64,000 nt of DNA. Source: Natronomonas aquatica (GTDB lineage Archaea > Halobacteriota > Halobacteria > Halobacteriales > Haloarculaceae). The stretch is from the NCBI RefSeq assembly GCF_024449025.1, contig NZ_JAHLKM010000009.1, forward strand, positions 1 to 64,000. Reading direction: 5' to 3'. Under the pieces are notes generated by a model that was given only the letters and a program-made list of their open reading frames with translations, searched no databases and was not told where the DNA came from. Every line of letters starts with the position of its first letter. The stretch's first letter is position 1. This document shows, piece by piece, positions 1 to 64,000 of this stretch. The translations under genes were made by a program, and so were the position numbers.

Positions 1-76
1 TTTCCACCGTTGCTGAACCGAATATCTGGAACTATCTCTGCCCGTAATTCCCGGTAAAAACTAACGCACGACCGTA

Positions 77-1414
77 TCACTCGATCGCTTCGACGTCTCT
101 CAGGGCACCCTCTGCCGCCCGAACGAACGAATCGATCTCCTCGTCGGTCATCGGCGTCGAGATGTTCCCCATCCCACGGGGGGCCATGAAGATACCGCGG
201 TCGCGCATCCCCAAATAAAATGCGAGCGAGTGATTCGGGCCGCTGTCGTCGGTAGCTTCCAGCCCGGAGCCGGCGGACTCGAAGTCGGTTACCGGTCCCT
301 CGGCGAAGTGGATATGGAACACGGATCCCTCTCCGGTAACGGTTACCGGGAGATCGGTATCGTCGGCGATACCCTGTACCTCCTCACGGATTCGATCTCC
401 ATGCTGGTTGATCTCGCGGATCGCGTCCTCGTCCAACAGATCCAGCATTACGACGCCACCGGCCATGGTAGCAGGGTTTCCGTTGAACGTACCCGAGTGA
501 CCCACGTTGCCCTCTTCGGGGTGGTACACGTTCATTACGTCCTCGCGACCACCGAACGCACCGACCGGGAGCCCACCGCCGATGATTTTTCCGAACGTGG
601 TAAGATCGGGGATTACACCCCGTTTTTCCTGTGCTCCCCCCACCGAAACACGGGCGGACATGACTTCGTCGAATACGAGGAGACTGTCGTGCTCCTCGGT
701 AAGATCCCGGGCCGTTTGGAGATACTCGGTCGTCGCGGGGATCATTCCGGCCGCACCGAGGAACGGTTCGACGATGAAACAGGCAAACTCCGAGCCGTGT
801 GCTTCGAAGACCTCCTTGAGAGCGTCCGGGTCGTTGTATCGGACGGTCGTCACGCGTTCTTCGACGGAGGACGGGATTCCGGGGTGTTCCCGTCCGTCGC
901 CAGTAATACCGACTTCGACGGCGTCGTGTGTTCCGTGGTATCCGCCCTTCACTTTCAATATGTGATCCCGCTCGGTGTATGCGATAGCCGCTCGGGTCGC
1001 GTTCATCGTCGCTTCTGTACCGGAATTGGCGAACCGAACGGAGTCTACCGAAGGGAAACGATCGACGAGTCGCGTGGCGAGTTCCGTTATATCTCGGGTC
1101 GGTGATCCGAGCCCGTTTCCTTTCTTGAATCGTTCGACGACGGCGTCGACGACAGGCTCCGGACTGTGTCCATGGACCGCCTGCGTGTAGTTGTTCAGAA
1201 AGTCGATTACCTCGTCTCCGTCCTCCGTCGTCATCCGACAGCCGGATGCACTCTCGATGAACGTCGGGAACGGTTGGGTGTACGTAACCGACCGCGTATC
1301 CCCTCCGGGGAGCACGGAGATAGCTTCTTCAAAGAGGGAATACGATTCCGCGTTCGTTTCCCGATACCGTTTCTCGAGATCTGAGAGAGTTACGTTCGTC
1401 TTTTGTGAACTCAT
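77..1414 (-). CDS. Class III aminotransferase, glutamate-1-semialdehyde aminomutase-like
   Basis: 445-aa PLP enzyme of the class III aminotransferase fold, closest in style to glutamate-1-semialdehyde 2,1-aminomutase. Visible signatures are the glycine/threonine phosphate site (RFANSGTEATMNATRAA), the cofactor aspartate in VFDEVMSARV and the Schiff-base lysine in TTFGKIIGGGLPVGAFGG. Length is normal for the family. It lies in an accessory stretch with two other class III aminotransferases, so it is more likely an amino-acid or omega-amino transaminase than the housekeeping HemL; the substrate cannot be read from the sequence. A TATA-like stretch (CTATAAAA on the minus strand, about 1438-1447) precedes the ATG at a distance fitting a short or absent leader. 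Confidence 0.85.
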   Translation of the reverse strand: MSSQKTNVTLSDLEKRYRETNAESYSLFEEAISVLPGGDTRSVTYTQPFPTFIESASGCRMTTEDGDEVIDFLNNYTQAVHGHSPEPVVDAVVERFKKGNGLGSPTRDITELATRLVDRFPSVDSVRFANSGTEATMNATRAAIAYTERDHILKVKGGYHGTHDAVEVGITGDGREHPGIPSSVEERVTTVRYNDPDALKEVFEAHGSEFACFIVEPFLGAAGMIPATTEYLQTARDLTEEHDSLLVFDEVMSARVSVGGAQEKRGVIPDLTTFGKIIGGGLPVGAFGGREDVMNVYHPEEGNVGHSGTFNGNPATMAGGVVMLDLLDEDAIREINQHGDRIREEVQGIADDTDLPVTVTGEGSVFHIHFAEGPVTDFESAGSGLEATDDSGPNHSLAFYLGMRDRGIFMAPRGMGNISTPMTDEEIDSFVRAAEGALRDVEAIE

Positions 1415-1552
1415 AACATGGGTGTTTATACGAAGTGTTTTATAGCCTTTGGGGCGAACCCGTCGGTCGTGTCACGGTAGGGATGCGGAGTGGTGGGAAG
1501 CAGTGCTCGATACCGCCCGGGTCGCCGATTCTACAGATTAACAGGCAGAGTG

Positions 1553-1573
1553 CCTCGGGGCTTGACCCCGAGG
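1553..1573. repeat. Perfect hairpin, IS605-type end motif
   Basis: CCTCGGGG-CTTGA-CCCCGAGG has an 8-bp perfect stem and 5-nt loop. Such subterminal hairpins are the recognition structures of IS200/IS605 transposases. A related, slightly degenerate hairpin lies at 1890-1910. Confidence 0.5.
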
Positions 1574-1657
1574 GTGAATGCCGTCACTATATGCCACAAA
1601 TTTAAGTATTTCTAGCGTTAACACGCCGACAACGACCAGAAACAAACCTCTCAAAGT

Positions 1658-1849
1658 ATGGAAATGAAGACCTCATTTCCTTCGCTGGTCGTTCGACAGT
1701 TTGGAAATGTGGCCCCTCTCAAAACCCGCTACGGCGGTGCGACGGGGGTTTCAACGGGCGGCGTGAAGCCACCGACTCCCACGGACACTTCGGCGTGTTC
1801 GGGTGTGAATTCCAGCCGACTCCTCACGGAGAAGGTCGGGAGGAATTAA
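1658..1849 (+). pseudogene. Probable C-terminal fragment of a TnpB (IS1341-type) gene
   Basis: A 63-codon frame, with VVRQFGNVAPLKT and GGVKPPTPTDTSAC segments, resembles in composition the variable C-terminal tails of haloarchaeal TnpB proteins. It ends shortly before the second end-hairpin, where a TnpB gene normally ends. None of the RuvC-like catalytic motifs or the zinc finger is present, so it would be a relic only. Recognition is by style and position, not by a strong motif. Confidence 0.35.
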
Positions 1850-1883
1850 ATTTCGCCTGCGGGTGCGGTGCGGCCCCAAGACG

Positions 1884-1918
1884 GTGAAGCCTCGGGGCTT
1901 GCCCCAGAGGTACTTCAC
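1884..1918. repeat. Imperfect hairpin, second IS-type end
   Basis: GTGAAG and CTTCAC arms enclose a CCTCGGGGC/GCCCCAGAGG stem, giving a two-tier hairpin of about 35 nt immediately after the TnpB-like tail. Together with 1553-1573 it delimits a relic of about 360 bp. Confidence 0.45.
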
Positions 1919-2030
1919 GTACGGTGCTCGTAGTTTGTGGAACGAGATCGGACGCAGTTTCGGAGCATGCGTCCGCTGGTCCCGGTAGTGTTAAAGCGAA
2001 TATACACGATATACGTAATATCGTCAAATT

Positions 2031-2801
2031 ATGACAGAATACAATCATAATCCCGTTACAGTCGAGGACAAGACCGCCGTTGTAATCGGCGGAACCAGCG
2101 GGATCGGGGAGGCGATCGCCCTCAGTTTCGCCGAGAGCGGCGCGGATGTCGTGGCATCGAGTCGTGATCAGAAACGGGTCCGCGATACGGCCGACTCGAT
2201 TCGAGAGCGCGGGGCCGAAACGGTCGAGATCACGAGCGATATCACCGACAGAGACTCGCTTCGATCCCTTCGTGACGAAACGCTCTCGACTTTCGGTAGC
2301 GTCGATATCTTGGTCACGTCTGCCAGTGCCGTATCCCGCTCGTCCTTGGAGACGATAACGGAGTCGGAATGGGCCGACGTCTTCGACGTTCAACTAGACG
2401 GCGTATATCGTGCCGTACAGGAGTTCACAAGGGAGATGAATTCGGGGAGTATCATCAATATTTCGTCGATCTCGGCCCGATTGGCAGCAGCGAACCTGTT
2501 AGCGTACTCGGCAGCAAAGGGGGGGACCAATTCGTTCGTGAGGGCCGCTGCGAAGGAACTGGCACCGGATATCCGAATTAACGCCATCGCGCCGGGGTTT
2601 GTCATAACGAATCAGAACAGGGATCAATACGCGGAGGGAACGGAAAAACGAGCGCGTATCGAAGAGCGGACGCTACTGGGTCGGGTTGCGGATCGGGAGG
2701 AAATCGCCGGGGCGGCTCTATATCTGGCCAGTGACGCCGCATCCTACACGACCGGTGAGATAATCACCGTTGATGGTGGATTCTCGGACAACGTCTTTTG
2801 A
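2031..2801 (+). CDS. Short-chain dehydrogenase/reductase (SDR)
   Basis: 256-aa classical SDR. The N-terminal Rossmann motif GGTSGIGEAIA binds NAD(P)H. The catalytic residues are the Ser in NISSISARL and the YSAAKGG Tyr/Lys pair, and the C-terminus has the usual SDAASYTTGEIITVDGG. The fold is that of 3-oxoacyl-ACP reductase/glucose dehydrogenase-like enzymes; the substrate is unknown. It stands alone between two minus-strand aminotransferases. Codon use is a little less GC-biased than the core genes further right, in keeping with an accessory region. Confidence 0.85.
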   Translation: MTEYNHNPVTVEDKTAVVIGGTSGIGEAIALSFAESGADVVASSRDQKRVRDTADSIRERGAETVEITSDITDRDSLRSLRDETLSTFGSVDILVTSASAVSRSSLETITESEWADVFDVQLDGVYRAVQEFTREMNSGSIINISSISARLAAANLLAYSAAKGGTNSFVRAAAKELAPDIRINAIAPGFVITNQNRDQYAEGTEKRARIEERTLLGRVADREEIAGAALYLASDAASYTTGEIITVDGGFSDNVF

Positions 2802-2860
2802 TCCGCGATCGGGTTCGCGGCAGCTTCGGCCGGATCACTCGAGATCCCACCACCGTTCGT

Positions 2861-3050
2861 AGTGCCCTCGATACCCAGAATCCCTTCGATCGTTCCCAAC
2901 GTTGCGTGCGTGCGATGTCTGATCCGGTATCCCCCCTGGAGTAACATCCGGTATCCCCCCTGGAGTAACACGAGTCGACCGTCGACGTGATTCTCGCCGA
3001 GCCGCCCCATCCGTTCGGCGGCTTCGCGGGACCGACCCGGATTCCCGTCG
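2861..3050 (-). pseudogene. C-terminal relic of a histone-deacetylase-like amidohydrolase
   Basis: On the minus strand a frame reads SREAAERMGRLGENHVDGR, then LVLLQGGYR and ATLGTIEGILG. This matches the C-terminal part of class II HDAC/acetylpolyamine amidohydrolase proteins (region of the EGGY loop followed by the last helix). The N-terminal catalytic His/Asp part is absent, because the fragment begins just after the stop of the aminotransferase. It contains a perfect 24-bp tandem duplication that repeats eight residues (LLQGGYRM / LLQGGYRI). It is interpreted as a dead fragment. Confidence 0.45.
2922..2969. repeat. 24-bp perfect tandem duplication
   Basis: Two exact head-to-tail copies (2922-2945 and 2946-2969) of a unit starting ATCCGGTATCCCCCC. 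It lies in the HDAC-like relic and keeps its frame (+8 residues), as produced by replication slippage. Confidence 0.9.
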
Positions 3051-3068
3051 GGGAAACCGGGCGATGGA

Positions 3069-4481
3069 TCAGCCGGCGTTTTCTGTGACCGTCCGGATCG
3101 CGTCACAGATGATGTCCATCCCGGTCTCGGCTTGCTCTTTCGTCGTGACGAGCGGCGGAAGCAACCGGAGGACGTTCCCGTCCCGGCCGGCCTTCCAGAC
3201 GAGAACGCCGTTCTCGTAACACCGCTTTCGGATCGCCTTGACCAGTTCCTTGTCCGGGTTGCCGTCGTCGTCGATGAACTCCGCGCCGATGAACAGCCCC
3301 TTGCCGCGCACCACACCGATGTGCGGGCTATCGACATCACGGAGCCGGGATCGCATGTACTCGCCGAGTTCCGTCGCGTGATCCAGCAGACCGTGTGCCT
3401 GGATATACTCGATCGCGGCCGTGCCGCCCCGCATCGCAGGGATGTTTCCCCGGAACGTCCCGATGTGGCCGCCGGCGTCCCACGTGTCGTATTTCTCGTG
3501 GTACATCATCCCACCGAGCGGAAGTCCGGCACCGCCGATCCCCTTGGCCATCGTCATCGCGTCGGGCGTCACGCCGTAATCTTCACATGCCCACCACTCG
3601 CCGGTCCGCCCGAAGCCGGACTGAATCTCGTCGAAGATGAGCATCGCGTCGTTGTCGTCGGCGATGTCACGCAGCCCCTTGAGGAAGCCTTCGGGGGGAA
3701 CGACGACGCCGCCCTCGCCCTGGATCGGCTCGACCCAGATCGCGCCGGGGGTCTCGTGGCCGCCGTAGGGGTCCTCGAACTTCGCTTTGACCGCCTCGAG
3801 CGAGCGGGCACAGGACATCCGCCCACAGCAGTCCTCGCGCGGACAGACCGCCGCCGCGCCGTCGTCCTCGAGCGCCTCGCGGAACGGATAGGGGTACGGG
3901 GCGTGGACGACGTCACCCAACAGCGGCTCGTATCCCTCCTTGTACGCCTTGCCCGCGGTGAGACTCAAAGCGCCGGCCGTGCCGCCGTGATACGAGCCCT
4001 CGAAAGCCAACATTCCGTGGCGGCCGGTGTTGTGTCTCGCGAGCTTTATCGAGCCCTCGATCGCATCACTGCCTGACGGGCCGCCGAACACCATCCGGTT
4101 TTGCCCCTGAAGGCCGGAAGGGGCGATTTCGTCGAGTGCCTCGATGAAATCGAGGCGTGCCTCGGTCGGAAAATCGATAGTGTGAACGAGTTCGTTCGTC
4201 TGTTCGTTTACCGCCTCGAGGACGTGGGGATTCGAGTGACCGACGTTCAGGACGCCGATCCCGGCGAAGAAATCGAGAAATACGTTTCCGTCGGCGTCTT
4301 TCAGCGTCGAACCGCGGCCCGTTTCGGGCGCGATCGGGAGGTCTTTCGGGTACGCGACTGCGCCGCTGTCGATTCGTTCCTGTCGTTCGAGCAGTTGCTT
4401 CGATTTCGGGCCGGGGATCGACGTCTCGACGTGCGGCGCCTCTTCGAAATGGAGCTCGTGGATCGGCGGACCGACGGGCAT
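3069..4481 (-). CDS. Class III aminotransferase (4-aminobutyrate/diamine type) with a cysteine cluster
   Basis: 470-aa PLP enzyme. It shows the phosphate site [19 protein letters not shown], the cofactor Asp in [17 protein letters not shown] and the PLP lysine in [15 protein letters not shown]. The family includes GABA, ornithine and diaminobutyrate transaminases. An unusual feature is an insertion in the first half with [12 protein letters not shown] (four close cysteines), which could bind metal or form disulfides and is not part of the standard fold. A downstream relic of an HDAC/acetylpolyamine amidohydrolase-like gene on the same strand would fit a polyamine or diamine theme, but that is inference. 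Confidence 0.85.
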
Positions 4482-4870
4482 ACTGGCTGAATCTTGCGAC
4501 CAACCGATAAATAAGTTTGGACGCTGATCGGAAAGTCGGGCCTACTGAATCGCCACATGGCGTCGGAATCAGAAGGATACGTACTCCCCGATGTTGTAGA
4601 CGATACCCCTCAAGAACACCCATGGTGTTCGTAGGGAACTCGGCGAGTATATCGGTTGAGAGACTTCACCGACAACGTCCTGTGTCGGCCAGGAGATGTA
4701 TTGTGGCATGAAAGGTATTCGGTACGATTCCGGTGAAAATACGGTGACTTCTGGACGGTTGTGCCGTCGATATATCCGAATCGTCTCCGATCTATGTCGT
4801 ATAGTATCGGTTTTGGTTCGAATATATTAGCAAAAGGTTAATTTTTGAACAACCGAATAGTGAGAATAAC
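4482..4870. other. Divergent promoter region between two aminotransferases
   Basis: About 390 bp with no convincing gene. It contains a perfect 7-bp-arm palindrome GAACACC-CAT-GGTGTTC (4614-4630), possibly an operator, and an AT-rich TATA-like box AATATATTAG (4821-4830), which suits a start near 4850 for the gene at 4871. Confidence 0.5.
4614..4630. promoter_or_regulatory. Palindrome, possible operator
   Basis: Perfect inverted repeat GAACACC/GGTGTTC with a 3-nt centre between two divergently transcribed aminotransferase genes. No T-tract follows, so an operator is more likely than a terminator. Its role is unproven. Confidence 0.35.
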
Positions 4871-6211
4871 ATGGAAAAGCAACGACCCGAACGAAACGAA
4901 ACCGAGCGACTCGACCGGGAGTACACGCTGGGGACCTGGACGCGCCAGCGGGACTTCGATCCCACCCAGATCGTCGACACCGAGGGGCCGCGGATCGTAA
5001 CCGCCGACGGCGACTCGATCCTGGACTTCAGTAGCCAGTACGTCTGTACCAGCCTCGGCTACGACGCCGAACGCATCGCCGACGCCGTCTCCGAACAGAT
5101 CCGCGAGGTACCCTACGTCAGTCCCGGCTGGTCGACGGAGCCGCGTGCCAAACTCTCGGAGAAACTCGCCGATATCACGCCCGGATCGCTCAAGAAGACG
5201 TTCTACTCGACGAGCGGGACGGAAGCCAACGAGGTTGCCTTCAAGATCGCCCGGGCGTACACGGGGAAACACAAGATCCTCTCGCGGTACCGATCCTACC
5301 ACGGCGCGACCGCCGCCTCGCTGTCCGCTTCGGGCGACCCCCGCCGCGTCGCACAGGGCCCCGAGATCCAACCGGAAGTCCCCGGCATGATCAAAGGGCC
5401 CGATCCGTACGCTTACGGCTCGAGTCTCGATCCCGACGAGAGCCTCGAGTACATCGACGAGATGCTGGAGCTGGAAGGCGGCACTGTCGCGGGTGTACTG
5501 GTCGAACCGCTCGTCGGCTCCAACGGCGTGTTGACCCCACCGGACGATTATCTCCCCCGGCTCCAGGAGATCGCCCGCGACCACGGCGCGTTGTTGATCT
5601 GTGACGAGGTCATGACCGGGTTCGGCCGCACCGGCGAGTGGTTCGCCTCGACGCTGTACGACGCCGAACCCGACATCATCACGATGGCGAAGGGACTGAC
5701 CGGATCGTACCAGCCGCTGGCCGCGACGACCGTCACCGAAGAGATCGGGGAGTACTTCGAGGACAACCTCCTCAATCAGGGTCATACCTTCTCGGGGCAT
5801 CCGGTCGCCTGCGCGGCCGGGATCGCGGCCATCGACACCTACGAGGAGGAAGAACTCGTCGAGAACGCCAGCGAGATGGGCTCGTATCTGAAATCCGAAC
5901 TCGAAGCGCTGGCCGACCGGCACCCGAGCGTCGGCGAACGCCGCGGCGTCGGCCTCCATCAGGGGATCGAACTCACGAAAAGCGAACGAGAGCGGGTCCC
6001 CTTCGAGGAACGGAGCGACAAGGTATCGAGCAAGCAGACCGTCCTCGACGAGGTTGGTGCCCGGGCGCTCGAAAACGACGTGTATTTTTACACGTCAGTG
6101 AACACGATCGTGGTCACACCGCCGCTGACGATCACCGAAGCCCACGTCGACGAGGCGATCGCCGCGCTCGACGACGCTCTGGAGATCTCCGACAGCGCGA
6201 TGGACGAGTAA
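4871..6211 (+). CDS. Class III aminotransferase (omega-amino acid type)
   Basis: 446-aa PLP enzyme. It shows the phosphate-binding STSGTEANEVAFKIAR, the [17 protein letters not shown] cofactor aspartate and the Schiff-base lysine in ITMAKGLTGSYQPLAA. The latter pattern is seen in omega-amino acid:pyruvate and taurine:pyruvate transaminases. Length is normal. It is transcribed divergently from the preceding aminotransferase. GC content is higher than in the SDR and first aminotransferase. The exact amino donor is unknown. Confidence 0.87.
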   Translation: MEKQRPERNETERLDREYTLGTWTRQRDFDPTQIVDTEGPRIVTADGDSILDFSSQYVCTSLGYDAERIADAVSEQIREVPYVSPGWSTEPRAKLSEKLADITPGSLKKTFYSTSGTEANEVAFKIARAYTGKHKILSRYRSYHGATAASLSASGDPRRVAQGPEIQPEVPGMIKGPDPYAYGSSLDPDESLEYIDEMLELEGGTVAGVLVEPLVGSNGVLTPPDDYLPRLQEIARDHGALLICDEVMTGFGRTGEWFASTLYDAEPDIITMAKGLTGSYQPLAATTVTEEIGEYFEDNLLNQGHTFSGHPVACAAGIAAIDTYEEEELVENASEMGSYLKSELEALADRHPSVGERRGVGLHQGIELTKSERERVPFEERSDKVSSKQTVLDEVGARALENDVYFYTSVNTIVVTPPLTITEAHVDEAIAALDDALEISDSAMDE

Positions 6212-6314
6212 CCGGACGCCGAACGGCTCGTTTTATCCGGCGTTACGCCCCTTGCCCCGCACCGGGCTGAATGCGAGTTCCGATCCCCTCGCCGGTCGGC
6301 ATGTACGAAGCGGC

Positions 6315-6403
6315 TCAGTTCGTCAATCCGCCGTCGATGACGAGATTGTGACCGTTGACGTACGAGGCGGCATCGACCACTGAAAACAGCGCCGGGCGGG
6401 CGA
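6315..6403 (-). pseudogene. C-terminal fragment of an SDR dehydrogenase
   Basis: The minus strand reads VVDAASYVNGHNLVIDGGLTN and a stop, the diagnostic C-terminal end of classical SDR enzymes (compare SDAASYTTGEIITVDGG in the intact gene at 2031-2801). Nothing of the Rossmann fold or catalytic tetrad lies upstream. It is a leftover of a second SDR gene, not a copy of the nearby one, since the wording differs. Confidence 0.7.
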
Positions 6404-6443
6404 AAAGTTGCCGACGAGGACGTGGACCGGCCCGCGGTCCTAC

Positions 6444-6484
6444 GTTAGAATGCCTCGCCCTTCAGGACGGAGAGAGTATCAACA
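6444..6484 (-). mobile_element. IS200/IS605-type end relic
   Basis: GAATGCCTCGCCC-TTCAGGACGG followed by AGAGTATCAAC reads, on the minus strand, as the GTTGAT...CCGTCCTGAAGGGCGAGGCATTC motif typical of haloarchaeal IS1341-type termini. A related motif is at 11732-11775. No transposase gene is nearby. Confidence 0.4.
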
Positions 6485-6576
6485 ACCCGCCATACGATCC
6501 GGGTGACCACACTAGTTAGGCTGATTTTTTATAATAGATCCGTTCCGAGACGTGGGCGCATCCATGGCGCAACCAG

Positions 6577-7101
6577 GGAGCGAACAAAAACCGGCTGGCC
6601 TCGCTCGTCGGCCTCGACGTGCTGATGATATGTACCGGTGCCGTGGCGACGCTGTCGGCGACCGGCGTGTTTCTCGGTTCCGTCGGGAGCCGAACCGTCC
6701 GGTGGGACGTCTCGACGGCCTTTTTCATCGCGTTGCTGTATTTCCCCTTCGGAACGCTGACCGAGGGGGCAAAGCGGCTTTCCGACGACGCCCGATCGAC
6801 GTTTGATGCCCTCGGGAATCCCGTTATCGCCGTCCGGCTGGTCTACCCGGTGTGGTTGATCGTCGGCACGGAGAGAGTCGGCGTCATCGGCCTTTGCCCC
6901 GAAACGGCCGGGGTCACGCTGCTCGATTTCGTGGCGAAGGTCGGCCTCGGTATCGTCCTGCTGTCGAGCCGCGACGTGTTCGACGACGCAGGTACGGGCG
7001 CCGGCACGACCGGACAGGCGACCGTGGATTGGACCGGGTGGAACGCCGATCGCGTATCGGTGGACCGGCTTTTCGATCCGACCGAGCAGCCGCGACCGTG
7101 A
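6577..7101 (+). pseudogene. 5'-truncated microbial rhodopsin (helices D-G only)
   Basis: From GANKNRLASLVGLDVLM onward the frame aligns with helices D to G of bacteriorhodopsin-type proteins and keeps the helix-G aspartate and retinal lysine (LLDFVAKVGLGIVLLSSR). Helices A-C, with the proton-acceptor and donor aspartates, are missing. Upstream in the same frame there are stops (6517-6537) and no start before the homologous part except an internal ATG at 6619. The helix-F tryptophan region is altered (AVRLVYPVWL where intact pumps have a VLW/AYPVVW pattern). Hence a relic of a second rhodopsin gene next to the intact bop. Confidence 0.75.
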
Positions 7102-7343
7102 CGGTCGAATGGAACGCGGAGAAGTGGACGAATGCTAAAGATATTTACTGAGTCAAATCGTAATAAGGACTATCCACGGGGTACAGAACCAATCCACGGA
7201 GATACCGGTTGTGGATGCCAAGCAGTATCTCACGTCGGGCGATCCATGCAGACGATTATAAAATATGAATACCTCGATACCTCGTCAGACACGGGAGAGT
7301 GGAAAACGGAGCCGATTCAACTGTGTCATAACATGAGATCAAG

Positions 7344-7520
7344 ATGAACCTTCCAAACATCGTGTTCGGGTTACACGTCTCAGTTGGCGTGCTCGTCTTC
7401 GGCGTCGGTGTTTACGCCGCTATCAACGGCAGCGTGATCCAGTTGTTTATCCTGGGTTCGATCGCTGTAATGATCGGATTACTCGGACGCTCGGTGAGCC
7501 GCCTCCTGGCACGACAATAA
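7344..7520 (+). CDS. Small two-helix membrane protein (58 aa)
   Basis: 58-codon frame MNLPNIVFGLHVSVGVLVFG... with two hydrophobic segments (about residues 5-25 and 29-47) and a basic C-terminus (RSVSRLLARQ). Family not recognised. It is the first gene of a set with the 68-aa membrane protein and the AAA ATPase on the same strand. The spacing, the similar two-helix design and the lack of other candidates support a common operon. An AT-rich stretch (GATTATAAAATATG, about 7253-7266) upstream may hold the promoter. Confidence 0.6.
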   Translation: MNLPNIVFGLHVSVGVLVFGVGVYAAINGSVIQLFILGSIAVMIGLLGRSVSRLLARQ

Positions 7521-7579
7521 TACATCGACGGCGAAAGAATGATACGACACGAGAATACGCTCGGTTCGGGTGTGATCGG

Positions 7580-7786
7580 ATGACCGGACTTAAACCTGAA
7601 GACAGAGTCCCGATGGCCGCGGCGATCGCTGTCTTGGTTTCGAGTAACATTATCGGGTACTCGCTCCGAGTCACGATATACATCAGCATACTGGCGGCAC
7701 CGCTGGCAATTATCGCATTCATGACCGTGCGCTATCTGCTGTACGGGAGCATGGTGCCCGAAGTGCTACGTAACGACGGATCATGA
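7580..7786 (+). CDS. Small two-helix membrane protein (68 aa), coupled to AAA ATPase
   Basis: 68 aa with a charged N-terminus (MTGLKPEDRVP) followed by two hydrophobic helices (about residues 12-30 and 33-52). Family not recognised. Its stop codon overlaps the ATPase start by ATGA (7783-7786), a strong sign of translational coupling and of a joint function. It may anchor the ATPase to the membrane; this is inference. Confidence 0.7.
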   Translation: MTGLKPEDRVPMAAAIAVLVSSNIIGYSLRVTIYISILAAPLAIIAFMTVRYLLYGSMVPEVLRNDGS

Positions 7787-9885
7787 GAACGGTCGATCTC
7801 ACAGTCGCAATCAGGGAATCCGACGGTGCGACTGTACTCCCGGTGTCGGTCGCCGACGTGATCGACCTCGACGACGATGACGTGATCCGCCTCGAATACG
7901 GGGTGGGGAACGAAGTAGTGACAACGCCCGAACTCGATGACAGTATCGGGAAAGACCGCGTGTTGATTTCCTCCGAACTAAGCGGACGGCTCGGTGTCGA
8001 AGGGGGCGAGACGGTCGCTGTCGGGGCCGTCAGTCCCGACACCGCCAGCAGAATACGCCTTGCGCCGGTGCCTCGGTTGTCAATTCAGGGTGGCGCCCAG
8101 TTGCTGAGAGACGCTGTTGGTGACGCGCCGCTGACGGACGGCGAAACCGTGTCGGTTTCGTTCTTCGACGGGTCGTTGAGTATCCCCTTCCGGGTACTGT
8201 CGACGGATCCGTCCGGTCCGGTATTTGTTACGACCGAAACGGACGTACGTATCGAGGATGGTCCCGCGCCGGTCGAGACTTCGGAAGCAACGACGCCAGT
8301 CCCGAGATCGGCTGTCGGTGGATACGAGGACACGGCAGAGAAGATCGAAAAGTCGCTTGTGGGCGCTTTCGGTAACGAGGGACGTACAGGGGAAATCGCG
8401 CCCCGTCGTGTCGGGATGCTGCTAGCGGGCCCCCATGGGGTAGGCAAGACACATCTCCTGCGCTATGCGGCCTGGGCCACCAACGCCTCCATTCATCGAG
8501 TCTTACCGCAGCGACTGCTCTCGAGCAGTGGGGAGACGGCGGCGGATCACCTCCGTTCCGTCGCGACCACAGCCCGGGGGAGTGGCCGGGGAGTCATCCA
8601 CCTCGATGCTTTCGACACGGTGCTCGACGAAGCGAATGCGGCGACGGTGGCGGCCATCCGGGAATGGGTCGATCGGATGAAAACGGTAGGGGAAGTCGCC
8701 GTCGTCGCCGAGGTGACGGACCTGTCCGCGGTTCCGGTCGACCTCCGTCAGGGAACCCGGCTTTCGAAAACGGTTACCGTACCGGAACCGGGGCGATCTG
8801 ACCGGGGGGCCATCCTTTCAACACTGGCGTCAAATATGTCGGTCGGAGCATCCGTTGACGTGGCCGAGATCGGCAGCCGGGCGTTCGGATACGTCCCGGG
8901 AGATCTCGTTTCCCTATGGCTGACAGCGGCCGAACTAGCGGCGCAACGAACCGACGCCGAACCGCTGGCTATCTCGGAGGCGGATTTCGAGGAAGCACTC
9001 GAGCTGACCGAACCAAGTGGGTTCGACCAGTCCACTACTGACATCCCGACGACGACGTTCGACGATATCGGCGGTCTCGATGAGGCGAAACGCGAGTTGA
9101 TACGCGCCGTCAAATGGCCGCTGACGAACCCGGAGCTGTTCGAAGCGATCGACATCGATCCGCCGAGCGGAATCTTGCTCTACGGGCCGCCAGGAACCGG
9201 AAAAACCATGCTCGCACGCGCAGTCTCGTCGACGAGCAACGCTAACTTCACGGCAATCAACGGCCCGGAACTGATGAACAGGTACGTTGGCGAAAGCGAG
9301 CGCGCTGTGCGCCGCGTGTTTGAGCAGGCTCGATCGAACGCGCCGACAGTGCTGTTTTTCGATGAGGTAGATGCGATCGGCATGACACGCGCCGAGGAGA
9401 ACAACTCGCCGGCGACAGACCGGGTCGTCTCTCAACTACTGACCGAACTGGACGGCGTCGAACGGCGGGGGGCGGTCACCGTCGTTGGGGCGACCAACCG
9501 GCCAGGACGGCTCGACGACGCGCTCTTGCGACCCGGACGGTTCGACCGTCTCGTTTCGGTACCGATGCCGGACGCGGCGGCGAGAGCCGAAATATTCCGG
9601 ATCCATTTACGCGGACGGGTGACAGGGGACTACGATATCGACGTTCGCGCGCTCGCAGAGCAAACCGAAGGCTACACCGGCAGCGACATCGCCGCCATCG
9701 TGAGGGAGGCCGGGCTGTTGGCGATCGAGTCACGGATTCGTGAGCGTTCACAGGGCCGTACGGCAGCCACCAACCCGACGGTGCGGATCCGAGAGCGAGA
9801 TCTGAAACGAGCACTCGAGACGGTCGATCCGTCTTTGTCGCCGGAAACTCGTACTCGGTACGACTCGCTCGATCAGCTCGGGTGA
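7783..9885 (+). CDS. CDC48/p97-like double AAA+ ATPase
   Basis: 700 aa. An N-terminal region (about 1-175) resembles the double-psi barrel and second N-subdomain of CDC48 proteins. The first AAA module (about 180-420) has Walker A GPHGVGKTH (about 216-224), but its Walker B reads GVIHLDAFD, lacking the catalytic glutamate, so this ring is probably hydrolysis-impaired. The second module (about 430-680) is canonical: GPPGTGKT (468-475), VLFFDEVDAIG, the sensor/arginine-finger segment LLRPGRFDR. The asymmetry differs from housekeeping CDC48, where both rings have DE motifs. It is coupled to two tiny membrane proteins and convergent with bop and its downstream gene. Likely a specialised unfoldase or remodelling factor acting at the membrane. 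Confidence 0.85.
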   Translation: MRTVDLTVAIRESDGATVLPVSVADVIDLDDDDVIRLEYGVGNEVVTTPELDDSIGKDRVLISSELSGRLGVEGGETVAVGAVSPDTASRIRLAPVPRLSIQGGAQLLRDAVGDAPLTDGETVSVSFFDGSLSIPFRVLSTDPSGPVFVTTETDVRIEDGPAPVETSEATTPVPRSAVGGYEDTAEKIEKSLVGAFGNEGRTGEIAPRRVGMLLAGPHGVGKTHLLRYAAWATNASIHRVLPQRLLSSSGETAADHLRSVATTARGSGRGVIHLDAFDTVLDEANAATVAAIREWVDRMKTVGEVAVVAEVTDLSAVPVDLRQGTRLSKTVTVPEPGRSDRGAILSTLASNMSVGASVDVAEIGSRAFGYVPGDLVSLWLTAAELAAQRTDAEPLAISEADFEEALELTEPSGFDQSTTDIPTTTFDDIGGLDEAKRELIRAVKWPLTNPELFEAIDIDPPSGILLYGPPGTGKTMLARAVSSTSNANFTAINGPELMNRYVGESERAVRRVFEQARSNAPTVLFFDEVDAIGMTRAEENNSPATDRVVSQLLTELDGVERRGAVTVVGATNRPGRLDDALLRPGRFDRLVSVPMPDAAARAEIFRIHLRGRVTGDYDIDVRALAEQTEGYTGSDIAAIVREAGLLAIESRIRERSQGRTAATNPTVRIRERDLKRALETVDPSLSPETRTRYDSLDQLG

Positions 9886-9958
9886 GTGATCTTCCGGGCG
9901 AAATCCCGTTTCGCAAGGAGCGAACGATGCCAGCCGTGAGCGAATCAATACGCGTCGT

Positions 9959-10186
9959 TCACTCCAACGTCCGTTCTCGGTGCAGTGTCAGTATAGAGAT
10001 GACCACGCCCGCGAGCGCGATTGCTTCGATACCCAACACCAGCCAGAAGGCCGGACGGAACGCCAGTCCAACCGCCTGGAACACGGGCAGGACAAACAGA
10101 CCGACGATGGCCAGGGCTGAGGAAGCGACCAATCCGGCCAGCGATCGGTAACTCTTCCGTGGGGGGGGTTCGCCCGGTTCACTCAT
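9959..10186 (-). CDS. Small two-helix membrane protein downstream of bop
   Basis: 75 aa. A hydrophilic, proline-rich head (MSEPGEPPPRKS) is followed by two transmembrane segments (about 14-36 and 42-66) and a short basic tail. Family not recognised. The start is 54 nt after the bop stop codon on the same strand, so it is probably transcribed with bop. A role in rhodopsin or purple-membrane assembly is possible but unsupported by motifs. Confidence 0.65.
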   Translation of the reverse strand: MSEPGEPPPRKSYRSLAGLVASSALAIVGLFVLPVFQAVGLAFRPAFWLVLGIEAIALAGVVISILTLHRERTLE

Positions 10187-10240
10187 GTGTAGCTAATGGC
10201 ATACTGAGCCTCGCACAATAAAAAGCGCGCGACAGGGTTG

Positions 10241-11014
10241 TTAGTCCGCGGTCGCTTCTTCCGCAGACGGCGTCGGGGCGGAGTCGCCACCGACGACGGC
10301 CCGGCTCCGGAGGAGGATGAACCCGAACCCGATCTTGGCGAACAGGTCCAGGATCATGAAGATGAGCGTCTCTCCGTACAGGCTAAGAAGGCCGAGTCCT
10401 TCCGTGCCCACGAGCCACGCGACCGGGTAGACGGCCCAGGCGACGAGGATGACGTTCCGTAGCACTTTGAACGTCGATTGAGTATCCTCGTCGGCTTCCG
10501 CTGCTGCCTCCCCGACGACGACTACCAGGAAGTACAGCACGAACAGCATCGCGATCGTGCTGATCGTCCAGAAGGCGTAGCGCGCGACCGGAACCGTCAT
10601 CAGCGTCGCGAACAGCCCCGTGACGATCATGAAGGCGTCGATCCCGATGAGCGTCGCGATATCGCGGTTCTTGGCGCCAGCCAAGAGGCCGATATCGAGC
10701 AACAAAAGCGGTGTGGTGAACAACCAGTCAGCGTATCGGGCCCAGTAAATATCGAGTACCTGCCCGTTCACGAGCTCGACTTCGGTCAGGCCGAACCCGA
10801 AGAACATCGACAGGTACGACGACGCCGCGATTCCTGCGATCAGGATGGTGATGACGTAGAATTCTTCGGCTTCGGGATCTTGGACGTCCCATCCTTTTGC
10901 CATGAAGTAAACCATCCCGAGGAGCATTCCCACCGTTCCGAGGGCAAGCCAGATGCCTTCACCTTCAACGCCAAGGCTCGACATCTGCAGCGCCCAGACA
11001 GTATCTGTCGGCAT
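10241..11014 (-). CDS. bop: Bacteriorhodopsin, light-driven proton pump
   Basis: 257-aa seven-helix retinal protein. Helix C reads ARYADWLFTTPLLLLDIGLL, with the arginine, the proton-acceptor aspartate (D85 of the Halobacterium protein) and the donor aspartate (D96), which marks an outward proton pump rather than a chloride pump or sensor. The extracellular release glutamates are present (GTEGLGLLSLYGET). Helix G has ILDLFAKIGFGFILLRSRA with the retinal Schiff-base lysine. The N-terminus is short, as expected for processed archaerhodopsin-type precursors. A TATA box about 30 nt upstream indicates a leaderless mRNA. Confidence 0.96.
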   Translation of the reverse strand: MPTDTVWALQMSSLGVEGEGIWLALGTVGMLLGMVYFMAKGWDVQDPEAEEFYVITILIAGIAASSYLSMFFGFGLTEVELVNGQVLDIYWARYADWLFTTPLLLLDIGLLAGAKNRDIATLIGIDAFMIVTGLFATLMTVPVARYAFWTISTIAMLFVLYFLVVVVGEAAAEADEDTQSTFKVLRNVILVAWAVYPVAWLVGTEGLGLLSLYGETLIFMILDLFAKIGFGFILLRSRAVVGGDSAPTPSAEEATAD

Positions 11015-11036
11015 TACATATTGTATTAGGACACAT

Positions 11037-11051
11037 GATTATATAAATCAA
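11037..11051 (-). promoter_or_regulatory. bop TATA box
   Basis: On the minus strand TGATTTATATAATCA is centred about 30 nt before the bop ATG, the position expected of a haloarchaeal TATA element driving a leaderless transcript. GTTTGGTAATTG directly upstream may be part of a regulator site (UAS), though it does not clearly match the Halobacterium bop UAS. Confidence 0.65.
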
Positions 11052-11125
11052 TTACCAAACGAGTGTGATACCCTCTCTCGGGAGGCGATAAAGAGGTCAC
11101 AACCCACCGGATGATCACTACTGTC

Positions 11126-11237
11126 TATAGTAGTCGGTAGAAGTCAGTGCAGGTCCACTCGCGAGTGTCCGGCCAGCGTGGCTGTCGCTGGCCATCCGGC
11201 TGTGAGTGGTGTATAAACAGTTCTACTGACTACTATA
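11126..11237. repeat. Nested palindromic element (about 112 bp), MITE-like
   Basis: Terminal arms ATAGTAGTCGGTAGAA (11127-11142) and TTCTACTGACTACTAT (11221-11236) are inverted repeats with 15 of 16 matches. Inside are CCACTC/GAGTGG and a perfect GGCCAGCG-TGGCTGT-CGCTGGCC hairpin, so the whole element can fold into a tiered stem. It has no coding capacity. It lies between the bop promoter and the zinc-ribbon gene. It may be a miniature inverted-repeat transposable element or a structured regulatory RNA. Confidence 0.65.
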
Positions 11238-11331
11238 TTACGACTCAGCTGCTGAGTTACGACCAACAGGATCACCCTTGGTGATTACCACCACCAATAG
11301 ATTCAACCCATATAATCACGTACTGTCGTAC

Positions 11332-11658
11332 ATGTCAGATGAAACCCAAGAAGTGGATACAGCAGAGACAGACACAGAGACGCGGAGCACCACTGAGGAA
11401 CAGTCTGATGCTGTGCTCGACGCCGAGGCCGTAGAGGAAGCCCAGACCGTCGAAGAGCTCACAGAGACCGTCGAAGAACAGCGAGAGCAGATCGAAGAAC
11501 TGGAATCACTGTTGCTGGACCTCTCGGCGCGTGTGGCTGACGGAAACTCGATGGGCGTTTGTCCCGATTGTCACGGGCCCGTGATTAAGGTCGATCCCTG
11601 GTTCCGACCAGCAAAAATAAAATGTACGGACTGTCAGCGGGTGTTCCACGAGTACTAA
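11332..11658 (+). CDS. Coiled-coil zinc-ribbon protein
   Basis: 108 aa from the ATG at 11332. I prefer this over the upstream TTG (11278) because CATATAATCA (about 11309-11318) is a TATA-like box placed for a leaderless start there. The order is an acidic low-complexity N-terminus, a coiled coil (about 40-70, EELTETVEEQREQIEELESLL) and a C-terminal CPDC...CTDC zinc ribbon. The family is haloarchaeal and I cannot name it; a DNA-, RNA- or protein-binding regulator is plausible. It is divergent from bop across the palindromic element, so a regulatory link to bop is possible but unproven. Confidence 0.75.
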   Translation: MSDETQEVDTAETDTETRSTTEEQSDAVLDAEAVEEAQTVEELTETVEEQREQIEELESLLLDLSARVADGNSMGVCPDCHGPVIKVDPWFRPAKIKCTDCQRVFHEY

Positions 11659-12393
11659 TGGGCTCTCGAAGGGCAAGAGTGAGCGCCGAGGGACGCATCT
11701 GTCGGCTGTGATCACAACAGCGTGTGGTCCCTTGACATTCTCCCCACGCTGAAGGGCGAGGACTCCTTCGTGGGACAGCGGGCCGATCCCACGTCCCCGA
11801 GGGCAACTTCCTCCCACAAGGGGAGTACCGGGTTCGTGCGCGATACGTCGGCCCCGTGAGGGGTGTGGCGGATTCAACGTCCATTCGGACGCGGTATCCG
11901 CTTGTACCGTCCATCCCGTTCATCCCGGAGAGACGGCGGGGATGCCCCCAGTCGCAGATATTCCCTGCGTCCGGGCACGGGCCGTGCCATCGGCCTACCT
12001 GCCCTTCATGCCACGGTGGGCAGGCACAAGCGAGCGAGGGTTGCTTTTTCGTTGCCGTGTTACCATGGCTTCGGTGACGCCCTCTCGAGAATGGTGTGGT
12101 GGCCTTTCGTCGGGCCGGGCGGACCCCAATCCAACCGCCAGTTTTTGTCCGGTTGTGCTTACTATCGTGTACGCTGTCGGGCGGTTTGAGTCTGTCGGTT
12201 GTCATTTTAGCGCCGGATTCATCCCCGCGCTAAAACACGGGGCTTTCTCCTCGATTATCCGTAATCATCGAAAGCCGCTGAGACGTGCGAGCCCGTCGGT
12301 CTCGCCACAATCAGCCAGTCAGATCCCCAATATCGATGCCATCACCGGTTTTCGAAACCCTTTTTGATAGCCTACGCGTCGTCGGAACCGCAG
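11659..12393. other. Gene-free stretch with IS1341-like ends
   Basis: About 735 bp. I find no believable gene; open frames here on both strands lack family features and are rich in Pro/Arg/Ser. The stretch is bounded by two hairpin motifs of IS200/IS605 type (11732-11775 and 12233-12252), which suggests a relic or non-autonomous derivative of about 520 bp. The last 140 bp lead into tRNA-Phe. Confidence 0.5.
11732..12252. mobile_element. Putative non-autonomous IS200/IS605 (IS1341-type) relic
   Basis: The left end TTGACATTCTCCCCACGCTG followed by AAGGGCGAGGACTCC and the right end ATCCCCGCGCTAAAACACGG with GGCTTTC both form G/C hairpins of the kind found at ends of haloarchaeal TnpB elements. 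The interior has no TnpA or TnpB motifs, so it would be a decayed or MITE-like derivative. The call rests on end motifs only. Confidence 0.4.
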
Positions 12394-12467
12394 GCCGCCT
12401 TAGCTCAGACTGGGAGAGCACTCGACTGAAGATCGAGCTGTCCCCGGTTCAAATCCGGGAGGCGGCA
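12394..12467 (+). tRNA. tRNA-Phe (GAA)
   Basis: 74-nt cloverleaf. The acceptor stem GCCGCCT/AGGCGGC has discriminator A (12467). The D arm is TAGCTCAGACTGGGAGAGCA. The anticodon stem CTCGA/TCGAG has loop CTGAAGA and anticodon GAA (12428-12430). The T arm is CCCCGGTTCAAATCCGGG. No CCA is encoded and no intron is seen. Its 3' end is the left boundary of an integrated island. Confidence 0.97.
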
Positions 12468-12491
12468 TTACACTCACAGTTCAAATGCCTG
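12457..12491 (+). repeat. attL-like direct repeat at tRNA-Phe 3' end
   Basis: 35 bp starting GGGAGGCGGCATTACACTCA, identical to 19003-19037. It begins in the T-arm/acceptor part of tRNA-Phe and runs 24 bp past its end. Such a duplicated tRNA 3' end is the mark of a tyrosine-integrase integration event. Confidence 0.9.
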
Positions 12492-12772
12492 TGAGCTGGG
12501 AGTGCGTTTCGACATCACGGGATTCTATTGTCGAATTGAACCGCCGTTACTTCACTTCGCTCGTGACGAGGTTTCACTTTTCAAGACTCGCAACACTCGG
12601 TCGCGTTGCTCACTCGGTTGCGTCGCGTGAAAAGTGGGACCGCCGTCGATACCATGACTGTTCTCTCGACCATGGGGTCCGGGACTGTTCGACCCAATTC
12701 TAAAATCGGTATTAGTAAAATCATGATTTAGATAACCAGAAGAATGATGATTGTCGGGGTGATACAGGAGGT
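12468..12772. other. Gene-free left end of the tRNA-Phe island
   Basis: About 300 bp with no supported gene. It includes an inverted repeat CACTTTTCA/TGAAAAGTG around 12574-12638 and an AT-rich segment before the ATPase gene that may hold its promoter. The place next to the tRNA is where an integrase gene would be expected, but no integrase catalytic motif can be read in any frame. Confidence 0.6.
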
Positions 12773-14170
12773 ATGGCCAGCCAGCGGTTCGTCAACCGCG
12801 GGGACGAACTCGAATTGCTAAACTCGCAGTTCGAGAACGACAGTGCCGAACTGATCGTCGTCTACGGGAGACGACGACTCGGCAAGAGTGCGCTCGTTCG
12901 CGAGGCAGTCCGGGAACGTGCGGACGCCGTCTACTGGCAGGCAACCGAGGAGACCGCGGCCGCACAACTCGCTAACTTCGTCGACACGGCCAGGGAGACG
13001 TTTCCACTCTTGGGGGACATTCAGCGCGACTGGGAGGCATTGCTCCGGGCACTCGGTCGCGAAGACGCAATCGTCGTCCTGGACGAATTTCCCTATCTCG
13101 TCGAATCTGACGACTCGCTCCCGTCGAAAATACAGCGCGTCTGGGACACGCAGCTCGAGGAGACGGACACGACACTCGTGCTCGTCGGCTCGTCGATCAG
13201 CATCATGGAAGACAAGGTCCTCAGCGGTGGCAGCCCGCTGTACGGCCGTCGGACGGCGACCATCGACCTTCCGCCACTTGACCTCGCGGATGCACGGCAG
13301 TTCTACCCTGGTGACGACCCGGACGAGATCATCCAAGCCTGGAGTGTCTTCGGCGGAACGCCGTACTATCTTCAGGCGCTCGACCCATCCCGCTCGCTAG
13401 CCGAGAACGTTCAGTCGCAAGTACTCTCGGAACATGGTGTTCTTCACAACGAACCGGAGTTCCTGTTGCGGGCGGAGTTCGGAATCCGGGAACCGCAGAC
13501 CTACTACACGATTCTCCGGGCAATCGCGACCGGCAAACGGGCTGCCAACGAAATCGCTGGCTTCGCCGGGGTCGACTCCAACACGCTGGGTTCGTACCTC
13601 TCGAAGCTCCGTCGACTACGTCTCGTCGAACGCGATATTCCCGTGACCGCCAATCCTAACTCGACGCGGAAGAGTCGTTACCGGCTGAAGGAACCGCTGT
13701 TCCGGTTCTGGTTCCGGTACGTCTACGGCCAGCAGGGAGAGCTCGTCCAGCTCGGCGAGGACGCCTACGAAGAGATGGTCGAACCGACCTTCACCGACTA
13801 CATGGGGACGATGTTCGAGCGAGTCTGTCAGAACGCGCTTCCGTCACTGATCCCCGAGACGTACCATGGCATCGGCTACTGGTGGCACAAGCAACACGAA
13901 CTCGATGTTGTGGGACTCGCGAGTGATGGGACACTCGTCGCAGGAGAGTGTAAGTACACTAACCGCGAGATGACCGAGGGAGACTTGGCCGAACTCGAAC
14001 GGACAGCATCGGAGGTCCAGTGGTCGCCATCCAACGAAAGCGACCGGACAGAGCAGTACTGCTGTTTCTGTCGATCCGGGTTTTCCGATGGCCTGCAACA
14101 GGTGGCTGCGGAACGCGACGACGTGTCACTGTTCACACCCAGCGAAATCGTGCCAGGTGACAGTGAGTGA
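12773..14170 (+). CDS. Archaeal ATP-binding protein with DUF234-type nuclease-like tail
   Basis: 465 aa. The N-terminal P-loop NTPase starts FVNRGDELELLNSQF and has Walker A VVYGRRRLGKSALV and Walker B IVVLDEFPYL. It continues into a winged-helix part (about 240-310) and a C-terminal domain with a restriction-endonuclease-like pattern (ELDVVGLASDGTLVAGECKY). This architecture is the archaeal AAA/DUF234 family, common in mobile and accessory regions. A purine-rich AGGAGGT directly abuts the ATG, too close to act as a normal Shine-Dalgarno site. It is convergent with the ERCC4 nuclease gene and is the first gene after tRNA-Phe inside the island. Confidence 0.85.
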   Translation: MASQRFVNRGDELELLNSQFENDSAELIVVYGRRRLGKSALVREAVRERADAVYWQATEETAAAQLANFVDTARETFPLLGDIQRDWEALLRALGREDAIVVLDEFPYLVESDDSLPSKIQRVWDTQLEETDTTLVLVGSSISIMEDKVLSGGSPLYGRRTATIDLPPLDLADARQFYPGDDPDEIIQAWSVFGGTPYYLQALDPSRSLAENVQSQVLSEHGVLHNEPEFLLRAEFGIREPQTYYTILRAIATGKRAANEIAGFAGVDSNTLGSYLSKLRRLRLVERDIPVTANPNSTRKSRYRLKEPLFRFWFRYVYGQQGELVQLGEDAYEEMVEPTFTDYMGTMFERVCQNALPSLIPETYHGIGYWWHKQHELDVVGLASDGTLVAGECKYTNREMTEGDLAELERTASEVQWSPSNESDRTEQYCCFCRSGFSDGLQQVAAERDDVSLFTPSEIVPGDSE

Positions 14171-14683
14171 TTACGAAGTATCTGCAAGTCGTCGCGCCAG
14201 ACTGTGCCGTACGAGCAACAGGAACGCACACAGCGTGGCTCGTCGGCGTGTCTCGACGAAGTGAAACGCGACGTTGTAGTGGCGGGCCCACGCCGTGACC
14301 GTCCCGACGACCTGAGCAGGATGGATGTCCCGTCTCGCCATGCACCCGCGATTACCGAGCAGCGTTTGCCACGATGTCTCGACAACAACGGGTAGGGGAT
14401 GTGACCATTCGGCTGCTCGCTGTAGTTCACGCTCGAATCGGTCTCGCTCCCAGGTAATCGCAGTGAGGAAGTCGCAGCCGGACTTGCGTTCGACTGCGAA
14501 GTGGGGGCGATACGTGTCGAGTTCCGGGTCGTGGGTACAGTATCTCGGGACGGCGTAGTCTCCTGTCGAGAGCGTCACATCTCGTGTCTCTACCGGGAGT
14601 GTATCGAACGTCCACGGACGCTGTTCGCGCGTGTCCCGCAGGACTGTCGTCGGAATCGGACGCCGCTCTCGTCGCTCGGTCAT
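14171..14683 (-). CDS. ERCC4/XPF-type nuclease
   Basis: 170 aa, essentially one ERCC4 nuclease domain. VLRDTREQRPW opens the fold, then STGDYAVPR, and AVERKSGCDFL supplies the GDX(n)ERKX3D active site in full. There is no helicase part and no C-terminal (HhH)2 domain, unlike Hef or XPF. It would cut branched or flap DNA, or act with a separate helicase, which the island supplies (15514-17901). Its stop abuts the stop of the convergent ATPase gene at 14170. It lies downstream of the SWIM gene on the same strand with a 74-bp gap. Confidence 0.88.
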   Translation of the reverse strand: MTERRERRPIPTTVLRDTREQRPWTFDTLPVETRDVTLSTGDYAVPRYCTHDPELDTYRPHFAVERKSGCDFLTAITWERDRFERELQRAAEWSHPLPVVVETSWQTLLGNRGCMARRDIHPAQVVGTVTAWARHYNVAFHFVETRRRATLCAFLLLVRHSLARRLADTS

Positions 14684-14757
14684 CGGTTGAGGCTGGGCTC
14701 GGTATCACGGGTAAATGTTCGCCGAAGCCACACTCCTCGATGACAGTACGGCGTCGC

Positions 14758-15490
14758 TCAAAACCCGGCCTTCTCCAGTTCGTCGAGAAACGCCGGGCGG
14801 TTCGAGTGTTTCTCCTTCAGGAAGTCGACGAACTCCTCGAACCGCTCTTCGGGGACGAGTTGCTGCATCCCTTCGAGGTGGTCAGCAATCGTTCGGTAGT
14901 GACGCCGTCCCGTCTCGCCAGCGGCAAACGGGACGAGCAGTTCGTGGTAGCACTCGAAGTATTCGACCGGATCGACGGTTGCGACCGGGTCCCGATACCG
15001 GCGCACTGACGAGAGATCGTCGCTGTCTTTCAGTTCCGCAAACGCTTTTTCGAGGTCACCTTCGTGGACGTACATGGCGATGAGCTTCTGCCGGTCGTCC
15101 GCGAACTGTCGCTCGAACTCCTCGTAGAGTGACTGCCACTTTTGATCGTCACAGACATCTTTCAGGTCGTCGTAGGCTGCCCACTCGGTATGGTCGAGAA
15201 AGAGATCTTTCAGCGTGCGACGGTACGCGTCCGAGTCGTGCTCTTGGCAGAACCGCGACGACGTGCTTGCAGTCGCCACCACCGTCGTAGGGACAGGTAC
15301 ACCGCGTATCGATGCCCCGTCCGCTGAAATCTACAGTCACGTCGTACAGATTCGAGCCACTGACAGCCGCGGTAACGAGGTCGTCGAACCGGTCGAGCCG
15401 CTGAATCCGCCTTTCGTCGCGGTAGTTCTCGCCGCGCTCGAACACGGCATCGGAACTCCGATTTCGGATGGTCTCTCTATCGACGTTCAT
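14758..15490 (-). pseudogene. SWIM zinc-finger gene, disrupted by a frameshift
   Basis: From the ATG at 15490 (MNVDRETIRNRSSDAVFERG) the frame encodes a SWIM motif, CTCPYDGGGDCKHVVAVL (CxCx(n)CxH). It then loses homology, and the next part continues in a different frame from about 15265 (FCQEHDSDAYRRTLKDLF...) to a stop at 14758. SWIM proteins of haloarchaea usually have a longer middle part, so an internal deletion joined out of frame at GTTCTGCCAAGAG is the likely cause. If no recoding occurs, only an N-terminal SWIM peptide with an unrelated tail is made. It sits between the helicase and ERCC4 genes, same strand. Confidence 0.7.
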
Positions 15491-15513
15491 GCCTCGTCGT
15501 TCGACGTGGGGAA

Positions 15514-17901
15514 TTAATCTGATTTCGGTGTCCCGTCGTCGGCCTGTCGGCTCGGATCGGCCAGTGCCATCGTGAGCGTCGCCGCGAGGCGCTTGTCCAG
15601 CGGTTCGTTTGCTCGGCCACAGTGTGGTGACTGGATACACGCCGGACAGCCGTCCGAACACCCGCAATCGGCGAGCAGTTCCCACGTGTGTTGGAACAGT
15701 CCCTCGATGTGGTCGTATCCATTACGAGCGAGTCCGACACCACCGCGGTAGCTGTCGTAGATGAACAGCGCACTTGTCTCTGCCTGCGGGTGGTCCGTCG
15801 TCGAGACGCTCCCGACATCCCGACGGTCACAGAGGATAACGAGTGGAAACGTGGCGACGAGGGCGTGCTGGACGGCGTGGAGTCCACCCTCGAATGAGCC
15901 GGACATCGTCTGCATCAGTCGTTCGAGTCCCGGCGGAAGTGTCACGTACAACGCTTGCGTTGACAGTGTCGTCTCGGGCAGGTCGAGTGGCTCCTCGCTC
16001 AGTATCTCGCCTGTTCGGTGGTCACGCCGCTGGAATCCGGTGACCTGCTTGCGCCGAGTCACGTCCGCGAAGTGGACCGTAACGTCGTCGCGCGTCGCCA
16101 GTGGCTTGGTGGCAACGTCTTCCTCGATAGTCATCGACTCCTCGTACTGAACGCGGGTCTGGTGGTCACTCTCCGTCGGCGTGAGCCACGCCGCGTCGCG
16201 GTCCAGGTCGAGTGACTGGACTTCGTAGTTCTGGCCCTGATGATGGTAGATCGCGCCCGGGTGAACGTCCCGGAGCGCAGCGTCGAACGGGAGTTCCCCG
16301 AGTCTGTCGGACTGACCGCCTCGAACCCGAAGGACGACAGTGCGTTCGGTGATCGTTCGGAGCCCCTGGTTGTAGGGATTCACCGCTCGTCCGCTGGCGG
16401 TTCGTTGCCATTCGAGGCCATCGGCTGTTTGCCGTCGGGACAGTTCGCCCTCCTCGGTGAGGCCACTGACGATGTCGGGGAACGTCGGGCCGAAATACTG
16501 TTCGTCGGCGGTTCGAAGCGGCTGTTCGACGGCCGCAGCGTGAGCGTGCAGTTGGAGGAGGTGCGGATTCGATGGGTTGGCGACGGCACGCTCGGGTGTC
16601 TGCTCGAACAGTTCCTGCGGGTGCTTGATCACGTACTGATCGAGTTGGTCCTCGCTGGCGACGAGCGCGACGAGACTCGGTTCCGTCCCCCGGCCAGCGC
16701 GGCCGGCTCGCTGGAACGTCGACATCTGCGTCCCGGGATACCCGTCCAGTAGTACGGCATCGAGACTTCCGATGTCGACGCCCAGTTCCAGTGCGCTCGT
16801 ACTCCAGACGCCGGCACACTCGTCCGTGTGCAGTGCTGTCTCGATTGCCGCTCGGCGGTCGTCACGCAATCCAGCGTGGTAGGCCGTGACGTTCTCGGCA
16901 AGATTGCTTTCGCCGTGCTCTGTGAGTGTGTCGCTGCTGATGGTGGCGTAGCGTTCGGCCGTCTGTCTGGCGCGCGTAAACGCCACTGTCTGGTATCCCC
17001 GCTGGACGAGGTCGACGAACAGTCGCATGGTTTCGCCGTGGTGGGAGCGGCGTTGTCCTGCACCAGCTGGTGCATCGCCTTCGTCGTATTTCGGTGGTTG
17101 CCAGAACAGCCAGTGTGTCGGCCCGGTTTCGCTGGTGTCCTGGTCGACGAGGACGAACGAGTCGGTTGGTTGCCCGGTAATCGTCGCTGCGTGTTCCCGT
17201 GGATTTCCGATTGTCGCGGAACAACACACGAACTGCGGGTCGGCACCGAGACGGTCACACATTCGGGCTAACCGGCGGCAGACCAGACCGACGTGACTGC
17301 CGAAGACACCGCGGTACTCGTGCACCTCGTCGACGACGACGAGTTCCAGTGACTCGAAGAAGTCTCGCCAGATGTCGGTCGCGTGGCTGAGCAGTCCACA
17401 GTGGAGCATATCCGGCGTCGTCAGAACCATGCACGGTTCGTCGTCACGGGCCTGCTGGCGTTCGTCCGAAGCGAGTGCCCCCGTATACTGGGTCACGGAA
17501 ACGTCGTCAAACGGCGCAGCAAAATCAGAGAGTGTCGCCTCCTGATCGTTGATCAACGCGACCTGTGGCCCGATATACAGCATCCGACCGTCGTGGTCAC
17601 GTGCGCGTTCGAGCGCAGGAATCGTGTACGTCAGGCTCTTGCCGCTGGCCGTCGGCGTGGCCAGCACGACGTTCTGGCCGGTCCGGACTGCTTCGATGGC
17701 GTCGGTCTGGTGTGCGTAGAGTTCGCCGATGCCCCAGTCGCCAAGCAGGTCCGTGACCTTGGGGTTCATCGTACAGGATTGGGTGACAGGTCTACGTGCG
17801 GGTACCTCCCGCTGGAACTGTATCTGGTCGTGGTAGTAGTCCCGGTCCTGCACCCACTCGGCGAACTCGTCCACTGTGGGAAGATAGGGACGGGACCGCA
17901 T
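15514..17901 (-). CDS. MrfA-like DEAD/DEAH superfamily 2 helicase with C-terminal zinc motif
   Basis: 795 aa. Motif I is ATPTASGKSL, motif II VVVDEVHEYRG, motif III CCSATIGN and motif VI QRAGRAGRG. The C-terminal domain (DUF1998/MZB-like) has the cysteine cluster CGCSDGCPACIQSPHCGRAN that marks the MrfA (mitomycin repair factor A) branch of 3'-5' helicases. An N-terminal lead of about 55 residues precedes the Q-like motif LYAHQTDAIEAV. Known relatives act in DNA crosslink repair with a partner nuclease; here an ERCC4 nuclease and a SWIM gene follow on the same strand. It is divergent from the coiled-coil gene at 17985. Confidence 0.88.
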   Translation of the reverse strand: MRSRPYLPTVDEFAEWVQDRDYYHDQIQFQREVPARRPVTQSCTMNPKVTDLLGDWGIGELYAHQTDAIEAVRTGQNVVLATPTASGKSLTYTIPALERARDHDGRMLYIGPQVALINDQEATLSDFAAPFDDVSVTQYTGALASDERQQARDDEPCMVLTTPDMLHCGLLSHATDIWRDFFESLELVVVDEVHEYRGVFGSHVGLVCRRLARMCDRLGADPQFVCCSATIGNPREHAATITGQPTDSFVLVDQDTSETGPTHWLFWQPPKYDEGDAPAGAGQRRSHHGETMRLFVDLVQRGYQTVAFTRARQTAERYATISSDTLTEHGESNLAENVTAYHAGLRDDRRAAIETALHTDECAGVWSTSALELGVDIGSLDAVLLDGYPGTQMSTFQRAGRAGRGTEPSLVALVASEDQLDQYVIKHPQELFEQTPERAVANPSNPHLLQLHAHAAAVEQPLRTADEQYFGPTFPDIVSGLTEEGELSRRQTADGLEWQRTASGRAVNPYNQGLRTITERTVVLRVRGGQSDRLGELPFDAALRDVHPGAIYHHQGQNYEVQSLDLDRDAAWLTPTESDHQTRVQYEESMTIEEDVATKPLATRDDVTVHFADVTRRKQVTGFQRRDHRTGEILSEEPLDLPETTLSTQALYVTLPPGLERLMQTMSGSFEGGLHAVQHALVATFPLVILCDRRDVGSVSTTDHPQAETSALFIYDSYRGGVGLARNGYDHIEGLFQHTWELLADCGCSDGCPACIQSPHCGRANEPLDKRLAATLTMALADPSRQADDGTPKSD

Positions 17902-17984
17902 ATATCGATACGGCTCTCCCGGTCTGGCCCAGTGAGTTCACCGGTCACCCGACCCTTTTATTCGATGGTGGCATAGCGGTATCC

Positions 17985-18956
17985 ATGCCGTTCAGCGTCA
18001 GTTGGCACACGTTGCTCGACGAACTCGACGACCTGTCTGACGGTGCGGAACTCATCACACCGCTCTCTCACGACCGGTTCCGGATCACAGACGTGCAGGA
18101 ACACCGTGTCGTCGTCAGGTTCACCGAGACGGGGGACAGGCGGCCGCTACAGCGCGATCAGTTCGAGACGCTCTACCGTCGGATACAGGAAACAAACAAT
18201 AAATTCGGCCTCGACCGCCTGCCACCAGACGCAGATCCGTATCCCGCCGTATTGAGCCTCCACCCCCGGTTCGAGATCGACGAACAGCGAGGGACCATCA
18301 CGGAACAAGACGGCGAGACCGCCACGCAACTGGTGAGTGACGACGCAGAGACGGACGACACGGAGCGCGTCGAACCCGACGGACTCGATGTCTACTCCGA
18401 CGCGTTGCTGCTTATCGACGCACTCGAACGCCACCATGTGTCCGATCTCACGGAGCTGGAGACGAACGCGCTGGTGAATCTCTACACGCTGTGTTCGGAT
18501 GTCCAGCGGAACGCAAACGAGTTCAGGCAGAACATCGCGGATGTGTTGCTCGACCGGCTGCATCACGACCAGCCGGTCCACGGTCAGTACGGGTCCGTCC
18601 AGCGAACCGCTCGCCGCAACCGCTCGCTCAAGGACGACGAACTCGTGTTGAATGCCTTCGAGGCTGCCGGGATCGAGCGCAAACGACTGACGACCGTCGA
18701 CGCGAACAAGGTCGACGAGGCGCTCGACGTAACAGAGCTCTCCGAGAGCGATGTTTACGAGATCGACAAGAGCGAGTACGTCCGGAAAGCAGAGGTCGAC
18801 GAGGAGGTCAAAGAGTCACGCCTCCAGGGGCTGAAAGACCGGCTGGCAGCGAGCGAAGAGGCGGAAACCGACGATCTGCGACGGGAGATCGAGGAACTCG
18901 AAGACCGTATCGACGACCTCACCAGTTTCAGTACCGGGACCCAGATGCAGAGCTGA
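17985..18956 (+). CDS. Uncharacterised island protein with C-terminal coiled coil
   Basis: 323 aa from the ATG at 17985 (MPFSVSWHTLLDELDDL). The frame is open further upstream, but that part lies in the divergent promoter and overlaps the helicase start. No known domain is recognised. The first 90 residues look like a small beta-rich fold, the middle is helical, and residues 255-320 form charged helices ending in a coiled coil (RREIEELEDRIDDL). Position next to the helicase, head to head, suggests joint function or regulation. The right end of the island lies 47 bp after its stop. Confidence 0.65.
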   Translation: MPFSVSWHTLLDELDDLSDGAELITPLSHDRFRITDVQEHRVVVRFTETGDRRPLQRDQFETLYRRIQETNNKFGLDRLPPDADPYPAVLSLHPRFEIDEQRGTITEQDGETATQLVSDDAETDDTERVEPDGLDVYSDALLLIDALERHHVSDLTELETNALVNLYTLCSDVQRNANEFRQNIADVLLDRLHHDQPVHGQYGSVQRTARRNRSLKDDELVLNAFEAAGIERKRLTTVDANKVDEALDVTELSESDVYEIDKSEYVRKAEVDEEVKESRLQGLKDRLAASEEAETDDLRREIEELEDRIDDLTSFSTGTQMQS

Positions 18957-19002
18957 ATCGGTTCGATCAGATGCCCTTCAGTAATAAAATGGTCCAAATG
19001 CT

Positions 19003-19037
19003 GGGAGGCGGCATTACACTCACAGTTCAAATGCCTG
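19003..19037 (+). repeat. attR-like direct repeat
   Basis: Perfect 35-bp copy of 12457-12491, lacking the rest of the tRNA gene. It defines an integrated segment of about 6.5 kb. The ATGCTGGGAGGCG part recurs at 20777-20789. Confidence 0.9.
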
Positions 19038-19174
19038 CGGTGCTGTGCGGACCATTTTCCTGGGTTTGTTGAAGCCGATTCCTCAGCCGCGGGCTGCGAC
19101 TGTGGTGGTACCGCGATCCATCCAAGTGTTACTGCGCAGAGAGTTTCGAATACGCACTTGTGAACAGATACTAA

Positions 19175-19210
19175 TTGACCTCCTCCTCGGTGTGAACGCG
19201 GAGGAATCCG
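19175..19210. mobile_element. IS1341-type end relic
   Basis: TTGACCTCCTCCTCGGTGTG followed by AACGCGGAGGAATCC contains a CCTCC/GGAGG hairpin like those at haloarchaeal IS200/IS605 ends. No transposase remains beside it. Confidence 0.35.
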
Positions 19211-19642
19211 ACCATCGGATTTCCGCCAAGGGTGGCGTTCGAGGTTCCAACCCGCACTCAGAGGGAACCGGCAGCATACCGGAGGAACTCTCGTTTGTCT
19301 CCCTCGCTGTAGGGCTATGGCCCGGTCAATGAGGCCCCATCGGATTCCGTGTCATCGCCGTGGGAATCACCGCTTGTTCCCCGCTCCTTGTAGTTCGGAA
19401 CCGGCATCTCACCGAATCCGTAGCATCATATACTATAAGCGGCCACAAAAAATGATTGCGGTGAGAAATCCAGCAGCCGACGCCGATATGTTGTTTGCTG
19501 GAGTGTCCGCTCGTCCCCCGCCTGCTCGCTCCTCGGTTCCGACTGCGGTCGGAACCCTCGTCACTCACGGGAAGACGGGGGTATGCGCTCGTATCGCTAT
19601 CACAAGTGATTATCTGACGTCTGGAGTCGCTCAGAACTCACC

Positions 19643-20143
19643 CTACTCACGTACAGAACCAGGTCCGACGGGTCGTCCCTGTTCCCATTCGACCGCGCGG
19701 ACCGCGTCTGGAAGCGAGGTGAGTCTGCGCTCAACGACGTCCAGCGGATGTGAGTCGATGAACGGCGCTGGTTCGTGCGTGACGGGTGTCGCGCCGTCGT
19801 TCACTTGCAGATGAACTGGCCCAAGGTCGTCGTGCGTGTCGTCCTGATGCCAACCCACCAGCAGACTTCGGTCTGGCTCGATCCAGTTGAACCAGTAGTA
19901 TCCGTGCGGCTCGCCGGTCTGCAATTGAAACCCGGTCTCGATCCGCGCAGCCGTTACCGAATACTCGTCGTGATCGAGGAACTGCCGTGGGTCTACCTCA
20001 GCGACGACCCGGTATGAGCCGGCTTCACGCGGCTCAGCACGTCGCCGTCGAACGTTCTCGAACGCACCGCTAAGCCGATTCTGGATACTGTCGTGGAGCC
20101 GCTTGCTCTGCAAGTTCGCCCGGTTAGCGAGGAAGACGGCCAT
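19643..20143 (-). CDS. Uncharacterised haloarchaeal protein coupled to HTH regulator
   Basis: 166 aa, no recognised domain. The middle (DEYSVTAARIETGFQLQTGE, then GYYWFNWIEPDRSLLVGWHQDD) looks beta-rich. Its ATG overlaps the stop of the upstream HTH gene (TAATG arrangement), so the two are translationally coupled. Such pairs of a wHTH protein and a small unknown protein are frequent in haloarchaeal mobile regions and could be a regulator/effector or toxin-antitoxin-like unit; there is no direct proof. Confidence 0.65.
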   Translation of the reverse strand: MAVFLANRANLQSKRLHDSIQNRLSGAFENVRRRRAEPREAGSYRVVAEVDPRQFLDHDEYSVTAARIETGFQLQTGEPHGYYWFNWIEPDRSLLVGWHQDDTHDDLGPVHLQVNDGATPVTHEPAPFIDSHPLDVVERRLTSLPDAVRAVEWEQGRPVGPGSVRE

Positions 20144-20682
20144 TAGGCGAGTGTCGAGGGAGAGTCAGTCCGCGGTGACGAGAGTTCCACGACGTCATCG
20201 TACAGTTGGAGGGCATGTTTCACGAGCCCGAGTTCCGTGTTGATCGCCTCCCACGTGGCGATCACGTTGCGACGCTCACGAAGCTCCTCTGTCGAGAAGT
20301 CCTCGTCCGCGAGTTGTTCCCGGAACTCATCGAGCGAACTGACCTCGTACTCCGCAGCCAGCTCTTCTTGTTCCTCCTTTAACTCTGTGAGCTGGCTCTC
20401 CAGTTCGTCACGCGAATGAACCTCGATCAGGTCGGTCACCTCGTCGAAGAGCATCCGTACGGGATTCAGATCGTAGGCTTTCGTCCCGTCGACAGTCGTT
20501 TCCGTGGCCCAGTCGTCGCTCTCCAGTCGCTTTAGTTCATCGTCGGCTGTTGCGCGGGAAACTTCGGCTCGGTCCGCGATCTCTTGCACCGGCGTTGGTT
20601 CGTCCAGTAGCTCCACGACGTGCCGGACGCGCTCACGCCCGCTCGTTGTCTCCGTCCACGATTCTGGTTTCGATTCAGCCAT
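20143..20682 (-). CDS. Winged-helix transcriptional regulator with coiled coil
   Basis: 179 aa. The N-terminal helix-turn-helix (about 18-70: VVELLDEPTPVQEIADRAEVSRATADDELKRLES) is typical of ArsR/MarR-like archaeal regulators. It is followed by a long charged coiled coil (about 90-140) and a C-terminal helical part. It is likely a DNA-binding repressor of its own two-gene operon. It lies outside the 35-bp repeat pair but between att-like remnants. Confidence 0.75.
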   Translation of the reverse strand: MAESKPESWTETTSGRERVRHVVELLDEPTPVQEIADRAEVSRATADDELKRLESDDWATETTVDGTKAYDLNPVRMLFDEVTDLIEVHSRDELESQLTELKEEQEELAAEYEVSSLDEFREQLADEDFSTEELRERRNVIATWEAINTELGLVKHALQLYDDVVELSSPRTDSPSTLA

Positions 20683-20776
20683 TCGACTAGGTCTTGGACG
20701 GCCCTGTTCAAATAATTTATCTTGGTTCAGATATTCAGACGGGGCGTGATTTGTCCTTCGGTGGAAGGCGGTTCAG

Positions 20777-20789
20777 ATGCTGGGAGGCG
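20777..20789 (+). repeat. Partial att-like remnant
   Basis: ATGCTGGGAGGCG, 13 bp identical to 18998-19010 (left flank plus start of the attR repeat). The similarity ends there. It could mark the far end of a second, decayed insertion that carried the HTH gene pair. Confidence 0.35.
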
Positions 20790-20823
20790 ACGTTCCTCTG
20801 CGACCAAGCAGAATACCGATCGG

Positions 20824-21879
20824 TCAGTGGGCCCGGTCGCCCTCGATGAACTCCTCGGCCGTCCGATCACCGGCCGCGAACGCGGCTGCTCGAGCGTCGA
20901 TCGCGTCGGGTTCAAGCATAGCATGAGAGACGAGCAGCCGTTCGAGTGCCGTATGCCACTGGTCGTAGTAGATGCGTTCGGTTGCCGCAGCGTCGGCCCC
21001 TCGGTCGCGGTCGTCGTCGGTCGCGTAGGCGCCGGTGGGTGTCGCCTCGACCGCCTCGATCAACCGCCGCTGGAAGGCCGACCAGTCGAAACTGCCGCCC
21101 CCATCGTACAGGGCGACGGTTACGCCGAAGGCGCGTGCCTGCCAGGGCTCCGAGAACGTCGGCTCCGCGTCGACGCCGAGGAGGTCCGCGAAGGCGCCGT
21201 CGGGATCCGCGTGTCCCCCGTCGGCTTTCGATCCCGCGTCCGTCGTCCCGTGATCGAGCCGTTCGACGCCGATCATCGAGTCACGCGTGACAAGATTCGC
21301 GAGTTCGTCCTCGTCGTATCCCTCCGTTCCATCGGGGCGTCTCGGCAGGACCATGTACCTGATTTCGGAGCTGGAATCCCAGACATCGATGTCGATTCCA
21401 CCGTCGATTTCGAGCCCGAACTCATCGAGGACGGCTCGCGGCTCGCGGACCATTCGGGACCGATAGGACGGCGTCTTGTACCACGTCGGGGGGAGCCCGA
21501 GCAGCGACCACGGGTAGCACGAACACAGGGTACAGACGACGGCGTTGTGGACATCGGCGGTGTTTTTCTTCACCTCGATATGCTGGATACCGACGTCGAA
21601 ATCGAACTCATCGATCGCGGCCGGGGCGTCCTCGAGGAGCCGCTCCTCGAAGGCGGGGTCGGTCCACGCCCGGGCGACGACCCGGGCTCCGTTCTGTGGG
21701 CCGATATCGCGTTCGTAGGCGGCTATCGCCTCGTCGATCGCGTCCGTCGAGACGATCCCTTTCTCGACGAGCAACGATTGGATCGCCCGAACGCGGGGAC
21801 GTGGATCGGCGGCCGTTTCGTCGTGGTCGTGTCCGGAATCGTGGTCGTGGTCGTGATCGTGGTCGTGATCGTCGGTCAT
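20824..21879 (-). CDS. Nitrile hydratase alpha subunit fused to activator-like domain
   Basis: 351 aa from the ATG at 21879, which overlaps the beta-subunit stop as ATGA. Residues 4-21 are an Asp/His repeat ([10 protein letters not shown]...), a possible metal-collecting leader. Residues 25-235 are the alpha subunit with the metal claw [11 protein letters not shown] (C116, C119, C121); Thr in CTLCSC is the cobalt-type form. After a linker, residues from about 250 ([20 protein letters not shown]...) resemble the nitrile hydratase accessory/activator protein (related to the beta N-terminus), normally a separate gene. The enzyme hydrates nitriles to amides. No amidase or aldoxime dehydratase is adjacent. 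Confidence 0.9.
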
Positions 21880-22562
21880 CGTTCGTCCTCCGTAGGTCGC
21901 AGATACGGTTCCCAGAGATCGACGTGAATCGTATCGTCGGGATCTTCGGCATCGGGGCCCCACACCTCGTCGGCGTCGAAGGCGACGGTGTACAGCGGCT
22001 CGTCGCGTTCCTCGCCGTGGGCGCTGGCGTCCGGGAAGACGTGGTTCCCGTGGAGGGATCGGATTTTACCGGTCGTTCGCCGGACGTAGCGCGGACAGCG
22101 GGTGTGTCCCTCGGGATGGTTGTTGCGCACTCGAACCGCGTCTCCTTCGGCGAACTGGGGCTCGTCGTCCGGCCGGTCGAACGATGCCGGCCGTCGGAAC
22201 GCTTCTCTGACTCGCTCGGCGAGGTCGGGATCCAGCCGTTCGGGAACGAGATCCGCGGGGTTTTCGAGGTCTCGCGCGCGCTGGTGGGCGGCCTCGATCT
22301 CGTCTTCAGTGAGGTGGCCTTTTTTGACGAGGTTTCGCTCGAGGCTCGCCAGCCAGCGCTCGAAGTACGTCGCCGCGAGGTAGTCCGCTGGCGCCATCCG
22401 TTCGATGCCGTGGCGGCTCTCGTCGATGTTGTAGATCCCCTGTGGCCGGATCGTACGCACTAACGCGAAGACGACGCGCTCCCAGTCCGCATGGAACTGG
22501 GCGTCGTCGACGGGGACGGCCCCGAAGCCGTGTATCCCGCCCATATCGTGGATGCCGTTCAT
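21876..22562 (-). CDS. Nitrile hydratase beta subunit
   Basis: 228 aa. I place the start at the ATG at 22562 because [14 protein letters not shown] is the conserved N-terminus of beta subunits; the frame is open further upstream but without homology. The C-terminal SH3-like part ([19 protein letters not shown], then [12 protein letters not shown] and DLWEPYL) is typical. It pairs with the alpha subunit to form the active site. Order is beta-alpha with 4-bp overlap. Confidence 0.93.
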
Positions 22563-22723
22563 GCGAACCGGGTTCGACCCGTCGGCGCAAATAGCTTTGG
22601 TGCGTACCCGGAGGGTACTCTTCGAAGCACCACGGGAAGCCACAGGAACTGTCCCCGGTCCCGCTCACTTCGCTCGGGGAAAGTCGAATGACTCGCTCCG
22701 TTCGTCTTCCGGAGAGCCACAAC

Positions 22724-22762
22724 CCGGGGGCTGCGTTACACCCACAGTTCACACGAAAGCCT
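22724..22762 (+). repeat. Degenerate att-like remnant
   Basis: TTACACCCACAGTTCA matches 15 of 16 bases of the core of the tRNA-Phe repeat (TTACACTCACAGTTCA), with weaker similarity on both sides. It may be the outer boundary of an older insertion at the same tRNA gene. Chance similarity is not excluded. Confidence 0.4.
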
Positions 22763-22795
22763 CGAGATCGTACGGACATCCTCGATTTCGTGAGC

Positions 22796-22875
22796 GAGTA
22801 GAGTAGAGTAGAGTAGAGTAGAGTAGAGTAGAGTAGAGTAGAGTAGAGTAGAGTAGAGTAGAGTAGAGTAGAGTA
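22796..22875. repeat. Pentanucleotide microsatellite (GAGTA)16
   Basis: Sixteen perfect head-to-tail copies of GAGTA, 80 bp, ending about 35 bp upstream of the TATA-like box of the transporter gene at 22940. Purine-rich strand with no coding role. Variation in copy number would change spacing of upstream promoter elements. Confidence 0.97.
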
Positions 22876-22939
22876 GGTAGGTCACGGATCGCAACCCGAT
22901 AGCGACGGAGTATTAACAGCAGGTTCGTTCAGCACATAC

Positions 22940-24307
22940 ATGGGACGTGAAACGTGGGGAACCCGGATCGGGTTCATTCTCGCGGCGGTCGGAAGCGCAG
23001 TGGGACTAGGTAACATCTGGCGGTTTCCGTTCCAGGTCGGCCAGGAGGGAGGCGCAGCCTTCATGGTCATGTACCTCGCCTTCGTGTTGCTGATCGGCTT
23101 CCCGGCGATGCTCGCGGAGTTCGTCGTCGGACGGAAGACCGGCCTGAACGCGGTCGGTGCGATCCGGGAGTTCGCCGGCGGCGTGTGGCAGTACCTCGGT
23201 GGCCTGTTCGTCCTCATCGGGTTCGTCATCCTCTCGTATTACAGCGTGATCGGCGGGTGGGTGCTCCGATACGTCGTCGGGAGCGCTACCGGCGGGTACG
23301 TCGGCGACGCCGCACAGGGTGAACCGCCGGTCGCCGCCCAGTTCTTCGCCGAGATCGCGTCCGGATGGGACGCGCTTCTCTTTCATGCGATATTCATGCT
23401 GCTCGTCGTCGGCATCGTGGCGTTCGGCATCCAGCGGGGGATCGAGATCGGTGTCAAGGTGATGGTCCCGGCCATCTTCGTGATCTTCGGGGTGCTTTCG
23501 GTGTACGCGTTCAGCCTCCCGGGGGCCGGGGAAGCGTACGCGTATTATCTCTCGCCAAACTTCGAGTACATCGTCGCGAACTGGCAAAGCCTGGTGCCGG
23601 CCGCGGCCGGGCAGGGCTTTTTCACGCTGTCTCTCGGGATGGGCGTGATGATAACGTACGCGTCGTATCTCGGTTCCGACGAGAACCTCGCGATCGACGG
23701 CACGAGCATCGTCGTGTTGAACACCTCCGTCTCGGTCCTGACCGGGCTGATCGTCTTCCCGATCCTGTTCACGGCGGGGCTGGATCCGGAGACCTCCGGG
23801 CCCGGGGCGCTTTTCATCAGCGTCGCGGATGCCCTCGGTAGCCTTCCGTTCGGTCGCGTCGTCGGCACCCTCTTTTTCGCCACGGTCGCCATCGCCGCGC
23901 TGTCCTCGGCGATCAGCCTCATCGAGGTCGTCGTCTCCTATGCGATCGACGAGTTCGGTATGGACCGGGCGAGGGCGACCGTGATCGTCGGGGCCGGCAT
24001 CTTCCTTCTGGGGGTCCCCGTCACCGTCGATACGGTGTTCGTCGACCTCTATGACATGCTCGCCGCACAGATCCTGCTCGTGCTGGGCGGGATCCTGCTG
24101 ATGGTCGCCATCACCTGGCTCCACGCGGACGAGGCGGTCGAGGAACTCCGGGAGGGAATCGGAGACCTCGGCGCCGTCGGCACGCTCTGGATCTGGATGG
24201 TTCGGATCCCGGTCGTCGCCGTCCTGATCGTTTCGCTGTATCTCGGTGTTACCGGATACCTGGAGTTCCTACAGGGGCCCTTTGCTGACTTCCTCGCCTC
24301 GAGGTAG
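22940..24307 (+). CDS. Neurotransmitter:sodium symporter (NSS/SNF) family transporter
   Basis: 455 aa, about 11-12 transmembrane segments. The family signature is at the N-terminus: GFILAAVGSAVGLGNIWRFPF, with the unwound TM1 sodium and substrate site. The family (LeuT-type) imports amino acids or related compounds with Na+. Length is normal for prokaryotic members. It is preceded by the GAGTA microsatellite. Substrate unknown. Confidence 0.9.
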   Translation: MGRETWGTRIGFILAAVGSAVGLGNIWRFPFQVGQEGGAAFMVMYLAFVLLIGFPAMLAEFVVGRKTGLNAVGAIREFAGGVWQYLGGLFVLIGFVILSYYSVIGGWVLRYVVGSATGGYVGDAAQGEPPVAAQFFAEIASGWDALLFHAIFMLLVVGIVAFGIQRGIEIGVKVMVPAIFVIFGVLSVYAFSLPGAGEAYAYYLSPNFEYIVANWQSLVPAAAGQGFFTLSLGMGVMITYASYLGSDENLAIDGTSIVVLNTSVSVLTGLIVFPILFTAGLDPETSGPGALFISVADALGSLPFGRVVGTLFFATVAIAALSSAISLIEVVVSYAIDEFGMDRARATVIVGAGIFLLGVPVTVDTVFVDLYDMLAAQILLVLGGILLMVAITWLHADEAVEELREGIGDLGAVGTLWIWMVRIPVVAVLIVSLYLGVTGYLEFLQGPFADFLASR

Positions 24308-24499
24308 CCGAGGGCCGTTGTCTCGCCTGCGGGGAACCGTCCGAACGCCACCGTCTCGTGGCATTCGATAACAGATGTGTCACGGAAGTTTAGATTCTGA
24401 CCAGTGGTTCGCCCCGGCAAACGGCGGTCTGAGGTGTGCTGTGGGGCAGGTTGTGCGAGCGAAAACGTCGACCCCGTCGTTTCGTGTCCCAAGACCGTG

Positions 24500-25675
24500 T
24501 CAGGACGCCGTCTCCGTCTCGACGCCGGTGATCTCGAAGCGGGCGCCGCCGGCGTCGCTTTCGGTGGCGGAGATCTCCCAGCCGTGGGCGTCGACGATGC
24601 CGTCGACAATCGCCAGCCCGAGGCCGGTGCCGTCCGCCGAGGTGGACTCGCCGGGATCGAAGAGCCGGTCGACGTCGTCCTCGGGGAGCCCCCGGCCGTC
24701 GTCCTCGACGTAGAACCCCGAGCCGTCCGGGAGGGCACCGACAGTGACGGTGATCCCGTCCCCGCCGTGCTCGACGGCGTCATCGGCCTGCGGCCGATTG
24801 CTCGTCGAACCGTGTTCGACGCTGTCGTCGGACCCCGTCCGACTGCCCGTGGAGCCATGCTCCACGGCGTTCCGAAACAGGTTCTCGAACAGTTGCTGGA
24901 GCCGGCTCGCGTCGGCGATGACGGTGGGATCGTCCTCGACGGCGAGCGTCGCCTCGGGGGCCGTAATCATGGTCCAACAGCGGTCCGCGACCGACGCCAG
25001 CGAAACCGGTTCGGTGTCGTCGATCGATTTGTCCTGTCGAGCGAGCGTCAGAAGCTCATCGATGAGTGTGTCCATCCGGTCGATCGCCGTCGTGACGGCC
25101 TCGATGTGCTCGCTTTCGTGTTCCTCCTGTAGCAGTTCCAGACGGCCGGTAGCCACGGTGAGGGGGTTCCGCAAGTCGTGAGAAATGACGCTCGCGAAGT
25201 GATCGAGCCGTTCGTTTTGTCGCTCTAGCTCCTGTTCCCGCGCCTCGAGTTCGGCGCGTTCGGCCTCCAGTGCGTCGCGGTACTGCTCCTGTCGGGCGTC
25301 GTAGAGCCCGATCAGGAACCCGGCGATGCCCCCGGTCGTCATCCAGTTGACGACCACGAACGGCACGTCGACCATCGTGATCCCGTGGGCCGCCTGATAC
25401 GGGATCACGGGGTAGCCGAAGACGATGCCGACGAGGGCTCCGACCCAGGTCCAGCCCGCCACGCGGCGCATCCCCGACGTCGGGAGGTCGCTCCGGTAGA
25501 GCCGGACCCCGGCGCCGATCAGAAGCGCCGACAGGGCAATCGGGACGATCACGCCGACCATCAGAGAGTGGATCGCGGGTTCGCGGACGGCATGATAGAG
25601 GTGCGACAGCGCGGTCGCTACCCCCACTGCGGCGATCGCGCCCGCGCTGTGTCCTCGGGAAAGCCGGGCCCTCAT
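24500..25675 (-). CDS. Membrane sensor histidine kinase with expanded ATPase-domain loop
   Basis: 391 aa. The N-terminus has about six hydrophobic helices (residues 10-135), then a coiled-coil linker, the H-box HFASVISHDLRNPL with phospho-accepting His, and a HATPase_c domain (N-box around LFENLFRNAVEHG, G1 VEDDGRGLP, G2 GTGLGLAIVDGIV). Directly at the N-box lies a 15-residue imperfect tandem repeat, VEHGSTGSRTGSDDS / VEHGSTSNRPQADDA / VEHGGDG (about residues 271-307). This duplicates the end of the N-box and adds a flexible 30-residue loop. No response regulator is adjacent. Confidence 0.88.
   Translation of the reverse strand: MRARLSRGHSAGAIAAVGVATALSHLYHAVREPAIHSLMVGVIVPIALSALLIGAGVRLYRSDLPTSGMRRVAGWTWVGALVGIVFGYPVIPYQAAHGITMVDVPFVVVNWMTTGGIAGFLIGLYDARQEQYRDALEAERAELEAREQELERQNERLDHFASVISHDLRNPLTVATGRLELLQEEHESEHIEAVTTAIDRMDTLIDELLTLARQDKSIDDTEPVSLASVADRCWTMITAPEATLAVEDDPTVIADASRLQQLFENLFRNAVEHGSTGSRTGSDDSVEHGSTSNRPQADDAVEHGGDGITVTVGALPDGSGFYVEDDGRGLPEDDVDRLFDPGESTSADGTGLGLAIVDGIVDAHGWEISATESDAGGARFEITGVETETAS
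24776..24865 (-). repeat. 45-bp imperfect tandem repeat inside the kinase gene
   Basis: Two 15-codon units starting VEHGST, followed by a partial third (VEHG). It lies in the ATP-binding domain between N-box and G1 box and stays in frame. Confidence 0.75.
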
Positions 25676-25788
25676 GGCGTCGTCTCGTTCGCTGTCATCG
25701 TTCGGGTTTGAGGGGGGATACCCTTAGGCCATCCGGACGCTGGGCGGGAAACCTAATCCCTAAATATGGAGGATAGGTAACACTCCTC

Positions 25789-26385
25789 ATGGCCGATGGA
25801 TCCGATCCCGACCGCACGCCGGAGCAGTGGAACGAGATCGTCGCACGGATGAACGAACGGATGGTCGAGGGGATGGAGGCCAGCACGGAGGCCCAAGCGG
25901 AGTTCGTCGAATCGTGGGTCGACGCCTTCGACGCCTTCGAGTCGATCAACGAAGAACAGTTCTCGAGGGAGGGGTCCGAGGGAAACACGCGGGCACACTC
26001 GGTATGGATGGAGGCCGCCGAGGAGACAGCCGAGAAGATGGCCGCCGCCGCCCGCGGCGGAGAGATCGATCCCGAGGAGGTGCGAGACCTGTGGCTCGAC
26101 AGCGCCAACGAGGCGTTCAAGGAAGTGATCTCGACCGACGCGTTCTCCTCGATGACCGGCCGGAGCGTCGAGGACGCCCTCGACGTACGGGAGACGGTCG
26201 ACGAAAGTGCCCAGGCGACGCTCCGGGAGTTCGGCTTTGCGACCGAACGCGACGTCCGGGAGGTCGGCGAACGGCTCGTCGAACTCGAACGCCGCCAGAA
26301 GAAACTCCAGCGGGAGCTCGGGCGGCTCGAGGACGTCGAGACGAAACTTGACCGTGTCCTCGAGCACCTCGAGGAACCGGCATGA
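25789..26385 (+). CDS. phaE: PHA synthase class III subunit PhaE
   Basis: 198 aa, acidic and largely helical. MADGSDPDRTPEQWNEIVARM and the C-terminal coiled coil (EVGERLVELERRQKKLQREL) are as in haloarchaeal PhaE, which forms the active class III polyhydroxyalkanoate synthase with PhaC on PHA granules. The stop overlaps the phaC start (ATGA at 26382). The length fits haloarchaeal PhaE and is shorter than bacterial ones. Confidence 0.88.
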   Translation: MADGSDPDRTPEQWNEIVARMNERMVEGMEASTEAQAEFVESWVDAFDAFESINEEQFSREGSEGNTRAHSVWMEAAEETAEKMAAAARGGEIDPEEVRDLWLDSANEAFKEVISTDAFSSMTGRSVEDALDVRETVDESAQATLREFGFATERDVREVGERLVELERRQKKLQRELGRLEDVETKLDRVLEHLEEPA

Positions 26386-27707
26386 CGGACCCGGAGAACG
26401 CGACGGAGGGGGCGGCGGATATCGAAGCCGCCTTCGACCTCCAACGACAGACGTGGGAGAACGCCGCCGACTTCCTCGAAAAGCTCGCCCAGGTCGACGA
26501 CGCCAACAGGCGGGTCGCCGACGTGGACGTCGGAAAAACATCCAGCGAGGTCGTCTACGAGGAGAACAAACTCGAACTTCTCCACTACGAGCCGCGGACC
26601 GACGAACGACACGACGTCCCGATCCTGTTCGTCTATGCGCTGTTCAACAGGCCCTTTATTCTCGATCTCCAGCCCGATCGGTCCGTGATACGGGCGTTCC
26701 TCGATCGTGGCTTCGACGTCTACATGATCGACTGGAACGAGCCCTCGCTTTTGGACCACACGCTCACCTTCGAGGACTACGTCGACCGGTATCTCGACAA
26801 CTGCGTCGACGTCGTCAGGGAACGCTCCGGCCAGGAGTCGATCAGCCTCTTCGGCTACTGCATGGGCGGGGCGTTTTCAGTGCTGTACGCCGCGCTGTAC
26901 CCCGAGAAGGTCCGGAGCCTCGGGCTGATGGCCACGGCGGTGAACCTTCGCGATACGGACAGCGTCGTCGACCAGTGGGTCGGCGAGGACTTCTTCGATC
27001 CCGAGTCGCTCGTCGACGCCTACGGGAACGTCCCGGCGGACATCGTCGATGCGGCCTTCTCGGCGCGCGAACCCGTCCAGAACAGCCTCACGAAGTACCT
27101 GCGCTTTTTCGACGGGATCGAGGACGAGGACTTCGTCGAGAACTTCGCCCGCATGGAGCGGTGGATCGAGGAGAGCATCGACATCCCCGGCCGAATGTTG
27201 GTCGACTTCATCGATGCGACGTACCACGAACAGCGGATCTACAACAACGAGATGTACATCGACGGCAGACACGCCGACCTCGGGAACCTGGATATGCCGA
27301 TCGCACAGATCATCGGCAACTACGACAGCGTCGTCCCGCCGGCGGCACCACGGGAGTTCACCGGGAGGCTCCCGGACGATACGACCGTCTTCAAGGCCGA
27401 CACCGGGCACATGGGGCTGGCCGTCTCGGGGCGTGCACACGCCGAACTGTGGCCGGCGGTCTGTGACTGGTACGAGGAGCGTTCGGGGGGCGAAAAAACG
27501 GGAGACACGACGGCGGCCGACGCCGAAAGCGAGCTCCGCCGGATCGAGGGGATCGGCCCGACCTACGCCGGGCGACTTCGGGAGGCCGGCGTCGAAACCG
27601 TGGCGGACCTCGCGGAGGCCGACCCGGACACCGTCGCCGACGACGCCGACGTCCCCCAGGGGCGTCTCGAAGGGTTGATCGGGCAGGCACGGGAGGAGAG
27701 GCGCTGA
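26382..27707 (+). CDS. phaC: PHA synthase class III subunit PhaC with C-terminal helix-hairpin-helix tail
   Basis: 441 aa. An alpha/beta-hydrolase core polymerises hydroxyacyl-CoA. The lipase-like box GYCMGG has the nucleophile C160, the acid lies in GNYDSVVPP and the base in DTGHMGLAVSG. After residue about 383, a linker leads to a helix-hairpin-helix-like module (RRIEGIGPTYAGRLREAGVE, then TVADLAEADPD), a fold usually involved in DNA binding. Haloarchaeal PhaC proteins are known to have extended C-termini. A tail of this kind could tether granules to DNA, which is inference. Translationally coupled to phaE. Confidence 0.92.
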   Translation: MTDPENATEGAADIEAAFDLQRQTWENAADFLEKLAQVDDANRRVADVDVGKTSSEVVYEENKLELLHYEPRTDERHDVPILFVYALFNRPFILDLQPDRSVIRAFLDRGFDVYMIDWNEPSLLDHTLTFEDYVDRYLDNCVDVVRERSGQESISLFGYCMGGAFSVLYAALYPEKVRSLGLMATAVNLRDTDSVVDQWVGEDFFDPESLVDAYGNVPADIVDAAFSAREPVQNSLTKYLRFFDGIEDEDFVENFARMERWIEESIDIPGRMLVDFIDATYHEQRIYNNEMYIDGRHADLGNLDMPIAQIIGNYDSVVPPAAPREFTGRLPDDTTVFKADTGHMGLAVSGRAHAELWPAVCDWYEERSGGEKTGDTTAADAESELRRIEGIGPTYAGRLREAGVETVADLAEADPDTVADDADVPQGRLEGLIGQAREERR

Positions 27708-27868
27708 TCGACACCCGGCAGCCGAAACGGTTGGTATCTTTTACCACAGCATATAAATAATGTAGGATCGCTACGTAGGGGTAACGTGTGTGAAACGAGA
27801 GCCGGGCGGGAAACGGCGGAGACGGACAGTTCCCGGGGCGTCGTGACGGCGGAGGACCAATAAAAACG

Positions 27869-28762
27869 ATGTTCACGCCAAATACGACGGGGGGATGGCC
27901 GTTCTCGCCGGCGCTGTTCCGGATCCTCCGGCGGATCCGACACAACCGGCGCAACGGCGGGTGTGCGATCGGCTGTGATCGCGACCGGACCGACGACTCG
28001 AGGCTGCCGTGGTCGACCGACGGCGCCTACGGCGGCTGGGGCGGGCGGGCGTTCCACGGCGTCGACGCCCCGGCGAAAGCGCCCGGCGCGGAGGGAGAGC
28101 CCACGCCGATCGTGTTCGTCCACGGCCTCCAGCGGGACGCCTGCGACTGGGAGGCCCACGCGGAGTTCTTCCTCGAGCGCGGCTACGGCGGCGACGACCT
28201 GTGGGCGATCACGTTCCGCGAGGGGGCCTCGACCCACCCGGAGATGGCCGACCAGCTCGATGACTTCGTCGGTCGGGTCCGCGAACACACCGGCTCCGAC
28301 ACCGTCGCGGTCGTCGGCCACAGCCTCGGCGTCACGGGGACGCGGTTCTGGCTGGCGGCCCGCGGCCGCTACGAGTGGGTCGAGACGGTCGTCGGGCTGG
28401 CCGGCCCGAACCACGGCACGGTGTTCAACACCTGGTGTGTCGAGGCCGGACTCGACGGCGAGGACTACCGGGTGAGCCCCTTCCTGCGGGCCGACTACGA
28501 CGAGTACGAGGACCACCCGCTCGCGTGGCTCAACCGCGTCGAGACCCCGGGCGACGTCGAGTACTACACCGTCCGCGGGGCCGACGACGCCCTCTACTGG
28601 CGGTGCCCGGAGAGCCCCGAACTCGAGGGAGCGACGAACGTCGTCCTCGAGACGGGCCACGACGGCGTCCGGACGGCCCGGGCCACCAAGGAGTACCTCT
28701 TCGAGTGGCTCACCGGGGAACACCCCTACGATCTGCGCCACCAGGTCGGCCTCGCCCGGTGA
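27869..28762 (+). CDS. Alpha/beta-hydrolase, lipase class 2-like
   Basis: 297 aa. The oxyanion-hole strand IVFVHGLQRDACDWEAH and nucleophile elbow VVGHSLGVTGTRF (S152) define the fold, with GLAGPNHG as in class 2 lipases. The N-terminal 45 residues are basic with cysteines and give no clear signal peptide. It follows phaEC by 160 bp on the same strand, so action on PHA or related esters is possible but not shown by motif. Confidence 0.78.
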   Translation: MFTPNTTGGWPFSPALFRILRRIRHNRRNGGCAIGCDRDRTDDSRLPWSTDGAYGGWGGRAFHGVDAPAKAPGAEGEPTPIVFVHGLQRDACDWEAHAEFFLERGYGGDDLWAITFREGASTHPEMADQLDDFVGRVREHTGSDTVAVVGHSLGVTGTRFWLAARGRYEWVETVVGLAGPNHGTVFNTWCVEAGLDGEDYRVSPFLRADYDEYEDHPLAWLNRVETPGDVEYYTVRGADDALYWRCPESPELEGATNVVLETGHDGVRTARATKEYLFEWLTGEHPYDLRHQVGLAR

Positions 28763-28834
28763 CCGGCCGGCCGTCGATCGGCGGTTCGGTCGCGTTCCAC
28801 ACACTTATGACCGCGATAGCTGTACCGGGACCGC

Positions 28835-29227
28835 ATGCCACGCGATTACGACCGCTCGGAGATCCCGTCGGTGTACAACCTCGGCGACGTGACGCCGTAC
28901 CGCGACGAGGAGGGCTTCCAGCAGGTGGTCTTCCGGGGGATCGATCAGCTGATCGGCTTTTCTCGCATCAGCCCCGAAAAGCCGGAAGCCGACCCCCACA
29001 CCCATCCTTACGAGCAGACGAACATGCTGCTCGAGGGACGTCTGGAGTTCCACGTCGACGGCGAGTGGGTCGAACTCGAACCCCACGACGCGCTGACGAT
29101 CCCGCCGGAGATCCCACACACAGCGCGGCCAATCGAAGGCGAACACGCGACACTGCTGGCGTTCTGGCCGCTCCGGGAGGACCGCCTCGACGGGACGGAA
29201 TACCAGCGCGAGTTCCCCGATTTATAA
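28835..29227 (+). CDS. Cupin-domain protein
   Basis: 130 aa, a single cupin barrel. Motif 1 is HTHPYEQTNMLLEGRLEFHV and motif 2 HDALTIPPEIPHTARP; these supply His/Glu ligands for a metal. The function of such small cupins is not predictable (isomerase, dioxygenase or sensor). Confidence 0.85.
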   Translation: MPRDYDRSEIPSVYNLGDVTPYRDEEGFQQVVFRGIDQLIGFSRISPEKPEADPHTHPYEQTNMLLEGRLEFHVDGEWVELEPHDALTIPPEIPHTARPIEGEHATLLAFWPLREDRLDGTEYQREFPDL

Positions 29228-29404
29228 CGGATGGTGAGGGAGGGGCCACCGCGGGGACCCCGGCGCCCCGTTCTCGGCGTGTCATAGAGAACGTCTCGTA
29301 CGCTCGTTCTCCAAGATCTGCCAGGACCTGTGTAACGCGCGTATGCACCACCGGGATCGCGAACGCCCACAGCATTATCGCGATTGCTTCCCTATAGAGA
29401 AAGG

Positions 29405-29695
29405 ATGGCAGACACGGAAAGCGGACGAGAGACGCAAGCGGATGGGGACAACCGACGCGAAAACGGGAGCCCGTCGCCCCCCGAGTGTCACCGTCGCGGC
29501 TGCACCGAGCGGGCGACGTTTGTCGTCCTCGAACGGTATCAGGAAGAGACCGGGCACGGTGCCGTTGAGGCGGAGGCCCATCTCTGTCGGGAGCATACCG
29601 CCGAAGAGAGTCCCACGAATCTCGATGGGAGTTACGCTGAGTACGTGTTCCGTGTCGAGCCGCTCGAAGAGACGCCGGATCCGGACACGGCGTGA
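29405..29695 (+). CDS. Small haloarchaeal protein with Cys/His motif
   Basis: 96 aa from the ATG at 29405 (MADTESGRETQ), preferred over 29384 because TATCGCGATTGCTTCCCTATAG upstream is more promoter-like than coding. The core has C-x4-C (CHRRGC) and HLCREH, a possible zinc site, then an acidic tail. Family not recognised. Confidence 0.6.
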   Translation: MADTESGRETQADGDNRRENGSPSPPECHRRGCTERATFVVLERYQEETGHGAVEAEAHLCREHTAEESPTNLDGSYAEYVFRVEPLEETPDPDTA

Positions 29696-29810
29696 ACAGA
29701 ACGGACTTCGAGGTAGGCGATATGGTCGTGTTGGCTAACCGCGACGTCGAAGCGGAGTGGACGAAACGGGGCAGGAGGGAGCCGACGGAACGAACGACCG
29801 CCGGCCGCGA

Positions 29811-30686
29811 TCAGTCCAGGCGGTCGTCGACGACCGTCCGGGCGACCGAAACGGCGTTTGCGATCCCGGCCTCGAAGCCGTCCTCGAAGGTCGGCGCGAA
29901 GAGCGACTCCCGGGCCGAGATGCCCGGTTTTGGTCGGTCGTGGTTCGAGATCCCGCGGATCGAGAGGTACCGATCGAGGCGGCCGAACCGCTGGAGCGCC
30001 GCCGCGGTCCCCGCGTCCTCCATCTCCGTCGCCCGGTAGGGGCCGGGCGCGCGGGTCTCGACGAGCCGTTCGGCCTGTTCGGCGAGGTCGTGGCCGTGCC
30101 AGATCTCGTCGCCACAGAGGTTGGTCCCGCCGACGACACGGGGCGCATCGCTAGCCCCGGCGCCCACGGCCGCGAGGTCGGCCCCCTCGGCGAGCGTCCG
30201 TGCCTCCGCGACCAGTTCGGCGTCGAGATCGAAGACGCCCTGCTCGTCGGTGTAGGGGTTCAACGCGATCGGTCCCTCCCCGTCCCAGTCTTTGTCTTCG
30301 TCCTCGTCATCGTACTCGTCTTCCCCGTCGGCCGGGTCGACCCGGCACTTGTCGTCCCAGTCGACGACCGTGTCGGCGACGACGACCGAACCGACCGGAA
30401 GCGTCGGCGGGCCGCCGGCGGCGCCGACCGAGAGGACGAGCGCTCCCGCGGGATCGAGGCGGTCACTCGAGAGCAGCGCGGCGGTCGTCGTCGCGGCCGC
30501 GGCCTTGCCGATCCCCGTCGGAACGACGGCCAGCCCCCGATCGGAGTACCGGAGCGGCGTCGGGACACCGTCGATTTCGATCGCCCCCTCGAGGTCGTAG
30601 GCCGCCCGCCAGGGGGCCGCCTCGCCGGGCAACCCGTCCAGGTCGTCGAAGGCCGGCAACACGAGAGCGTCCACGTCGAGGGTCAT
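29811..30686 (-). CDS. Nucleoside phosphorylase-like protein (purine nucleoside permease family)
   Basis: 291 aa. The phosphorylase-superfamily pattern includes VVPTGIGKAAAATTTAALL, VLSVGAAGG and a late ATEMEDAGTAAAL, the Glu/Asp substrate site. This set fits the NUP/nucleoside phosphorylase group acting on purine nucleosides. An acidic insertion (DEYDDEDEDKDWDGE, near residue 125) is a surface loop typical of halophiles. Convergent with the small plus-strand gene, divergent from hjc. Confidence 0.75.
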   Translation of the reverse strand: MTLDVDALVLPAFDDLDGLPGEAAPWRAAYDLEGAIEIDGVPTPLRYSDRGLAVVPTGIGKAAAATTTAALLSSDRLDPAGALVLSVGAAGGPPTLPVGSVVVADTVVDWDDKCRVDPADGEDEYDDEDEDKDWDGEGPIALNPYTDEQGVFDLDAELVAEARTLAEGADLAAVGAGASDAPRVVGGTNLCGDEIWHGHDLAEQAERLVETRAPGPYRATEMEDAGTAAALQRFGRLDRYLSIRGISNHDRPKPGISARESLFAPTFEDGFEAGIANAVSVARTVVDDRLD

Positions 30687-30814
30687 ACTGTCAGTTCGAG
30701 TGGCTCTGACAAAGAGGCGGCGGTCGGTCCAGGAGGCGGGGGAGGCGGGAAGACAGAGCCGAACGGGCCGACGGAGGACGGGGCTTAAGCGTGCCGGCGC
30801 CCGAACGGACGGTA

Positions 30815-31330
30815 ATGGCGAACCCGAACGCGAAGGGCGACCGCAGGGAACGTGAACTCGTCACGGCGCTGGACGAGGCGGGGTTCGCGGTGATGCGCGC
30901 GCCCGCCTCGGGCAGCGCGACCGAGCGGGAACTCCCGGACGTGCTGGCCGGCGACGGCGAGACCTTCTATGCGATCGAGGCGAAATCCTCGGCGGGCGAT
31001 CCGATCTACCTCTCCGGCGAGGAGATCGAGGCGCTGGTGTACTTCGCGCGGAACTTCGGCGCGAAACCCCGCGTCGGCGTCCGGTTCGACCGGGAGGAGT
31101 GGTACTTTTTCCATCCCGGCGATCTCTACGAGACCGACGGCGGCAACTACCGGGTAAAAAAGGAGACGGCACTCGCGGAGGGGACCGACTTCGCGGAGTT
31201 CACCGGCGAATCCCGGAAAGTGACTCTCGAAGAGATTTCAGTCCGGAGCGAGGCCGACAACAAACGCGAGATACTGGAGGCGGTAAAACGCGGCGATCTC
31301 TCTGTCGACGAGGCCCTGGAAATGTTTTGA
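30815..31330 (+). CDS. hjc: Holliday junction resolvase Hjc
   Basis: 171 aa from the ATG at 30815 ([16 protein letters not shown]). The catalytic core is [19 protein letters not shown] followed by IEAKSS, the E...D...ExK nuclease motif of archaeal Hjc. It resolves four-way recombination junctions as a dimer. It has a longer C-terminus than crenarchaeal Hjc, as in other haloarchaea. Confidence 0.93.
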
Positions 31331-31667
31331 ACGCCCCTGGCTAATCGGCGGGCGTGCGGGAGACACGGCACGAATCCCGTACTTCGAATCATAAAATAGT
31401 CGACAGTAACGCGAACCGCTTCCGTTTCAGTCTCCCGTCAGTTCATCCATACATTCGGCACAAACGTCTATGGTACCGATCCGCCGAGTTCGTCCTCCCG
31501 ATCTTACGTGGGCCCACCGATCGATATCTCGATAAACGCCGTTTCAGCGTGTTCAGCGAGCGCCGTTATTGAAACGAACCGACCCGGTCTCGATCGACGG
31601 ATCACCCGAAATCGCCGGACTCGGCCCGAGACACGCGGTTTATAAGTCATCGCGCACAAACTGGGGT
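31331..31667. other. Intergenic upstream of the Nog1-type GTPase
   Basis: About 340 bp without a supported gene. TTTATAAGTC (31639-31648) is a TATA box placed about 25 nt before the ATG at 31668 and decides that start over an upstream in-frame ATG at 31569. Confidence 0.6.
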
Positions 31668-32645
31668 ATGCACTTCGAAGACCTTCCGACGACGCCCCGG
31701 TCGGAGGAGCTGGTCGACAAGGCGTTCTCGCGGGCGGCGCGGGCGGGGCGGGCAAAATCCGGCAAGGAGGCCCAGGAGTCGATGCTCCAGACGGCGGCGA
31801 ACATCCTCTCCGATAACCTCGGCAACGTGGTCACCTCCTGGCCCGACTTCGATACGGTCGACGACTTCTATTATGAGTTCGCGGACGCGACGCTTTCCGA
31901 CACGGACGTCGAGGGGATCGACCGGCTCAGACAGCACCTCTCGGAGGTGATGTGGGCCTCACGGCAGACTGACTCGATCAAAGGGGAGTACCAGGGCCGG
32001 ATCAGAAACGCCGACACCGACACCGCCCGGAAGCTCCGCAAGCAGGCCTTCGCCCGGCTCGCGGACGTGACCGAACAGGTGGAAGCGGACCTCCTGGCGA
32101 TCGGGGAGGCCCGCGACGCCCTCAAGACGCTGCCGGACATCCGGGCCGACGAGCCCGCGATCGTCGTCGCCGGCTACCCGAACGTCGGCAAGTCGTCGTT
32201 CGTCAACCGGGTCACGAACGCCACGAACGAGACGGCCGCCTATCCCTACACGACCACCCGGATCGGGATCGGTCACCTCGAGCGCGACCGCATCCGGTAT
32301 CAGTTGATCGACACGCCCGGACTGCTCGATCGGCCGGCCGAGGAGCGGAACGCGATCGAGTCACAGGCCGTCTCGGCGCTGACACACCTGGCCGACGCGG
32401 TCGTGGTGCTGCTCGACGCCAGCGGCGACTGTGGGTACCCTCTCGATCGTCAGCTCGATTTGCTCGCCGAGATCGAGGCGACCTTCGAGGCGCCGGTGCT
32501 GGCCGTCTGTAACAAATCCGACCGCTCGCGGGACGTCGACGCCGACCACTACATGAGCGTCGAGACGGGCGAGGGCGTCGAGGGGGTCGTCGACGCCGCG
32601 ATCGGGGCGATCGGCTACGAGCCCGAACTCCCGTTCGAGTCGTAG
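31668..32645 (+). CDS. Nog1-family GTPase
   Basis: 325 aa from MHFEDLPTTPRSEELVDKAF. The N-terminal helical bundle (about 1-160) is followed by a G domain: G1 GYPNVGKSSF, G2 region around TTRIGIG, G3 DTPGLL, G4 NKSD. This is the Obg/Nog1 GTPase group that acts in large-subunit ribosome assembly. The leaderless promoter supports the start. Confidence 0.9.
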   Translation: MHFEDLPTTPRSEELVDKAFSRAARAGRAKSGKEAQESMLQTAANILSDNLGNVVTSWPDFDTVDDFYYEFADATLSDTDVEGIDRLRQHLSEVMWASRQTDSIKGEYQGRIRNADTDTARKLRKQAFARLADVTEQVEADLLAIGEARDALKTLPDIRADEPAIVVAGYPNVGKSSFVNRVTNATNETAAYPYTTTRIGIGHLERDRIRYQLIDTPGLLDRPAEERNAIESQAVSALTHLADAVVVLLDASGDCGYPLDRQLDLLAEIEATFEAPVLAVCNKSDRSRDVDADHYMSVETGEGVEGVVDAAIGAIGYEPELPFES

Positions 32646-32656
32646 ACGAGCGACGG

Positions 32657-33409
32657 TTACGGGGTTCCGGCTGTCGCGTTGTACGTCACGGTGACCTGAT
32701 ACTGGACGGAGACATCGCCGCTCTCGATCGCAGTGTCGGGAGGAGCGCCTCCGTCACCGGCCGCGGCCTCGTGCCGGACCGGTCGGAAGTTCCGCTGTGC
32801 CGCGTCGACGCGGTGGACGCCCGTCACGCTGAGTTCGCCGTTGTCGGCGATCGTATCGGCCTGCGTCCGGGCGTCGCCCATGGCGTCGCCGATCGCCTCC
32901 TCGCGGAGTTCGTTCCGGCGTTCCTCCGAGAGCGTGAACCGGATGTCGTTGATCTCGGCGTCGCTGTCGGCGGCAGCGTCGACGACAGCGCCGGTCCGAT
33001 CGGGGTCATCCAACGTAATCTCGAAGGCGTGGACGCCCCGATAGGCCGGGGTTTCATCCTCGGCACCGGGCTCGCGGGGACGGCGAGGCTCGTCGATCCG
33101 GTAGGAGACCGTCTCGTAGTCGTCCTCGGTGATGCCGGCCGATTCGAGTGCCGAACGGAGCGCGTCGGCGTCGGCGGTCAGTTCGTCACGGACCGCGGCG
33201 GGGTCGTCGCCGGCCGCGGTCGCGGCGACCCGGACGACTGCCCGGTCCGGGGCCGCGTCCGCCCCGCCGACTGCGCTGACGGTGATGCTTCGATCGGCGC
33301 CGTCGGCCGGGGCGTCGGCACCGATCGGCGAGACGATGGCGGCACCGACGAGGGTAAGTGCGAAAAGCGAGACCACGATTACCAGCACTGCGAGTCGTTC
33401 CCGTTGCAT
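32657..33409 (-). CDS. SIMPL-domain (DUF541) protein, exported or membrane-anchored
   Basis: 250 aa. A single hydrophobic N-terminal segment (LAVLVIVVSLFALTLVGAAI) acts as anchor or signal. The rest is the SIMPL domain: ITVSAVGGADAAPDRAVVRV near the start, YDVT-like VQYQVTVTYN at the end. Function of the family is not established in archaea. Convergent with the GTPase gene. Confidence 0.85.
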   Translation of the reverse strand: MQRERLAVLVIVVSLFALTLVGAAIVSPIGADAPADGADRSITVSAVGGADAAPDRAVVRVAATAAGDDPAAVRDELTADADALRSALESAGITEDDYETVSYRIDEPRRPREPGAEDETPAYRGVHAFEITLDDPDRTGAVVDAAADSDAEINDIRFTLSEERRNELREEAIGDAMGDARTQADTIADNGELSVTGVHRVDAAQRNFRPVRHEAAAGDGGAPPDTAIESGDVSVQYQVTVTYNATAGTP

Positions 33410-33502
33410 ACCCAGGGGGACGGTATCAAAAAGCGTATAAGTAGCGAAAACTCAAGCGGCCGTTTGACCCATGCCCGGCAGCCCGAGAACGCCGACCGTC
33501 CG

Positions 33503-34798
33503 CTAGCGGCTCCACTGGATCTCGAGGTAGCGCACCTGAACGTCGACGGCGAGTTCGTACTCGTCGGCGAGGCGGGATTCGATCCCGTCGGCGAGCCCCG
33601 AACGCGGCACGTCGGGCGGAACGCCGACCGTGACGGCGACCGTCGTCGGGTGTCGGAACAGGAGGTTCTCGGTCTCGGTCCTCACCTCGAGTTCGAGGAG
33701 TTCGTACCCCGAGTAGGCGGGGTCCTCGAGTTCGGTCGCGACGCCCTCGCGGATCTCCTGTTCGGTCTGGGCGGTTTGATAGGAGTCGTACGTCACGCCA
33801 CCGAGGAACACAGAGAGGAGCGCGATCGCACCGACGAGCGCGGCGACGCGTTTCAGCGTGGCGATCTTCGCCCGGTCGTGTCTGAAGAACTGTTCGGGTC
33901 GATAACCGCCGTACCACAGCACGACGAGGGCGGCGAGGTTGATCGAAAGGACGTTTACCGCGACGAGGACGGCCGATCCGACGGCCAAAGACGGGACCCC
34001 GTACGCGAGGCCGATGCCGACCGTCGCCGCCGGCGGGATCAACGCGACGGCGATCATGACGCCGACCAGCGCCGCCGAGACGCCCGTCATGAGGCTCATC
34101 GCGCCGGCGACGCCGGCGCCCAGCGCCACCGCCAAAGAGAGGACGCTCGGGGAGAGTCGCTCTTCGACCTCCGAGAGCGTGAGCGGATCCAGCCCCGGCG
34201 GAACGAGGTTCGCCGTCTGGACGAAAAGGGCGAAAACTGTCGCGGAGATGACCGCAAGGACGATGCCGAGAACCTGCAGACCGATACCCCGCCGGAAGAG
34301 TTCGCCGTCGTCGATGACGCTGCCGACGGCGGCGGCCATCGCCGGGCCGATGAGAGGGGCGATGACCATCGAACCGACGACGGTCGCCGGCGAGTCCAAG
34401 AGGAGTCCGGCCGTCGCGATGATCGCAGAGACGACAGTCATCGTCACGTAGGTCGGCAGGGCGGCCGCGAGTTCCTCGGCTCGGGCTTCCAGTTCCTGTC
34501 TCGCGATGCGCTCTTCGTTCGTATCCTCGGCGTAGGTCTCTTTGAGCGCGTCGAACTGCTCGGATTCGACCGTCTCGGCGCTGACGACGACGGTGTAGGC
34601 CTCCCGTTCGAGGCCGATCTCCCGGAGCTTCTCTAAGACCGGCTCGACGGCGTTGGTCGGGAGCGGAAAGTACGCGACTGCGGTGTAGGTCCGGCCGCTG
34701 GTCTCGTCGGTGACGACGTAGTCGATCCCCTCCTCATCCAGGAGTTCCAGCACCGTCTCGCGTTTCCCGGTCGGGATCGTCACCTGAACGAGTCGCAC
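33503..34798 (-). CDS. DUF389 / TIGR00341 family membrane protein
   Basis: 431 aa. The N-terminal soluble domain (about 1-110; MRLVQVTIPTGKRETVLELL) precedes a six-helix membrane part with the conserved SPATVVGSMVIAPLIGPAMA segment. A C-terminal soluble part ends in LEIQWSR. Function unknown; the family occurs widely in haloarchaea. Confidence 0.88.
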   Translation of the reverse strand: MRLVQVTIPTGKRETVLELLDEEGIDYVVTDETSGRTYTAVAYFPLPTNAVEPVLEKLREIGLEREAYTVVVSAETVESEQFDALKETYAEDTNEERIARQELEARAEELAAALPTYVTMTVVSAIIATAGLLLDSPATVVGSMVIAPLIGPAMAAAVGSVIDDGELFRRGIGLQVLGIVLAVISATVFALFVQTANLVPPGLDPLTLSEVEERLSPSVLSLAVALGAGVAGAMSLMTGVSAALVGVMIAVALIPPAATVGIGLAYGVPSLAVGSAVLVAVNVLSINLAALVVLWYGGYRPEQFFRHDRAKIATLKRVAALVGAIALLSVFLGGVTYDSYQTAQTEQEIREGVATELEDPAYSGYELLELEVRTETENLLFRHPTTVAVTVGVPPDVPRSGLADGIESRLADEYELAVDVQVRYLEIQWSR

Positions 34799-34981
34799 AC
34801 CGGTGGCGTCGAACCGGAGGGCGATAAAGCCAACCGTTGTACCGTTGAGCCGACCGGTGTCCGGTTCGGGACAATGCGGTGAATGTGACGATCCGAACGG
34901 GGTGTATGCTCCCGCCGGCTTCGACTATGTTACGTGATCACATCGTTACCATTATATACTCACTGACAACAATTAACACAT

Positions 34982-35149
34982 ATGCCGCAGAACCCGGCAA
35001 CCCCCGCGACGGTCTCCGAGTGCGAGGTCATGGCTTCGGTCGACGACGGCGACGACGGGGAACGGCTTATCATCGCTGAACTCTGCAGCGACGAGGCGTA
35101 CCTCGCGATGTCGACGGACGCGACGGTCGTCGTCGGCGAGTGGCGGTAG
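34982..35149 (+). CDS. Small haloarchaeal protein (55 aa)
   Basis: 55 codons (MPQNPATPATVSECEVMASV...ATVVVGEWR). Compact, acidic, with two cysteines and beta-strand-like ends. Similar tiny proteins occur across haloarchaea, but no function is known. AT-rich ATTATATACTCACTG (34951-34965) lies about 25-30 nt before the ATG, a good leaderless promoter. Confidence 0.6.
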   Translation: MPQNPATPATVSECEVMASVDDGDDGERLIIAELCSDEAYLAMSTDATVVVGEWR

Positions 35150-35336
35150 CCGGGATCGCGGACGGTCAGGTTTCGGCCCGGCGAGCGTGCCGGGAGGCGA
35201 ACGGCTTTTGCTCCCCGGGGTTGTTGCTCGGGATATGCGCTACCGACGTGTCGACCCCGACCGCCGTCCTCGCGGTCGGCTCGAACGCGAACGCGACGAC
35301 GTGACCGAGCCCGAGCGCCGGCGTTGGCCCCTGTAG

Positions 35337-38300
35337 ATGCGTCCCGACGACGAGCGGTATTTCGAGCGGCTGGAAGCCGACCTCGAGGACGCGCTCGCGG
35401 TGGCACGGACGGCCCGCGAACGCGGCGGCGACCCGACCGAGAGCGTCGAGATCCCGATCGCCAGGGACATGGCCGACCGCGTCGAGAACATCCTCGGGAT
35501 CGAGGGGGTCGCGGCGCGGGTCCGGGAGATGGAGGCCGACCCCGACCTCTCGCGGGAGGAGGCGGCACTGGAGTTGGCCGCCGACTTCGCCGAGGGGACC
35601 GTCGGCGACTACGAGACCCGTGCCGGGAAAGTCGAGGGGGCCGTCCGGACGGCCGTCGCACTCTTGACCGAGGGCGTCGTCGCCGCACCGATCGAGGGGA
35701 TCGATCGCGTCGAGATCCTCGAAAACGACGACGGCACGGAGTTCATCAACATCTACTACGCCGGGCCGATCCGCTCGGCCGGCGGGACCGCCCAGGCGCT
35801 TTCGGTGCTCGTCGCCGACTACACCCGCACGCTCGTGGGGATCGAGAAGTATCACCCCCGATCGGAGGAGGTCGAACGCTACGCCGAGGAGCTGTCGCTG
35901 TACGACGACGAGACGGGGCTGCAGTACGCCCCCAAAGACGCCGAGGCGAAGTTTATCGCCGAACACCTGCCGATCATGCTCGACGGGGAGCCGACGGGCG
36001 ACGAGGAGGTCTCGGGCTTTCGGGACCTCGAACGGGTCGATACCAACAACGCCCGCGGTGGAATGTGTCTCGTGTTGGGCGAGGGGATCGCCCAGAAGGC
36101 GCCGAAGATCCAGCGGTACACCTCCCAGCTGGAGGAGATCGATTGGCCCTGGCTCCAGGATCTCATCGACGGGACGTACAAGGAATCGAAGGGTGAGGGT
36201 GAGAGTGAGGAAATCGAGGGCGAGGACGGGACCCACGAAGGGGACGACTCCGACGGCGAGGCGGACGAAAGCGACGGCGAAACGGGCGAGGGGACCGAAA
36301 CTGGCCCGGCCGATATCGAGGACCCGCCCCGTCCCGATCCGGAGACGAAGTTCCTCCGGGATCTGATCGCCGGGCGGCCGGTGTTCGGCCACCCCTCCGA
36401 GGAGGGGGGGTTCCGTCTCCGGTACGGCCGGGCGCGCAACCACGGCTTCGCGACCGCCGGGGTCCACCCGGCGACGATGCACCTGGTCGATGACTTCCTC
36501 GCGGCCGGCACGCAGATCAAGACCGAACGGCCCGGCAAGGCGGCGGGCGTGATCCCCGTCGATACGATCGAAGGGCCGACGGTCAAACTCGCAAACGGGG
36601 ACGTCCGCCGGATCGACGATCCCGAGGAGGCGCTGGCGGTCCGCAACGGTGTCGAGGCGATCCTCGATGCGGGCGAGTACCTCGTCAACTACGGCGAGTT
36701 CGTCGAGAACAACCACCCGCTTGCGCCGGCGAGCTACACCGTCGAGTGGTGGCGCGAGGACATGGCCGCGGCGGGAGCGGACGTGCAGGCGCTCGAAGAC
36801 GCCCCCCGGGTCGACCTCGAACATCCGAGCGCCGGGCGGGCGCTCGCGTGGGTCGAAGAGTACGACGTTCCCCTGCATCCGGCGTACACCTACCTCTGGC
36901 ACGACCTCGATATCGAGCGCTTCCGGGCGCTGGCCGAGGCCGCAAGCGGCGGCGAGTGGGTCGAGGCCGACGGGGCCGCCGTCGGGACCCCGGAGACGAC
37001 CGAAGCGCGAACGCTCGTGGTCCCGAACACCGATCCGGTCCGGGAGGCCCTGGAGGTCCTTTTGGTCGAACACACCCAGGGCGAAGAGACGCTGACGGTC
37101 CCGGACGCGGTGCCTTTGGTCCGCTCGCTCGGGCTCACCGACGATCTGGAGCCGACCTGGAGGACGCTGTCGGCGGCGGCCCGTGAGTGGGACGACGGCG
37201 GGAACGCCCACAGGGCCGTCAACGAGGTGGCCCCCTTCGAGGTCCGCGAGCGGGCCCCCACCCGGATCGGTTCCCGGATGGGCCGCCCCGAGAAGTCCGA
37301 AAAGCGGGATCTCTCGCCGGCCGTCCACACGCTGTTCCCGATCGGCGAGGCCGGCGGGGCCCAGCGGAACGTCGCCGACGCGGCGAGCCACACCGACTCG
37401 ATGCGGGATACCCCCGGCGAACTCGAAGCGCAGGTCGGACGGCGGCGGTGTCGGTCGTGTGAAACCTCGACCTTCAGGGCGCGGTGTCCGGAGTGCAACG
37501 ACGTGACCGAGCCGCATTACGTCTGTCACAGCTGCGATATCGACGTCGAACCCGACGAGGCCGGGCGGGCGATCTGTCCCCGCTGTGAGAGCGAGGCCGA
37601 CGCCGTCCAGCGGACGACGATCGACGTCCACGGGGAGTACCGCTCGGCGCTGGAGAACGTCGGCGAACGCGAGAACGCCTTCGACGTCCTGAAAGGCGTC
37701 AAGGGGCTCTCCTCGGAACACAAGGTTCCGGAGCCGATCGAGAAAGGTATTTTGCGGGCGAAAAACGGGGTTTCCTCGTTCAAAGACGGAACCGTCAGAT
37801 ACGACATGACCGACCTGCCGGTGACGTCCGTCCGGGCGGCGGAACTGGACGTCTCCGTCGGCCAGCTGAAATCGCTCGGCTACGGGACTGATATTCACGG
37901 CGAGCCGCTGACACACGAGGACCAGCTCGTCGAGCTACGTGTACAGGACATCGTGCTCTCGGACGGTGCGGCCGAACACATGATGCGAACCGCCGACTTC
38001 GTCGACGATCTGTTGGAGCAGTACTACGGGCTGGAGCCGTTCTACGAACTCGAAACGCGCGAGGATCTGGTCGGCGAGTTGGTCTTCGGGATGGCGCCAC
38101 ACACCTCCGCCGCTGTTGTCGGTCGAGTGATCGGGTTTACGTCGGCGGCGGTCGGATACGCCCATCCGTACTTTCACGCGGCGAAGCGGCGGAACTGCTT
38201 CCATCCCGAGACGAAACTCTGGTATCAGGACGACGACGGGTGGCACTACGAGGAGATCGAGACACTTGTCGAATCGCGGCTGGAGAACCCCGAAAAGGAC

Positions 38301-39521
38301 GACTTCGGAACGTTGGTGCAGGAACTGGACGGCGACGTGTACGTCCCGTCGGTGACCGAGGAGGGGCGAGACGTAATTCGTCCAGTCACGGCCGTCTCGA
38401 AACACGTCGCGCCAGAACACATGCTCCAAATCGGGACCGAAAGCGGACGGACGCTTCGGGTCACACCCGATCACACGATGTTACGGCTTGACGAAGGTGG
38501 TGACGGGGACTCGCCTGCCAGTATCGAACGGATACCGGCAAGCGAACTCGAGGTCGGTGACCCGCTTCCGGTACACACACAGAGATGGGAGACAGCGACA
38601 TCCCCGGGATCAACAGGTCGGGTACCGGAACCGGTTCGGACGGACGGCGGGAACGAATTCGATACCATCACCTCGGTAAAATATAATAAATCAGACATAG
38701 AAAATACTTATTGTCTTACAGTTAAATATACAAACACAGTTTCCGCTAATGGAATATATACAGGCCAATGCGACGGGGACGAGGACTGCGTCATGCTCCT
38801 CATGGACGGTCTTATAAATTTCTCTAAGACTTTCTTGCCAGATCAGAGAGGTGGTCGCATGGACGCACCCCTCGTCATGTCCTCGAGGATCGACCCCGCC
38901 GAAATCGACGACGAGGCCCACAACATGGACATCGTCTCCTCGTATCCCCGGGAGTTCTACGAGGCGACCAGAGAGATGGCCGACCCCGACGCGGTCGAGG
39001 AGCTGATCCAACTCGGCGAGGATACCCTCGGGACCGACGAGGAGTACCGCGGCTTCGATCACACCCACGACACCGAGGACATCGCCGCGGGGCCGGACCT
39101 GTCGGCCTACAAGACGCTGGGCGACATGATGGAGAAGATGAACGCCCAACTGGAACTCGCCAGGAAACTGCGGGCCGTCGACGAGACCGACGTCGCCGAA
39201 CGGGTCATCGAGTACCACTTTTTGCCCGATATCATCGGGAACCTCCGGGCCTTCTCCAGACAGGAGACGCGGTGTCTCGATTGCGGCGAGAAGTTCCGCC
39301 GGGTACCGCTGACCGGGGAGTGTCGGGCGTGCGGCGGCCGGGTCAACCTCACCGTCCACGAGGGATCGGTCAAAAAATACATCGACACCGCGATCCGGGT
39401 CGCCGAGGAGTACGGCTGTCGGGAGTACACGAGACAGCGCCTCGAGATCCTCGATCGGTCCGTCGAATCGATCTTCGAGGACGACACCAACAAACAAAGC
39501 GGGATCGCGGACTTCATGTAA
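35337..39521 (+). CDS. polC: DNA polymerase D large subunit (DP2) with an intein
   Basis: 1394 codons including a 191-aa intein (954-1144); mature size 1203 aa, normal for haloarchaeal DP2, the catalytic subunit of the replicative family D polymerase. It starts MRPDDERYFERLEADLEDAL. Zinc modules are visible (CRSCETSTFRARCPECND, then CHSCDIDV...CPRCE, and C-terminal CLDCGEKFRRVPLTGECRACGG). Residues about 284-327 are a Glu/Asp/Gly low-complexity insert. The catalytic region NADFD-like aspartates lie near the intein insertion (CDGDEDCVMLLMDGLINFS, the conserved DGDED motif directly following the intein). The protein ends with SGIADFM, a PIP-like PCNA-binding tail. Confidence 0.95.
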   Translation: MRPDDERYFERLEADLEDALAVARTARERGGDPTESVEIPIARDMADRVENILGIEGVAARVREMEADPDLSREEAALELAADFAEGTVGDYETRAGKVEGAVRTAVALLTEGVVAAPIEGIDRVEILENDDGTEFINIYYAGPIRSAGGTAQALSVLVADYTRTLVGIEKYHPRSEEVERYAEELSLYDDETGLQYAPKDAEAKFIAEHLPIMLDGEPTGDEEVSGFRDLERVDTNNARGGMCLVLGEGIAQKAPKIQRYTSQLEEIDWPWLQDLIDGTYKESKGEGESEEIEGEDGTHEGDDSDGEADESDGETGEGTETGPADIEDPPRPDPETKFLRDLIAGRPVFGHPSEEGGFRLRYGRARNHGFATAGVHPATMHLVDDFLAAGTQIKTERPGKAAGVIPVDTIEGPTVKLANGDVRRIDDPEEALAVRNGVEAILDAGEYLVNYGEFVENNHPLAPASYTVEWWREDMAAAGADVQALEDAPRVDLEHPSAGRALAWVEEYDVPLHPAYTYLWHDLDIERFRALAEAASGGEWVEADGAAVGTPETTEARTLVVPNTDPVREALEVLLVEHTQGEETLTVPDAVPLVRSLGLTDDLEPTWRTLSAAAREWDDGGNAHRAVNEVAPFEVRERAPTRIGSRMGRPEKSEKRDLSPAVHTLFPIGEAGGAQRNVADAASHTDSMRDTPGELEAQVGRRRCRSCETSTFRARCPECNDVTEPHYVCHSCDIDVEPDEAGRAICPRCESEADAVQRTTIDVHGEYRSALENVGERENAFDVLKGVKGLSSEHKVPEPIEKGILRAKNGVSSFKDGTVRYDMTDLPVTSVRAAELDVSVGQLKSLGYGTDIHGEPLTHEDQLVELRVQDIVLSDGAAEHMMRTADFVDDLLEQYYGLEPFYELETREDLVGELVFGMAPHTSAAVVGRVIGFTSAAVGYAHPYFHAAKRRNCFHPETKLWYQDDDGWHYEEIETLVESRLENPEKDDFGTLVQELDGDVYVPSVTEEGRDVIRPVTAVSKHVAPEHMLQIGTESGRTLRVTPDHTMLRLDEGGDGDSPASIERIPASELEVGDPLPVHTQRWETATSPGSTGRVPEPVRTDGGNEFDTITSVKYNKSDIENTYCLTVKYTNTVSANGIYTGQCDGDEDCVMLLMDGLINFSKTFLPDQRGGRMDAPLVMSSRIDPAEIDDEAHNMDIVSSYPREFYEATREMADPDAVEELIQLGEDTLGTDEEYRGFDHTHDTEDIAAGPDLSAYKTLGDMMEKMNAQLELARKLRAVDETDVAERVIEYHFLPDIIGNLRAFSRQETRCLDCGEKFRRVPLTGECRACGGRVNLTVHEGSVKKYIDTAIRVAEEYGCREYTRQRLEILDRSVESIFEDDTNKQSGIADFM
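38196..38768 (+). other. Mini-intein in DP2
   Basis: 191 residues between AAKRRN and CDGDED. Block A is CFHPETKLWY with the N-terminal Cys, block B GRTLRVTPDHTMLRL with the TxxH pair, blocks F/G around ENTYCLTVKYTNTVSANGIYTGQ, then the +1 Cys. The last intein residue is Gln instead of Asn, a form reported for the Pol-II inteins of archaea. There is no homing endonuclease; a short Gly/Pro/Ser linker takes its place. The last 90 bp are strongly AT-rich. Confidence 0.92.
38675..38865 (+). other. AT-rich tract across the intein end and following extein
   Basis: The 3' end of the intein (e.g. AAATATAATAAATCAGACAT) and the first 50-95 bp of the extein after it (codons TTA-equivalents, ATA, AAT, TCT, AGA, CCA) use bases unlike the remaining gene, which is GC-rich with GC-ending codons. 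The upstream flank of the intein is normal. This looks like transferred DNA co-converted with the intein. Confidence 0.75.
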
Positions 39522-39553
39522 AGATGGTCGGGAACCCGGAGGCTCCGTGAGAT

Positions 39554-41542
39554 ATGTTCGAGGACCTGAAAGCGATCGACGGCGTCGGCGCGAAGACGGC
39601 CGAACGGCTGGCCGAACTCGACGATCCACGGGAGGCTCTCGAAGCCGAAAACGTCGCAGAGATCGCACGCGCGCCGGGGATCTCCGACGGTCGCGCCGCA
39701 CGGATCGTCCGGGCGGCGATCAGACACCGCCACGACGATTCCGGGGAGTTTCTTGCGACGGATCGGGCCGAGGAACTCTACGGATCGATCCTCGAATCCC
39801 TCAAAGCCCGGGCAGTCACGGCGTACGGCGAAAAGCGGCTCGAGACGTTCTATCCGAGCGCCTCGGCCGACCGGATCGCGGAGGTCCGGGCGTTTACCGA
39901 GCGGGCGGTCGAACGGGAGCCGAGTCCCGAAATCCTCGAAGCGCTTTCGGGCGTCGAACCGCTGGAGGCGCCCCGGGACGTACAGGTCAGAGATCGGTGT
40001 CTGGCGACGAACGACGCCGAGACGTTCTCGGAAGCCCGGGAGGCCATTCCGGAAGTGAGCGTCGAGTTGATCGAGGACGCCCGCGGGATCGCGGATCTCG
40101 CCCGGGGATACTCGACGGTTATCGTCCTCGACGAGGCGTTTTCGGGCGTCGAGATCGACGGCGACGTCCGGGTTCGGCCGGACGCCCTCTCGGATCCGAC
40201 CGAGATCGTCCCCGAACGGGCGCTCGCTTTCTTCGCGCGGAACGGCGACCGGCTCCGGGCGGCGGCGGCCGTCCACCGCGCCGCGGGGCTGGAGGCGCCC
40301 TGTGATCTCGACGCCCTGGAGGGGGCTCTCGAACGGCTCGAGGGGGACGGAAGCGTGACCGGCGACGAACAGCTCCGGCGGCTCGGGACCGCGATCGACG
40401 ACCTCGACGCCGCGGTTTCGATGGCCGAAAACGCGGCCAACGACCGGCTCCGGGAGGCGATCGAAAAGCGGGACGTGACGATCGAGGGGACGGACCTGCT
40501 GTCGCTCGTCGAGCGTGGCGCGGGCGTCGATTCGCTTCTCGAACGGGAACTGGCCGACGAGTACGCCGCCGCGATCGAATCGGCCCGAAAGCGGCTGCTG
40601 GGTGCGCTCGAACTTCCGGACCACGAGTCGCTCGCACGGGGCGCGTTCAACGAGGAACCGACGTTCCCGGTCGAACACGACGAGCGAGTGATCGAACGAC
40701 TGCGGGAGGAACTGATCGCCGAGCGCGACCGCCGTGCGGCCCGGCTGAAACAGGAGCTGGCCGAACGGCTCGGGGAGCTCCGGGACCCGGCCGAGGCGCT
40801 CGTCGGAGCCGCCCTGGAGTTGGACGTCGAACTCGCCGTCTCGCGGTTCGCGCGCGACTTCGAGTGTACGTTCCCGGCGATCGAGGGCGAGGGCATCGAG
40901 ATCGAGGGCGGGCGATCGCCGCTTCTGGACGTCCCCTTCGAGGACGTCGAACCGGTCGATTACACCGTCGAGGGCGTCTCGTTGCTCTCGGGGGTCAACA
41001 GCGGCGGCAAGACCTCGACGCTAGATCTGCTCGGCGTCGTCGTCGTGGCGGCCCAGATGGGACTGCCCGTGCCGGCCGAACGGGCCCGGGTACAGCGCTT
41101 CGAGGCGCTGCACTATCAGGCCAAGACGCAGGGCACACTCGATGCGGGTGCCTTCGAGGCGACGCTGCGGGAGTTCGGCGCGCTGGTCGAAAGCGACCGG
41201 ACCCGGCTGGTGTTGGTCGACGAACTCGAGTCGATCACTGAACCGGGCGCCAGCGCCGTGATCGTCGCCGGGATCCTCGAATCGTTGACCGAGAGCGACT
41301 CGACGGCGGTGTTCGTCTCGCATCTGGCCGGCGAGATCAGGGAGGCCGCGGACGTCGACGTGACCGTCGACGGGATCGAGGCGATCGGGCTCGAAAACGG
41401 CGAACTGCGGGTGAACCGATCGCCGGTCAAGAACCAGCTGGCACGGTCGACGCCGGAGCTCATCGTCGAGAAGCTAGCCGAAAACGAGGGGGCGCCGTTC
41501 TACTCCGAGCTGCTTGGGAAGTTCGACGCCGAAGGCGATTGA
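39554..41542 (+). CDS. MutS-like ATPase with N-terminal helix-hairpin-helix
   Basis: 662 aa. An N-terminal HhH (AIDGVGAKTAERLAELDD, about 8-50) is followed by a long helical clamp/lever-like middle and a MutS-family ABC ATPase (Walker A SGVNSGGKTSTL at about 479-490, Walker B RLVLVDELESITEPG). No mismatch-recognition (FxE) domain is present, so it is a MutS2/MutS5-like archaeal paralogue rather than a canonical MutS; the Smr nuclease is also lacking. It lies 32 bp after polC on the same strand, likely co-transcribed, and suggests a role in replication-linked recombination control. Confidence 0.85.
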   Translation: MFEDLKAIDGVGAKTAERLAELDDPREALEAENVAEIARAPGISDGRAARIVRAAIRHRHDDSGEFLATDRAEELYGSILESLKARAVTAYGEKRLETFYPSASADRIAEVRAFTERAVEREPSPEILEALSGVEPLEAPRDVQVRDRCLATNDAETFSEAREAIPEVSVELIEDARGIADLARGYSTVIVLDEAFSGVEIDGDVRVRPDALSDPTEIVPERALAFFARNGDRLRAAAAVHRAAGLEAPCDLDALEGALERLEGDGSVTGDEQLRRLGTAIDDLDAAVSMAENAANDRLREAIEKRDVTIEGTDLLSLVERGAGVDSLLERELADEYAAAIESARKRLLGALELPDHESLARGAFNEEPTFPVEHDERVIERLREELIAERDRRAARLKQELAERLGELRDPAEALVGAALELDVELAVSRFARDFECTFPAIEGEGIEIEGGRSPLLDVPFEDVEPVDYTVEGVSLLSGVNSGGKTSTLDLLGVVVVAAQMGLPVPAERARVQRFEALHYQAKTQGTLDAGAFEATLREFGALVESDRTRLVLVDELESITEPGASAVIVAGILESLTESDSTAVFVSHLAGEIREAADVDVTVDGIEAIGLENGELRVNRSPVKNQLARSTPELIVEKLAENEGAPFYSELLGKFDAEGD

Positions 41543-41599
41543 ACTATCCCTAGACGAACGGACCAAAACACACATTGGCGCCAGGCCGTATCTTCGGAT

Positions 41600-42277
41600 A
41601 TGAACCGCCGCGATTCGCTACGATCGATCGCTGCCGCCGGCGCCGTTGCGACCGCCGGCTGTCTCGGCGTGCTGGGGGGAAGCGGTCGGACGGTGCTCGA
41701 TCCCCCCGAGCAGGACCTGAGCGCGGCCGCCCACCCGAGCCACGGCGACGAACTGCCGGCGGTCGAGTTCTCCGACCCGATCGCCGGCGAGGAGATCGCG
41801 ACGAGCGATTTCGAGGGCGAGCGAGCCATGCTGTTGACGTTCTTCTATACGAACTGTCCTGACGGCGTCTGTCCGGCGCTCATCCTCCGGCTCCGGCGCG
41901 CCCAGGAAGTCGCCGCCGAGGAGGGTTACATCGAGAACAGCGCGTTCCTCCCGATCACCTTCGACCCCGAGCGGGACACGGCGCCCGTCCTCGAGGAGTA
42001 CGCCACCCAGCAGGGTGTGAACCTCGAGGCCGGCAACTGGCATTTCCTCCGGCCCGAGAGCTACGAGGCCGGACAGACAGCTATCGAGGAGGAGTTCGGG
42101 CTGAAAATCGAGAAGGTCTACGACAGCGATTACGAGAACCTCGAGTACACGTTCCCCCACTACGGGCTCATACTGCTCGCGAACAAACAGGGCGTCGTCG
42201 AGCGGGCGTACCCGAGCGGCTCGACCGTCGACATCGAGCGCATCGTAGCCGACTTCGAGCGGGTGGTGACCGCGTAG
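41600..42277 (+). CDS. Sco1/SenC-like lipoprotein
   Basis: 225 aa. The Tat-type signal MNRRDSLRSIAAAGAVATAG ends in a lipobox with Cys (TAGC), so it is exported folded and lipid-anchored. The thioredoxin-like Sco domain has the copper cysteines in YTNCPDGVCPAL; the spacing here is CX4C whereas typical Sco proteins have CX3C. The distal His is probably in FPHYGLILL. The likely role is copper delivery or thiol redox for CuA oxidase. First gene of a three-gene redox operon. Confidence 0.83.
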   Translation: MNRRDSLRSIAAAGAVATAGCLGVLGGSGRTVLDPPEQDLSAAAHPSHGDELPAVEFSDPIAGEEIATSDFEGERAMLLTFFYTNCPDGVCPALILRLRRAQEVAAEEGYIENSAFLPITFDPERDTAPVLEEYATQQGVNLEAGNWHFLRPESYEAGQTAIEEEFGLKIEKVYDSDYENLEYTFPHYGLILLANKQGVVERAYPSGSTVDIERIVADFERVVTA

Positions 42278-42278
42278 G

Positions 42279-42848
42279 ATGCGGCGCCGAGAACTCGTCG
42301 CCGGGGTCGCGAGTGCGGCCGCGATCGGCGGCGCAGCCCTGTTCGCGGCCGGGGCGACACCCACAGGGATCGGCGGGTCCGACGACGCCGGCGATCCGAC
42401 GGCGAGTGACGAGGGCACCGAGACGGTCGAACCGATGACGATCGACACGATCGAGGCACCCGGGAGCCGGGACGGCGAGGTGGCGGTCCCCGCCTCCGAC
42501 CGACCGACGTTCGTCGACTTCTTCGGGACCTGGTGTCCGCCGTGCGTCGAGCAGATGCCGGCACTCGGGGACGCCAACGATCGGGTCGGCGATCGGGTTC
42601 TGTTCGTCTCGGTCACGACCGAGGCCGTCGGCCGGTCGGTGACCGAAGCCGAGATCGCCGAGTGGTGGACCGAACACGACGGCGGCTGGCTGGTCGGGGC
42701 GGATCCGACCGCCGAACTGGCCGCCAGAGCGAACGTCAGCGGCTACCCGACTGCGGCGGTGATCGACGCCGCCGGACGGCTCCGGTGGTCCGAATCCGGC
42801 ATCCACACCGCCGACGAGCTCGTCGCCGAGATCGAGGCCGTTCTCTAG
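42279..42848 (+). CDS. TlpA-like thioredoxin, exported
   Basis: 189 aa. The N-terminus MRRRELVAGVASAAAIGGAA is a Tat-like signal or anchor. The redox site is FFGTWCPPCVEQMPAL (WCPPC), with the cis-Pro in SGYPTAAVID. It reduces disulfides outside the membrane, receiving electrons through CcdA encoded next. Starts 2 bp after the Sco stop. Confidence 0.9.
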   Translation: MRRRELVAGVASAAAIGGAALFAAGATPTGIGGSDDAGDPTASDEGTETVEPMTIDTIEAPGSRDGEVAVPASDRPTFVDFFGTWCPPCVEQMPALGDANDRVGDRVLFVSVTTEAVGRSVTEAEIAEWWTEHDGGWLVGADPTAELAARANVSGYPTAAVIDAAGRLRWSESGIHTADELVAEIEAVL

Positions 42849-42850
42849 GG

Positions 42851-43516
42851 ATGATCGACGCGACACTCGCGACCAACGTCCCGTTCGCGCTCACCGCCGG
42901 CATCGCCACGTTCTTTTCGCCGTGTGCGTACCCGCTTTTGCCCGGCTACGTCGGGTTCTATCTGAACCAGGCCGACGCCGAGGAGGTCTCGATCGTCAGT
43001 TCGGGGACCCGCGGGCTGGCGGCGGGGATCGGCGTCCTCGCGACGTTTCTCGCCCTCTCGGGGGCGGCCGTCCGGGTCGGCCAGTCGGCGCTCTCCGATA
43101 TCACGGTATTCGAGGCGCTCGTCGGCGCGCTGCTCATCGTCTTCGGCCTGCTGGTCGTGACCGGTCGCGGGCTGTCGATATCCGTACCGCTGCCGAAACG
43201 GCGGGCGAGCGTGTTCGGGTTCGGGCTCTTCGGGGCGGGCTATGCGCTGGCCGGGGCGGGCTGTTCGGCCCCGTTTTTCCTCCCGATCATGGCGCGGGCG
43301 CTCACGCTGCCGGCGGGATCCGCCGCCGTGCTGGTCGGCACCTACGCCGGGACGGTCGCCGCACTGATGGTCGCGACCACCGTCGCAACCGGGATGGGCC
43401 TGCTCACGAACGCCGGGCGGCTGATGACCTATTCCGGGCGCCTGAAAAAGATCGCGGGCGTCGTGATGATACTCGCGGGGATCGGACAGCTGTATCTCGC
43501 TTTGGTCGTCTACTGA
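42851..43516 (+). CDS. ccdA: CcdA/DsbD-type thiol-disulfide transmembrane protein
   Basis: 221 aa from the ATG at 42851, 2 bp after the TlpA stop. Six membrane segments. The conserved cysteines lie in FFSPCAYPLLPGY (helix 1) and LAGAGCSAPFFLP (helix 4), the pair that shuttles electrons from cytosolic thioredoxin to outside partners (TlpA, Sco) for cytochrome maturation. Confidence 0.9.
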   Translation: MIDATLATNVPFALTAGIATFFSPCAYPLLPGYVGFYLNQADAEEVSIVSSGTRGLAAGIGVLATFLALSGAAVRVGQSALSDITVFEALVGALLIVFGLLVVTGRGLSISVPLPKRRASVFGFGLFGAGYALAGAGCSAPFFLPIMARALTLPAGSAAVLVGTYAGTVAALMVATTVATGMGLLTNAGRLMTYSGRLKKIAGVVMILAGIGQLYLALVVY

Positions 43517-44094
43517 TCCGACCCGGACGTCGTCTGGGGCAACTGTCGCATCTCTACCTCGAGATCGCGGGGACGGAGCTGGTCGGCTGTCCGCTCGAGT
43601 TCGACCCGGAGCCGCTCGAACTCCGCGGTTAGCTCCGCGTAGGCGTTGCTCTCTTCGAGTTCGCGGGGGTTCTTTTCAGTCCGCAGCGCCGCCCGTTTCG
43701 AGGCCAAGGCGAAAAACTCCTGTAGCTTTTCGTCGTACTCCGATCGGGACACAAGGGAGTCGAGTACCTCGTTGATCTCCGCCCGTCGGATCGGCTTGAC
43801 GAGGTACTCGTCGAACCCCATCCCGATGATATCGAAATCCGGCTCGACGGCCGTCACGATCGCGACCCGACAGTCGTAGCCCGACTCGCGGATGTGCGAG
43901 AGCAGTTCGTCGCCCGACGTCCGCGGCATCAGTCGGTCGATGAGCGCGACGTCGATCCCCGAACAGAGGGCGTCGAAGGCTTCGTCTCCCCCGTAGGCGG
44001 TCCTGATATCGTACTGCTCGTCGATCCAGGCCGCGTACAGATCCGCGAGATCGGGCTCGTCGTCGACGACGAGGACGGTCGGTCCGTGACCCAT
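43510..44094 (-). CDS. HalX-type response regulator
   Basis: 194 aa from the ATG at 44094 (MGHGPTVLVVDDEPDLADLY). The receiver domain has acidic pocket DD, the phospho-acceptor D in VALIDRLMP and the Lys in YLVKPIRR. The C-terminal HalX domain (about 125-180) is helical and coiled, typical of haloarchaeal regulators. Its stop overlaps the end of ccdA by 7 bp (convergent). No kinase adjacent. Confidence 0.88.
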   Translation of the reverse strand: MGHGPTVLVVDDEPDLADLYAAWIDEQYDIRTAYGGDEAFDALCSGIDVALIDRLMPRTSGDELLSHIRESGYDCRVAIVTAVEPDFDIIGMGFDEYLVKPIRRAEINEVLDSLVSRSEYDEKLQEFFALASKRAALRTEKNPRELEESNAYAELTAEFERLRVELERTADQLRPRDLEVEMRQLPQTTSGSDQ

Positions 44095-44205
44095 TATGAA
44101 CGCCCCATACCGGATTGACGCGTTCGACGTACATACGAGTGACATCCGTTTCAGCGCTCGAAACAGCCGCGAACGGAAACCTCGGAGGCCGGACGCGCCC
44201 GCCGG

Positions 44206-46593
44206 TCAGGGATCGACCCGGACCGTCCGGCGATCGGAGACGGGCAAAAGCGGGAGTTCGGGGAACGCGACCCCGAGTTCGTAGGTGAGTTCCTCGACGT
44301 CGCCGCCGAAGACGCCGACCGGCAGCGTCGTCTCGCCGAGATATCGCGTTTCGGCGGTCATCTCGACGCCGTTGACCGTCACCCGGAGACCGGCTGGGTC
44401 GCCGTCCCCGTCGTTTCGGACCGTCACTTCGGCCATCGTGTTCTCGCCGGCCCCGATAGCGTCGGGGACGCCGTCCCACTCGATCGAGAGGGCCGGCAAC
44501 TCGCGGGCCTGTTCGAGGATCCGCTCGGCAACGCCCTCCGAGAGGCCCGCCGAGACCAGTCCCTCGACGCCGGCCGCCCGGACGTCGGCCGGATCCGTCA
44601 GCCCCTCACGGGCCAGCTTGTGGGCGCGCCCCGAGCCGACGCCCCCGATAGCGACCAGCCCGACGGCCTCACTCGAGACCCCGTGTTCGACCCGGGCCTC
44701 GATCCGCCGGACGAGGTTGGCGTCCCGGGGGGCGGCGAACCGCTCGCAGAAGGCCCGCAGCGCCGCCAGGAACCGCAACGCATTCCGTCGGATGACCCAC
44801 GCGTCGCTTTGCAGTTCCGCGGGGGTCGTCCCGGCCATCCCGGCCCGGAGGATCGCGAGCACCTTCCTGTTCCCGGGATCGAGGTCCTCGCTCTCGCCGC
44901 CGAGGACGGCCCCGAACGTCTCGCGTTCGTCTCTGCGCGCCGAGACGCTGTCGAACTCCGTGGCGTCGGCGACGGTCCGGAGGACGGCCGCCTCGTCGAT
45001 CGCCGTCCCGTCGTTTGTGCGCTCACACAGCGCATGAAACGCCTCGGCGGTGTCGAGCCGCAGATAGAACTGCGAGGTGAGCCGGCCGAGCGCCGTGGGC
45101 TCGATCTCCAGCCCCGACTGATCGACGAACCCCCCATCGACCAGCCGCTGCAGCGTCGAGGAGACACGGTCCCGGAGCGAGGCGCTGTCGTCGTACTGAT
45201 CGGGCGCGCTGGCGGCCCGCGTGTAGTAGAACGTCGTTTCGAGCCACGCCATCACGTCCTCGATGTCGTCGACGACGCCGAGGGCGATCTCGGCGTTCAG
45301 GTGGGTGTCTAACTCCTCGGCCAGCCGGGACTCGATCGGCTTGCCGTCCGCGAGCAGCCGCCGGTACCGATCGGCGTCGCTCCCGTCGCAGATCACGTGG
45401 GCGTAGCCCGCGTCATCATAGCCCGGGCGGCCGGCCCGGCCGAGCATCTGGAGGATATCCAGCGGGCTCATATCGACCTCGCCCTCGAGGGGGTCGTGCA
45501 GTTTGGTATCACGGATGGCGACACACCGCGCCGGCAGGTTGACCCCCCACGCCAGCGTCGACGTCGAGAACAGAAGCTGGATCTTCCCGGCCTTGAACCA
45601 CGCCTCGACGCGGTCCTTGTCGTCCTTGGCGAGCCCGGCGTGATGGAAGCCGACGCCGTCGACGACCGACTGTCTGAGCGTGTCGTTTTCCAGCTCCCGG
45701 GCCTCGGTGTGGTACTCGTAATCGCCCCGTGAACTGATCTCGATGTCCCGTTCTGCGAGTTCGTCTCTGGCTTTCTCGGCGGCCCGGACGGTGTCCTGTC
45801 TGGAGGCGACGAAGACCAGCGCCTGCCCGCCGTCCTCGATGTGCGGCCCCGCGAGATCCAGCGCTCGATAGAGCCGGCGGTACTTGTCGGCGAAGGCGTT
45901 GTCGCCGTGGGCGTAGGTCTCGACGGACGCCGACAGCGGCACCGGCCGGTAGGAGTCACCGAACGCGAAGGTACACGCCGGCGGGGCGTCGAGCCACTCG
46001 GCGACGTCGTCGACGTTCTGCATCGTCGCCGACAGCGCGACGATCCGGGGCGCACAGAGCCGCCGGAGCCGCGATATCGTCACCTCGAGGACGGCCCCGC
46101 GGCGGTCCGAATCGAGCAGGTGAACCTCGTCGATGACACAGCAGTCGACGTCCGTGATGAACGAATAGCGGGGAGAGTCGTGTTTCCGGGTCGCGGAGTC
46201 GGCCTTCTCGGGCGTCATCACGAGGATGTCGGCCCGCTCGGCGCGGCTGGGCGTCAACTCGCGTTCGCCGGTGACGACGTAGACCGAGTACCCCAGCGAC
46301 TCGAAGCGCTCCCATTCGGATTCCTTCTCGTTCGTCAGCGCCCGCAGCGGCGCCAAAAAGAGCGCGGTCCCGCCCGCCTCGAGCGTCCGGCAGATGGCAG
46401 CCTCGGCGAGCGCCGTCTTGCCGCTCGCGGTCGGCGCGCTGACGACGACGTTGTCGTTGTCGTCGCCGTCGACGATCGCCGGCAACGCTTCCGATTGCAT
46501 CCGGTTGAACGTCTCGAAGGGGAAGGCGTCGGCGAACTCCGGGAGGACGGCGTCGACGGCGACTCCGGTCTCGTATTCGGTGCGACCTGCCAC
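44206..46593 (-). CDS. hel308: Hel308-type DNA helicase
   Basis: 795 aa from a GTG at 46593 (VAGRTEYETGVAVDAVLPEF). The frame is open upstream but that part overlaps lipA antisense and lacks homology. Motif I is SAPTASGKTALAE, II CVIDEVHLLD, III ALSATMQN, VI QMLGRAGRPG. The C-terminal winged helix and HhH (AIGGVGSGRAHKLAREGL) are followed by an extra beta-rich end of about 80 residues (TVRNDGDGDPAGLRV...). Hel308 is a 3'-5' helicase that remodels stalled forks. Confidence 0.88.
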   Translation of the reverse strand: MAGRTEYETGVAVDAVLPEFADAFPFETFNRMQSEALPAIVDGDDNDNVVVSAPTASGKTALAEAAICRTLEAGGTALFLAPLRALTNEKESEWERFESLGYSVYVVTGERELTPSRAERADILVMTPEKADSATRKHDSPRYSFITDVDCCVIDEVHLLDSDRRGAVLEVTISRLRRLCAPRIVALSATMQNVDDVAEWLDAPPACTFAFGDSYRPVPLSASVETYAHGDNAFADKYRRLYRALDLAGPHIEDGGQALVFVASRQDTVRAAEKARDELAERDIEISSRGDYEYHTEARELENDTLRQSVVDGVGFHHAGLAKDDKDRVEAWFKAGKIQLLFSTSTLAWGVNLPARCVAIRDTKLHDPLEGEVDMSPLDILQMLGRAGRPGYDDAGYAHVICDGSDADRYRRLLADGKPIESRLAEELDTHLNAEIALGVVDDIEDVMAWLETTFYYTRAASAPDQYDDSASLRDRVSSTLQRLVDGGFVDQSGLEIEPTALGRLTSQFYLRLDTAEAFHALCERTNDGTAIDEAAVLRTVADATEFDSVSARRDERETFGAVLGGESEDLDPGNRKVLAILRAGMAGTTPAELQSDAWVIRRNALRFLAALRAFCERFAAPRDANLVRRIEARVEHGVSSEAVGLVAIGGVGSGRAHKLAREGLTDPADVRAAGVEGLVSAGLSEGVAERILEQARELPALSIEWDGVPDAIGAGENTMAEVTVRNDGDGDPAGLRVTVNGVEMTAETRYLGETTLPVGVFGGDVEELTYELGVAFPELPLLPVSDRRTVRVDP

Positions 46594-46702
46594 GGGGGAA
46601 ACGGAGGGTGCCGGGGCTATAGGCGTTTCCGTCGCGGGCGAGTGGTGCCGTCGAGACACACCAGGACCGTACGTTTTTGTGCGGCGGCCCGAAGGGGGAA
46701 GT

Positions 46703-47623
46703 ATGAGCAGTCGGCCGCGCAAGCCGGAGTGGCTGAAGTCCCGCCCGCCGAGCGGCGAGCGGTTCACGGAGATCAAATCGACGCTGCGGGACCGGAACCT
46801 CCATACCGTCTGTGAGGAGGCGAACTGCCCCAACCTCGGGGACTGCTGGAGCGGCCGGAACGGCCCCGGGACGGCGACGTTCATGCTGATGGGCGATCGC
46901 TGCTCGCGGGGCTGTAACTTCTGTGACGTCGAAACCGGCGGGATGGAACCGCTGGATCCCGAGGAGCCCGAAAACGTCGCCAGCGCGGTCGCCGAGATCG
47001 GGCTGGAGTACGTCGTGTTGACCTCCGTCGACCGGGACGATCTCGAGGACGGCGGCGCCGCCCACTTCGCTGAGACGGTTCGGGCGATCAAACGGCACGA
47101 CCCCGAGATCCTGGTCGAGACGCTGATCCCCGACTTCCAGGGCGATCTCGAGGCGGTCGATTCGATCGTCGAGGCCGGGGCGGACGTCGTCGCCCACAAC
47201 GTCGAGACGGTCGAACGGCTCCAGTGGCCCGTCCGGGACCGCCGGGCCGGCTACGAGCAGTCGCTTTCGGTGCTCGAACGGATCGTCGACTCGGAGGCCT
47301 ACGCCAAGACGAGCCTCATGCTCGGCGTCGGCGAGTACGACCACGAGGTCTACCGGACGCTGTCGGACCTCGAAGAGATCGGGGTCGACATCGTCACCTT
47401 CGGCCAGTACCTCCAGCCCTCCCGGTCGCACCTGGAGGTCTTCGAGTACGTCCACCCCGACACCTTCGACGTCTGGAAGGCCGTCGCCGAGGAGGAGTTG
47501 GGCTTTCTGTACTGTGCGTCGGGGCCGATGGTGCGGTCCTCGTTCAAGGCGGGTGAACTCTTCGTCGAGGCGCTGTTGCGGGACGGAAAGAGCGTCGAGG
47601 CGGCCCGCGCCGCCGCCCGGTGA
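46703..47623 (+). CDS. lipA: Lipoyl synthase
   Basis: 306 aa from the ATG at 46703. The auxiliary cluster site is CEEANCPNLGDC and the radical-SAM site is CSRGCNFC. The end is typical (YCASGPMVRSSFKAGELF). It inserts sulfur into octanoyl groups of E2 proteins, fitting its place just before the 2-oxoacid dehydrogenase genes whose E2 needs lipoate. Confidence 0.95.
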   Translation: MSSRPRKPEWLKSRPPSGERFTEIKSTLRDRNLHTVCEEANCPNLGDCWSGRNGPGTATFMLMGDRCSRGCNFCDVETGGMEPLDPEEPENVASAVAEIGLEYVVLTSVDRDDLEDGGAAHFAETVRAIKRHDPEILVETLIPDFQGDLEAVDSIVEAGADVVAHNVETVERLQWPVRDRRAGYEQSLSVLERIVDSEAYAKTSLMLGVGEYDHEVYRTLSDLEEIGVDIVTFGQYLQPSRSHLEVFEYVHPDTFDVWKAVAEEELGFLYCASGPMVRSSFKAGELFVEALLRDGKSVEAARAAAR

Positions 47624-47736
47624 CGTGACGAGCCGTGAGGGAACGTCGACCGACGGCGTCCCGCCGGAGCGCAGGTCGACATAACTACTATGCTACCGGG
47701 CGCAGACAGATGACGTATGCGACGACAGAGCGAGCC

Positions 47737-48496
47737 ATGAGTACGCCCGAACGGGATCAGGTTCGGGTACTCGACGAGGAAGGATCGGCCGTCGAGGGAG
47801 CGACAGTCCCGGACCTCGACGACGAGGTACTCGTCGAGATGTACCGTACGATGCGGCTCGCCCGCCTGTTCGATCAGCGGGCAGTGAGCCTCCAGCGACA
47901 GGGCCGGATGGGGACGTCTCCACCGCTGTCCGGACAGGAGGCCGCACGGGTCGGCAGCGCGATGGCGCTCGCGGACGATGACTGGGTGGTTCCGAGCTAC
48001 CGCGAACACGCCGCCGTCTACCTGCGCGACGTCGGCCTCGAGCGGGCGCTCCAGTACTGGATGGGCGACGAGCGCGGCAGCCGACACACCGGGTCGAACG
48101 TCCTGCCGGCCGTCTTCTTCTGTAACGACGACCAGTGGGCAATTTCGGTGCCGCGGGAGAAACAGACCGCCTCGGCGACGCTGGCACAGAAGGCGAAACA
48201 CCCCGACGCGGCGACCGACGCTGGTCGAGGCGGTCCAGTACCACCCCGGCGCGCACACGACGGCCGACGATCCGTCGGTCTACCGCGAGGAGGCGGAGGC
48301 CGGACGCTAGAAAAAGAAGGACCCGATCGCGCGGCTGGAGACGGTCCTCGGAGAGCGTGGGATCCTCGACGACGAGCGAGTCGCGGCGGCGATGTTCGAT
48401 CACGTCTGCGCCGAACGGACCGAGGAACTCGACGAGCAGGCCGCACACCTCGAAGGGCTGGGAGACCGCTACGGCGACGAGACACTACTGGAGTGA
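47737..48496 (+). pseudogene. pdhA: 2-oxoacid dehydrogenase E1 alpha, decayed
   Basis: It starts normally (MSTPERDQVRVLDEEG...MYRTMRLARLFDQRAVSLQRQ), but after ALQYWMGDERGS an in-frame deletion joins NVLP to VFFCNDDQWAISVP. The TPP-binding GDG segment is lost. After TLAQKA a second deletion shifts the frame; the family sequence resumes as TLVEAVQYHPGAHTTADDPS in frame 2. A TAG (48308-48310) interrupts AGR/KKKDPIARLE where relatives have Trp, so TGG to TAG is likely. The remaining tail runs to TGA at 48496. Without TPP binding, no E1 activity is possible. Confidence 0.9.
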
Positions 48497-48506
48497 GAGT
48501 ACGATC

Positions 48507-49505
48507 ATGAGCACACAGGAAGCGAGCACACAGAATCTGACGCTGGTACAGGCCGTCCGCGATGGACTGAAAAGCGAGATGGAACGCGACGACGACGTCC
48601 TCGTCATCGGGGAGGACGTCGGCGAGAACGGCGGTGTCTTCCGGGCGACCGAAGGGCTCATAGAGGAGTTCGGCGAAGACCGGGTCATCGACACGCCGCT
48701 CGCCGAGTCGGGGATCGTCGGCACGGCGATCGGGATGGCGGCCTACGGCCTCCGACCGGTCCCGGAGATCCAGTTTTCGGGGTTCATGTACCCCGCCTTC
48801 GATCAGATCGTCTCGCATGCCGCCCGACTGCGGACCCGATCGCGGGGGCAGTTCACCTGTCCGATGGTCGTTCGAGCCCCCTACGGCGGCGGCATCCGGG
48901 CACCCGAACACCACGCCGAATCGAAGGAGGCCATTTACGTCCACGAGGCCGGCCTGAAAGTGGTCATCCCCTCGACCCCCTACGACACCAAGGGGCTGTT
49001 GGCCGCCTCGATCAGAGATCCCGATCCGGTGATCTTCCTCGAACCGAAGCTCATCTACCGGGCGTTCCGCGAGGACGTCCCCGAGGAACCCTACACGGTC
49101 GAACTCGGGGAGGCCGCGGTTCGACGGGAGGGCTCGGACGTGTCGGTGTTCACCTGGGGCGCGATGACGCGGCCGACAATTGCGGCGGCCGAGTCGGTCG
49201 CCGGTGACGGCATCGAGTGTGAGGTCGTCGACATGCGGACGCTGTCGCCGATGGACCGGGAGGCGATCGTCGAATCGTTCAAAAAGACGGGGCGGGCAGT
49301 CATCGTCCACGAGGCGCCCAAGACGGGCGGGCTCGCCGGCGAGATCACCGCGACGATCAACGAGGAGGCGCTGTACTACCAGGAGGCACCGATCGAACGC
49401 GTCACCGGCTTCGACGTCCCCTATCCCCTGTACGCCCTGGAGGACTACTACCTGCCGGAGGACACGCGGATCGAGGACGCCATCAGAGAGGCGGTGGGGG
49501 CCTGA
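48507..49505 (+). CDS. pdhB: 2-oxoacid dehydrogenase E1 beta subunit
   Basis: 332 aa, intact, from the ATG at 48507, 10 bp after the decayed E1 alpha. LVQAVRDGLKSEMERDDDV, VIGEDVGENGGVFRATEGL, PEIQFSGFMYPAFDQ and the C-terminal VTGFDVPYPLYALEDYYLP are all typical. E1 is an alpha2beta2 enzyme, so this subunit has no obvious local partner any more; either another alpha gene exists elsewhere or the operon is losing function. Confidence 0.93.
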   Translation: MSTQEASTQNLTLVQAVRDGLKSEMERDDDVLVIGEDVGENGGVFRATEGLIEEFGEDRVIDTPLAESGIVGTAIGMAAYGLRPVPEIQFSGFMYPAFDQIVSHAARLRTRSRGQFTCPMVVRAPYGGGIRAPEHHAESKEAIYVHEAGLKVVIPSTPYDTKGLLAASIRDPDPVIFLEPKLIYRAFREDVPEEPYTVELGEAAVRREGSDVSVFTWGAMTRPTIAAAESVAGDGIECEVVDMRTLSPMDREAIVESFKKTGRAVIVHEAPKTGGLAGEITATINEEALYYQEAPIERVTGFDVPYPLYALEDYYLPEDTRIEDAIREAVGA

Positions 49506-49506
49506 G

Positions 49507-51033
49507 ATGGTCCGCGAATTCAAGCTTCCGGACGTCGGCGAGGGGTTGACCGAGGCCGAGATCGTCAGCTGGCTTGTCGAGGAAGGCGACCGGGTTTCCG
49601 AGGACCAGCCGGTCGCGGAGGTCGAAACGGACAAAGCGGTCGTCGAGGTGCCCGCGCCGGTGAACGGGACCGTCAGGGAGATCCTCGCCGAGGAGGGCGA
49701 GATGGTGCCGGTCGGGACGGTGATAATCACGTTCGACGTCGACGGCGAGAAAGAGGAGATAGAAGCGGACGCCGAAACGGAAGCCGAACAGGAGGCCGAG
49801 ACGAGCGCGGAACCGGCCGACGCGGACGCCGACGCCGACACCGAGACGGGCGGCCGGACCTTCGCCGCGCCCTCGACGCGGCGGCTCGCCCGCGAACTCG
49901 AGGTCGACATCGAGGCCGTCGAGGGCAGCGGGCCGGGCGGGCGGATCACCGAAGGTGACGTTCGTGCCGCCGCCGAGGCGGCCGACGCCGACGCCGAAAG
50001 CGAACCCGAAACGGCGGGATCGACGGCGACCGACGCGACGGAATCGGCAGTCAGGGCGGTCGACGAGGACGAAGCGGGCGAAGACGTCCAACCGGCCGAG
50101 GCCGCCGACCGCGACCGGACGCTCGCGGCGCCGGCGACCAGAAAGCTCGCCGACGAGGAGGGGATCGACATCGACTCGGTCCCGACCGACCGGACGAGGG
50201 ACGGCGAGCCGTTCGTCACGCCCGCCGAGATCGATGCCTACGCGGAGGCCCAAAAGCGGGCGCAGGCGGCCGACGCCGAGGCCGTCTCGGCGGGAAGCGA
50301 GGCGGGAGCCGACCGGGGAACCGCCGGCGCCGCCGGCGAGGACGAGCGGATCCCCTACCGGGGAATCAGACGGACCATCGGCCAGCAGATGGAGCGCTCG
50401 AAATCGACCGTCCCCCACGCCACCCACCACGACGAGGTCGACGTGACCGCCCTCGTCGAAGCCAGGGGACGGCTCAAGGACCGCGCCGAAGAGCGGGGGA
50501 GCGACCTCTCGTATATGCCGTTCGTTATCAAGGCTGTCGTGGCCGGGCTCAGGGAGTACCCGATCCTCAACTCCCAGCTCGACGAGGAAAACGAGGAGAT
50601 CGTCCTCCGCGGGGAGTACAACGTCGGCGTCGCGACGGCGACCGACGCCGGCCTGATGGTGCCGGTCGTCGAAAGCGCCGACCGGAAGGGCCTGCTCGAG
50701 ATCGCCGACGAGATGAACGAGTTGATCGGGAAGGCCCGCGACCGGTCGATCTCTCCCGATGAGATGCGGGGCGGGACCTTCTCGATCACGAACTTCGGCG
50801 CGATCGGCGGCGAGTACGCCAACCCGATCATCAATTACCCCGAGACGGCGATCCTCGGGCTCGGCGCGATCAAGGAGAAACCGCGCGTCGTCGACGGGGA
50901 GATCGTCCCCCGCCACGTGATGACGATGTCGCTTGCGGTCGATCACCGCGTCGTCGACGGCGCCGACGCCGCACAGTTCGTCAACACCGTCAAGGAGCAT
51001 CTGCGCTCGCCGGAGCTTCTGCTCTTGGAGTGA
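49507..51033 (+). CDS. pdhC: 2-oxoacid dehydrogenase E2, lipoyl acyltransferase
   Basis: 508 aa. The N-terminal lipoyl domain (1-78) has lipoylation lysine K43 in EVETDKAVVEVPAP. An acidic Ala-rich linker follows, then a peripheral subunit-binding domain (FAAPSTRRLARELEVDIEAV, about 118-155). A second linker and a second binding-domain-like module follow (LAAPATRKLADEEGIDIDSV, about 200-245). The C-terminal catalytic domain ends with VDHRVVDGADAAQF. It starts one base after the pdhB stop. The usual next gene, lpdA (E3), is absent; PCNA follows. Confidence 0.93.
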   Translation: MVREFKLPDVGEGLTEAEIVSWLVEEGDRVSEDQPVAEVETDKAVVEVPAPVNGTVREILAEEGEMVPVGTVIITFDVDGEKEEIEADAETEAEQEAETSAEPADADADADTETGGRTFAAPSTRRLARELEVDIEAVEGSGPGGRITEGDVRAAAEAADADAESEPETAGSTATDATESAVRAVDEDEAGEDVQPAEAADRDRTLAAPATRKLADEEGIDIDSVPTDRTRDGEPFVTPAEIDAYAEAQKRAQAADAEAVSAGSEAGADRGTAGAAGEDERIPYRGIRRTIGQQMERSKSTVPHATHHDEVDVTALVEARGRLKDRAEERGSDLSYMPFVIKAVVAGLREYPILNSQLDEENEEIVLRGEYNVGVATATDAGLMVPVVESADRKGLLEIADEMNELIGKARDRSISPDEMRGGTFSITNFGAIGGEYANPIINYPETAILGLGAIKEKPRVVDGEIVPRHVMTMSLAVDHRVVDGADAAQFVNTVKEHLRSPELLLLE

Positions 51034-51133
51034 GACTCGGGGCGGATCGGCGACACACGGCGGCGTTCGAGCGCGTGCGAACGAGAAACACAATAGGACG
51101 ATTTTTTAGGGGGCGGGCAGAAGGGAGACGTAT

Positions 51134-51877
51134 ATGTTCAAGGCTATCGTGAGCGCGGACACGCTCGGGGCGGCGCTCGACTCCGTCAGCGTGCTCGTCG
51201 ACGAGTGCAAGATCCGCCTCGAGGAGGAGGGGCTGGCGATCCGGGCGGTCGATCCGGCGAACGTCGGGATGGTCGACATGGAGCTTTCGGCGAGCGCCTT
51301 CGAATCCTACGAGACCGACGGCGGGATCATCGGCGTCAACCTCGATCGCCTCGAGGACATCGTCGGGATGGCCGACTCGGGCCAGCTGGTCCATCTGGAA
51401 CTCGACGAGGAGACGCGCAAGCTCCACATCTCGCTGGACGGGCTGGAGTACACCCTCGCGCTCATCGATCCCGACTCGATCCGACAGGAGCCGGATCTCC
51501 CGGATCTGGATCTCTCCGCGGAGATCGTCATCGAGGGCAAAGACATCTCCCGGGCGGTCACTGCCGCCGACATGGTCTCGGATCACATCGCTCTGGGCGT
51601 CGACGCCGACGCCGAACAGTTCTACGTCGACGCCGAGGGCGACACCGACGACGTCCACCTCGAACTCGGCCAGGAGGACCTGATCGATCTCACCGCCGGG
51701 GAGGCCCGGTCGCTGTTCTCTCTGGATTACCTGAAGGACATGAACAAGGCGATCCCGAAGGACGCCGAGGTGACGATGGAACTCGGCGAGGAGTTCCCCG
51801 TGAAACTCCACTTCGGGTTCGCGGAGGGCGACGGCCACGTGACGTTCATGCTCGCGCCGCGCATCCAGAGCGACTGA
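51134..51877 (+). CDS. pcn: Sliding clamp PCNA
   Basis: 247 aa, full length. [20 protein letters not shown], the inner-helix and interdomain segments ([18 protein letters not shown]), and the C-terminal LAPRIQSD are typical of archaeal homotrimeric PCNA, the processivity factor for DNA polymerases including the DP2 enzyme encoded at 35.3 kb. Confidence 0.96.
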
Positions 51878-52045
51878 TAAGGGGGTATCGAGCCGATTAG
51901 TACAGTTCGAGATATTACCGAGGGCTTCAAGGCCATCGATCCGGTCGTTCCTAGTCGACCGCTCTCGCTTTCTGTGCCCTGTTTGAGTGTAACGACCGGT
52001 GGATTCAAGCCGGTGCGTAAGGAATTCTTACGCGAGGACACCTCA

Positions 52046-52321
52046 ATGAGTACCGACGATCCCGAAGTAACCACCGTGACCTCGAAGGGACAGATCACGA
52101 TCCCGAGCCGGCTGCGTAAACAGTTCGGGCTCGAGAAGGGGACGAAGCTGATGGTCGTCCCGACCGACTACGGGCTCGTCCTGAAGAAACTCGAACTCCC
52201 GTCCGTCGAGGAGTTCCAACAGCGGGTCGAGGAGCGATCTGAGACGGTCGATCTTTCGATGGAGGAGGTCAGTGAATTAGTACATCAAGCGCGAGGATCT
52301 TTCGATGAAGGCGGTTCTTGA
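52046..52321 (+). CDS. AbrB/MazE-type antitoxin
   Basis: 91 aa from the ATG at 52046 (MSTDDPEVTTVTSKGQITIP). The swapped-hairpin SpoVT/AbrB domain (TVTSKGQITIPSRLRKQFGL) binds DNA; the C-terminal part would wrap the toxin. It overlaps the PIN toxin gene start by 17 bp, a typical toxin-antitoxin layout. Confidence 0.88.
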   Translation: MSTDDPEVTTVTSKGQITIPSRLRKQFGLEKGTKLMVVPTDYGLVLKKLELPSVEEFQQRVEERSETVDLSMEEVSELVHQARGSFDEGGS

Positions 52322-52718
52322 TACGAACGTACTCATCTCCAGCGTTATCGCGACCGGCGTCCCACACGACATCGCTGTCAAAGGTTTCAGCGGCGAGTAT
52401 CAGATCATTGTCTCCGTCGCGACGCTTATGGAATTTCGCGAAACGCTCCTCAAGTATCCGGATCGTTTCGGAATGGACGAGGACGAAGTCCAACAGGAGG
52501 TCGAGACGATCCGCTACTTCGCGGAGTTCGTCGAACCGGACGAAGAGATCACCGCTGTTGAAGCCGATCCGGACGATGACAAGTTCCTCGAAGCCGCTGT
52601 TGCTGGCAACGTCGATTACGTTGTCTCCGGTGATCGGCACCTCCTCGAATTGGATTCGTTCCGCGGTATCGAGATCGTCGATCCTCGAACGTTCTACGAA
52701 CAGCTCGAATCAGCGTGA
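52305..52718 (+). CDS. PIN-domain toxin (VapC-like)
   Basis: 137 aa. Acidic ribonuclease residues: D6 in AVLDTNVLISS, E in LMEFRETLL, D in DPDDDKFLEAA and D in VSGDRHLL, together the PIN active site. Expected to cleave RNA when not held by the AbrB-type partner upstream. Downstream neighbour is convergent. Confidence 0.88.
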   Translation: MKAVLDTNVLISSVIATGVPHDIAVKGFSGEYQIIVSVATLMEFRETLLKYPDRFGMDEDEVQQEVETIRYFAEFVEPDEEITAVEADPDDDKFLEAAVAGNVDYVVSGDRHLLELDSFRGIEIVDPRTFYEQLESA

Positions 52719-52771
52719 ACGCCTCAGTGTAAGTACGGTGTGAGTCTATGTCTTTGGAGGCCCTCGATCGG

Positions 52772-53980
52772 TTAGTAGTCGATATAGTACAGCACGTACA
52801 GGACGACCCCGCCGGTCAGTACGGCGACCCCGAGGAACGCCTCGTCGAAGTGCCCTAGATCGGCGGCCCCGCCGAAGACGACGGGACTCAGCGCGCCGAG
52901 CATGATGTAGAAGGTCCGCAGGCTCCCGAGTTTCGCCCCCCGCGAGTTCTCCGAAAGCCGCCCGGTCAGATCCGAGATGACGACCGTCTCGCTCCCCAGG
53001 ATACCGCTCGCGAGGACCGTGATCGCGACGAACGACGGGAGCCCCGACGCGAACGGGATCGCGGCGATGCCGACCGCGGTGACGCTCATAAGCGCCGCCA
53101 GCGGGTACCGGACGCCGATCCGGTCGTAGGCCCGCCCCGAGAGGAGCTTTACCAGCCCGCCGAACGCGAAGAACAGTCCGAACAGCCCGGTCGCGACGGA
53201 CGCGGAGAGCCCCTCGACGTCGATGAGGTAGGTCGGATAGAAACCGATGAACGCCTGCAGGATCGCCTCCCATAGCACGAGCAGGACGGCCGCGTGGACG
53301 ACGACCCGCTGGCGCAGCATCGAGACGATCTCCCCGGGATCGAACGCGCTGTCGGTCGGGGACGGCACGGCGGATCGCGCCGGGAGGAAAAGCCACAGCC
53401 CCGCCGCCGCCAGAAGGAAAAGCGGGACCGCGAAGCTGAAGCCGTACTGCCAGGCGACGGTGGCCGCGAGGATCCCGGCGGCGGGCGGCATCACCGCGTT
53501 GCCGATGTCCCCCGCCGCCATCGTCACGCCGGTCGCGGTCCCGAGCCGGTCGGGGTAGATGTCTTTCAGGATCGTAAACCGGGAGACGCCGTACATCGCC
53601 GTCCCCAGGCCGAAAAGCGACGTCCCGACGAACAGGACGACGGGCGAGTCCGCGACGACGACGAGCGTGAGCATGCCGGCGGCGATCAGCGAACTCAGTA
53701 TCAACAGGAGCCGTTCCCCGACCCGGTCGGCGAGCAGCCCGCCGGGGAGTTGGCCGAGACCGTAGGCGACCCACAGGACGGACAACAGGAGCCCGGCGGT
53801 CGTGAGAGACAGCCCGTAGGCGGTGCGCAGATAGGGCAGCAGGGACGGATAGATCATCCGGACGCTGATCGAGAGGAACCAGCCGAACGCGATGGCGATC
53901 AGCATCGGTCCGCGGCCCTCGCTCCAGAGATCGAGAGCTACAGATTTGGGGGCAGAGACGTAGCGCACGGGTGGGATCAA
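52772..53980 (-). CDS. Major facilitator superfamily transporter
   Basis: 402 aa, 12 predicted membrane helices. The loop between helices 2 and 3 has GQLPGGLLADRVGERLLL, the MFS signature. Substrate not predictable. Convergent with the toxin-antitoxin pair. Confidence 0.88.
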   Translation of the reverse strand: MIPPVRYVSAPKSVALDLWSEGRGPMLIAIAFGWFLSISVRMIYPSLLPYLRTAYGLSLTTAGLLLSVLWVAYGLGQLPGGLLADRVGERLLLILSSLIAAGMLTLVVVADSPVVLFVGTSLFGLGTAMYGVSRFTILKDIYPDRLGTATGVTMAAGDIGNAVMPPAAGILAATVAWQYGFSFAVPLFLLAAAGLWLFLPARSAVPSPTDSAFDPGEIVSMLRQRVVVHAAVLLVLWEAILQAFIGFYPTYLIDVEGLSASVATGLFGLFFAFGGLVKLLSGRAYDRIGVRYPLAALMSVTAVGIAAIPFASGLPSFVAITVLASGILGSETVVISDLTGRLSENSRGAKLGSLRTFYIMLGALSPVVFGGAADLGHFDEAFLGVAVLTGGVVLYVLYYIDY

Positions 53981-54031
53981 CCGTTCCGAACTCCCCCCGT
54001 CGGGGGCTTGAATCTTGCTAACTTCCGGAGT

Positions 54032-54364
54032 TCACTCGGGTCGTGTCACCCGGTCGGCGTCCGGACCGAAGGCGTCCGCCAGGAGGTCCGGAACGTCTTC
54101 CGGTCGGACCTCGGCGTACCACTCGTTTCGCGGCTGGATCGTGATCGCGGTCCCGCCCTCGCTGCAGAGGCCGAGACAGTCGGTCGCCGAGACGCCGATC
54201 GGCGACCAGAAGGCGTCGCGTTCGCGGAGCCACGACCGGACCGCCGAAAGCGTCGCCTCGCCGTCGACCTCGGCGCAGGCGACGTACTCGGAGTCGCGTT
54301 CGTTGGTACAGACGAAGACGTGAGCCGCGAGCCTGGTCGTCTGTTGGTCGGTGCGTCGTTCCAT
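54032..54364 (-). CDS. Thioredoxin-like [2Fe-2S] ferredoxin
   Basis: 110 aa. Cysteines in HVFVCTNERDSEYVAC and SATDCLGLCSEGG fit the four ligands of thioredoxin-fold [2Fe-2S] ferredoxins, which are often encoded in cobalamin clusters. It overlaps the cbtA stop by one base or abuts it, so it is in the cbtBA operon. It may serve corrin-ring or cobalt reduction, by context. Confidence 0.8.
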   Translation of the reverse strand: MERRTDQQTTRLAAHVFVCTNERDSEYVACAEVDGEATLSAVRSWLRERDAFWSPIGVSATDCLGLCSEGGTAITIQPRNEWYAEVRPEDVPDLLADAFGPDADRVTRPE

Positions 54365-55098
54365 CAGAGGTTCGAAAGCGCCTTTTCGGTCGAGGCAGCC
54401 GACCGGTCACCGTCGGCCCACCGCCGCAGTCGGGTGAACGCCCCGGCGAGCAACAGCCACAGCGCCGCCTGACTGAGGACGACGAGTCCCCGGTAGGCGG
54501 CGACGAGATCGGCGGGGAGATCCGGATGTGTCGCGGCGGTCGGTGCCAGAACCGGCAGGACGACGACGGCGACGAGGATCGGTGCCGAACCGGCAAGGAC
54601 CCCCAGCCCGACGTGACGCGGTGCGAAGCGCTTGTAGGCGCCGATGGCGGCCGCCGAGAGGCCGACCCCGACGACGACGAGTCCGAGATAGACGGCGATC
54701 CGGGTGTCGATCGGGTACTGATAAACCGCACCGGGGGCCGCGGGCGGGAAGACGAGCCACGGCGTCACGGAGACGCTGAAAAAGCCCACACCGGCGAGAA
54801 CGTAGGCTTTCACGTCGCCGCGCCCGGGGAGGGCCGGCTCGAGAAGATAGAGCGCGACGGCGAAGGCGCCGCCGAGAAGGACCGCCCACAGCACGCCGCT
54901 CGTCGCGCTGACGGCCGCCGTCGTCGTCTCGGGGACGAGACTGCCGGCGCCCCCGTGGGCGTGGCCACCCTCGTGGCCGCCGGCCGCCGCTTCGACGTAC
55001 TCACTGAGGGGATTGCCGACAAACATCATATACAGCCCGTAGGCGAGGCCCGCGATCACCCCGGCAGCGACGCCGCGCTGGAAGTACTCGTGGATCAT
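54364..55098 (-). CDS. cbtA: CbtA family cobalt transporter
   Basis: 244 aa, about five to six membrane helices. A His-rich loop GGHEGGHAHGGAG (about residues 40-52) is a likely metal entry site. It pairs with CbtB, encoded immediately upstream, as a cobalt import system of cobalamin producers. Confidence 0.88.
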   Translation of the reverse strand: MIHEYFQRGVAAGVIAGLAYGLYMMFVGNPLSEYVEAAAGGHEGGHAHGGAGSLVPETTTAAVSATSGVLWAVLLGGAFAVALYLLEPALPGRGDVKAYVLAGVGFFSVSVTPWLVFPPAAPGAVYQYPIDTRIAVYLGLVVVGVGLSAAAIGAYKRFAPRHVGLGVLAGSAPILVAVVVLPVLAPTAATHPDLPADLVAAYRGLVVLSQAALWLLLAGAFTRLRRWADGDRSAASTEKALSNL

Positions 55099-55101
55099 CC
55101 C

Positions 55102-55287
55102 TCAGTGACAGACGACGCCGGCGGCGTGCCGGAAGCTGTGGGTCGCGTCGTGGGCGAGCGGCTCCTGGAGGAACAACAGCGCGAAGACGATCGCGGCGCC
55201 GAAAGCCAGTCCGGCCGCGATCTGTGCCATCGTCAGTTCGCCGCGAGCGAGTTCGAACCGATCGGAGACGGTGTCGTTCGCGTTCAT
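55102..55287 (-). CDS. cbtB: CbtB family cobalt transporter subunit
   Basis: 61 aa. One membrane helix (MAQIAAGLAFGAAIVFALLF) and a C-terminal His/Cys-containing tail (HDATHSFRHAAGVVCH) as in CbtB. The cbtA start follows 3 bp after its stop. It lies directly downstream of the chelatase gene on the same strand (57 bp). Confidence 0.9.
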   Translation of the reverse strand: MNANDTVSDRFELARGELTMAQIAAGLAFGAAIVFALLFLQEPLAHDATHSFRHAAGVVCH

Positions 55288-55344
55288 AAATTATACTTGT
55301 CTTACTGAAACTGAGGTTGTAAAGCTTTGGGTCGAGCGTGAGAG

Positions 55345-57444
55345 TCACTCCCGCGAGCGGGCGAGCGCCGCCTCGACGCGTTCGGGCGTCAGGGAATCGA
55401 GCGGAACGAGCGTCCCGTCCGTCGCCTCGACGACGTCGGCGAGCAAGCCGCGTTCCTCGCTCGCCTCGACACAGACCACGCCCGCACCGGTCGAAGCGAG
55501 GGATTCGGCGGCCTCTCGGGTCTCCGCCGTCGGGTTCGCCGCCGCGTTGGCCCGGCCGTCGGAGACGACGACGGCGACCGCGGTCTCGGGGGCGGCCCGG
55601 TCGATCACCGACGCCGCGGTCCGGAGGCCGGCCGGCAGCGGCGTCGTATCGCCGGTCGGGAGGTCCTTGAGGTGGCGGGCAGCCAGCGATACCGAGTCGG
55701 TCGGCGGGAGGACGACCTCCGCGCCGTCGCCGGCGAAGGCGACGACGGCGACGCTGTCGCGTTCGGTGTAGGCGCCCTCCAGCAGTTCGAGCGTGACGCC
55801 TTTGGCCGCCGCCATCGCGGGACGCATCGAGGCGCTGGCGTCGACCGCGAAGACGACGAGGGCGTCGCCGGCCCCGGCCCGGACCGACTGCCGGAGGTCG
55901 CGTTTCTCGATGCGGTCGCCCCCGCGGGTCGCGGCGGCCCGAACCGAGGCGGCGGCGTCGATCGGGCCGTCGGGGTCGGCCGTCTCCGTCCGGACGCGAG
56001 GCCCCCTGTTTCCGGTCGAGGGCGCCGCCTGCGCCCGGCCGGATCCGGTTCCGGACTCGGCCTCGGGAGGGTCAATCTCCGGCGCGGCGGCGTCGGCGGG
56101 CCCGCGGGGCTGGCCCGGAACGAGGGGCTTGGCGTCCTCGCTACCGTCCCCTCCGTCGGCGTCGTCCTCGTTTCCGGAGCCGGCCTCGTCCCCGACTCCG
56201 GACTCGGACGACGTCTCTGTGGCACCCTCGGCTCTCGGCGGTTCCATGCTGTTCTCTTCGTCTTCATCGGCGGGATCGCCGCCATCGGTATCGGAGTCAG
56301 AGCCGGCGTCGGTATCGCGATCATCGGGTCCGGACGGATCGGTCTCGGAGCCTGCTTCGCCGGCAGACCCATCAGTATCTCCGTTGTCGGCTTCACCGGC
56401 ATCTCCGTTCTCTCGCTCCGGGTCGTCGGCCCCGCTTTCCTCGTCGTCGAACCGATCGTCGATCACGTCCGCGGCGTCGGGGGCGTCCTCGAAGGGGGTC
56501 GACCGCATCCGGTGGGCCAGGGCGTACTCGGCCGCCCGCCGGATGTCGCCGTCGGTGACCGTCGGGCGACCGTCGAGGGCCGCGAGCGCACGGGCCGCCC
56601 GGGCGGTCGCGATGTCCGCCCGGTGGCCGTCGACGCCCGCGTCGAGACAGAGGGCGGCGATCTCGCGTTTCTGTTCGTCGGCCAGCGAAACCGCCTCGAG
56701 GAGATCCCGGGCCGAACGCAGACGCTCGTGGTGGCGGTCGGTGTCGTCCTCGACCGGCGCCGAACCCTCCAGGTCGCTGTCGATGATGGCGATGCGGTCC
56801 TCGATGTCGCGTTCGCCCTCGATTTCGACCGAGAGCGCGAAGCGATCCCGGAGCTGGGGCCGGAGATCGCCCTCTTCGGGGTTCATCGTCCCGACGAGCG
56901 TGAACTCGGCGGGATGGGAGACGCTGACGCCGTCGCGCTCGACGCGGTTCTCGCCGGAGGCCGCGGCGTCCAGCAACACGTCCACGAGGTGATCGTCCAG
57001 CAGGTTCACCTCGTCGACGTACAACAGCCCCCGGTTGGCGCGGGCGAGCAGTCCGGGGTCGAAGGAGGCCTCGCCGGCCAGCGCGTCCGAGACCGAGAGC
57101 GTCCCGACGACGCGCTCTCTGGTGGCCCCCAGCGGGAGCGTCACGAGCGGGACGGAACGGGTCTCGACGGGAAACGTCGCCCGCTCGCGACACGACTCGC
57201 ACTGTCGGGACCGGTCGTCGGGCGGACAGCTATACGGGCAGTCGGCGATGGCCCGCTGATCGGGCAGGAGATCCGCCAGCCCCCGGACGAGCGTCGATTT
57301 GGCCGTCCCCTTCTCGCCGGTGACGAGCAGGCCATCGAGGCCGTCGTCGACCGCGACGGCGAGAAGCGCCTCCTTCAGCCGTTCCTGGCCGACGACCGCG
57401 CCGAACGGCGTGGAAACGCTTTTCACGGGGGCGGGATCAAACAC
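55345..57444 (-). CDS. Magnesium/cobalt chelatase ID-type fusion
   Basis: 699 aa from a GTG at 57444. The N-terminal AAA+ part (BchI/ChlI-like) has Walker A VTGEKGTAKSTL, a cysteine cluster CPYSCPPDDRSRQCESC after it, and Walker B RGLLYVDEVNLL. A long acidic linker (about residues 335-480) precedes a VWA domain with MIDAS DASAS (FAVDASASM). Together with CobN encoded divergently it would form the cobaltochelatase. Confidence 0.9.
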   Translation of the reverse strand: MFDPAPVKSVSTPFGAVVGQERLKEALLAVAVDDGLDGLLVTGEKGTAKSTLVRGLADLLPDQRAIADCPYSCPPDDRSRQCESCRERATFPVETRSVPLVTLPLGATRERVVGTLSVSDALAGEASFDPGLLARANRGLLYVDEVNLLDDHLVDVLLDAAASGENRVERDGVSVSHPAEFTLVGTMNPEEGDLRPQLRDRFALSVEIEGERDIEDRIAIIDSDLEGSAPVEDDTDRHHERLRSARDLLEAVSLADEQKREIAALCLDAGVDGHRADIATARAARALAALDGRPTVTDGDIRRAAEYALAHRMRSTPFEDAPDAADVIDDRFDDEESGADDPERENGDAGEADNGDTDGSAGEAGSETDPSGPDDRDTDAGSDSDTDGGDPADEDEENSMEPPRAEGATETSSESGVGDEAGSGNEDDADGGDGSEDAKPLVPGQPRGPADAAAPEIDPPEAESGTGSGRAQAAPSTGNRGPRVRTETADPDGPIDAAASVRAAATRGGDRIEKRDLRQSVRAGAGDALVVFAVDASASMRPAMAAAKGVTLELLEGAYTERDSVAVVAFAGDGAEVVLPPTDSVSLAARHLKDLPTGDTTPLPAGLRTAASVIDRAAPETAVAVVVSDGRANAAANPTAETREAAESLASTGAGVVCVEASEERGLLADVVEATDGTLVPLDSLTPERVEAALARSRE

Positions 57445-57463
57445 AGTTGTATTAGCACAACTG
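57444..57463. promoter_or_regulatory. Palindrome in the chelatase/cobN divergent promoter
   Basis: CAGTTGT-ATTAGC-ACAACTG, perfect 7-bp arms, lies in the 34-bp gap between the GTG of the chelatase gene and the ATG of cobN (57479). It overlaps the transcription start expected for the leaderless chelatase mRNA and the TATA region expected for cobN, so a bound protein would block both. Confidence 0.6.
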
Positions 57464-57478
57464 GAGTTTATTAACGTT

Positions 57479-60400
57479 ATGCCACGGATCGGACTCTACA
57501 CCGCGACCGAGAACGAACTCGGCGCGTTACAGCGCGCCGCCGGCGAGGTCGATACCGACCTCGTCGTTCGCTCCGAGAGCGACCTCGACGAACCCGACGA
57601 CGTCGAGACGTTCTGTGAGGAACTGTCGGACTGCGACGTCGCCGTCCTGTGGCTCCACGGGGGGAAAGACAGCATGCCCGGCTACGACCGGGTACTCGAG
57701 CGCTGTTACGAGGCGGGGGTCCCCGTCGCGATCAAGGCGACCGGCGACGCCTTCGCGATCGAGGACACGACCGTCCCCGGAAGCGTCAGAGAGACCGTCG
57801 GCGAGTATCTCGAGCGGGGCGGCAGTGCGAACCTGGCGAACGCCGTCCGGTACCTGACCGACCGCTTTACCGCCGAGGAGGTAGCCTACGACGACCCCGT
57901 CTCGCTGCCGACCGAGGGCGTCTATCACCCGGATCACCCGGGCGTCTCCGTCGAGGAACTCTACGCGACGCTCGATGGCGATCGACCGACGGTCGCCGTC
58001 TGGTTCTACGAATCCCACTGGACCCACGAGAACACCCGCTACGTCGATGCCTTGGTCCGTGCGATCGAACGCGAGGGCGCGAACGCGCTACCGGTGTTCT
58101 GTAACCCCGTCACGGACAGCGACGAGCAGGAGGACGCCGAATGGGTCGTCGACAACTGGCTGACCGACGGGGCCGACGAACCGCTCGTCGATGCGGTCTG
58201 TTCGTCCTTCATGTTCTCGCTGTCGATGGCCGAGCGCGGTCGCGAGGCGAACGACGAAGGGAGCGACGCCGAGGAGGTGTTCCTGAAACGCCTCGGCGTA
58301 CCCGTCATCCAGACCGTCACGACGATGCGCTCGCGGTCGCGGTACGAATCCAGCGACACCGGCGTGATGGGGTTCGAACTCGCCCTTTCGGTGGCACTCC
58401 CCGAGTTCGACGGCAACGTCATCACGCATCCGATCTCGGGCAAAGAGCGGACCGACGACGACGCGGGGATCGGCAGCGCGCCGAAACAGCACTTCCCGAT
58501 CGAGGACCGGATCGACCACGCCGCCTCGCTCGCGGTCAACTGGGCCGAACTCCGATACACCCCGAACGACGAGAAGAACGTCGCCGTCGTTTTGCACAAC
58601 TACCCGCCGAGCGACGACGGGATCGGGACCGCCTTCGGGCTGGACTCCCCGGAATCGACGGTCAACCTGCTCTCGGAGCTACGCGCCCGGGATTACGACC
58701 TTGGCGATCGGTTCCCCGACTCGGGGGAGGACCTCGTCGGAACGCTCACTTCGCAGTTGACCCTCGACGACCGGTGGGTCGCCCCCGAGGACGTCCGTGA
58801 TCTCTCGGTCGACGTGGTCTCCCCGGAGCAATACGACACGTGGTGGAACGACGCCGACAGCGGGTTCCGCGGAAACGTCACCGAGGAGTGGGGCGATCCG
58901 CCGGACCGGCCCTTCGCGATCCCGGGCATCGAGTTCGGCAACGTCCTCGTGACGGTCCAGCCGCCACGAGGGTTCGGGATGGATCCCGAAAAGGTGTATC
59001 ACGACTCGGATCTCCAGCCGCCGCACGATTATTACGCTTTCTACGCGTGGCTCCGCAACGAGTTCGCCGCCGACGCCGTCGTCCACCTCGGCACGCACGG
59101 CTCCCTGGAGTGGCTGCCGGGGAAGACGGTCGGGCTGGACGGCAAGAGCGCCCCCGACGCGCTCGTTTCCGACCTGCCGAACGTCTATCCGTACATCGTC
59201 AACAACCCCGGCGAGGGCACCCAGGCGAAACGGCGCTCGTACGCCGCCGTCGTCGACTACCTGACGCCGCCGATGGCGAACGCCGGCACCTACGACGAGC
59301 TGGCCGAACTGGAGGAACTCGCCGACCAGTACCGCGAGGCCGGCAGCGAGGCCGGCGAGACGGTCGAGCGACTCGTCCGCGAGAAGATCGACGAGCTGGA
59401 TCTCGCCGTCGAGTTGGGTATCGACGGGGAGATCGACGAGGCCGTCGACGTCCGCGGCCCCGAGGAGGCCGGGACGACGCTCGCCGAGGGGACAGTCGAA
59501 GGTGAGGACGTAGACATCGACGAACTGATCGAGCGCGTCCACGCCTACCTGACGGACGTCAAGACGACCCAGATCCGGATGGGGCTGCACACGATGGGCG
59601 AACCGCCCGAAGACGACCGACTGATCGAGTATCTCGTCGCGCTGACGCGGCTGGAGAACCCGGGCGCGCCGTCGCTCCGGGAGTCGGTCGCGGGCGTGTT
59701 GGGCGTCGACTACGACCGGATGCTCGATTCCCCCGGCGAGTACGACGAGACCCTGGGGATGACCTACGCCGAGGCGGCCGACGAGGTGCACGAACTGAGC
59801 GTCGAGCTAGTCGGGACGCTCGCCGCCCACGACTTCGACGTGCCCGAAGCCGAACCCGACGCCGGCCCCGACGACGAGACGACGATGAACCTCATGGTCG
59901 TCGACGTCGACGCGCTCGGGGACGCCCGCGTGAAGGGCGGCGCACACGACGAGTTGCGCGAGGCGCTCGCGTACATCTGCGAGGAGGCCGCCCCTCGCGT
60001 CGCCGGCGCCGAGGCGGAGATCCCACAGACGGCGGACGCCCTGAACGGCGAGTACGTCCCCCCCGGCGGATCGGGCGCGCCGACCAGAGGGGGCGTCGAC
60101 CTCTTGCCGACGGGCCGGAACTTCTACACGCTCGATCCCCGGAAAGTGCCCGCGAAATCGGCCTGGGAGGTCGGCAAAGAAGTCGCGGAAGGGACGCTGA
60201 CTCGACATCACGACGAACACGACGCTTACCCCGAGGAGATCGGCGTCGTCGCCTGGGGGACGCCGACGGTTCGGACCCGCGGGGAGACGATCGCCCAGGT
60301 GCTCGCGGCGATGGGTGTCCGGCCGGTCTGGACCGATGCCGGCCGGATCGACGACGTCGAGCCGATCGACCTCGACGAGCTGGGCCGGCCGCGCGTCGAC

Positions 60401-61354
60401 GCGACGACCCGCGTCTCCGGGCTCTTCCGGGACGCGTTCCCGCAGGCGGCGGGCGTCATCCACGACGCCGTCGAGGCCGTCGTCGACCTCGAGGAACCCC
60501 ACGAGATGAACTACGTGAAGAAACACGTCGAAGAGGAGGCCGAGGAACTGGAAGCCGGAGGGATGGACAGAGAGGACGCCCGCGACGCCGCCATGCCGCG
60601 GGTCTTTACGACCCGACCCGGCGGCTACGGAGCCGGCACGAACAAGGCCGTCGACGAGGGCAACTGGGACGACCGCTCCGATCTCGCCGAGGTGTACGTC
60701 CAGTGGGGGGGCTACGCCCTCGGCTCGCGGGGGCGGGTCTCGGAGGACCACGACGCCTTCCGGCGGCGTCTCGGCAGCGTCGAGGCGACCGTCAAAATCG
60801 AGGACACGATGGAACAGGACGAGTTCGACTCCTCCGATTGGTACGCCTTCCACGGCGGCTTCATCACCGCCGTCGCCGAAGTCTCGGGCGAAGAGCCCGC
60901 CTCATACGTCGGCGACTCCTCGGATCCGGACAACGTTTCGGTGTACACCAACGAGGAGAAGGTTCGCAAGGCGATGCGCTCCCGCGTGCTCAACCCCGCG
61001 TGGCTGGAGTCGATGGAGGAACACGGGTACAAAGGCGCGGGCGATCTCTCGAAGACCGTCGACGTGACGCTGGGGTGGGACGCGACGACCGGCGTCGTCA
61101 GCGACACGCTGTGGGGCGAGGTGGCCGACCGGTACGCCTTCGACGAGGAGCGCCAGGAGTGGATGCGGGAGGTGAACCCCTGGGCGCTGGAGTCGATCAC
61201 TGACACACTCTTGGAGGCGATCGATCGTGGGCTGTGGGACGCCGACAGCGAGACCGAAGAGCGGCTGACCGATCTCAACCTGCAGGTCGACGGTGACCTC
61301 GAGGAGCGTTCGTCCCGTCCCGACGCGATCGGGGAGGTGACGGGCGATGACTGA
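57479..61354 (+). CDS. cobN: Cobaltochelatase subunit CobN
   Basis: 1291 aa from the ATG at 57479 (MPRIGLYTATENELGAL); an in-frame open stretch upstream overlaps the chelatase gene and is not used. The large CobN/BchH-type subunit binds the corrin and inserts cobalt. Family segments are visible, such as HLGTHGSLEWLPGKTVGL, LPTGRNFYTLDPRKVPAKSA and VYVQWGGYALGSRG. Overlaps the next gene by 8 bp. Confidence 0.94.
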   Translation: MPRIGLYTATENELGALQRAAGEVDTDLVVRSESDLDEPDDVETFCEELSDCDVAVLWLHGGKDSMPGYDRVLERCYEAGVPVAIKATGDAFAIEDTTVPGSVRETVGEYLERGGSANLANAVRYLTDRFTAEEVAYDDPVSLPTEGVYHPDHPGVSVEELYATLDGDRPTVAVWFYESHWTHENTRYVDALVRAIEREGANALPVFCNPVTDSDEQEDAEWVVDNWLTDGADEPLVDAVCSSFMFSLSMAERGREANDEGSDAEEVFLKRLGVPVIQTVTTMRSRSRYESSDTGVMGFELALSVALPEFDGNVITHPISGKERTDDDAGIGSAPKQHFPIEDRIDHAASLAVNWAELRYTPNDEKNVAVVLHNYPPSDDGIGTAFGLDSPESTVNLLSELRARDYDLGDRFPDSGEDLVGTLTSQLTLDDRWVAPEDVRDLSVDVVSPEQYDTWWNDADSGFRGNVTEEWGDPPDRPFAIPGIEFGNVLVTVQPPRGFGMDPEKVYHDSDLQPPHDYYAFYAWLRNEFAADAVVHLGTHGSLEWLPGKTVGLDGKSAPDALVSDLPNVYPYIVNNPGEGTQAKRRSYAAVVDYLTPPMANAGTYDELAELEELADQYREAGSEAGETVERLVREKIDELDLAVELGIDGEIDEAVDVRGPEEAGTTLAEGTVEGEDVDIDELIERVHAYLTDVKTTQIRMGLHTMGEPPEDDRLIEYLVALTRLENPGAPSLRESVAGVLGVDYDRMLDSPGEYDETLGMTYAEAADEVHELSVELVGTLAAHDFDVPEAEPDAGPDDETTMNLMVVDVDALGDARVKGGAHDELREALAYICEEAAPRVAGAEAEIPQTADALNGEYVPPGGSGAPTRGGVDLLPTGRNFYTLDPRKVPAKSAWEVGKEVAEGTLTRHHDEHDAYPEEIGVVAWGTPTVRTRGETIAQVLAAMGVRPVWTDAGRIDDVEPIDLDELGRPRVDATTRVSGLFRDAFPQAAGVIHDAVEAVVDLEEPHEMNYVKKHVEEEAEELEAGGMDREDARDAAMPRVFTTRPGGYGAGTNKAVDEGNWDDRSDLAEVYVQWGGYALGSRGRVSEDHDAFRRRLGSVEATVKIEDTMEQDEFDSSDWYAFHGGFITAVAEVSGEEPASYVGDSSDPDNVSVYTNEEKVRKAMRSRVLNPAWLESMEEHGYKGAGDLSKTVDVTLGWDATTGVVSDTLWGEVADRYAFDEERQEWMREVNPWALESITDTLLEAIDRGLWDADSETEERLTDLNLQVDGDLEERSSRPDAIGEVTGDD

Positions 61355-62039
61355 CGAGGACTTCGAAGCGTACGCCGATCTCGGCGCGACGACCGCCGAC
61401 GCGATGGAGATCGCCGAGACGAGCATGGACAGGGTCCACGAACTGGTCCCACAGGAGACGCTCGCCGACCGGATCAAAGCGAAGTCGGTCCACGCCACGG
61501 GCGACGAGGAGTTCCAGTATCTGATGCGGTTTACCGGGAGCGACGAATCGAAGCCCGTGCGGGCGGGCGCCGAAGCCGTCCTCGGGGAGCGGCCGATCGT
61601 CACCGACATCACGATGGTCAAAGCCGGGATCACGGGACGGGGCCACGACTGTCCGGTCCGGAAGGCGATCGGCAACGGCGCCGAGTTGGCCGAGGAGACG
61701 GGGATGACCCGGACGGCGGCGTCGGTGCTGGAGCTGGACAGGGAAGGCGTCTACGACGGGGCGATCGCGACGATCGGGAACGCCCCGACGGCCGCCCTGG
61801 CGCTGGCCGATTGCATTGAGCAGGGCACCCGGCCGGCCGTCGTCGTCGCCACCCCCGTCGGGTTTGTCAAGGCCGCCGAGAGCCGAACGCGGATCCGGGA
61901 GGTCTGTGCCGAGTTCGGCGTGCCGGCGATCACGAACGTCGGCAGACGCGGCGGTAGCGGGCTGGCGGCCGGGCTGACGAACGAACTGATACACGTCGCC
62001 AGCGACGTTCGTAACGGTGAACTGGAGTTGACGGAATGA
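61347..62039 (+). CDS. cbiC: Precorrin-8X methylmutase (cobalt-precorrin-8 isomerase)
   Basis: 230 aa. FTGSDESKPVRAGAEAV, VTDITMVKAGITGR and IGNAPTAALAL, PVGFVKAAES with the catalytic-site histidine segment (KSVHATGDEEF) identify CbiC/CobH, which moves a methyl group from C11 to C12 to form hydrogenobyrinate/cobyrinate. Operon with cobN upstream and cbiE downstream, both overlapping. Confidence 0.93.
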   Translation: MTDEDFEAYADLGATTADAMEIAETSMDRVHELVPQETLADRIKAKSVHATGDEEFQYLMRFTGSDESKPVRAGAEAVLGERPIVTDITMVKAGITGRGHDCPVRKAIGNGAELAEETGMTRTAASVLELDREGVYDGAIATIGNAPTAALALADCIEQGTRPAVVVATPVGFVKAAESRTRIREVCAEFGVPAITNVGRRGGSGLAAGLTNELIHVASDVRNGELELTE

Positions 62040-62785
62040 CAGAGAGCGTCGATTTTCCGGACGACCCCGGCGCGTTCGCGTCCGAGGCGCCCGAAGAAAC
62101 GGACCGGGCGGAGGCGTCCGAGCCGGTCTACGCCGTCGGGATCGGTCCCGGCAACCCCGAATATCTCACTCGGCGGGGCGCGCGGGCGATCCGCGAGGCC
62201 GACGTCGTCGTCGGGTTCGAGACCGTCGTCGGGTTCGTCGAGGACGAGATCACCGGTGAGGCGCTGACCTGTGGGTACGAGGACGAACCTGAGGTGCTGG
62301 CCGCGTTCGCCGATCGGATCGAGGGCGACGCGAGCGGGACGGCCGTCCTGATGGGCGATCCGAACCACTCCGGGTATCAGTTCGTCGGCAAGGTCGAATC
62401 CGCGATCGGCCGGCCGGTCTCGGTGATCCCCGGGATCTCCTCGCTGCAGATCGCCGCCTCCCGGGCCCGGACGCCGATGGAGGACAGTACGTTCGTCACG
62501 CTCCACAAGAGCGGCCCGATCGAGGCCGACCTCGAACGGCTACAGCGCGACGTCGGCGAGCGGCACCTGCTCGTGCTCCCGCGACCCTTCGATTGGATGC
62601 CCGAGCGGATCGCCCACCGGCTGCTCGAGGCCGGCGCGCCGGACTGTCGGGCGGTAGTCTTCGAGCGGCTGACCCACAACGACGAGACGGTCACGCGGAC
62701 GACGCTTTCCGGGCTGGCCGCCGATATCGACGACAGGGAGGAAACGGCGTTTTCGGATCTGTCGGTGCTCGCCGTCCGACGGTAG
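62036..62785 (+). CDS. cbiE: Cobalt-precorrin-7 (C5)-methyltransferase
   Basis: 249 aa. After an acidic N-terminal extension of about 30 residues comes the tetrapyrrole methylase fold: YAVGIGPGNPEYLTRRGARA, IPGISSLQIAASRARTPMED, and the late SAM-binding strand. Start overlaps cbiC by ATGA. The decarboxylating partner CbiT is not in the window. Confidence 0.9.
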   Translation: MTESVDFPDDPGAFASEAPEETDRAEASEPVYAVGIGPGNPEYLTRRGARAIREADVVVGFETVVGFVEDEITGEALTCGYEDEPEVLAAFADRIEGDASGTAVLMGDPNHSGYQFVGKVESAIGRPVSVIPGISSLQIAASRARTPMEDSTFVTLHKSGPIEADLERLQRDVGERHLLVLPRPFDWMPERIAHRLLEAGAPDCRAVVFERLTHNDETVTRTTLSGLAADIDDREETAFSDLSVLAVRR

Positions 62786-62864
62786 CGGTACAGGGGCGGG
62801 GCGACGCTTTCGGCGGTCGGGACGTGGCATCACCGTTATGTGACCGTCCCATCTACCCTCGAGT

Positions 62865-63035
62865 ATGTCGGAGAACGCCTCACCCTCGGGCCCGTCGATC
62901 GGCAACCGGATACTGGATACGGTCATCGGGCTCGGGGCGATGCTGCTTTTGCTCCCGCTCGTGCCGTTTCTCCTGCTTTTGTGGCTGTGGGATCGGTTCA
63001 AAGGCGAAAGCGAAACGCCGGAACCGGCGTACTGA
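62865..63035 (+). CDS. Small single-pass membrane protein
   Basis: 56 aa (MSENASPSGPSIGNRILDTV, then LGAMLLLLPLVPFLLLLWLW and DRFKGESETPEPAY). One strong hydrophobic helix with a short acidic tail. Tiny proteins of this design are common in haloarchaea; function unknown. Convergent with dnaK. Confidence 0.7.
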   Translation: MSENASPSGPSIGNRILDTVIGLGAMLLLLPLVPFLLLLWLWDRFKGESETPEPAY

Positions 63036-63041
63036 CCGGGG

Positions 63042-64000
63042 TTACTCCTCGTCGTCTTCCTCGTCGTCGACGTCCTCGAAGTCGGCGTCGACGAACTCCT
63101 CGTCGCTGCCCTGGCCGGCGCCGGCTTGACCGCCGGGGCCGGCACCACCCATGCCACCGGGGCCAGCGCCGCCCATGCCGCCCATGCCGCCAGGACCGGC
63201 ACCGCCCATACCGCCCATGCCGCCGGCGCCCGCTCCGGCACCGGCGCCCTCGGCACCTGCGGCCTGCTCTTGATACATCTGCTTGCCGATCTCCTGAAGC
63301 TGTTCGGCGAGGTCCTCGGTCGCCTCGGTGAGTTCCTCGGTCGTCGCCTCGTCGTCCTCGACGATCTCTTGGAGGTCCTCGATCGCGGCCTCGATATCGC
63401 TTCGGAGGTCCTCGTCGACGGCCTCCTCGTTCTCCTCGAGGAGCGTCTCGGCCCGCTGGATCGTCGACTCGGCGTCGTTTCTGGCCTCGATCCGCTCGCG
63501 GCGCTTCTGGTCTTCCTCGGCGTGCTCTTCGGCCTCCTGTTGCATCTCTTCGATCTCCTCGTCGGAGAGCCCGACACCGCCCTCGATGGTGATGTCCTCG
63601 CTGTTACCGGAGCCCTGGTCCTCGGCGGAGACGTTGACGATGCCGTTCTCGTCGATATCGAACGACACTTCGATCTGTGGCGTTCCGGCGGGCGCCGGCG
63701 GGATGCCGGTCAGCTGGAAGGCGCCGAGCAGTTCGTTCTCCTCGGCGATCTCGCGTTCGCCCTGGAAGACGCGGATGTTGACCGAGGTCTGGTTCGGCGC
63801 CGCCGTCGTAAAGACCTTCGAGGCCTCCGTCGGGATGGTGGTGTTCTTGTCGATGAGTCGCTCGAAGAGCCCGCCCTTGACCTCGATCCCGAGGGACAGC
63901 GGCGTCACGTCGAGCAGGACGATATCGTCGACGTCGCCCGCCAGCACGCCGCCCTGGATCGCCGCACCCAGCGCGACCGCCTCGTCGGGATTGACGTTCT
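63042..64000 (-). CDS. dnaK: Chaperone DnaK (3' part, runs off the window)
   Basis: About 319 C-terminal residues of Hsp70. Visible are the end of the nucleotide domain ([19 protein letters not shown]), the linker [16 protein letters not shown], the substrate-binding beta sandwich and helical lid, then a Gly/Ala/Met repeat ([20 protein letters not shown]) and the acidic EEVD-like end [17 protein letters not shown]. The start lies beyond base 64000. Confidence 0.96.

What the first reader, a model, noticed from the sequence alone, without database searches (positions are those of the whole stretch)
14171..18956. Candidate DNA-repair or defence cassette: MrfA-like helicase, SWIM protein, ERCC4 nuclease and divergent coiled-coil protein
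A helicase with the MrfA cysteine motif is followed on the same strand by a SWIM zinc-finger gene and a stand-alone ERCC4 nuclease with a complete GDX(n)ERKX3D site. A novel coiled-coil protein is head to head with the helicase. MrfA in Bacillus works with a nuclease (MrfB) on crosslinks, and an XPF-type nuclease without its own helicase needs a partner. The set sits on a mobile island. I know of no described system with this composition.
Basis: partly seen in the sequence, partly recalled or inferred. Interest (0 to 1): 0.8.

Follow-up and report, generated by a model that had tools for sequence, protein, structure and literature searches.

The report
Truncated mobile helicase-nuclease cassette at tRNA-Phe
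A salt-loving archaeon carries, next to a transfer-RNA gene, a shortened copy of a mobile gene set that in other haloarchaea holds two DNA-unwinding enzymes, two DNA-cutting enzymes and two zinc-finger proteins; the set recurs across several families, appears undescribed, and probably cuts out damaged or foreign DNA.

Summary
The gene set is real and recurs in other haloarchaea, but the window holds a deletion derivative. In Haloarcula, Halorubrum and other genera the full cassette is: CC323 (the 323-aa protein), divergent from the YprA/MrfA-type helicase, then SWIM1, DUF259 and a CcbP-like gene, then Bax1 nuclease and XPB helicase on the opposite strand, then SWIM2 and ERCC4, usually ending at tRNA-Cys or tRNA-Phe.

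In the window one deletion joins the SWIM1 N-terminus to the SWIM2 C-terminus out of frame and removes Bax1-XPB. Helicase, ERCC4 and CC323 are intact. A perfect 35-bp repeat (tRNA-Phe 3' end; just past CC323) bounds the element, and two same-genus genomes lack it at tRNA-Phe. No recognised integrase lies inside.

CC323 is a common haloarchaeal plasmid protein. The helicase is of YprA/MrfA type, but no MrfB was seen, and the set does not fit DISARM, Dpd, ARMADA or BRIGADE.

Most likely it is a mobile, excision-repair-like DNA-cutting module: XPB-Bax1 and ERCC4 make the two incisions and the YprA-type helicase strips the DNA. Defence is somewhat likelier than accessory repair. Function is untested.

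The parts
12394..12467 (+). tRNA-Phe(gaa), insertion target
   Evidence: ARAGORN; identical or 97-99% tRNA in relatives
12457..12491 (+). element end repeat, copy 1: last 11 bases of tRNA-Phe plus 24 bases
   Evidence: 35-bp perfect direct repeat
12773..14170 (+). ATPase_2/DUF234 ATPase, cargo found only in this copy of the cassette
   Evidence: Pfam; PADLOC PDC-S27 E 1.4e-49; absent from the other cassettes
14171..14683 (-). stand-alone ERCC4 (XPF-type) nuclease, 170 aa, intact active site
   Evidence: Pfam E 1.3e-12; phrog_3490 E 1.8e-33; alignment; pN/pS 0.16-0.28
14758..15236 (-). remnant: C-terminal ~160 residues of SWIM2
   Evidence: 79% identical to SWIM2 residues 490-648 of L026; junction
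15248..15490 (-). remnant: N-terminal SWIM1 with its zinc finger, out of frame with the SWIM2 remnant
   Evidence: 67% identical to SWIM1 of L026; Pfam SWIM E 7e-7; frames
15514..17901 (-). YprA/MrfA-type SF2 helicase with MZB zinc domain; the true start may lie downstream of 17901
   Evidence: Pfam, TIGR03817 658 bits, PDB YprA, tree
17985..18956 (+). CC323, 323-aa conserved plasmid/element protein, terminal gene of the element
   Evidence: phrog_35116; 69 plasmids; alignment; cassette clade
19003..19037 (+). element end repeat, copy 2, 46 bases past the CC323 stop
   Evidence: 35-bp perfect direct repeat
19643..20682 (-). neighbouring second insertion: DUF7342 HTH gene and its 166-aa partner
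   Evidence: Pfam DUF7342; follows tRNA-Phe directly in G016
20770..20799 (+). degenerate third copy of the tRNA-Phe 3' end
   Evidence: repeat D5; start of homology with the G015 site lacking both insertions

Best explanation
The window carries a deletion derivative of a tRNA-targeted integrative cassette. The complete cassette is most likely a mobile DNA-excision machine resembling nucleotide excision repair: XPB opens the duplex, Bax1 cuts on one side (XPG-like), ERCC4 cuts on the other (XPF-like), the YprA/MrfA helicase strips the DNA, and the two SWIM proteins help recognise the target or assemble the complex. Its use is somewhat more likely defence against invading DNA (about 0.5) than accessory repair (about 0.3). 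Gene content, order, ends and the deletion are shown by sequence; the division of labour and the role are inferred. In this genome the local copy keeps only helicase, ERCC4 and CC323 intact. It is either decaying or served by separate copies of Bax1-XPB, SWIM1 and SWIM2 on other contigs.
For: Fixed gene order in several genera and three families. Bax1 and XPB identified by Pfam and solved structures. Bax1 with XPB is described as XPG-like (PMC7293015). ERCC4 active site intact. Cassette helicases of families f1, f4 and f7 form one clade, 100/100. End repeats and same-genus sites without the element. Purifying selection on helicase, ERCC4 and CC323. Patchy: ERCC4 in 16 of 392 genomes. UvrABC alone accounts for dark repair in Halobacterium (PMC1590041), so XPB/XPF-type enzymes there lack an assigned repair role. 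Parts in trans: C18, C22, C44.
Against: No biochemical or genetic data. The helicase is of the repair (YprA/MrfA) type, not the DISARM/Druantia type. No methyltransferase or other self-marking gene was recognised. PADLOC has no model of this set. ERCC4 lacks the (HhH)2 domain that XPF-type nucleases normally use to dimerise. Some genomes carry ERCC4 without the rest.
Confidence: 0.5

Rival explanations
1. Accessory DNA repair: the same enzymes mend bulky lesions or crosslinks in host DNA, as a portable supplement to UvrABC in strongly irradiated brines.
For: Helicase closest to YprA/MrfA; XPB-Bax1 is a repair complex (PMC7293015); XPB damage-recognition domain present.
Against: Patchy and mobile distribution with frequent decay; UvrABC is sufficient for dark repair in Halobacterium (PMC1590041).
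Confidence: 0.3
2. Hotspot hitch-hiking: unrelated genes gathered at tRNA sites by repeated insertion and have no common function.
For: tRNA-Phe in this genus shows several partial end copies and varied cargo. ERCC4 occurs without the rest in several genomes (L021, L035, L050). Cargo between SWIM1 and SWIM2 varies.
Against: Fixed order and strands of up to ten genes in several genera and three families, with the helicase clade restricted to it.
Confidence: 0.1
3. Element machinery: CC323 and ERCC4, the two outermost genes, serve integration, excision or replication of the element itself, in place of an integrase.
For: CC323 is the terminal gene next to the end repeat, ERCC4 the tRNA-side gene, and both persist in the most reduced copies; no integrase match on contig C4.
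Against: CC323 shows no recombinase signature in Pfam or PDB searches; ERCC4 nucleases cut branched DNA and are not known to recombine att sites; host integrases could act in trans.
Confidence: 0.07

Closest known systems
MrfAB (YprAB) mitomycin C repair pair of Bacillus subtilis
   Same: The helicase is YprA/MrfA-type along nearly its whole length, with MZB domain.
   Different: No MrfB exonuclease recognised; ERCC4, Bax1, XPB and SWIM proteins instead.
Archaeal XPB-Bax1 helicase-nuclease complex
   Same: Full cassettes carry both genes, adjacent.
   Different: Here bundled with a YprA helicase, two SWIM proteins and ERCC4 on a mobile element; lost from the window.
DISARM, Druantia, Dpd, ARMADA, BRIGADE (YprA-helicase defence systems, PMC12458937)
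   Same: Mobile multigene set built around a YprA-family helicase with separate nucleases.
   Different: Helicase of the repair type; no methyltransferase, BrxHII-like helicase, PLD nuclease or 7-deazaguanine genes recognised; that paper has no mention of SWIM, XPB or ERCC4.
Haloviral ERCC4 nucleases (HRTV-7, HSTV-2, HCTV-6 and others)
   Same: Same stand-alone nuclease family, about 46% identical.
   Different: Viral copies lie in tailed-virus genomes, without the cassette as far as annotated.
tRNA-integrated archaeal elements with tyrosine integrases (PMC8371274)
   Same: tRNA 3'-end direct repeats and sites without the element in relatives.
   Different: No recognised integrase inside.

Membership tests
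YprA/MrfA helicase | SF2 core plus MZB (DUF1998) zinc domain over the YprA length | tested here: met
MrfAB repair system | adjacent MrfB (DEDDh exonuclease) gene | tested here: not met
   no exonuclease domain among the window genes or the cassette genes scanned; some cassette genes have no Pfam match
MrfAB repair system | needed for mitomycin C survival | not testable with these tools
   needs deletion strains
XPF/ERCC4 nuclease | GDX(n)ERKX3D active site | tested here: met
XPF/ERCC4 nuclease | (HhH)2 dimerisation domain or fused helicase | tested here: not met
   170 aa, only the ERCC4 domain found
XPB-Bax1 | adjacent XPB and DUF790 genes | tested here: met
   met in full cassettes; absent from the window cassette; a separate pair lies on contig C44
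DISARM | DrmA plus separate DrmB plus methyltransferase/PLD nuclease | tested here: not met
BRIGADE / Dpd | 7-deazaguanine genes, PLD nuclease, usually two YprA-family helicases | tested here: not met
   none among scanned cassette genes; definition from PMC12458937
tRNA-integrated mobile element | direct repeat of the tRNA 3' end at both ends, and sites without the element in relatives | tested here: met
tRNA-integrated mobile element | integrase encoded inside | tested here: not met
   no Phage_integrase match on contig C4; Pfam of window genes
Anti-virus defence system | protection against infection | not testable with these tools
   needs an infection assay

The most novel reading that the evidence does not exclude
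The full cassette is an archaeal immune system that works by excision-repair-style dual incision (XPB-Bax1 plus ERCC4, with a YprA-type helicase), carried on a tRNA-targeted element that moves without its own recognisable integrase.
Probability: 0.35. Interest if true: 0.8.

Novelty: new variant of a known kind. Interest (0 to 1): 0.6.

Why it matters
The role of the eukaryote-like XPB, Bax1 and XPF-type enzymes in haloarchaea is open, since UvrABC alone accounts for dark repair in Halobacterium (PMC1590041). Finding them bundled in a mobile, often decayed cassette suggests an accessory role, perhaps immunity, that can be tested by moving one segment of about 12 kb into a tractable host. It also adds a YprA-helicase gene set that was not found in the literature searched.

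Tried and rejected
Structure prediction of CC323 (3 sequences, pLDDT 41) and of ERCC4 (6 sequences, pLDDT 37) was too poor to use, so no fold search was made. CC323 relatives in phage records and viral contigs: none, despite its PHROG model. SWIM2 in viral contigs: none. ERCC4 on plasmids: only a distant Bacillus hit. The synteny test with the gene left of the tRNA failed because tRNA-Phe is not near that gene in the relatives; searching with the tRNA itself worked. CC323-helicase as the core unit was rejected: plasmid CC323 copies have varied neighbours. An intact SWIM protein was rejected. Literature searches for this composition found no description; the library lacks most subscription papers.

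Full report
WHAT IS THERE. The window is haloarchaeal (3.2 Mb genome, window on contig C4). The helicase, ERCC4 and 323-aa genes are present as stated. The helicase (15514-17901, -) has DEAD, Helicase_C and MZB domains, its best NCBIfam model is TIGR03817 (658 bits, below that model's cut-off of 874), and it matches solved B. subtilis YprA over nearly its whole length. ERCC4 (14171-14683, -) has an intact active site, conserved in ten sequences except for one G-to-A next to a catalytic D. The 323-aa protein (CC323) is phrog_35116 and is widespread on haloarchaeal plasmids (69 records).

THE SWIM GENE IS BROKEN. In relatives there are two SWIM genes, SWIM1 (about 265-283 aa, next to the helicase) and SWIM2 (648 aa, next to ERCC4), 36% alike over the N-terminal part. 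In the window, SWIM1 homology ends after CKHVVAV (about 15248), SWIM2 homology resumes at residue ~490 (about 15236), and the two are in different frames. One internal deletion, starting just past the similar zinc-finger stretches of the two genes, explains this and the missing genes. Reduced copies with other break-points occur in L020, L025, L027/L045, L036 and L039.

THE FULL CASSETTE. Gene order, with CC323 on the left: CC323(-); [p533]; helicase, SWIM1, [p343, p407, p210], DUF259, CcbP-like(+); [DUF5615-like]; Bax1 and XPB(-); SWIM2, ERCC4(+); often a DUF7342 HTH pair; tRNA. Names beginning with p are this report's labels for proteins without a known family, by length. All core genes are present in L040, L043 (Haloarcula vallismortis ATCC 29715) and L044 (Halorubrum sp. 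GN11); L042 has them too, but its helicase is internally deleted (residues 45-496 missing). The set is spread over broken contigs in G277 and G186, and partial in L038, L060 and L066. A plasmid copy lies on Haloarcula sinaiiensis pHsi204, with a helicase remnant and insertion sequences and without ERCC4. Identifications: Bax1 = DUF790, E 1.6e-131, with solved Bax1 structures; XPB with its damage-recognition domain; the 122-aa gene = CcbP; a 593-aa cargo gene of L038 is a TnpB.

FREQUENCY AND DESCENT. In 392 sampled genomes of the class: ERCC4 16, SWIM2 24 at a looser cut-off, cassette-clade helicase (80% identity or more) 7, Bax1 59 at E 1e-100. Cassette helicases from families f1, f4 and f7 form one clade with 100/100 support, and its inner branching does not follow the families, which indicates horizontal transfer. 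Thirteen of 14 cassette CC323 proteins also form one clade apart from plasmid CC323. pN/pS is 0.15-0.28 for helicase, ERCC4 and CC323; for the SWIM2 remnant it is 0.21-0.30 against the window, which mostly reflects time before the truncation.

THE ELEMENT. A perfect 35-bp repeat joins the tRNA-Phe 3' end (12457-12491) to a site 46 bp past the CC323 stop (19003-19037). A third, degenerate copy lies at 20770-20799. In same-genus G015 tRNA-Phe is followed, after about 100 bp, by sequence 92% identical to window 20769-22187. In G016 it is followed by the DUF7342 pair without the cassette. So the window has two tandem insertions. At tRNA-Cys, the core GGCCCTTGGCT sits 109-121 bp past CC323 in six cassettes (at +125 with one mismatch in L039), with a conserved element end on one side and variable DNA on the other. 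No tyrosine integrase match lies on contig C4; the genome has 20 matches elsewhere.

HOW IT MAY WORK. Bax1 in complex with XPB is XPG-like and cuts one side of a bubble (PMC7293015). XPF-type nucleases make the 5' incision in eukaryotic excision repair (PMC1590041). MrfA is a 3'-5' helicase acting in repair (PMC12458937). The full cassette therefore holds an opener, two opposite incision activities and a stripping helicase. Defence is favoured slightly because the cassette is patchy, mobile and often decayed, and because UvrABC alone accounts for dark repair in Halobacterium (PMC1590041). Against defence: the helicase is of the repair type and no self-marking gene was recognised. CC323 is the terminal gene of every placed element but has no recognised domain, and its model was too poor to use.

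LIMITS. Distributions come from a sample of genomes. That the composition is undescribed rests on an open-access library and a handful of searches. Several cassette proteins (p533, p343, p407, p210) had no Pfam match, so a distant integrase or methyltransferase among them is not excluded. The SWIM frameshift could contain a sequencing error, but the loss of the genes between SWIM1 and SWIM2 cannot be explained that way.

Noticed in passing
G000 contigs C18, C22, C44 (L017, L058, L059): Separate copies of cassette parts in the same genome: SWIM1 (77% identical), full-length SWIM2 (63%) near a DUF7342 pair, and a Bax1-XPB pair (73/78%). They might serve the truncated copy in trans.
   Followed up: partly
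window 19643-20682: A DUF7342 HTH gene and its partner form a second insertion at the same tRNA-Phe site; related pairs flank ERCC4 in several tRNA-Cys and tRNA-Phe loci.
   Followed up: partly
L087, L089, L093 (same-genus tRNA-Phe loci): Partial tRNA-Phe 3'-end copies lie about 100-125 bp from the tRNA in several relatives, so this tRNA is a repeatedly used insertion site.
   Followed up: partly
L030 (Halobacterium salinarum R1 plasmid PHS1): CC323 lies two genes from a DUF790 (Bax1) and DEAD/DEAH helicase pair on a plasmid, so CC323 and Bax1-XPB also meet outside the cassette.
   Followed up: no
L060: A cassette with CC323, helicase, two SWIM genes and p343 but no Bax1, XPB or ERCC4 lies between copies of tRNA-Gly(gcc).
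   Followed up: no
window 22796-22885: A run of about 17 tandem GAGTA units upstream of the sodium-symporter-like gene at 22940.
   Followed up: no
window 12773-14170: The DUF234 ATPase matches PADLOC candidate family PDC-S27 (E 1.4e-49); a 40% relative lies near tRNA-Phe in G005 (L089).
   Followed up: no
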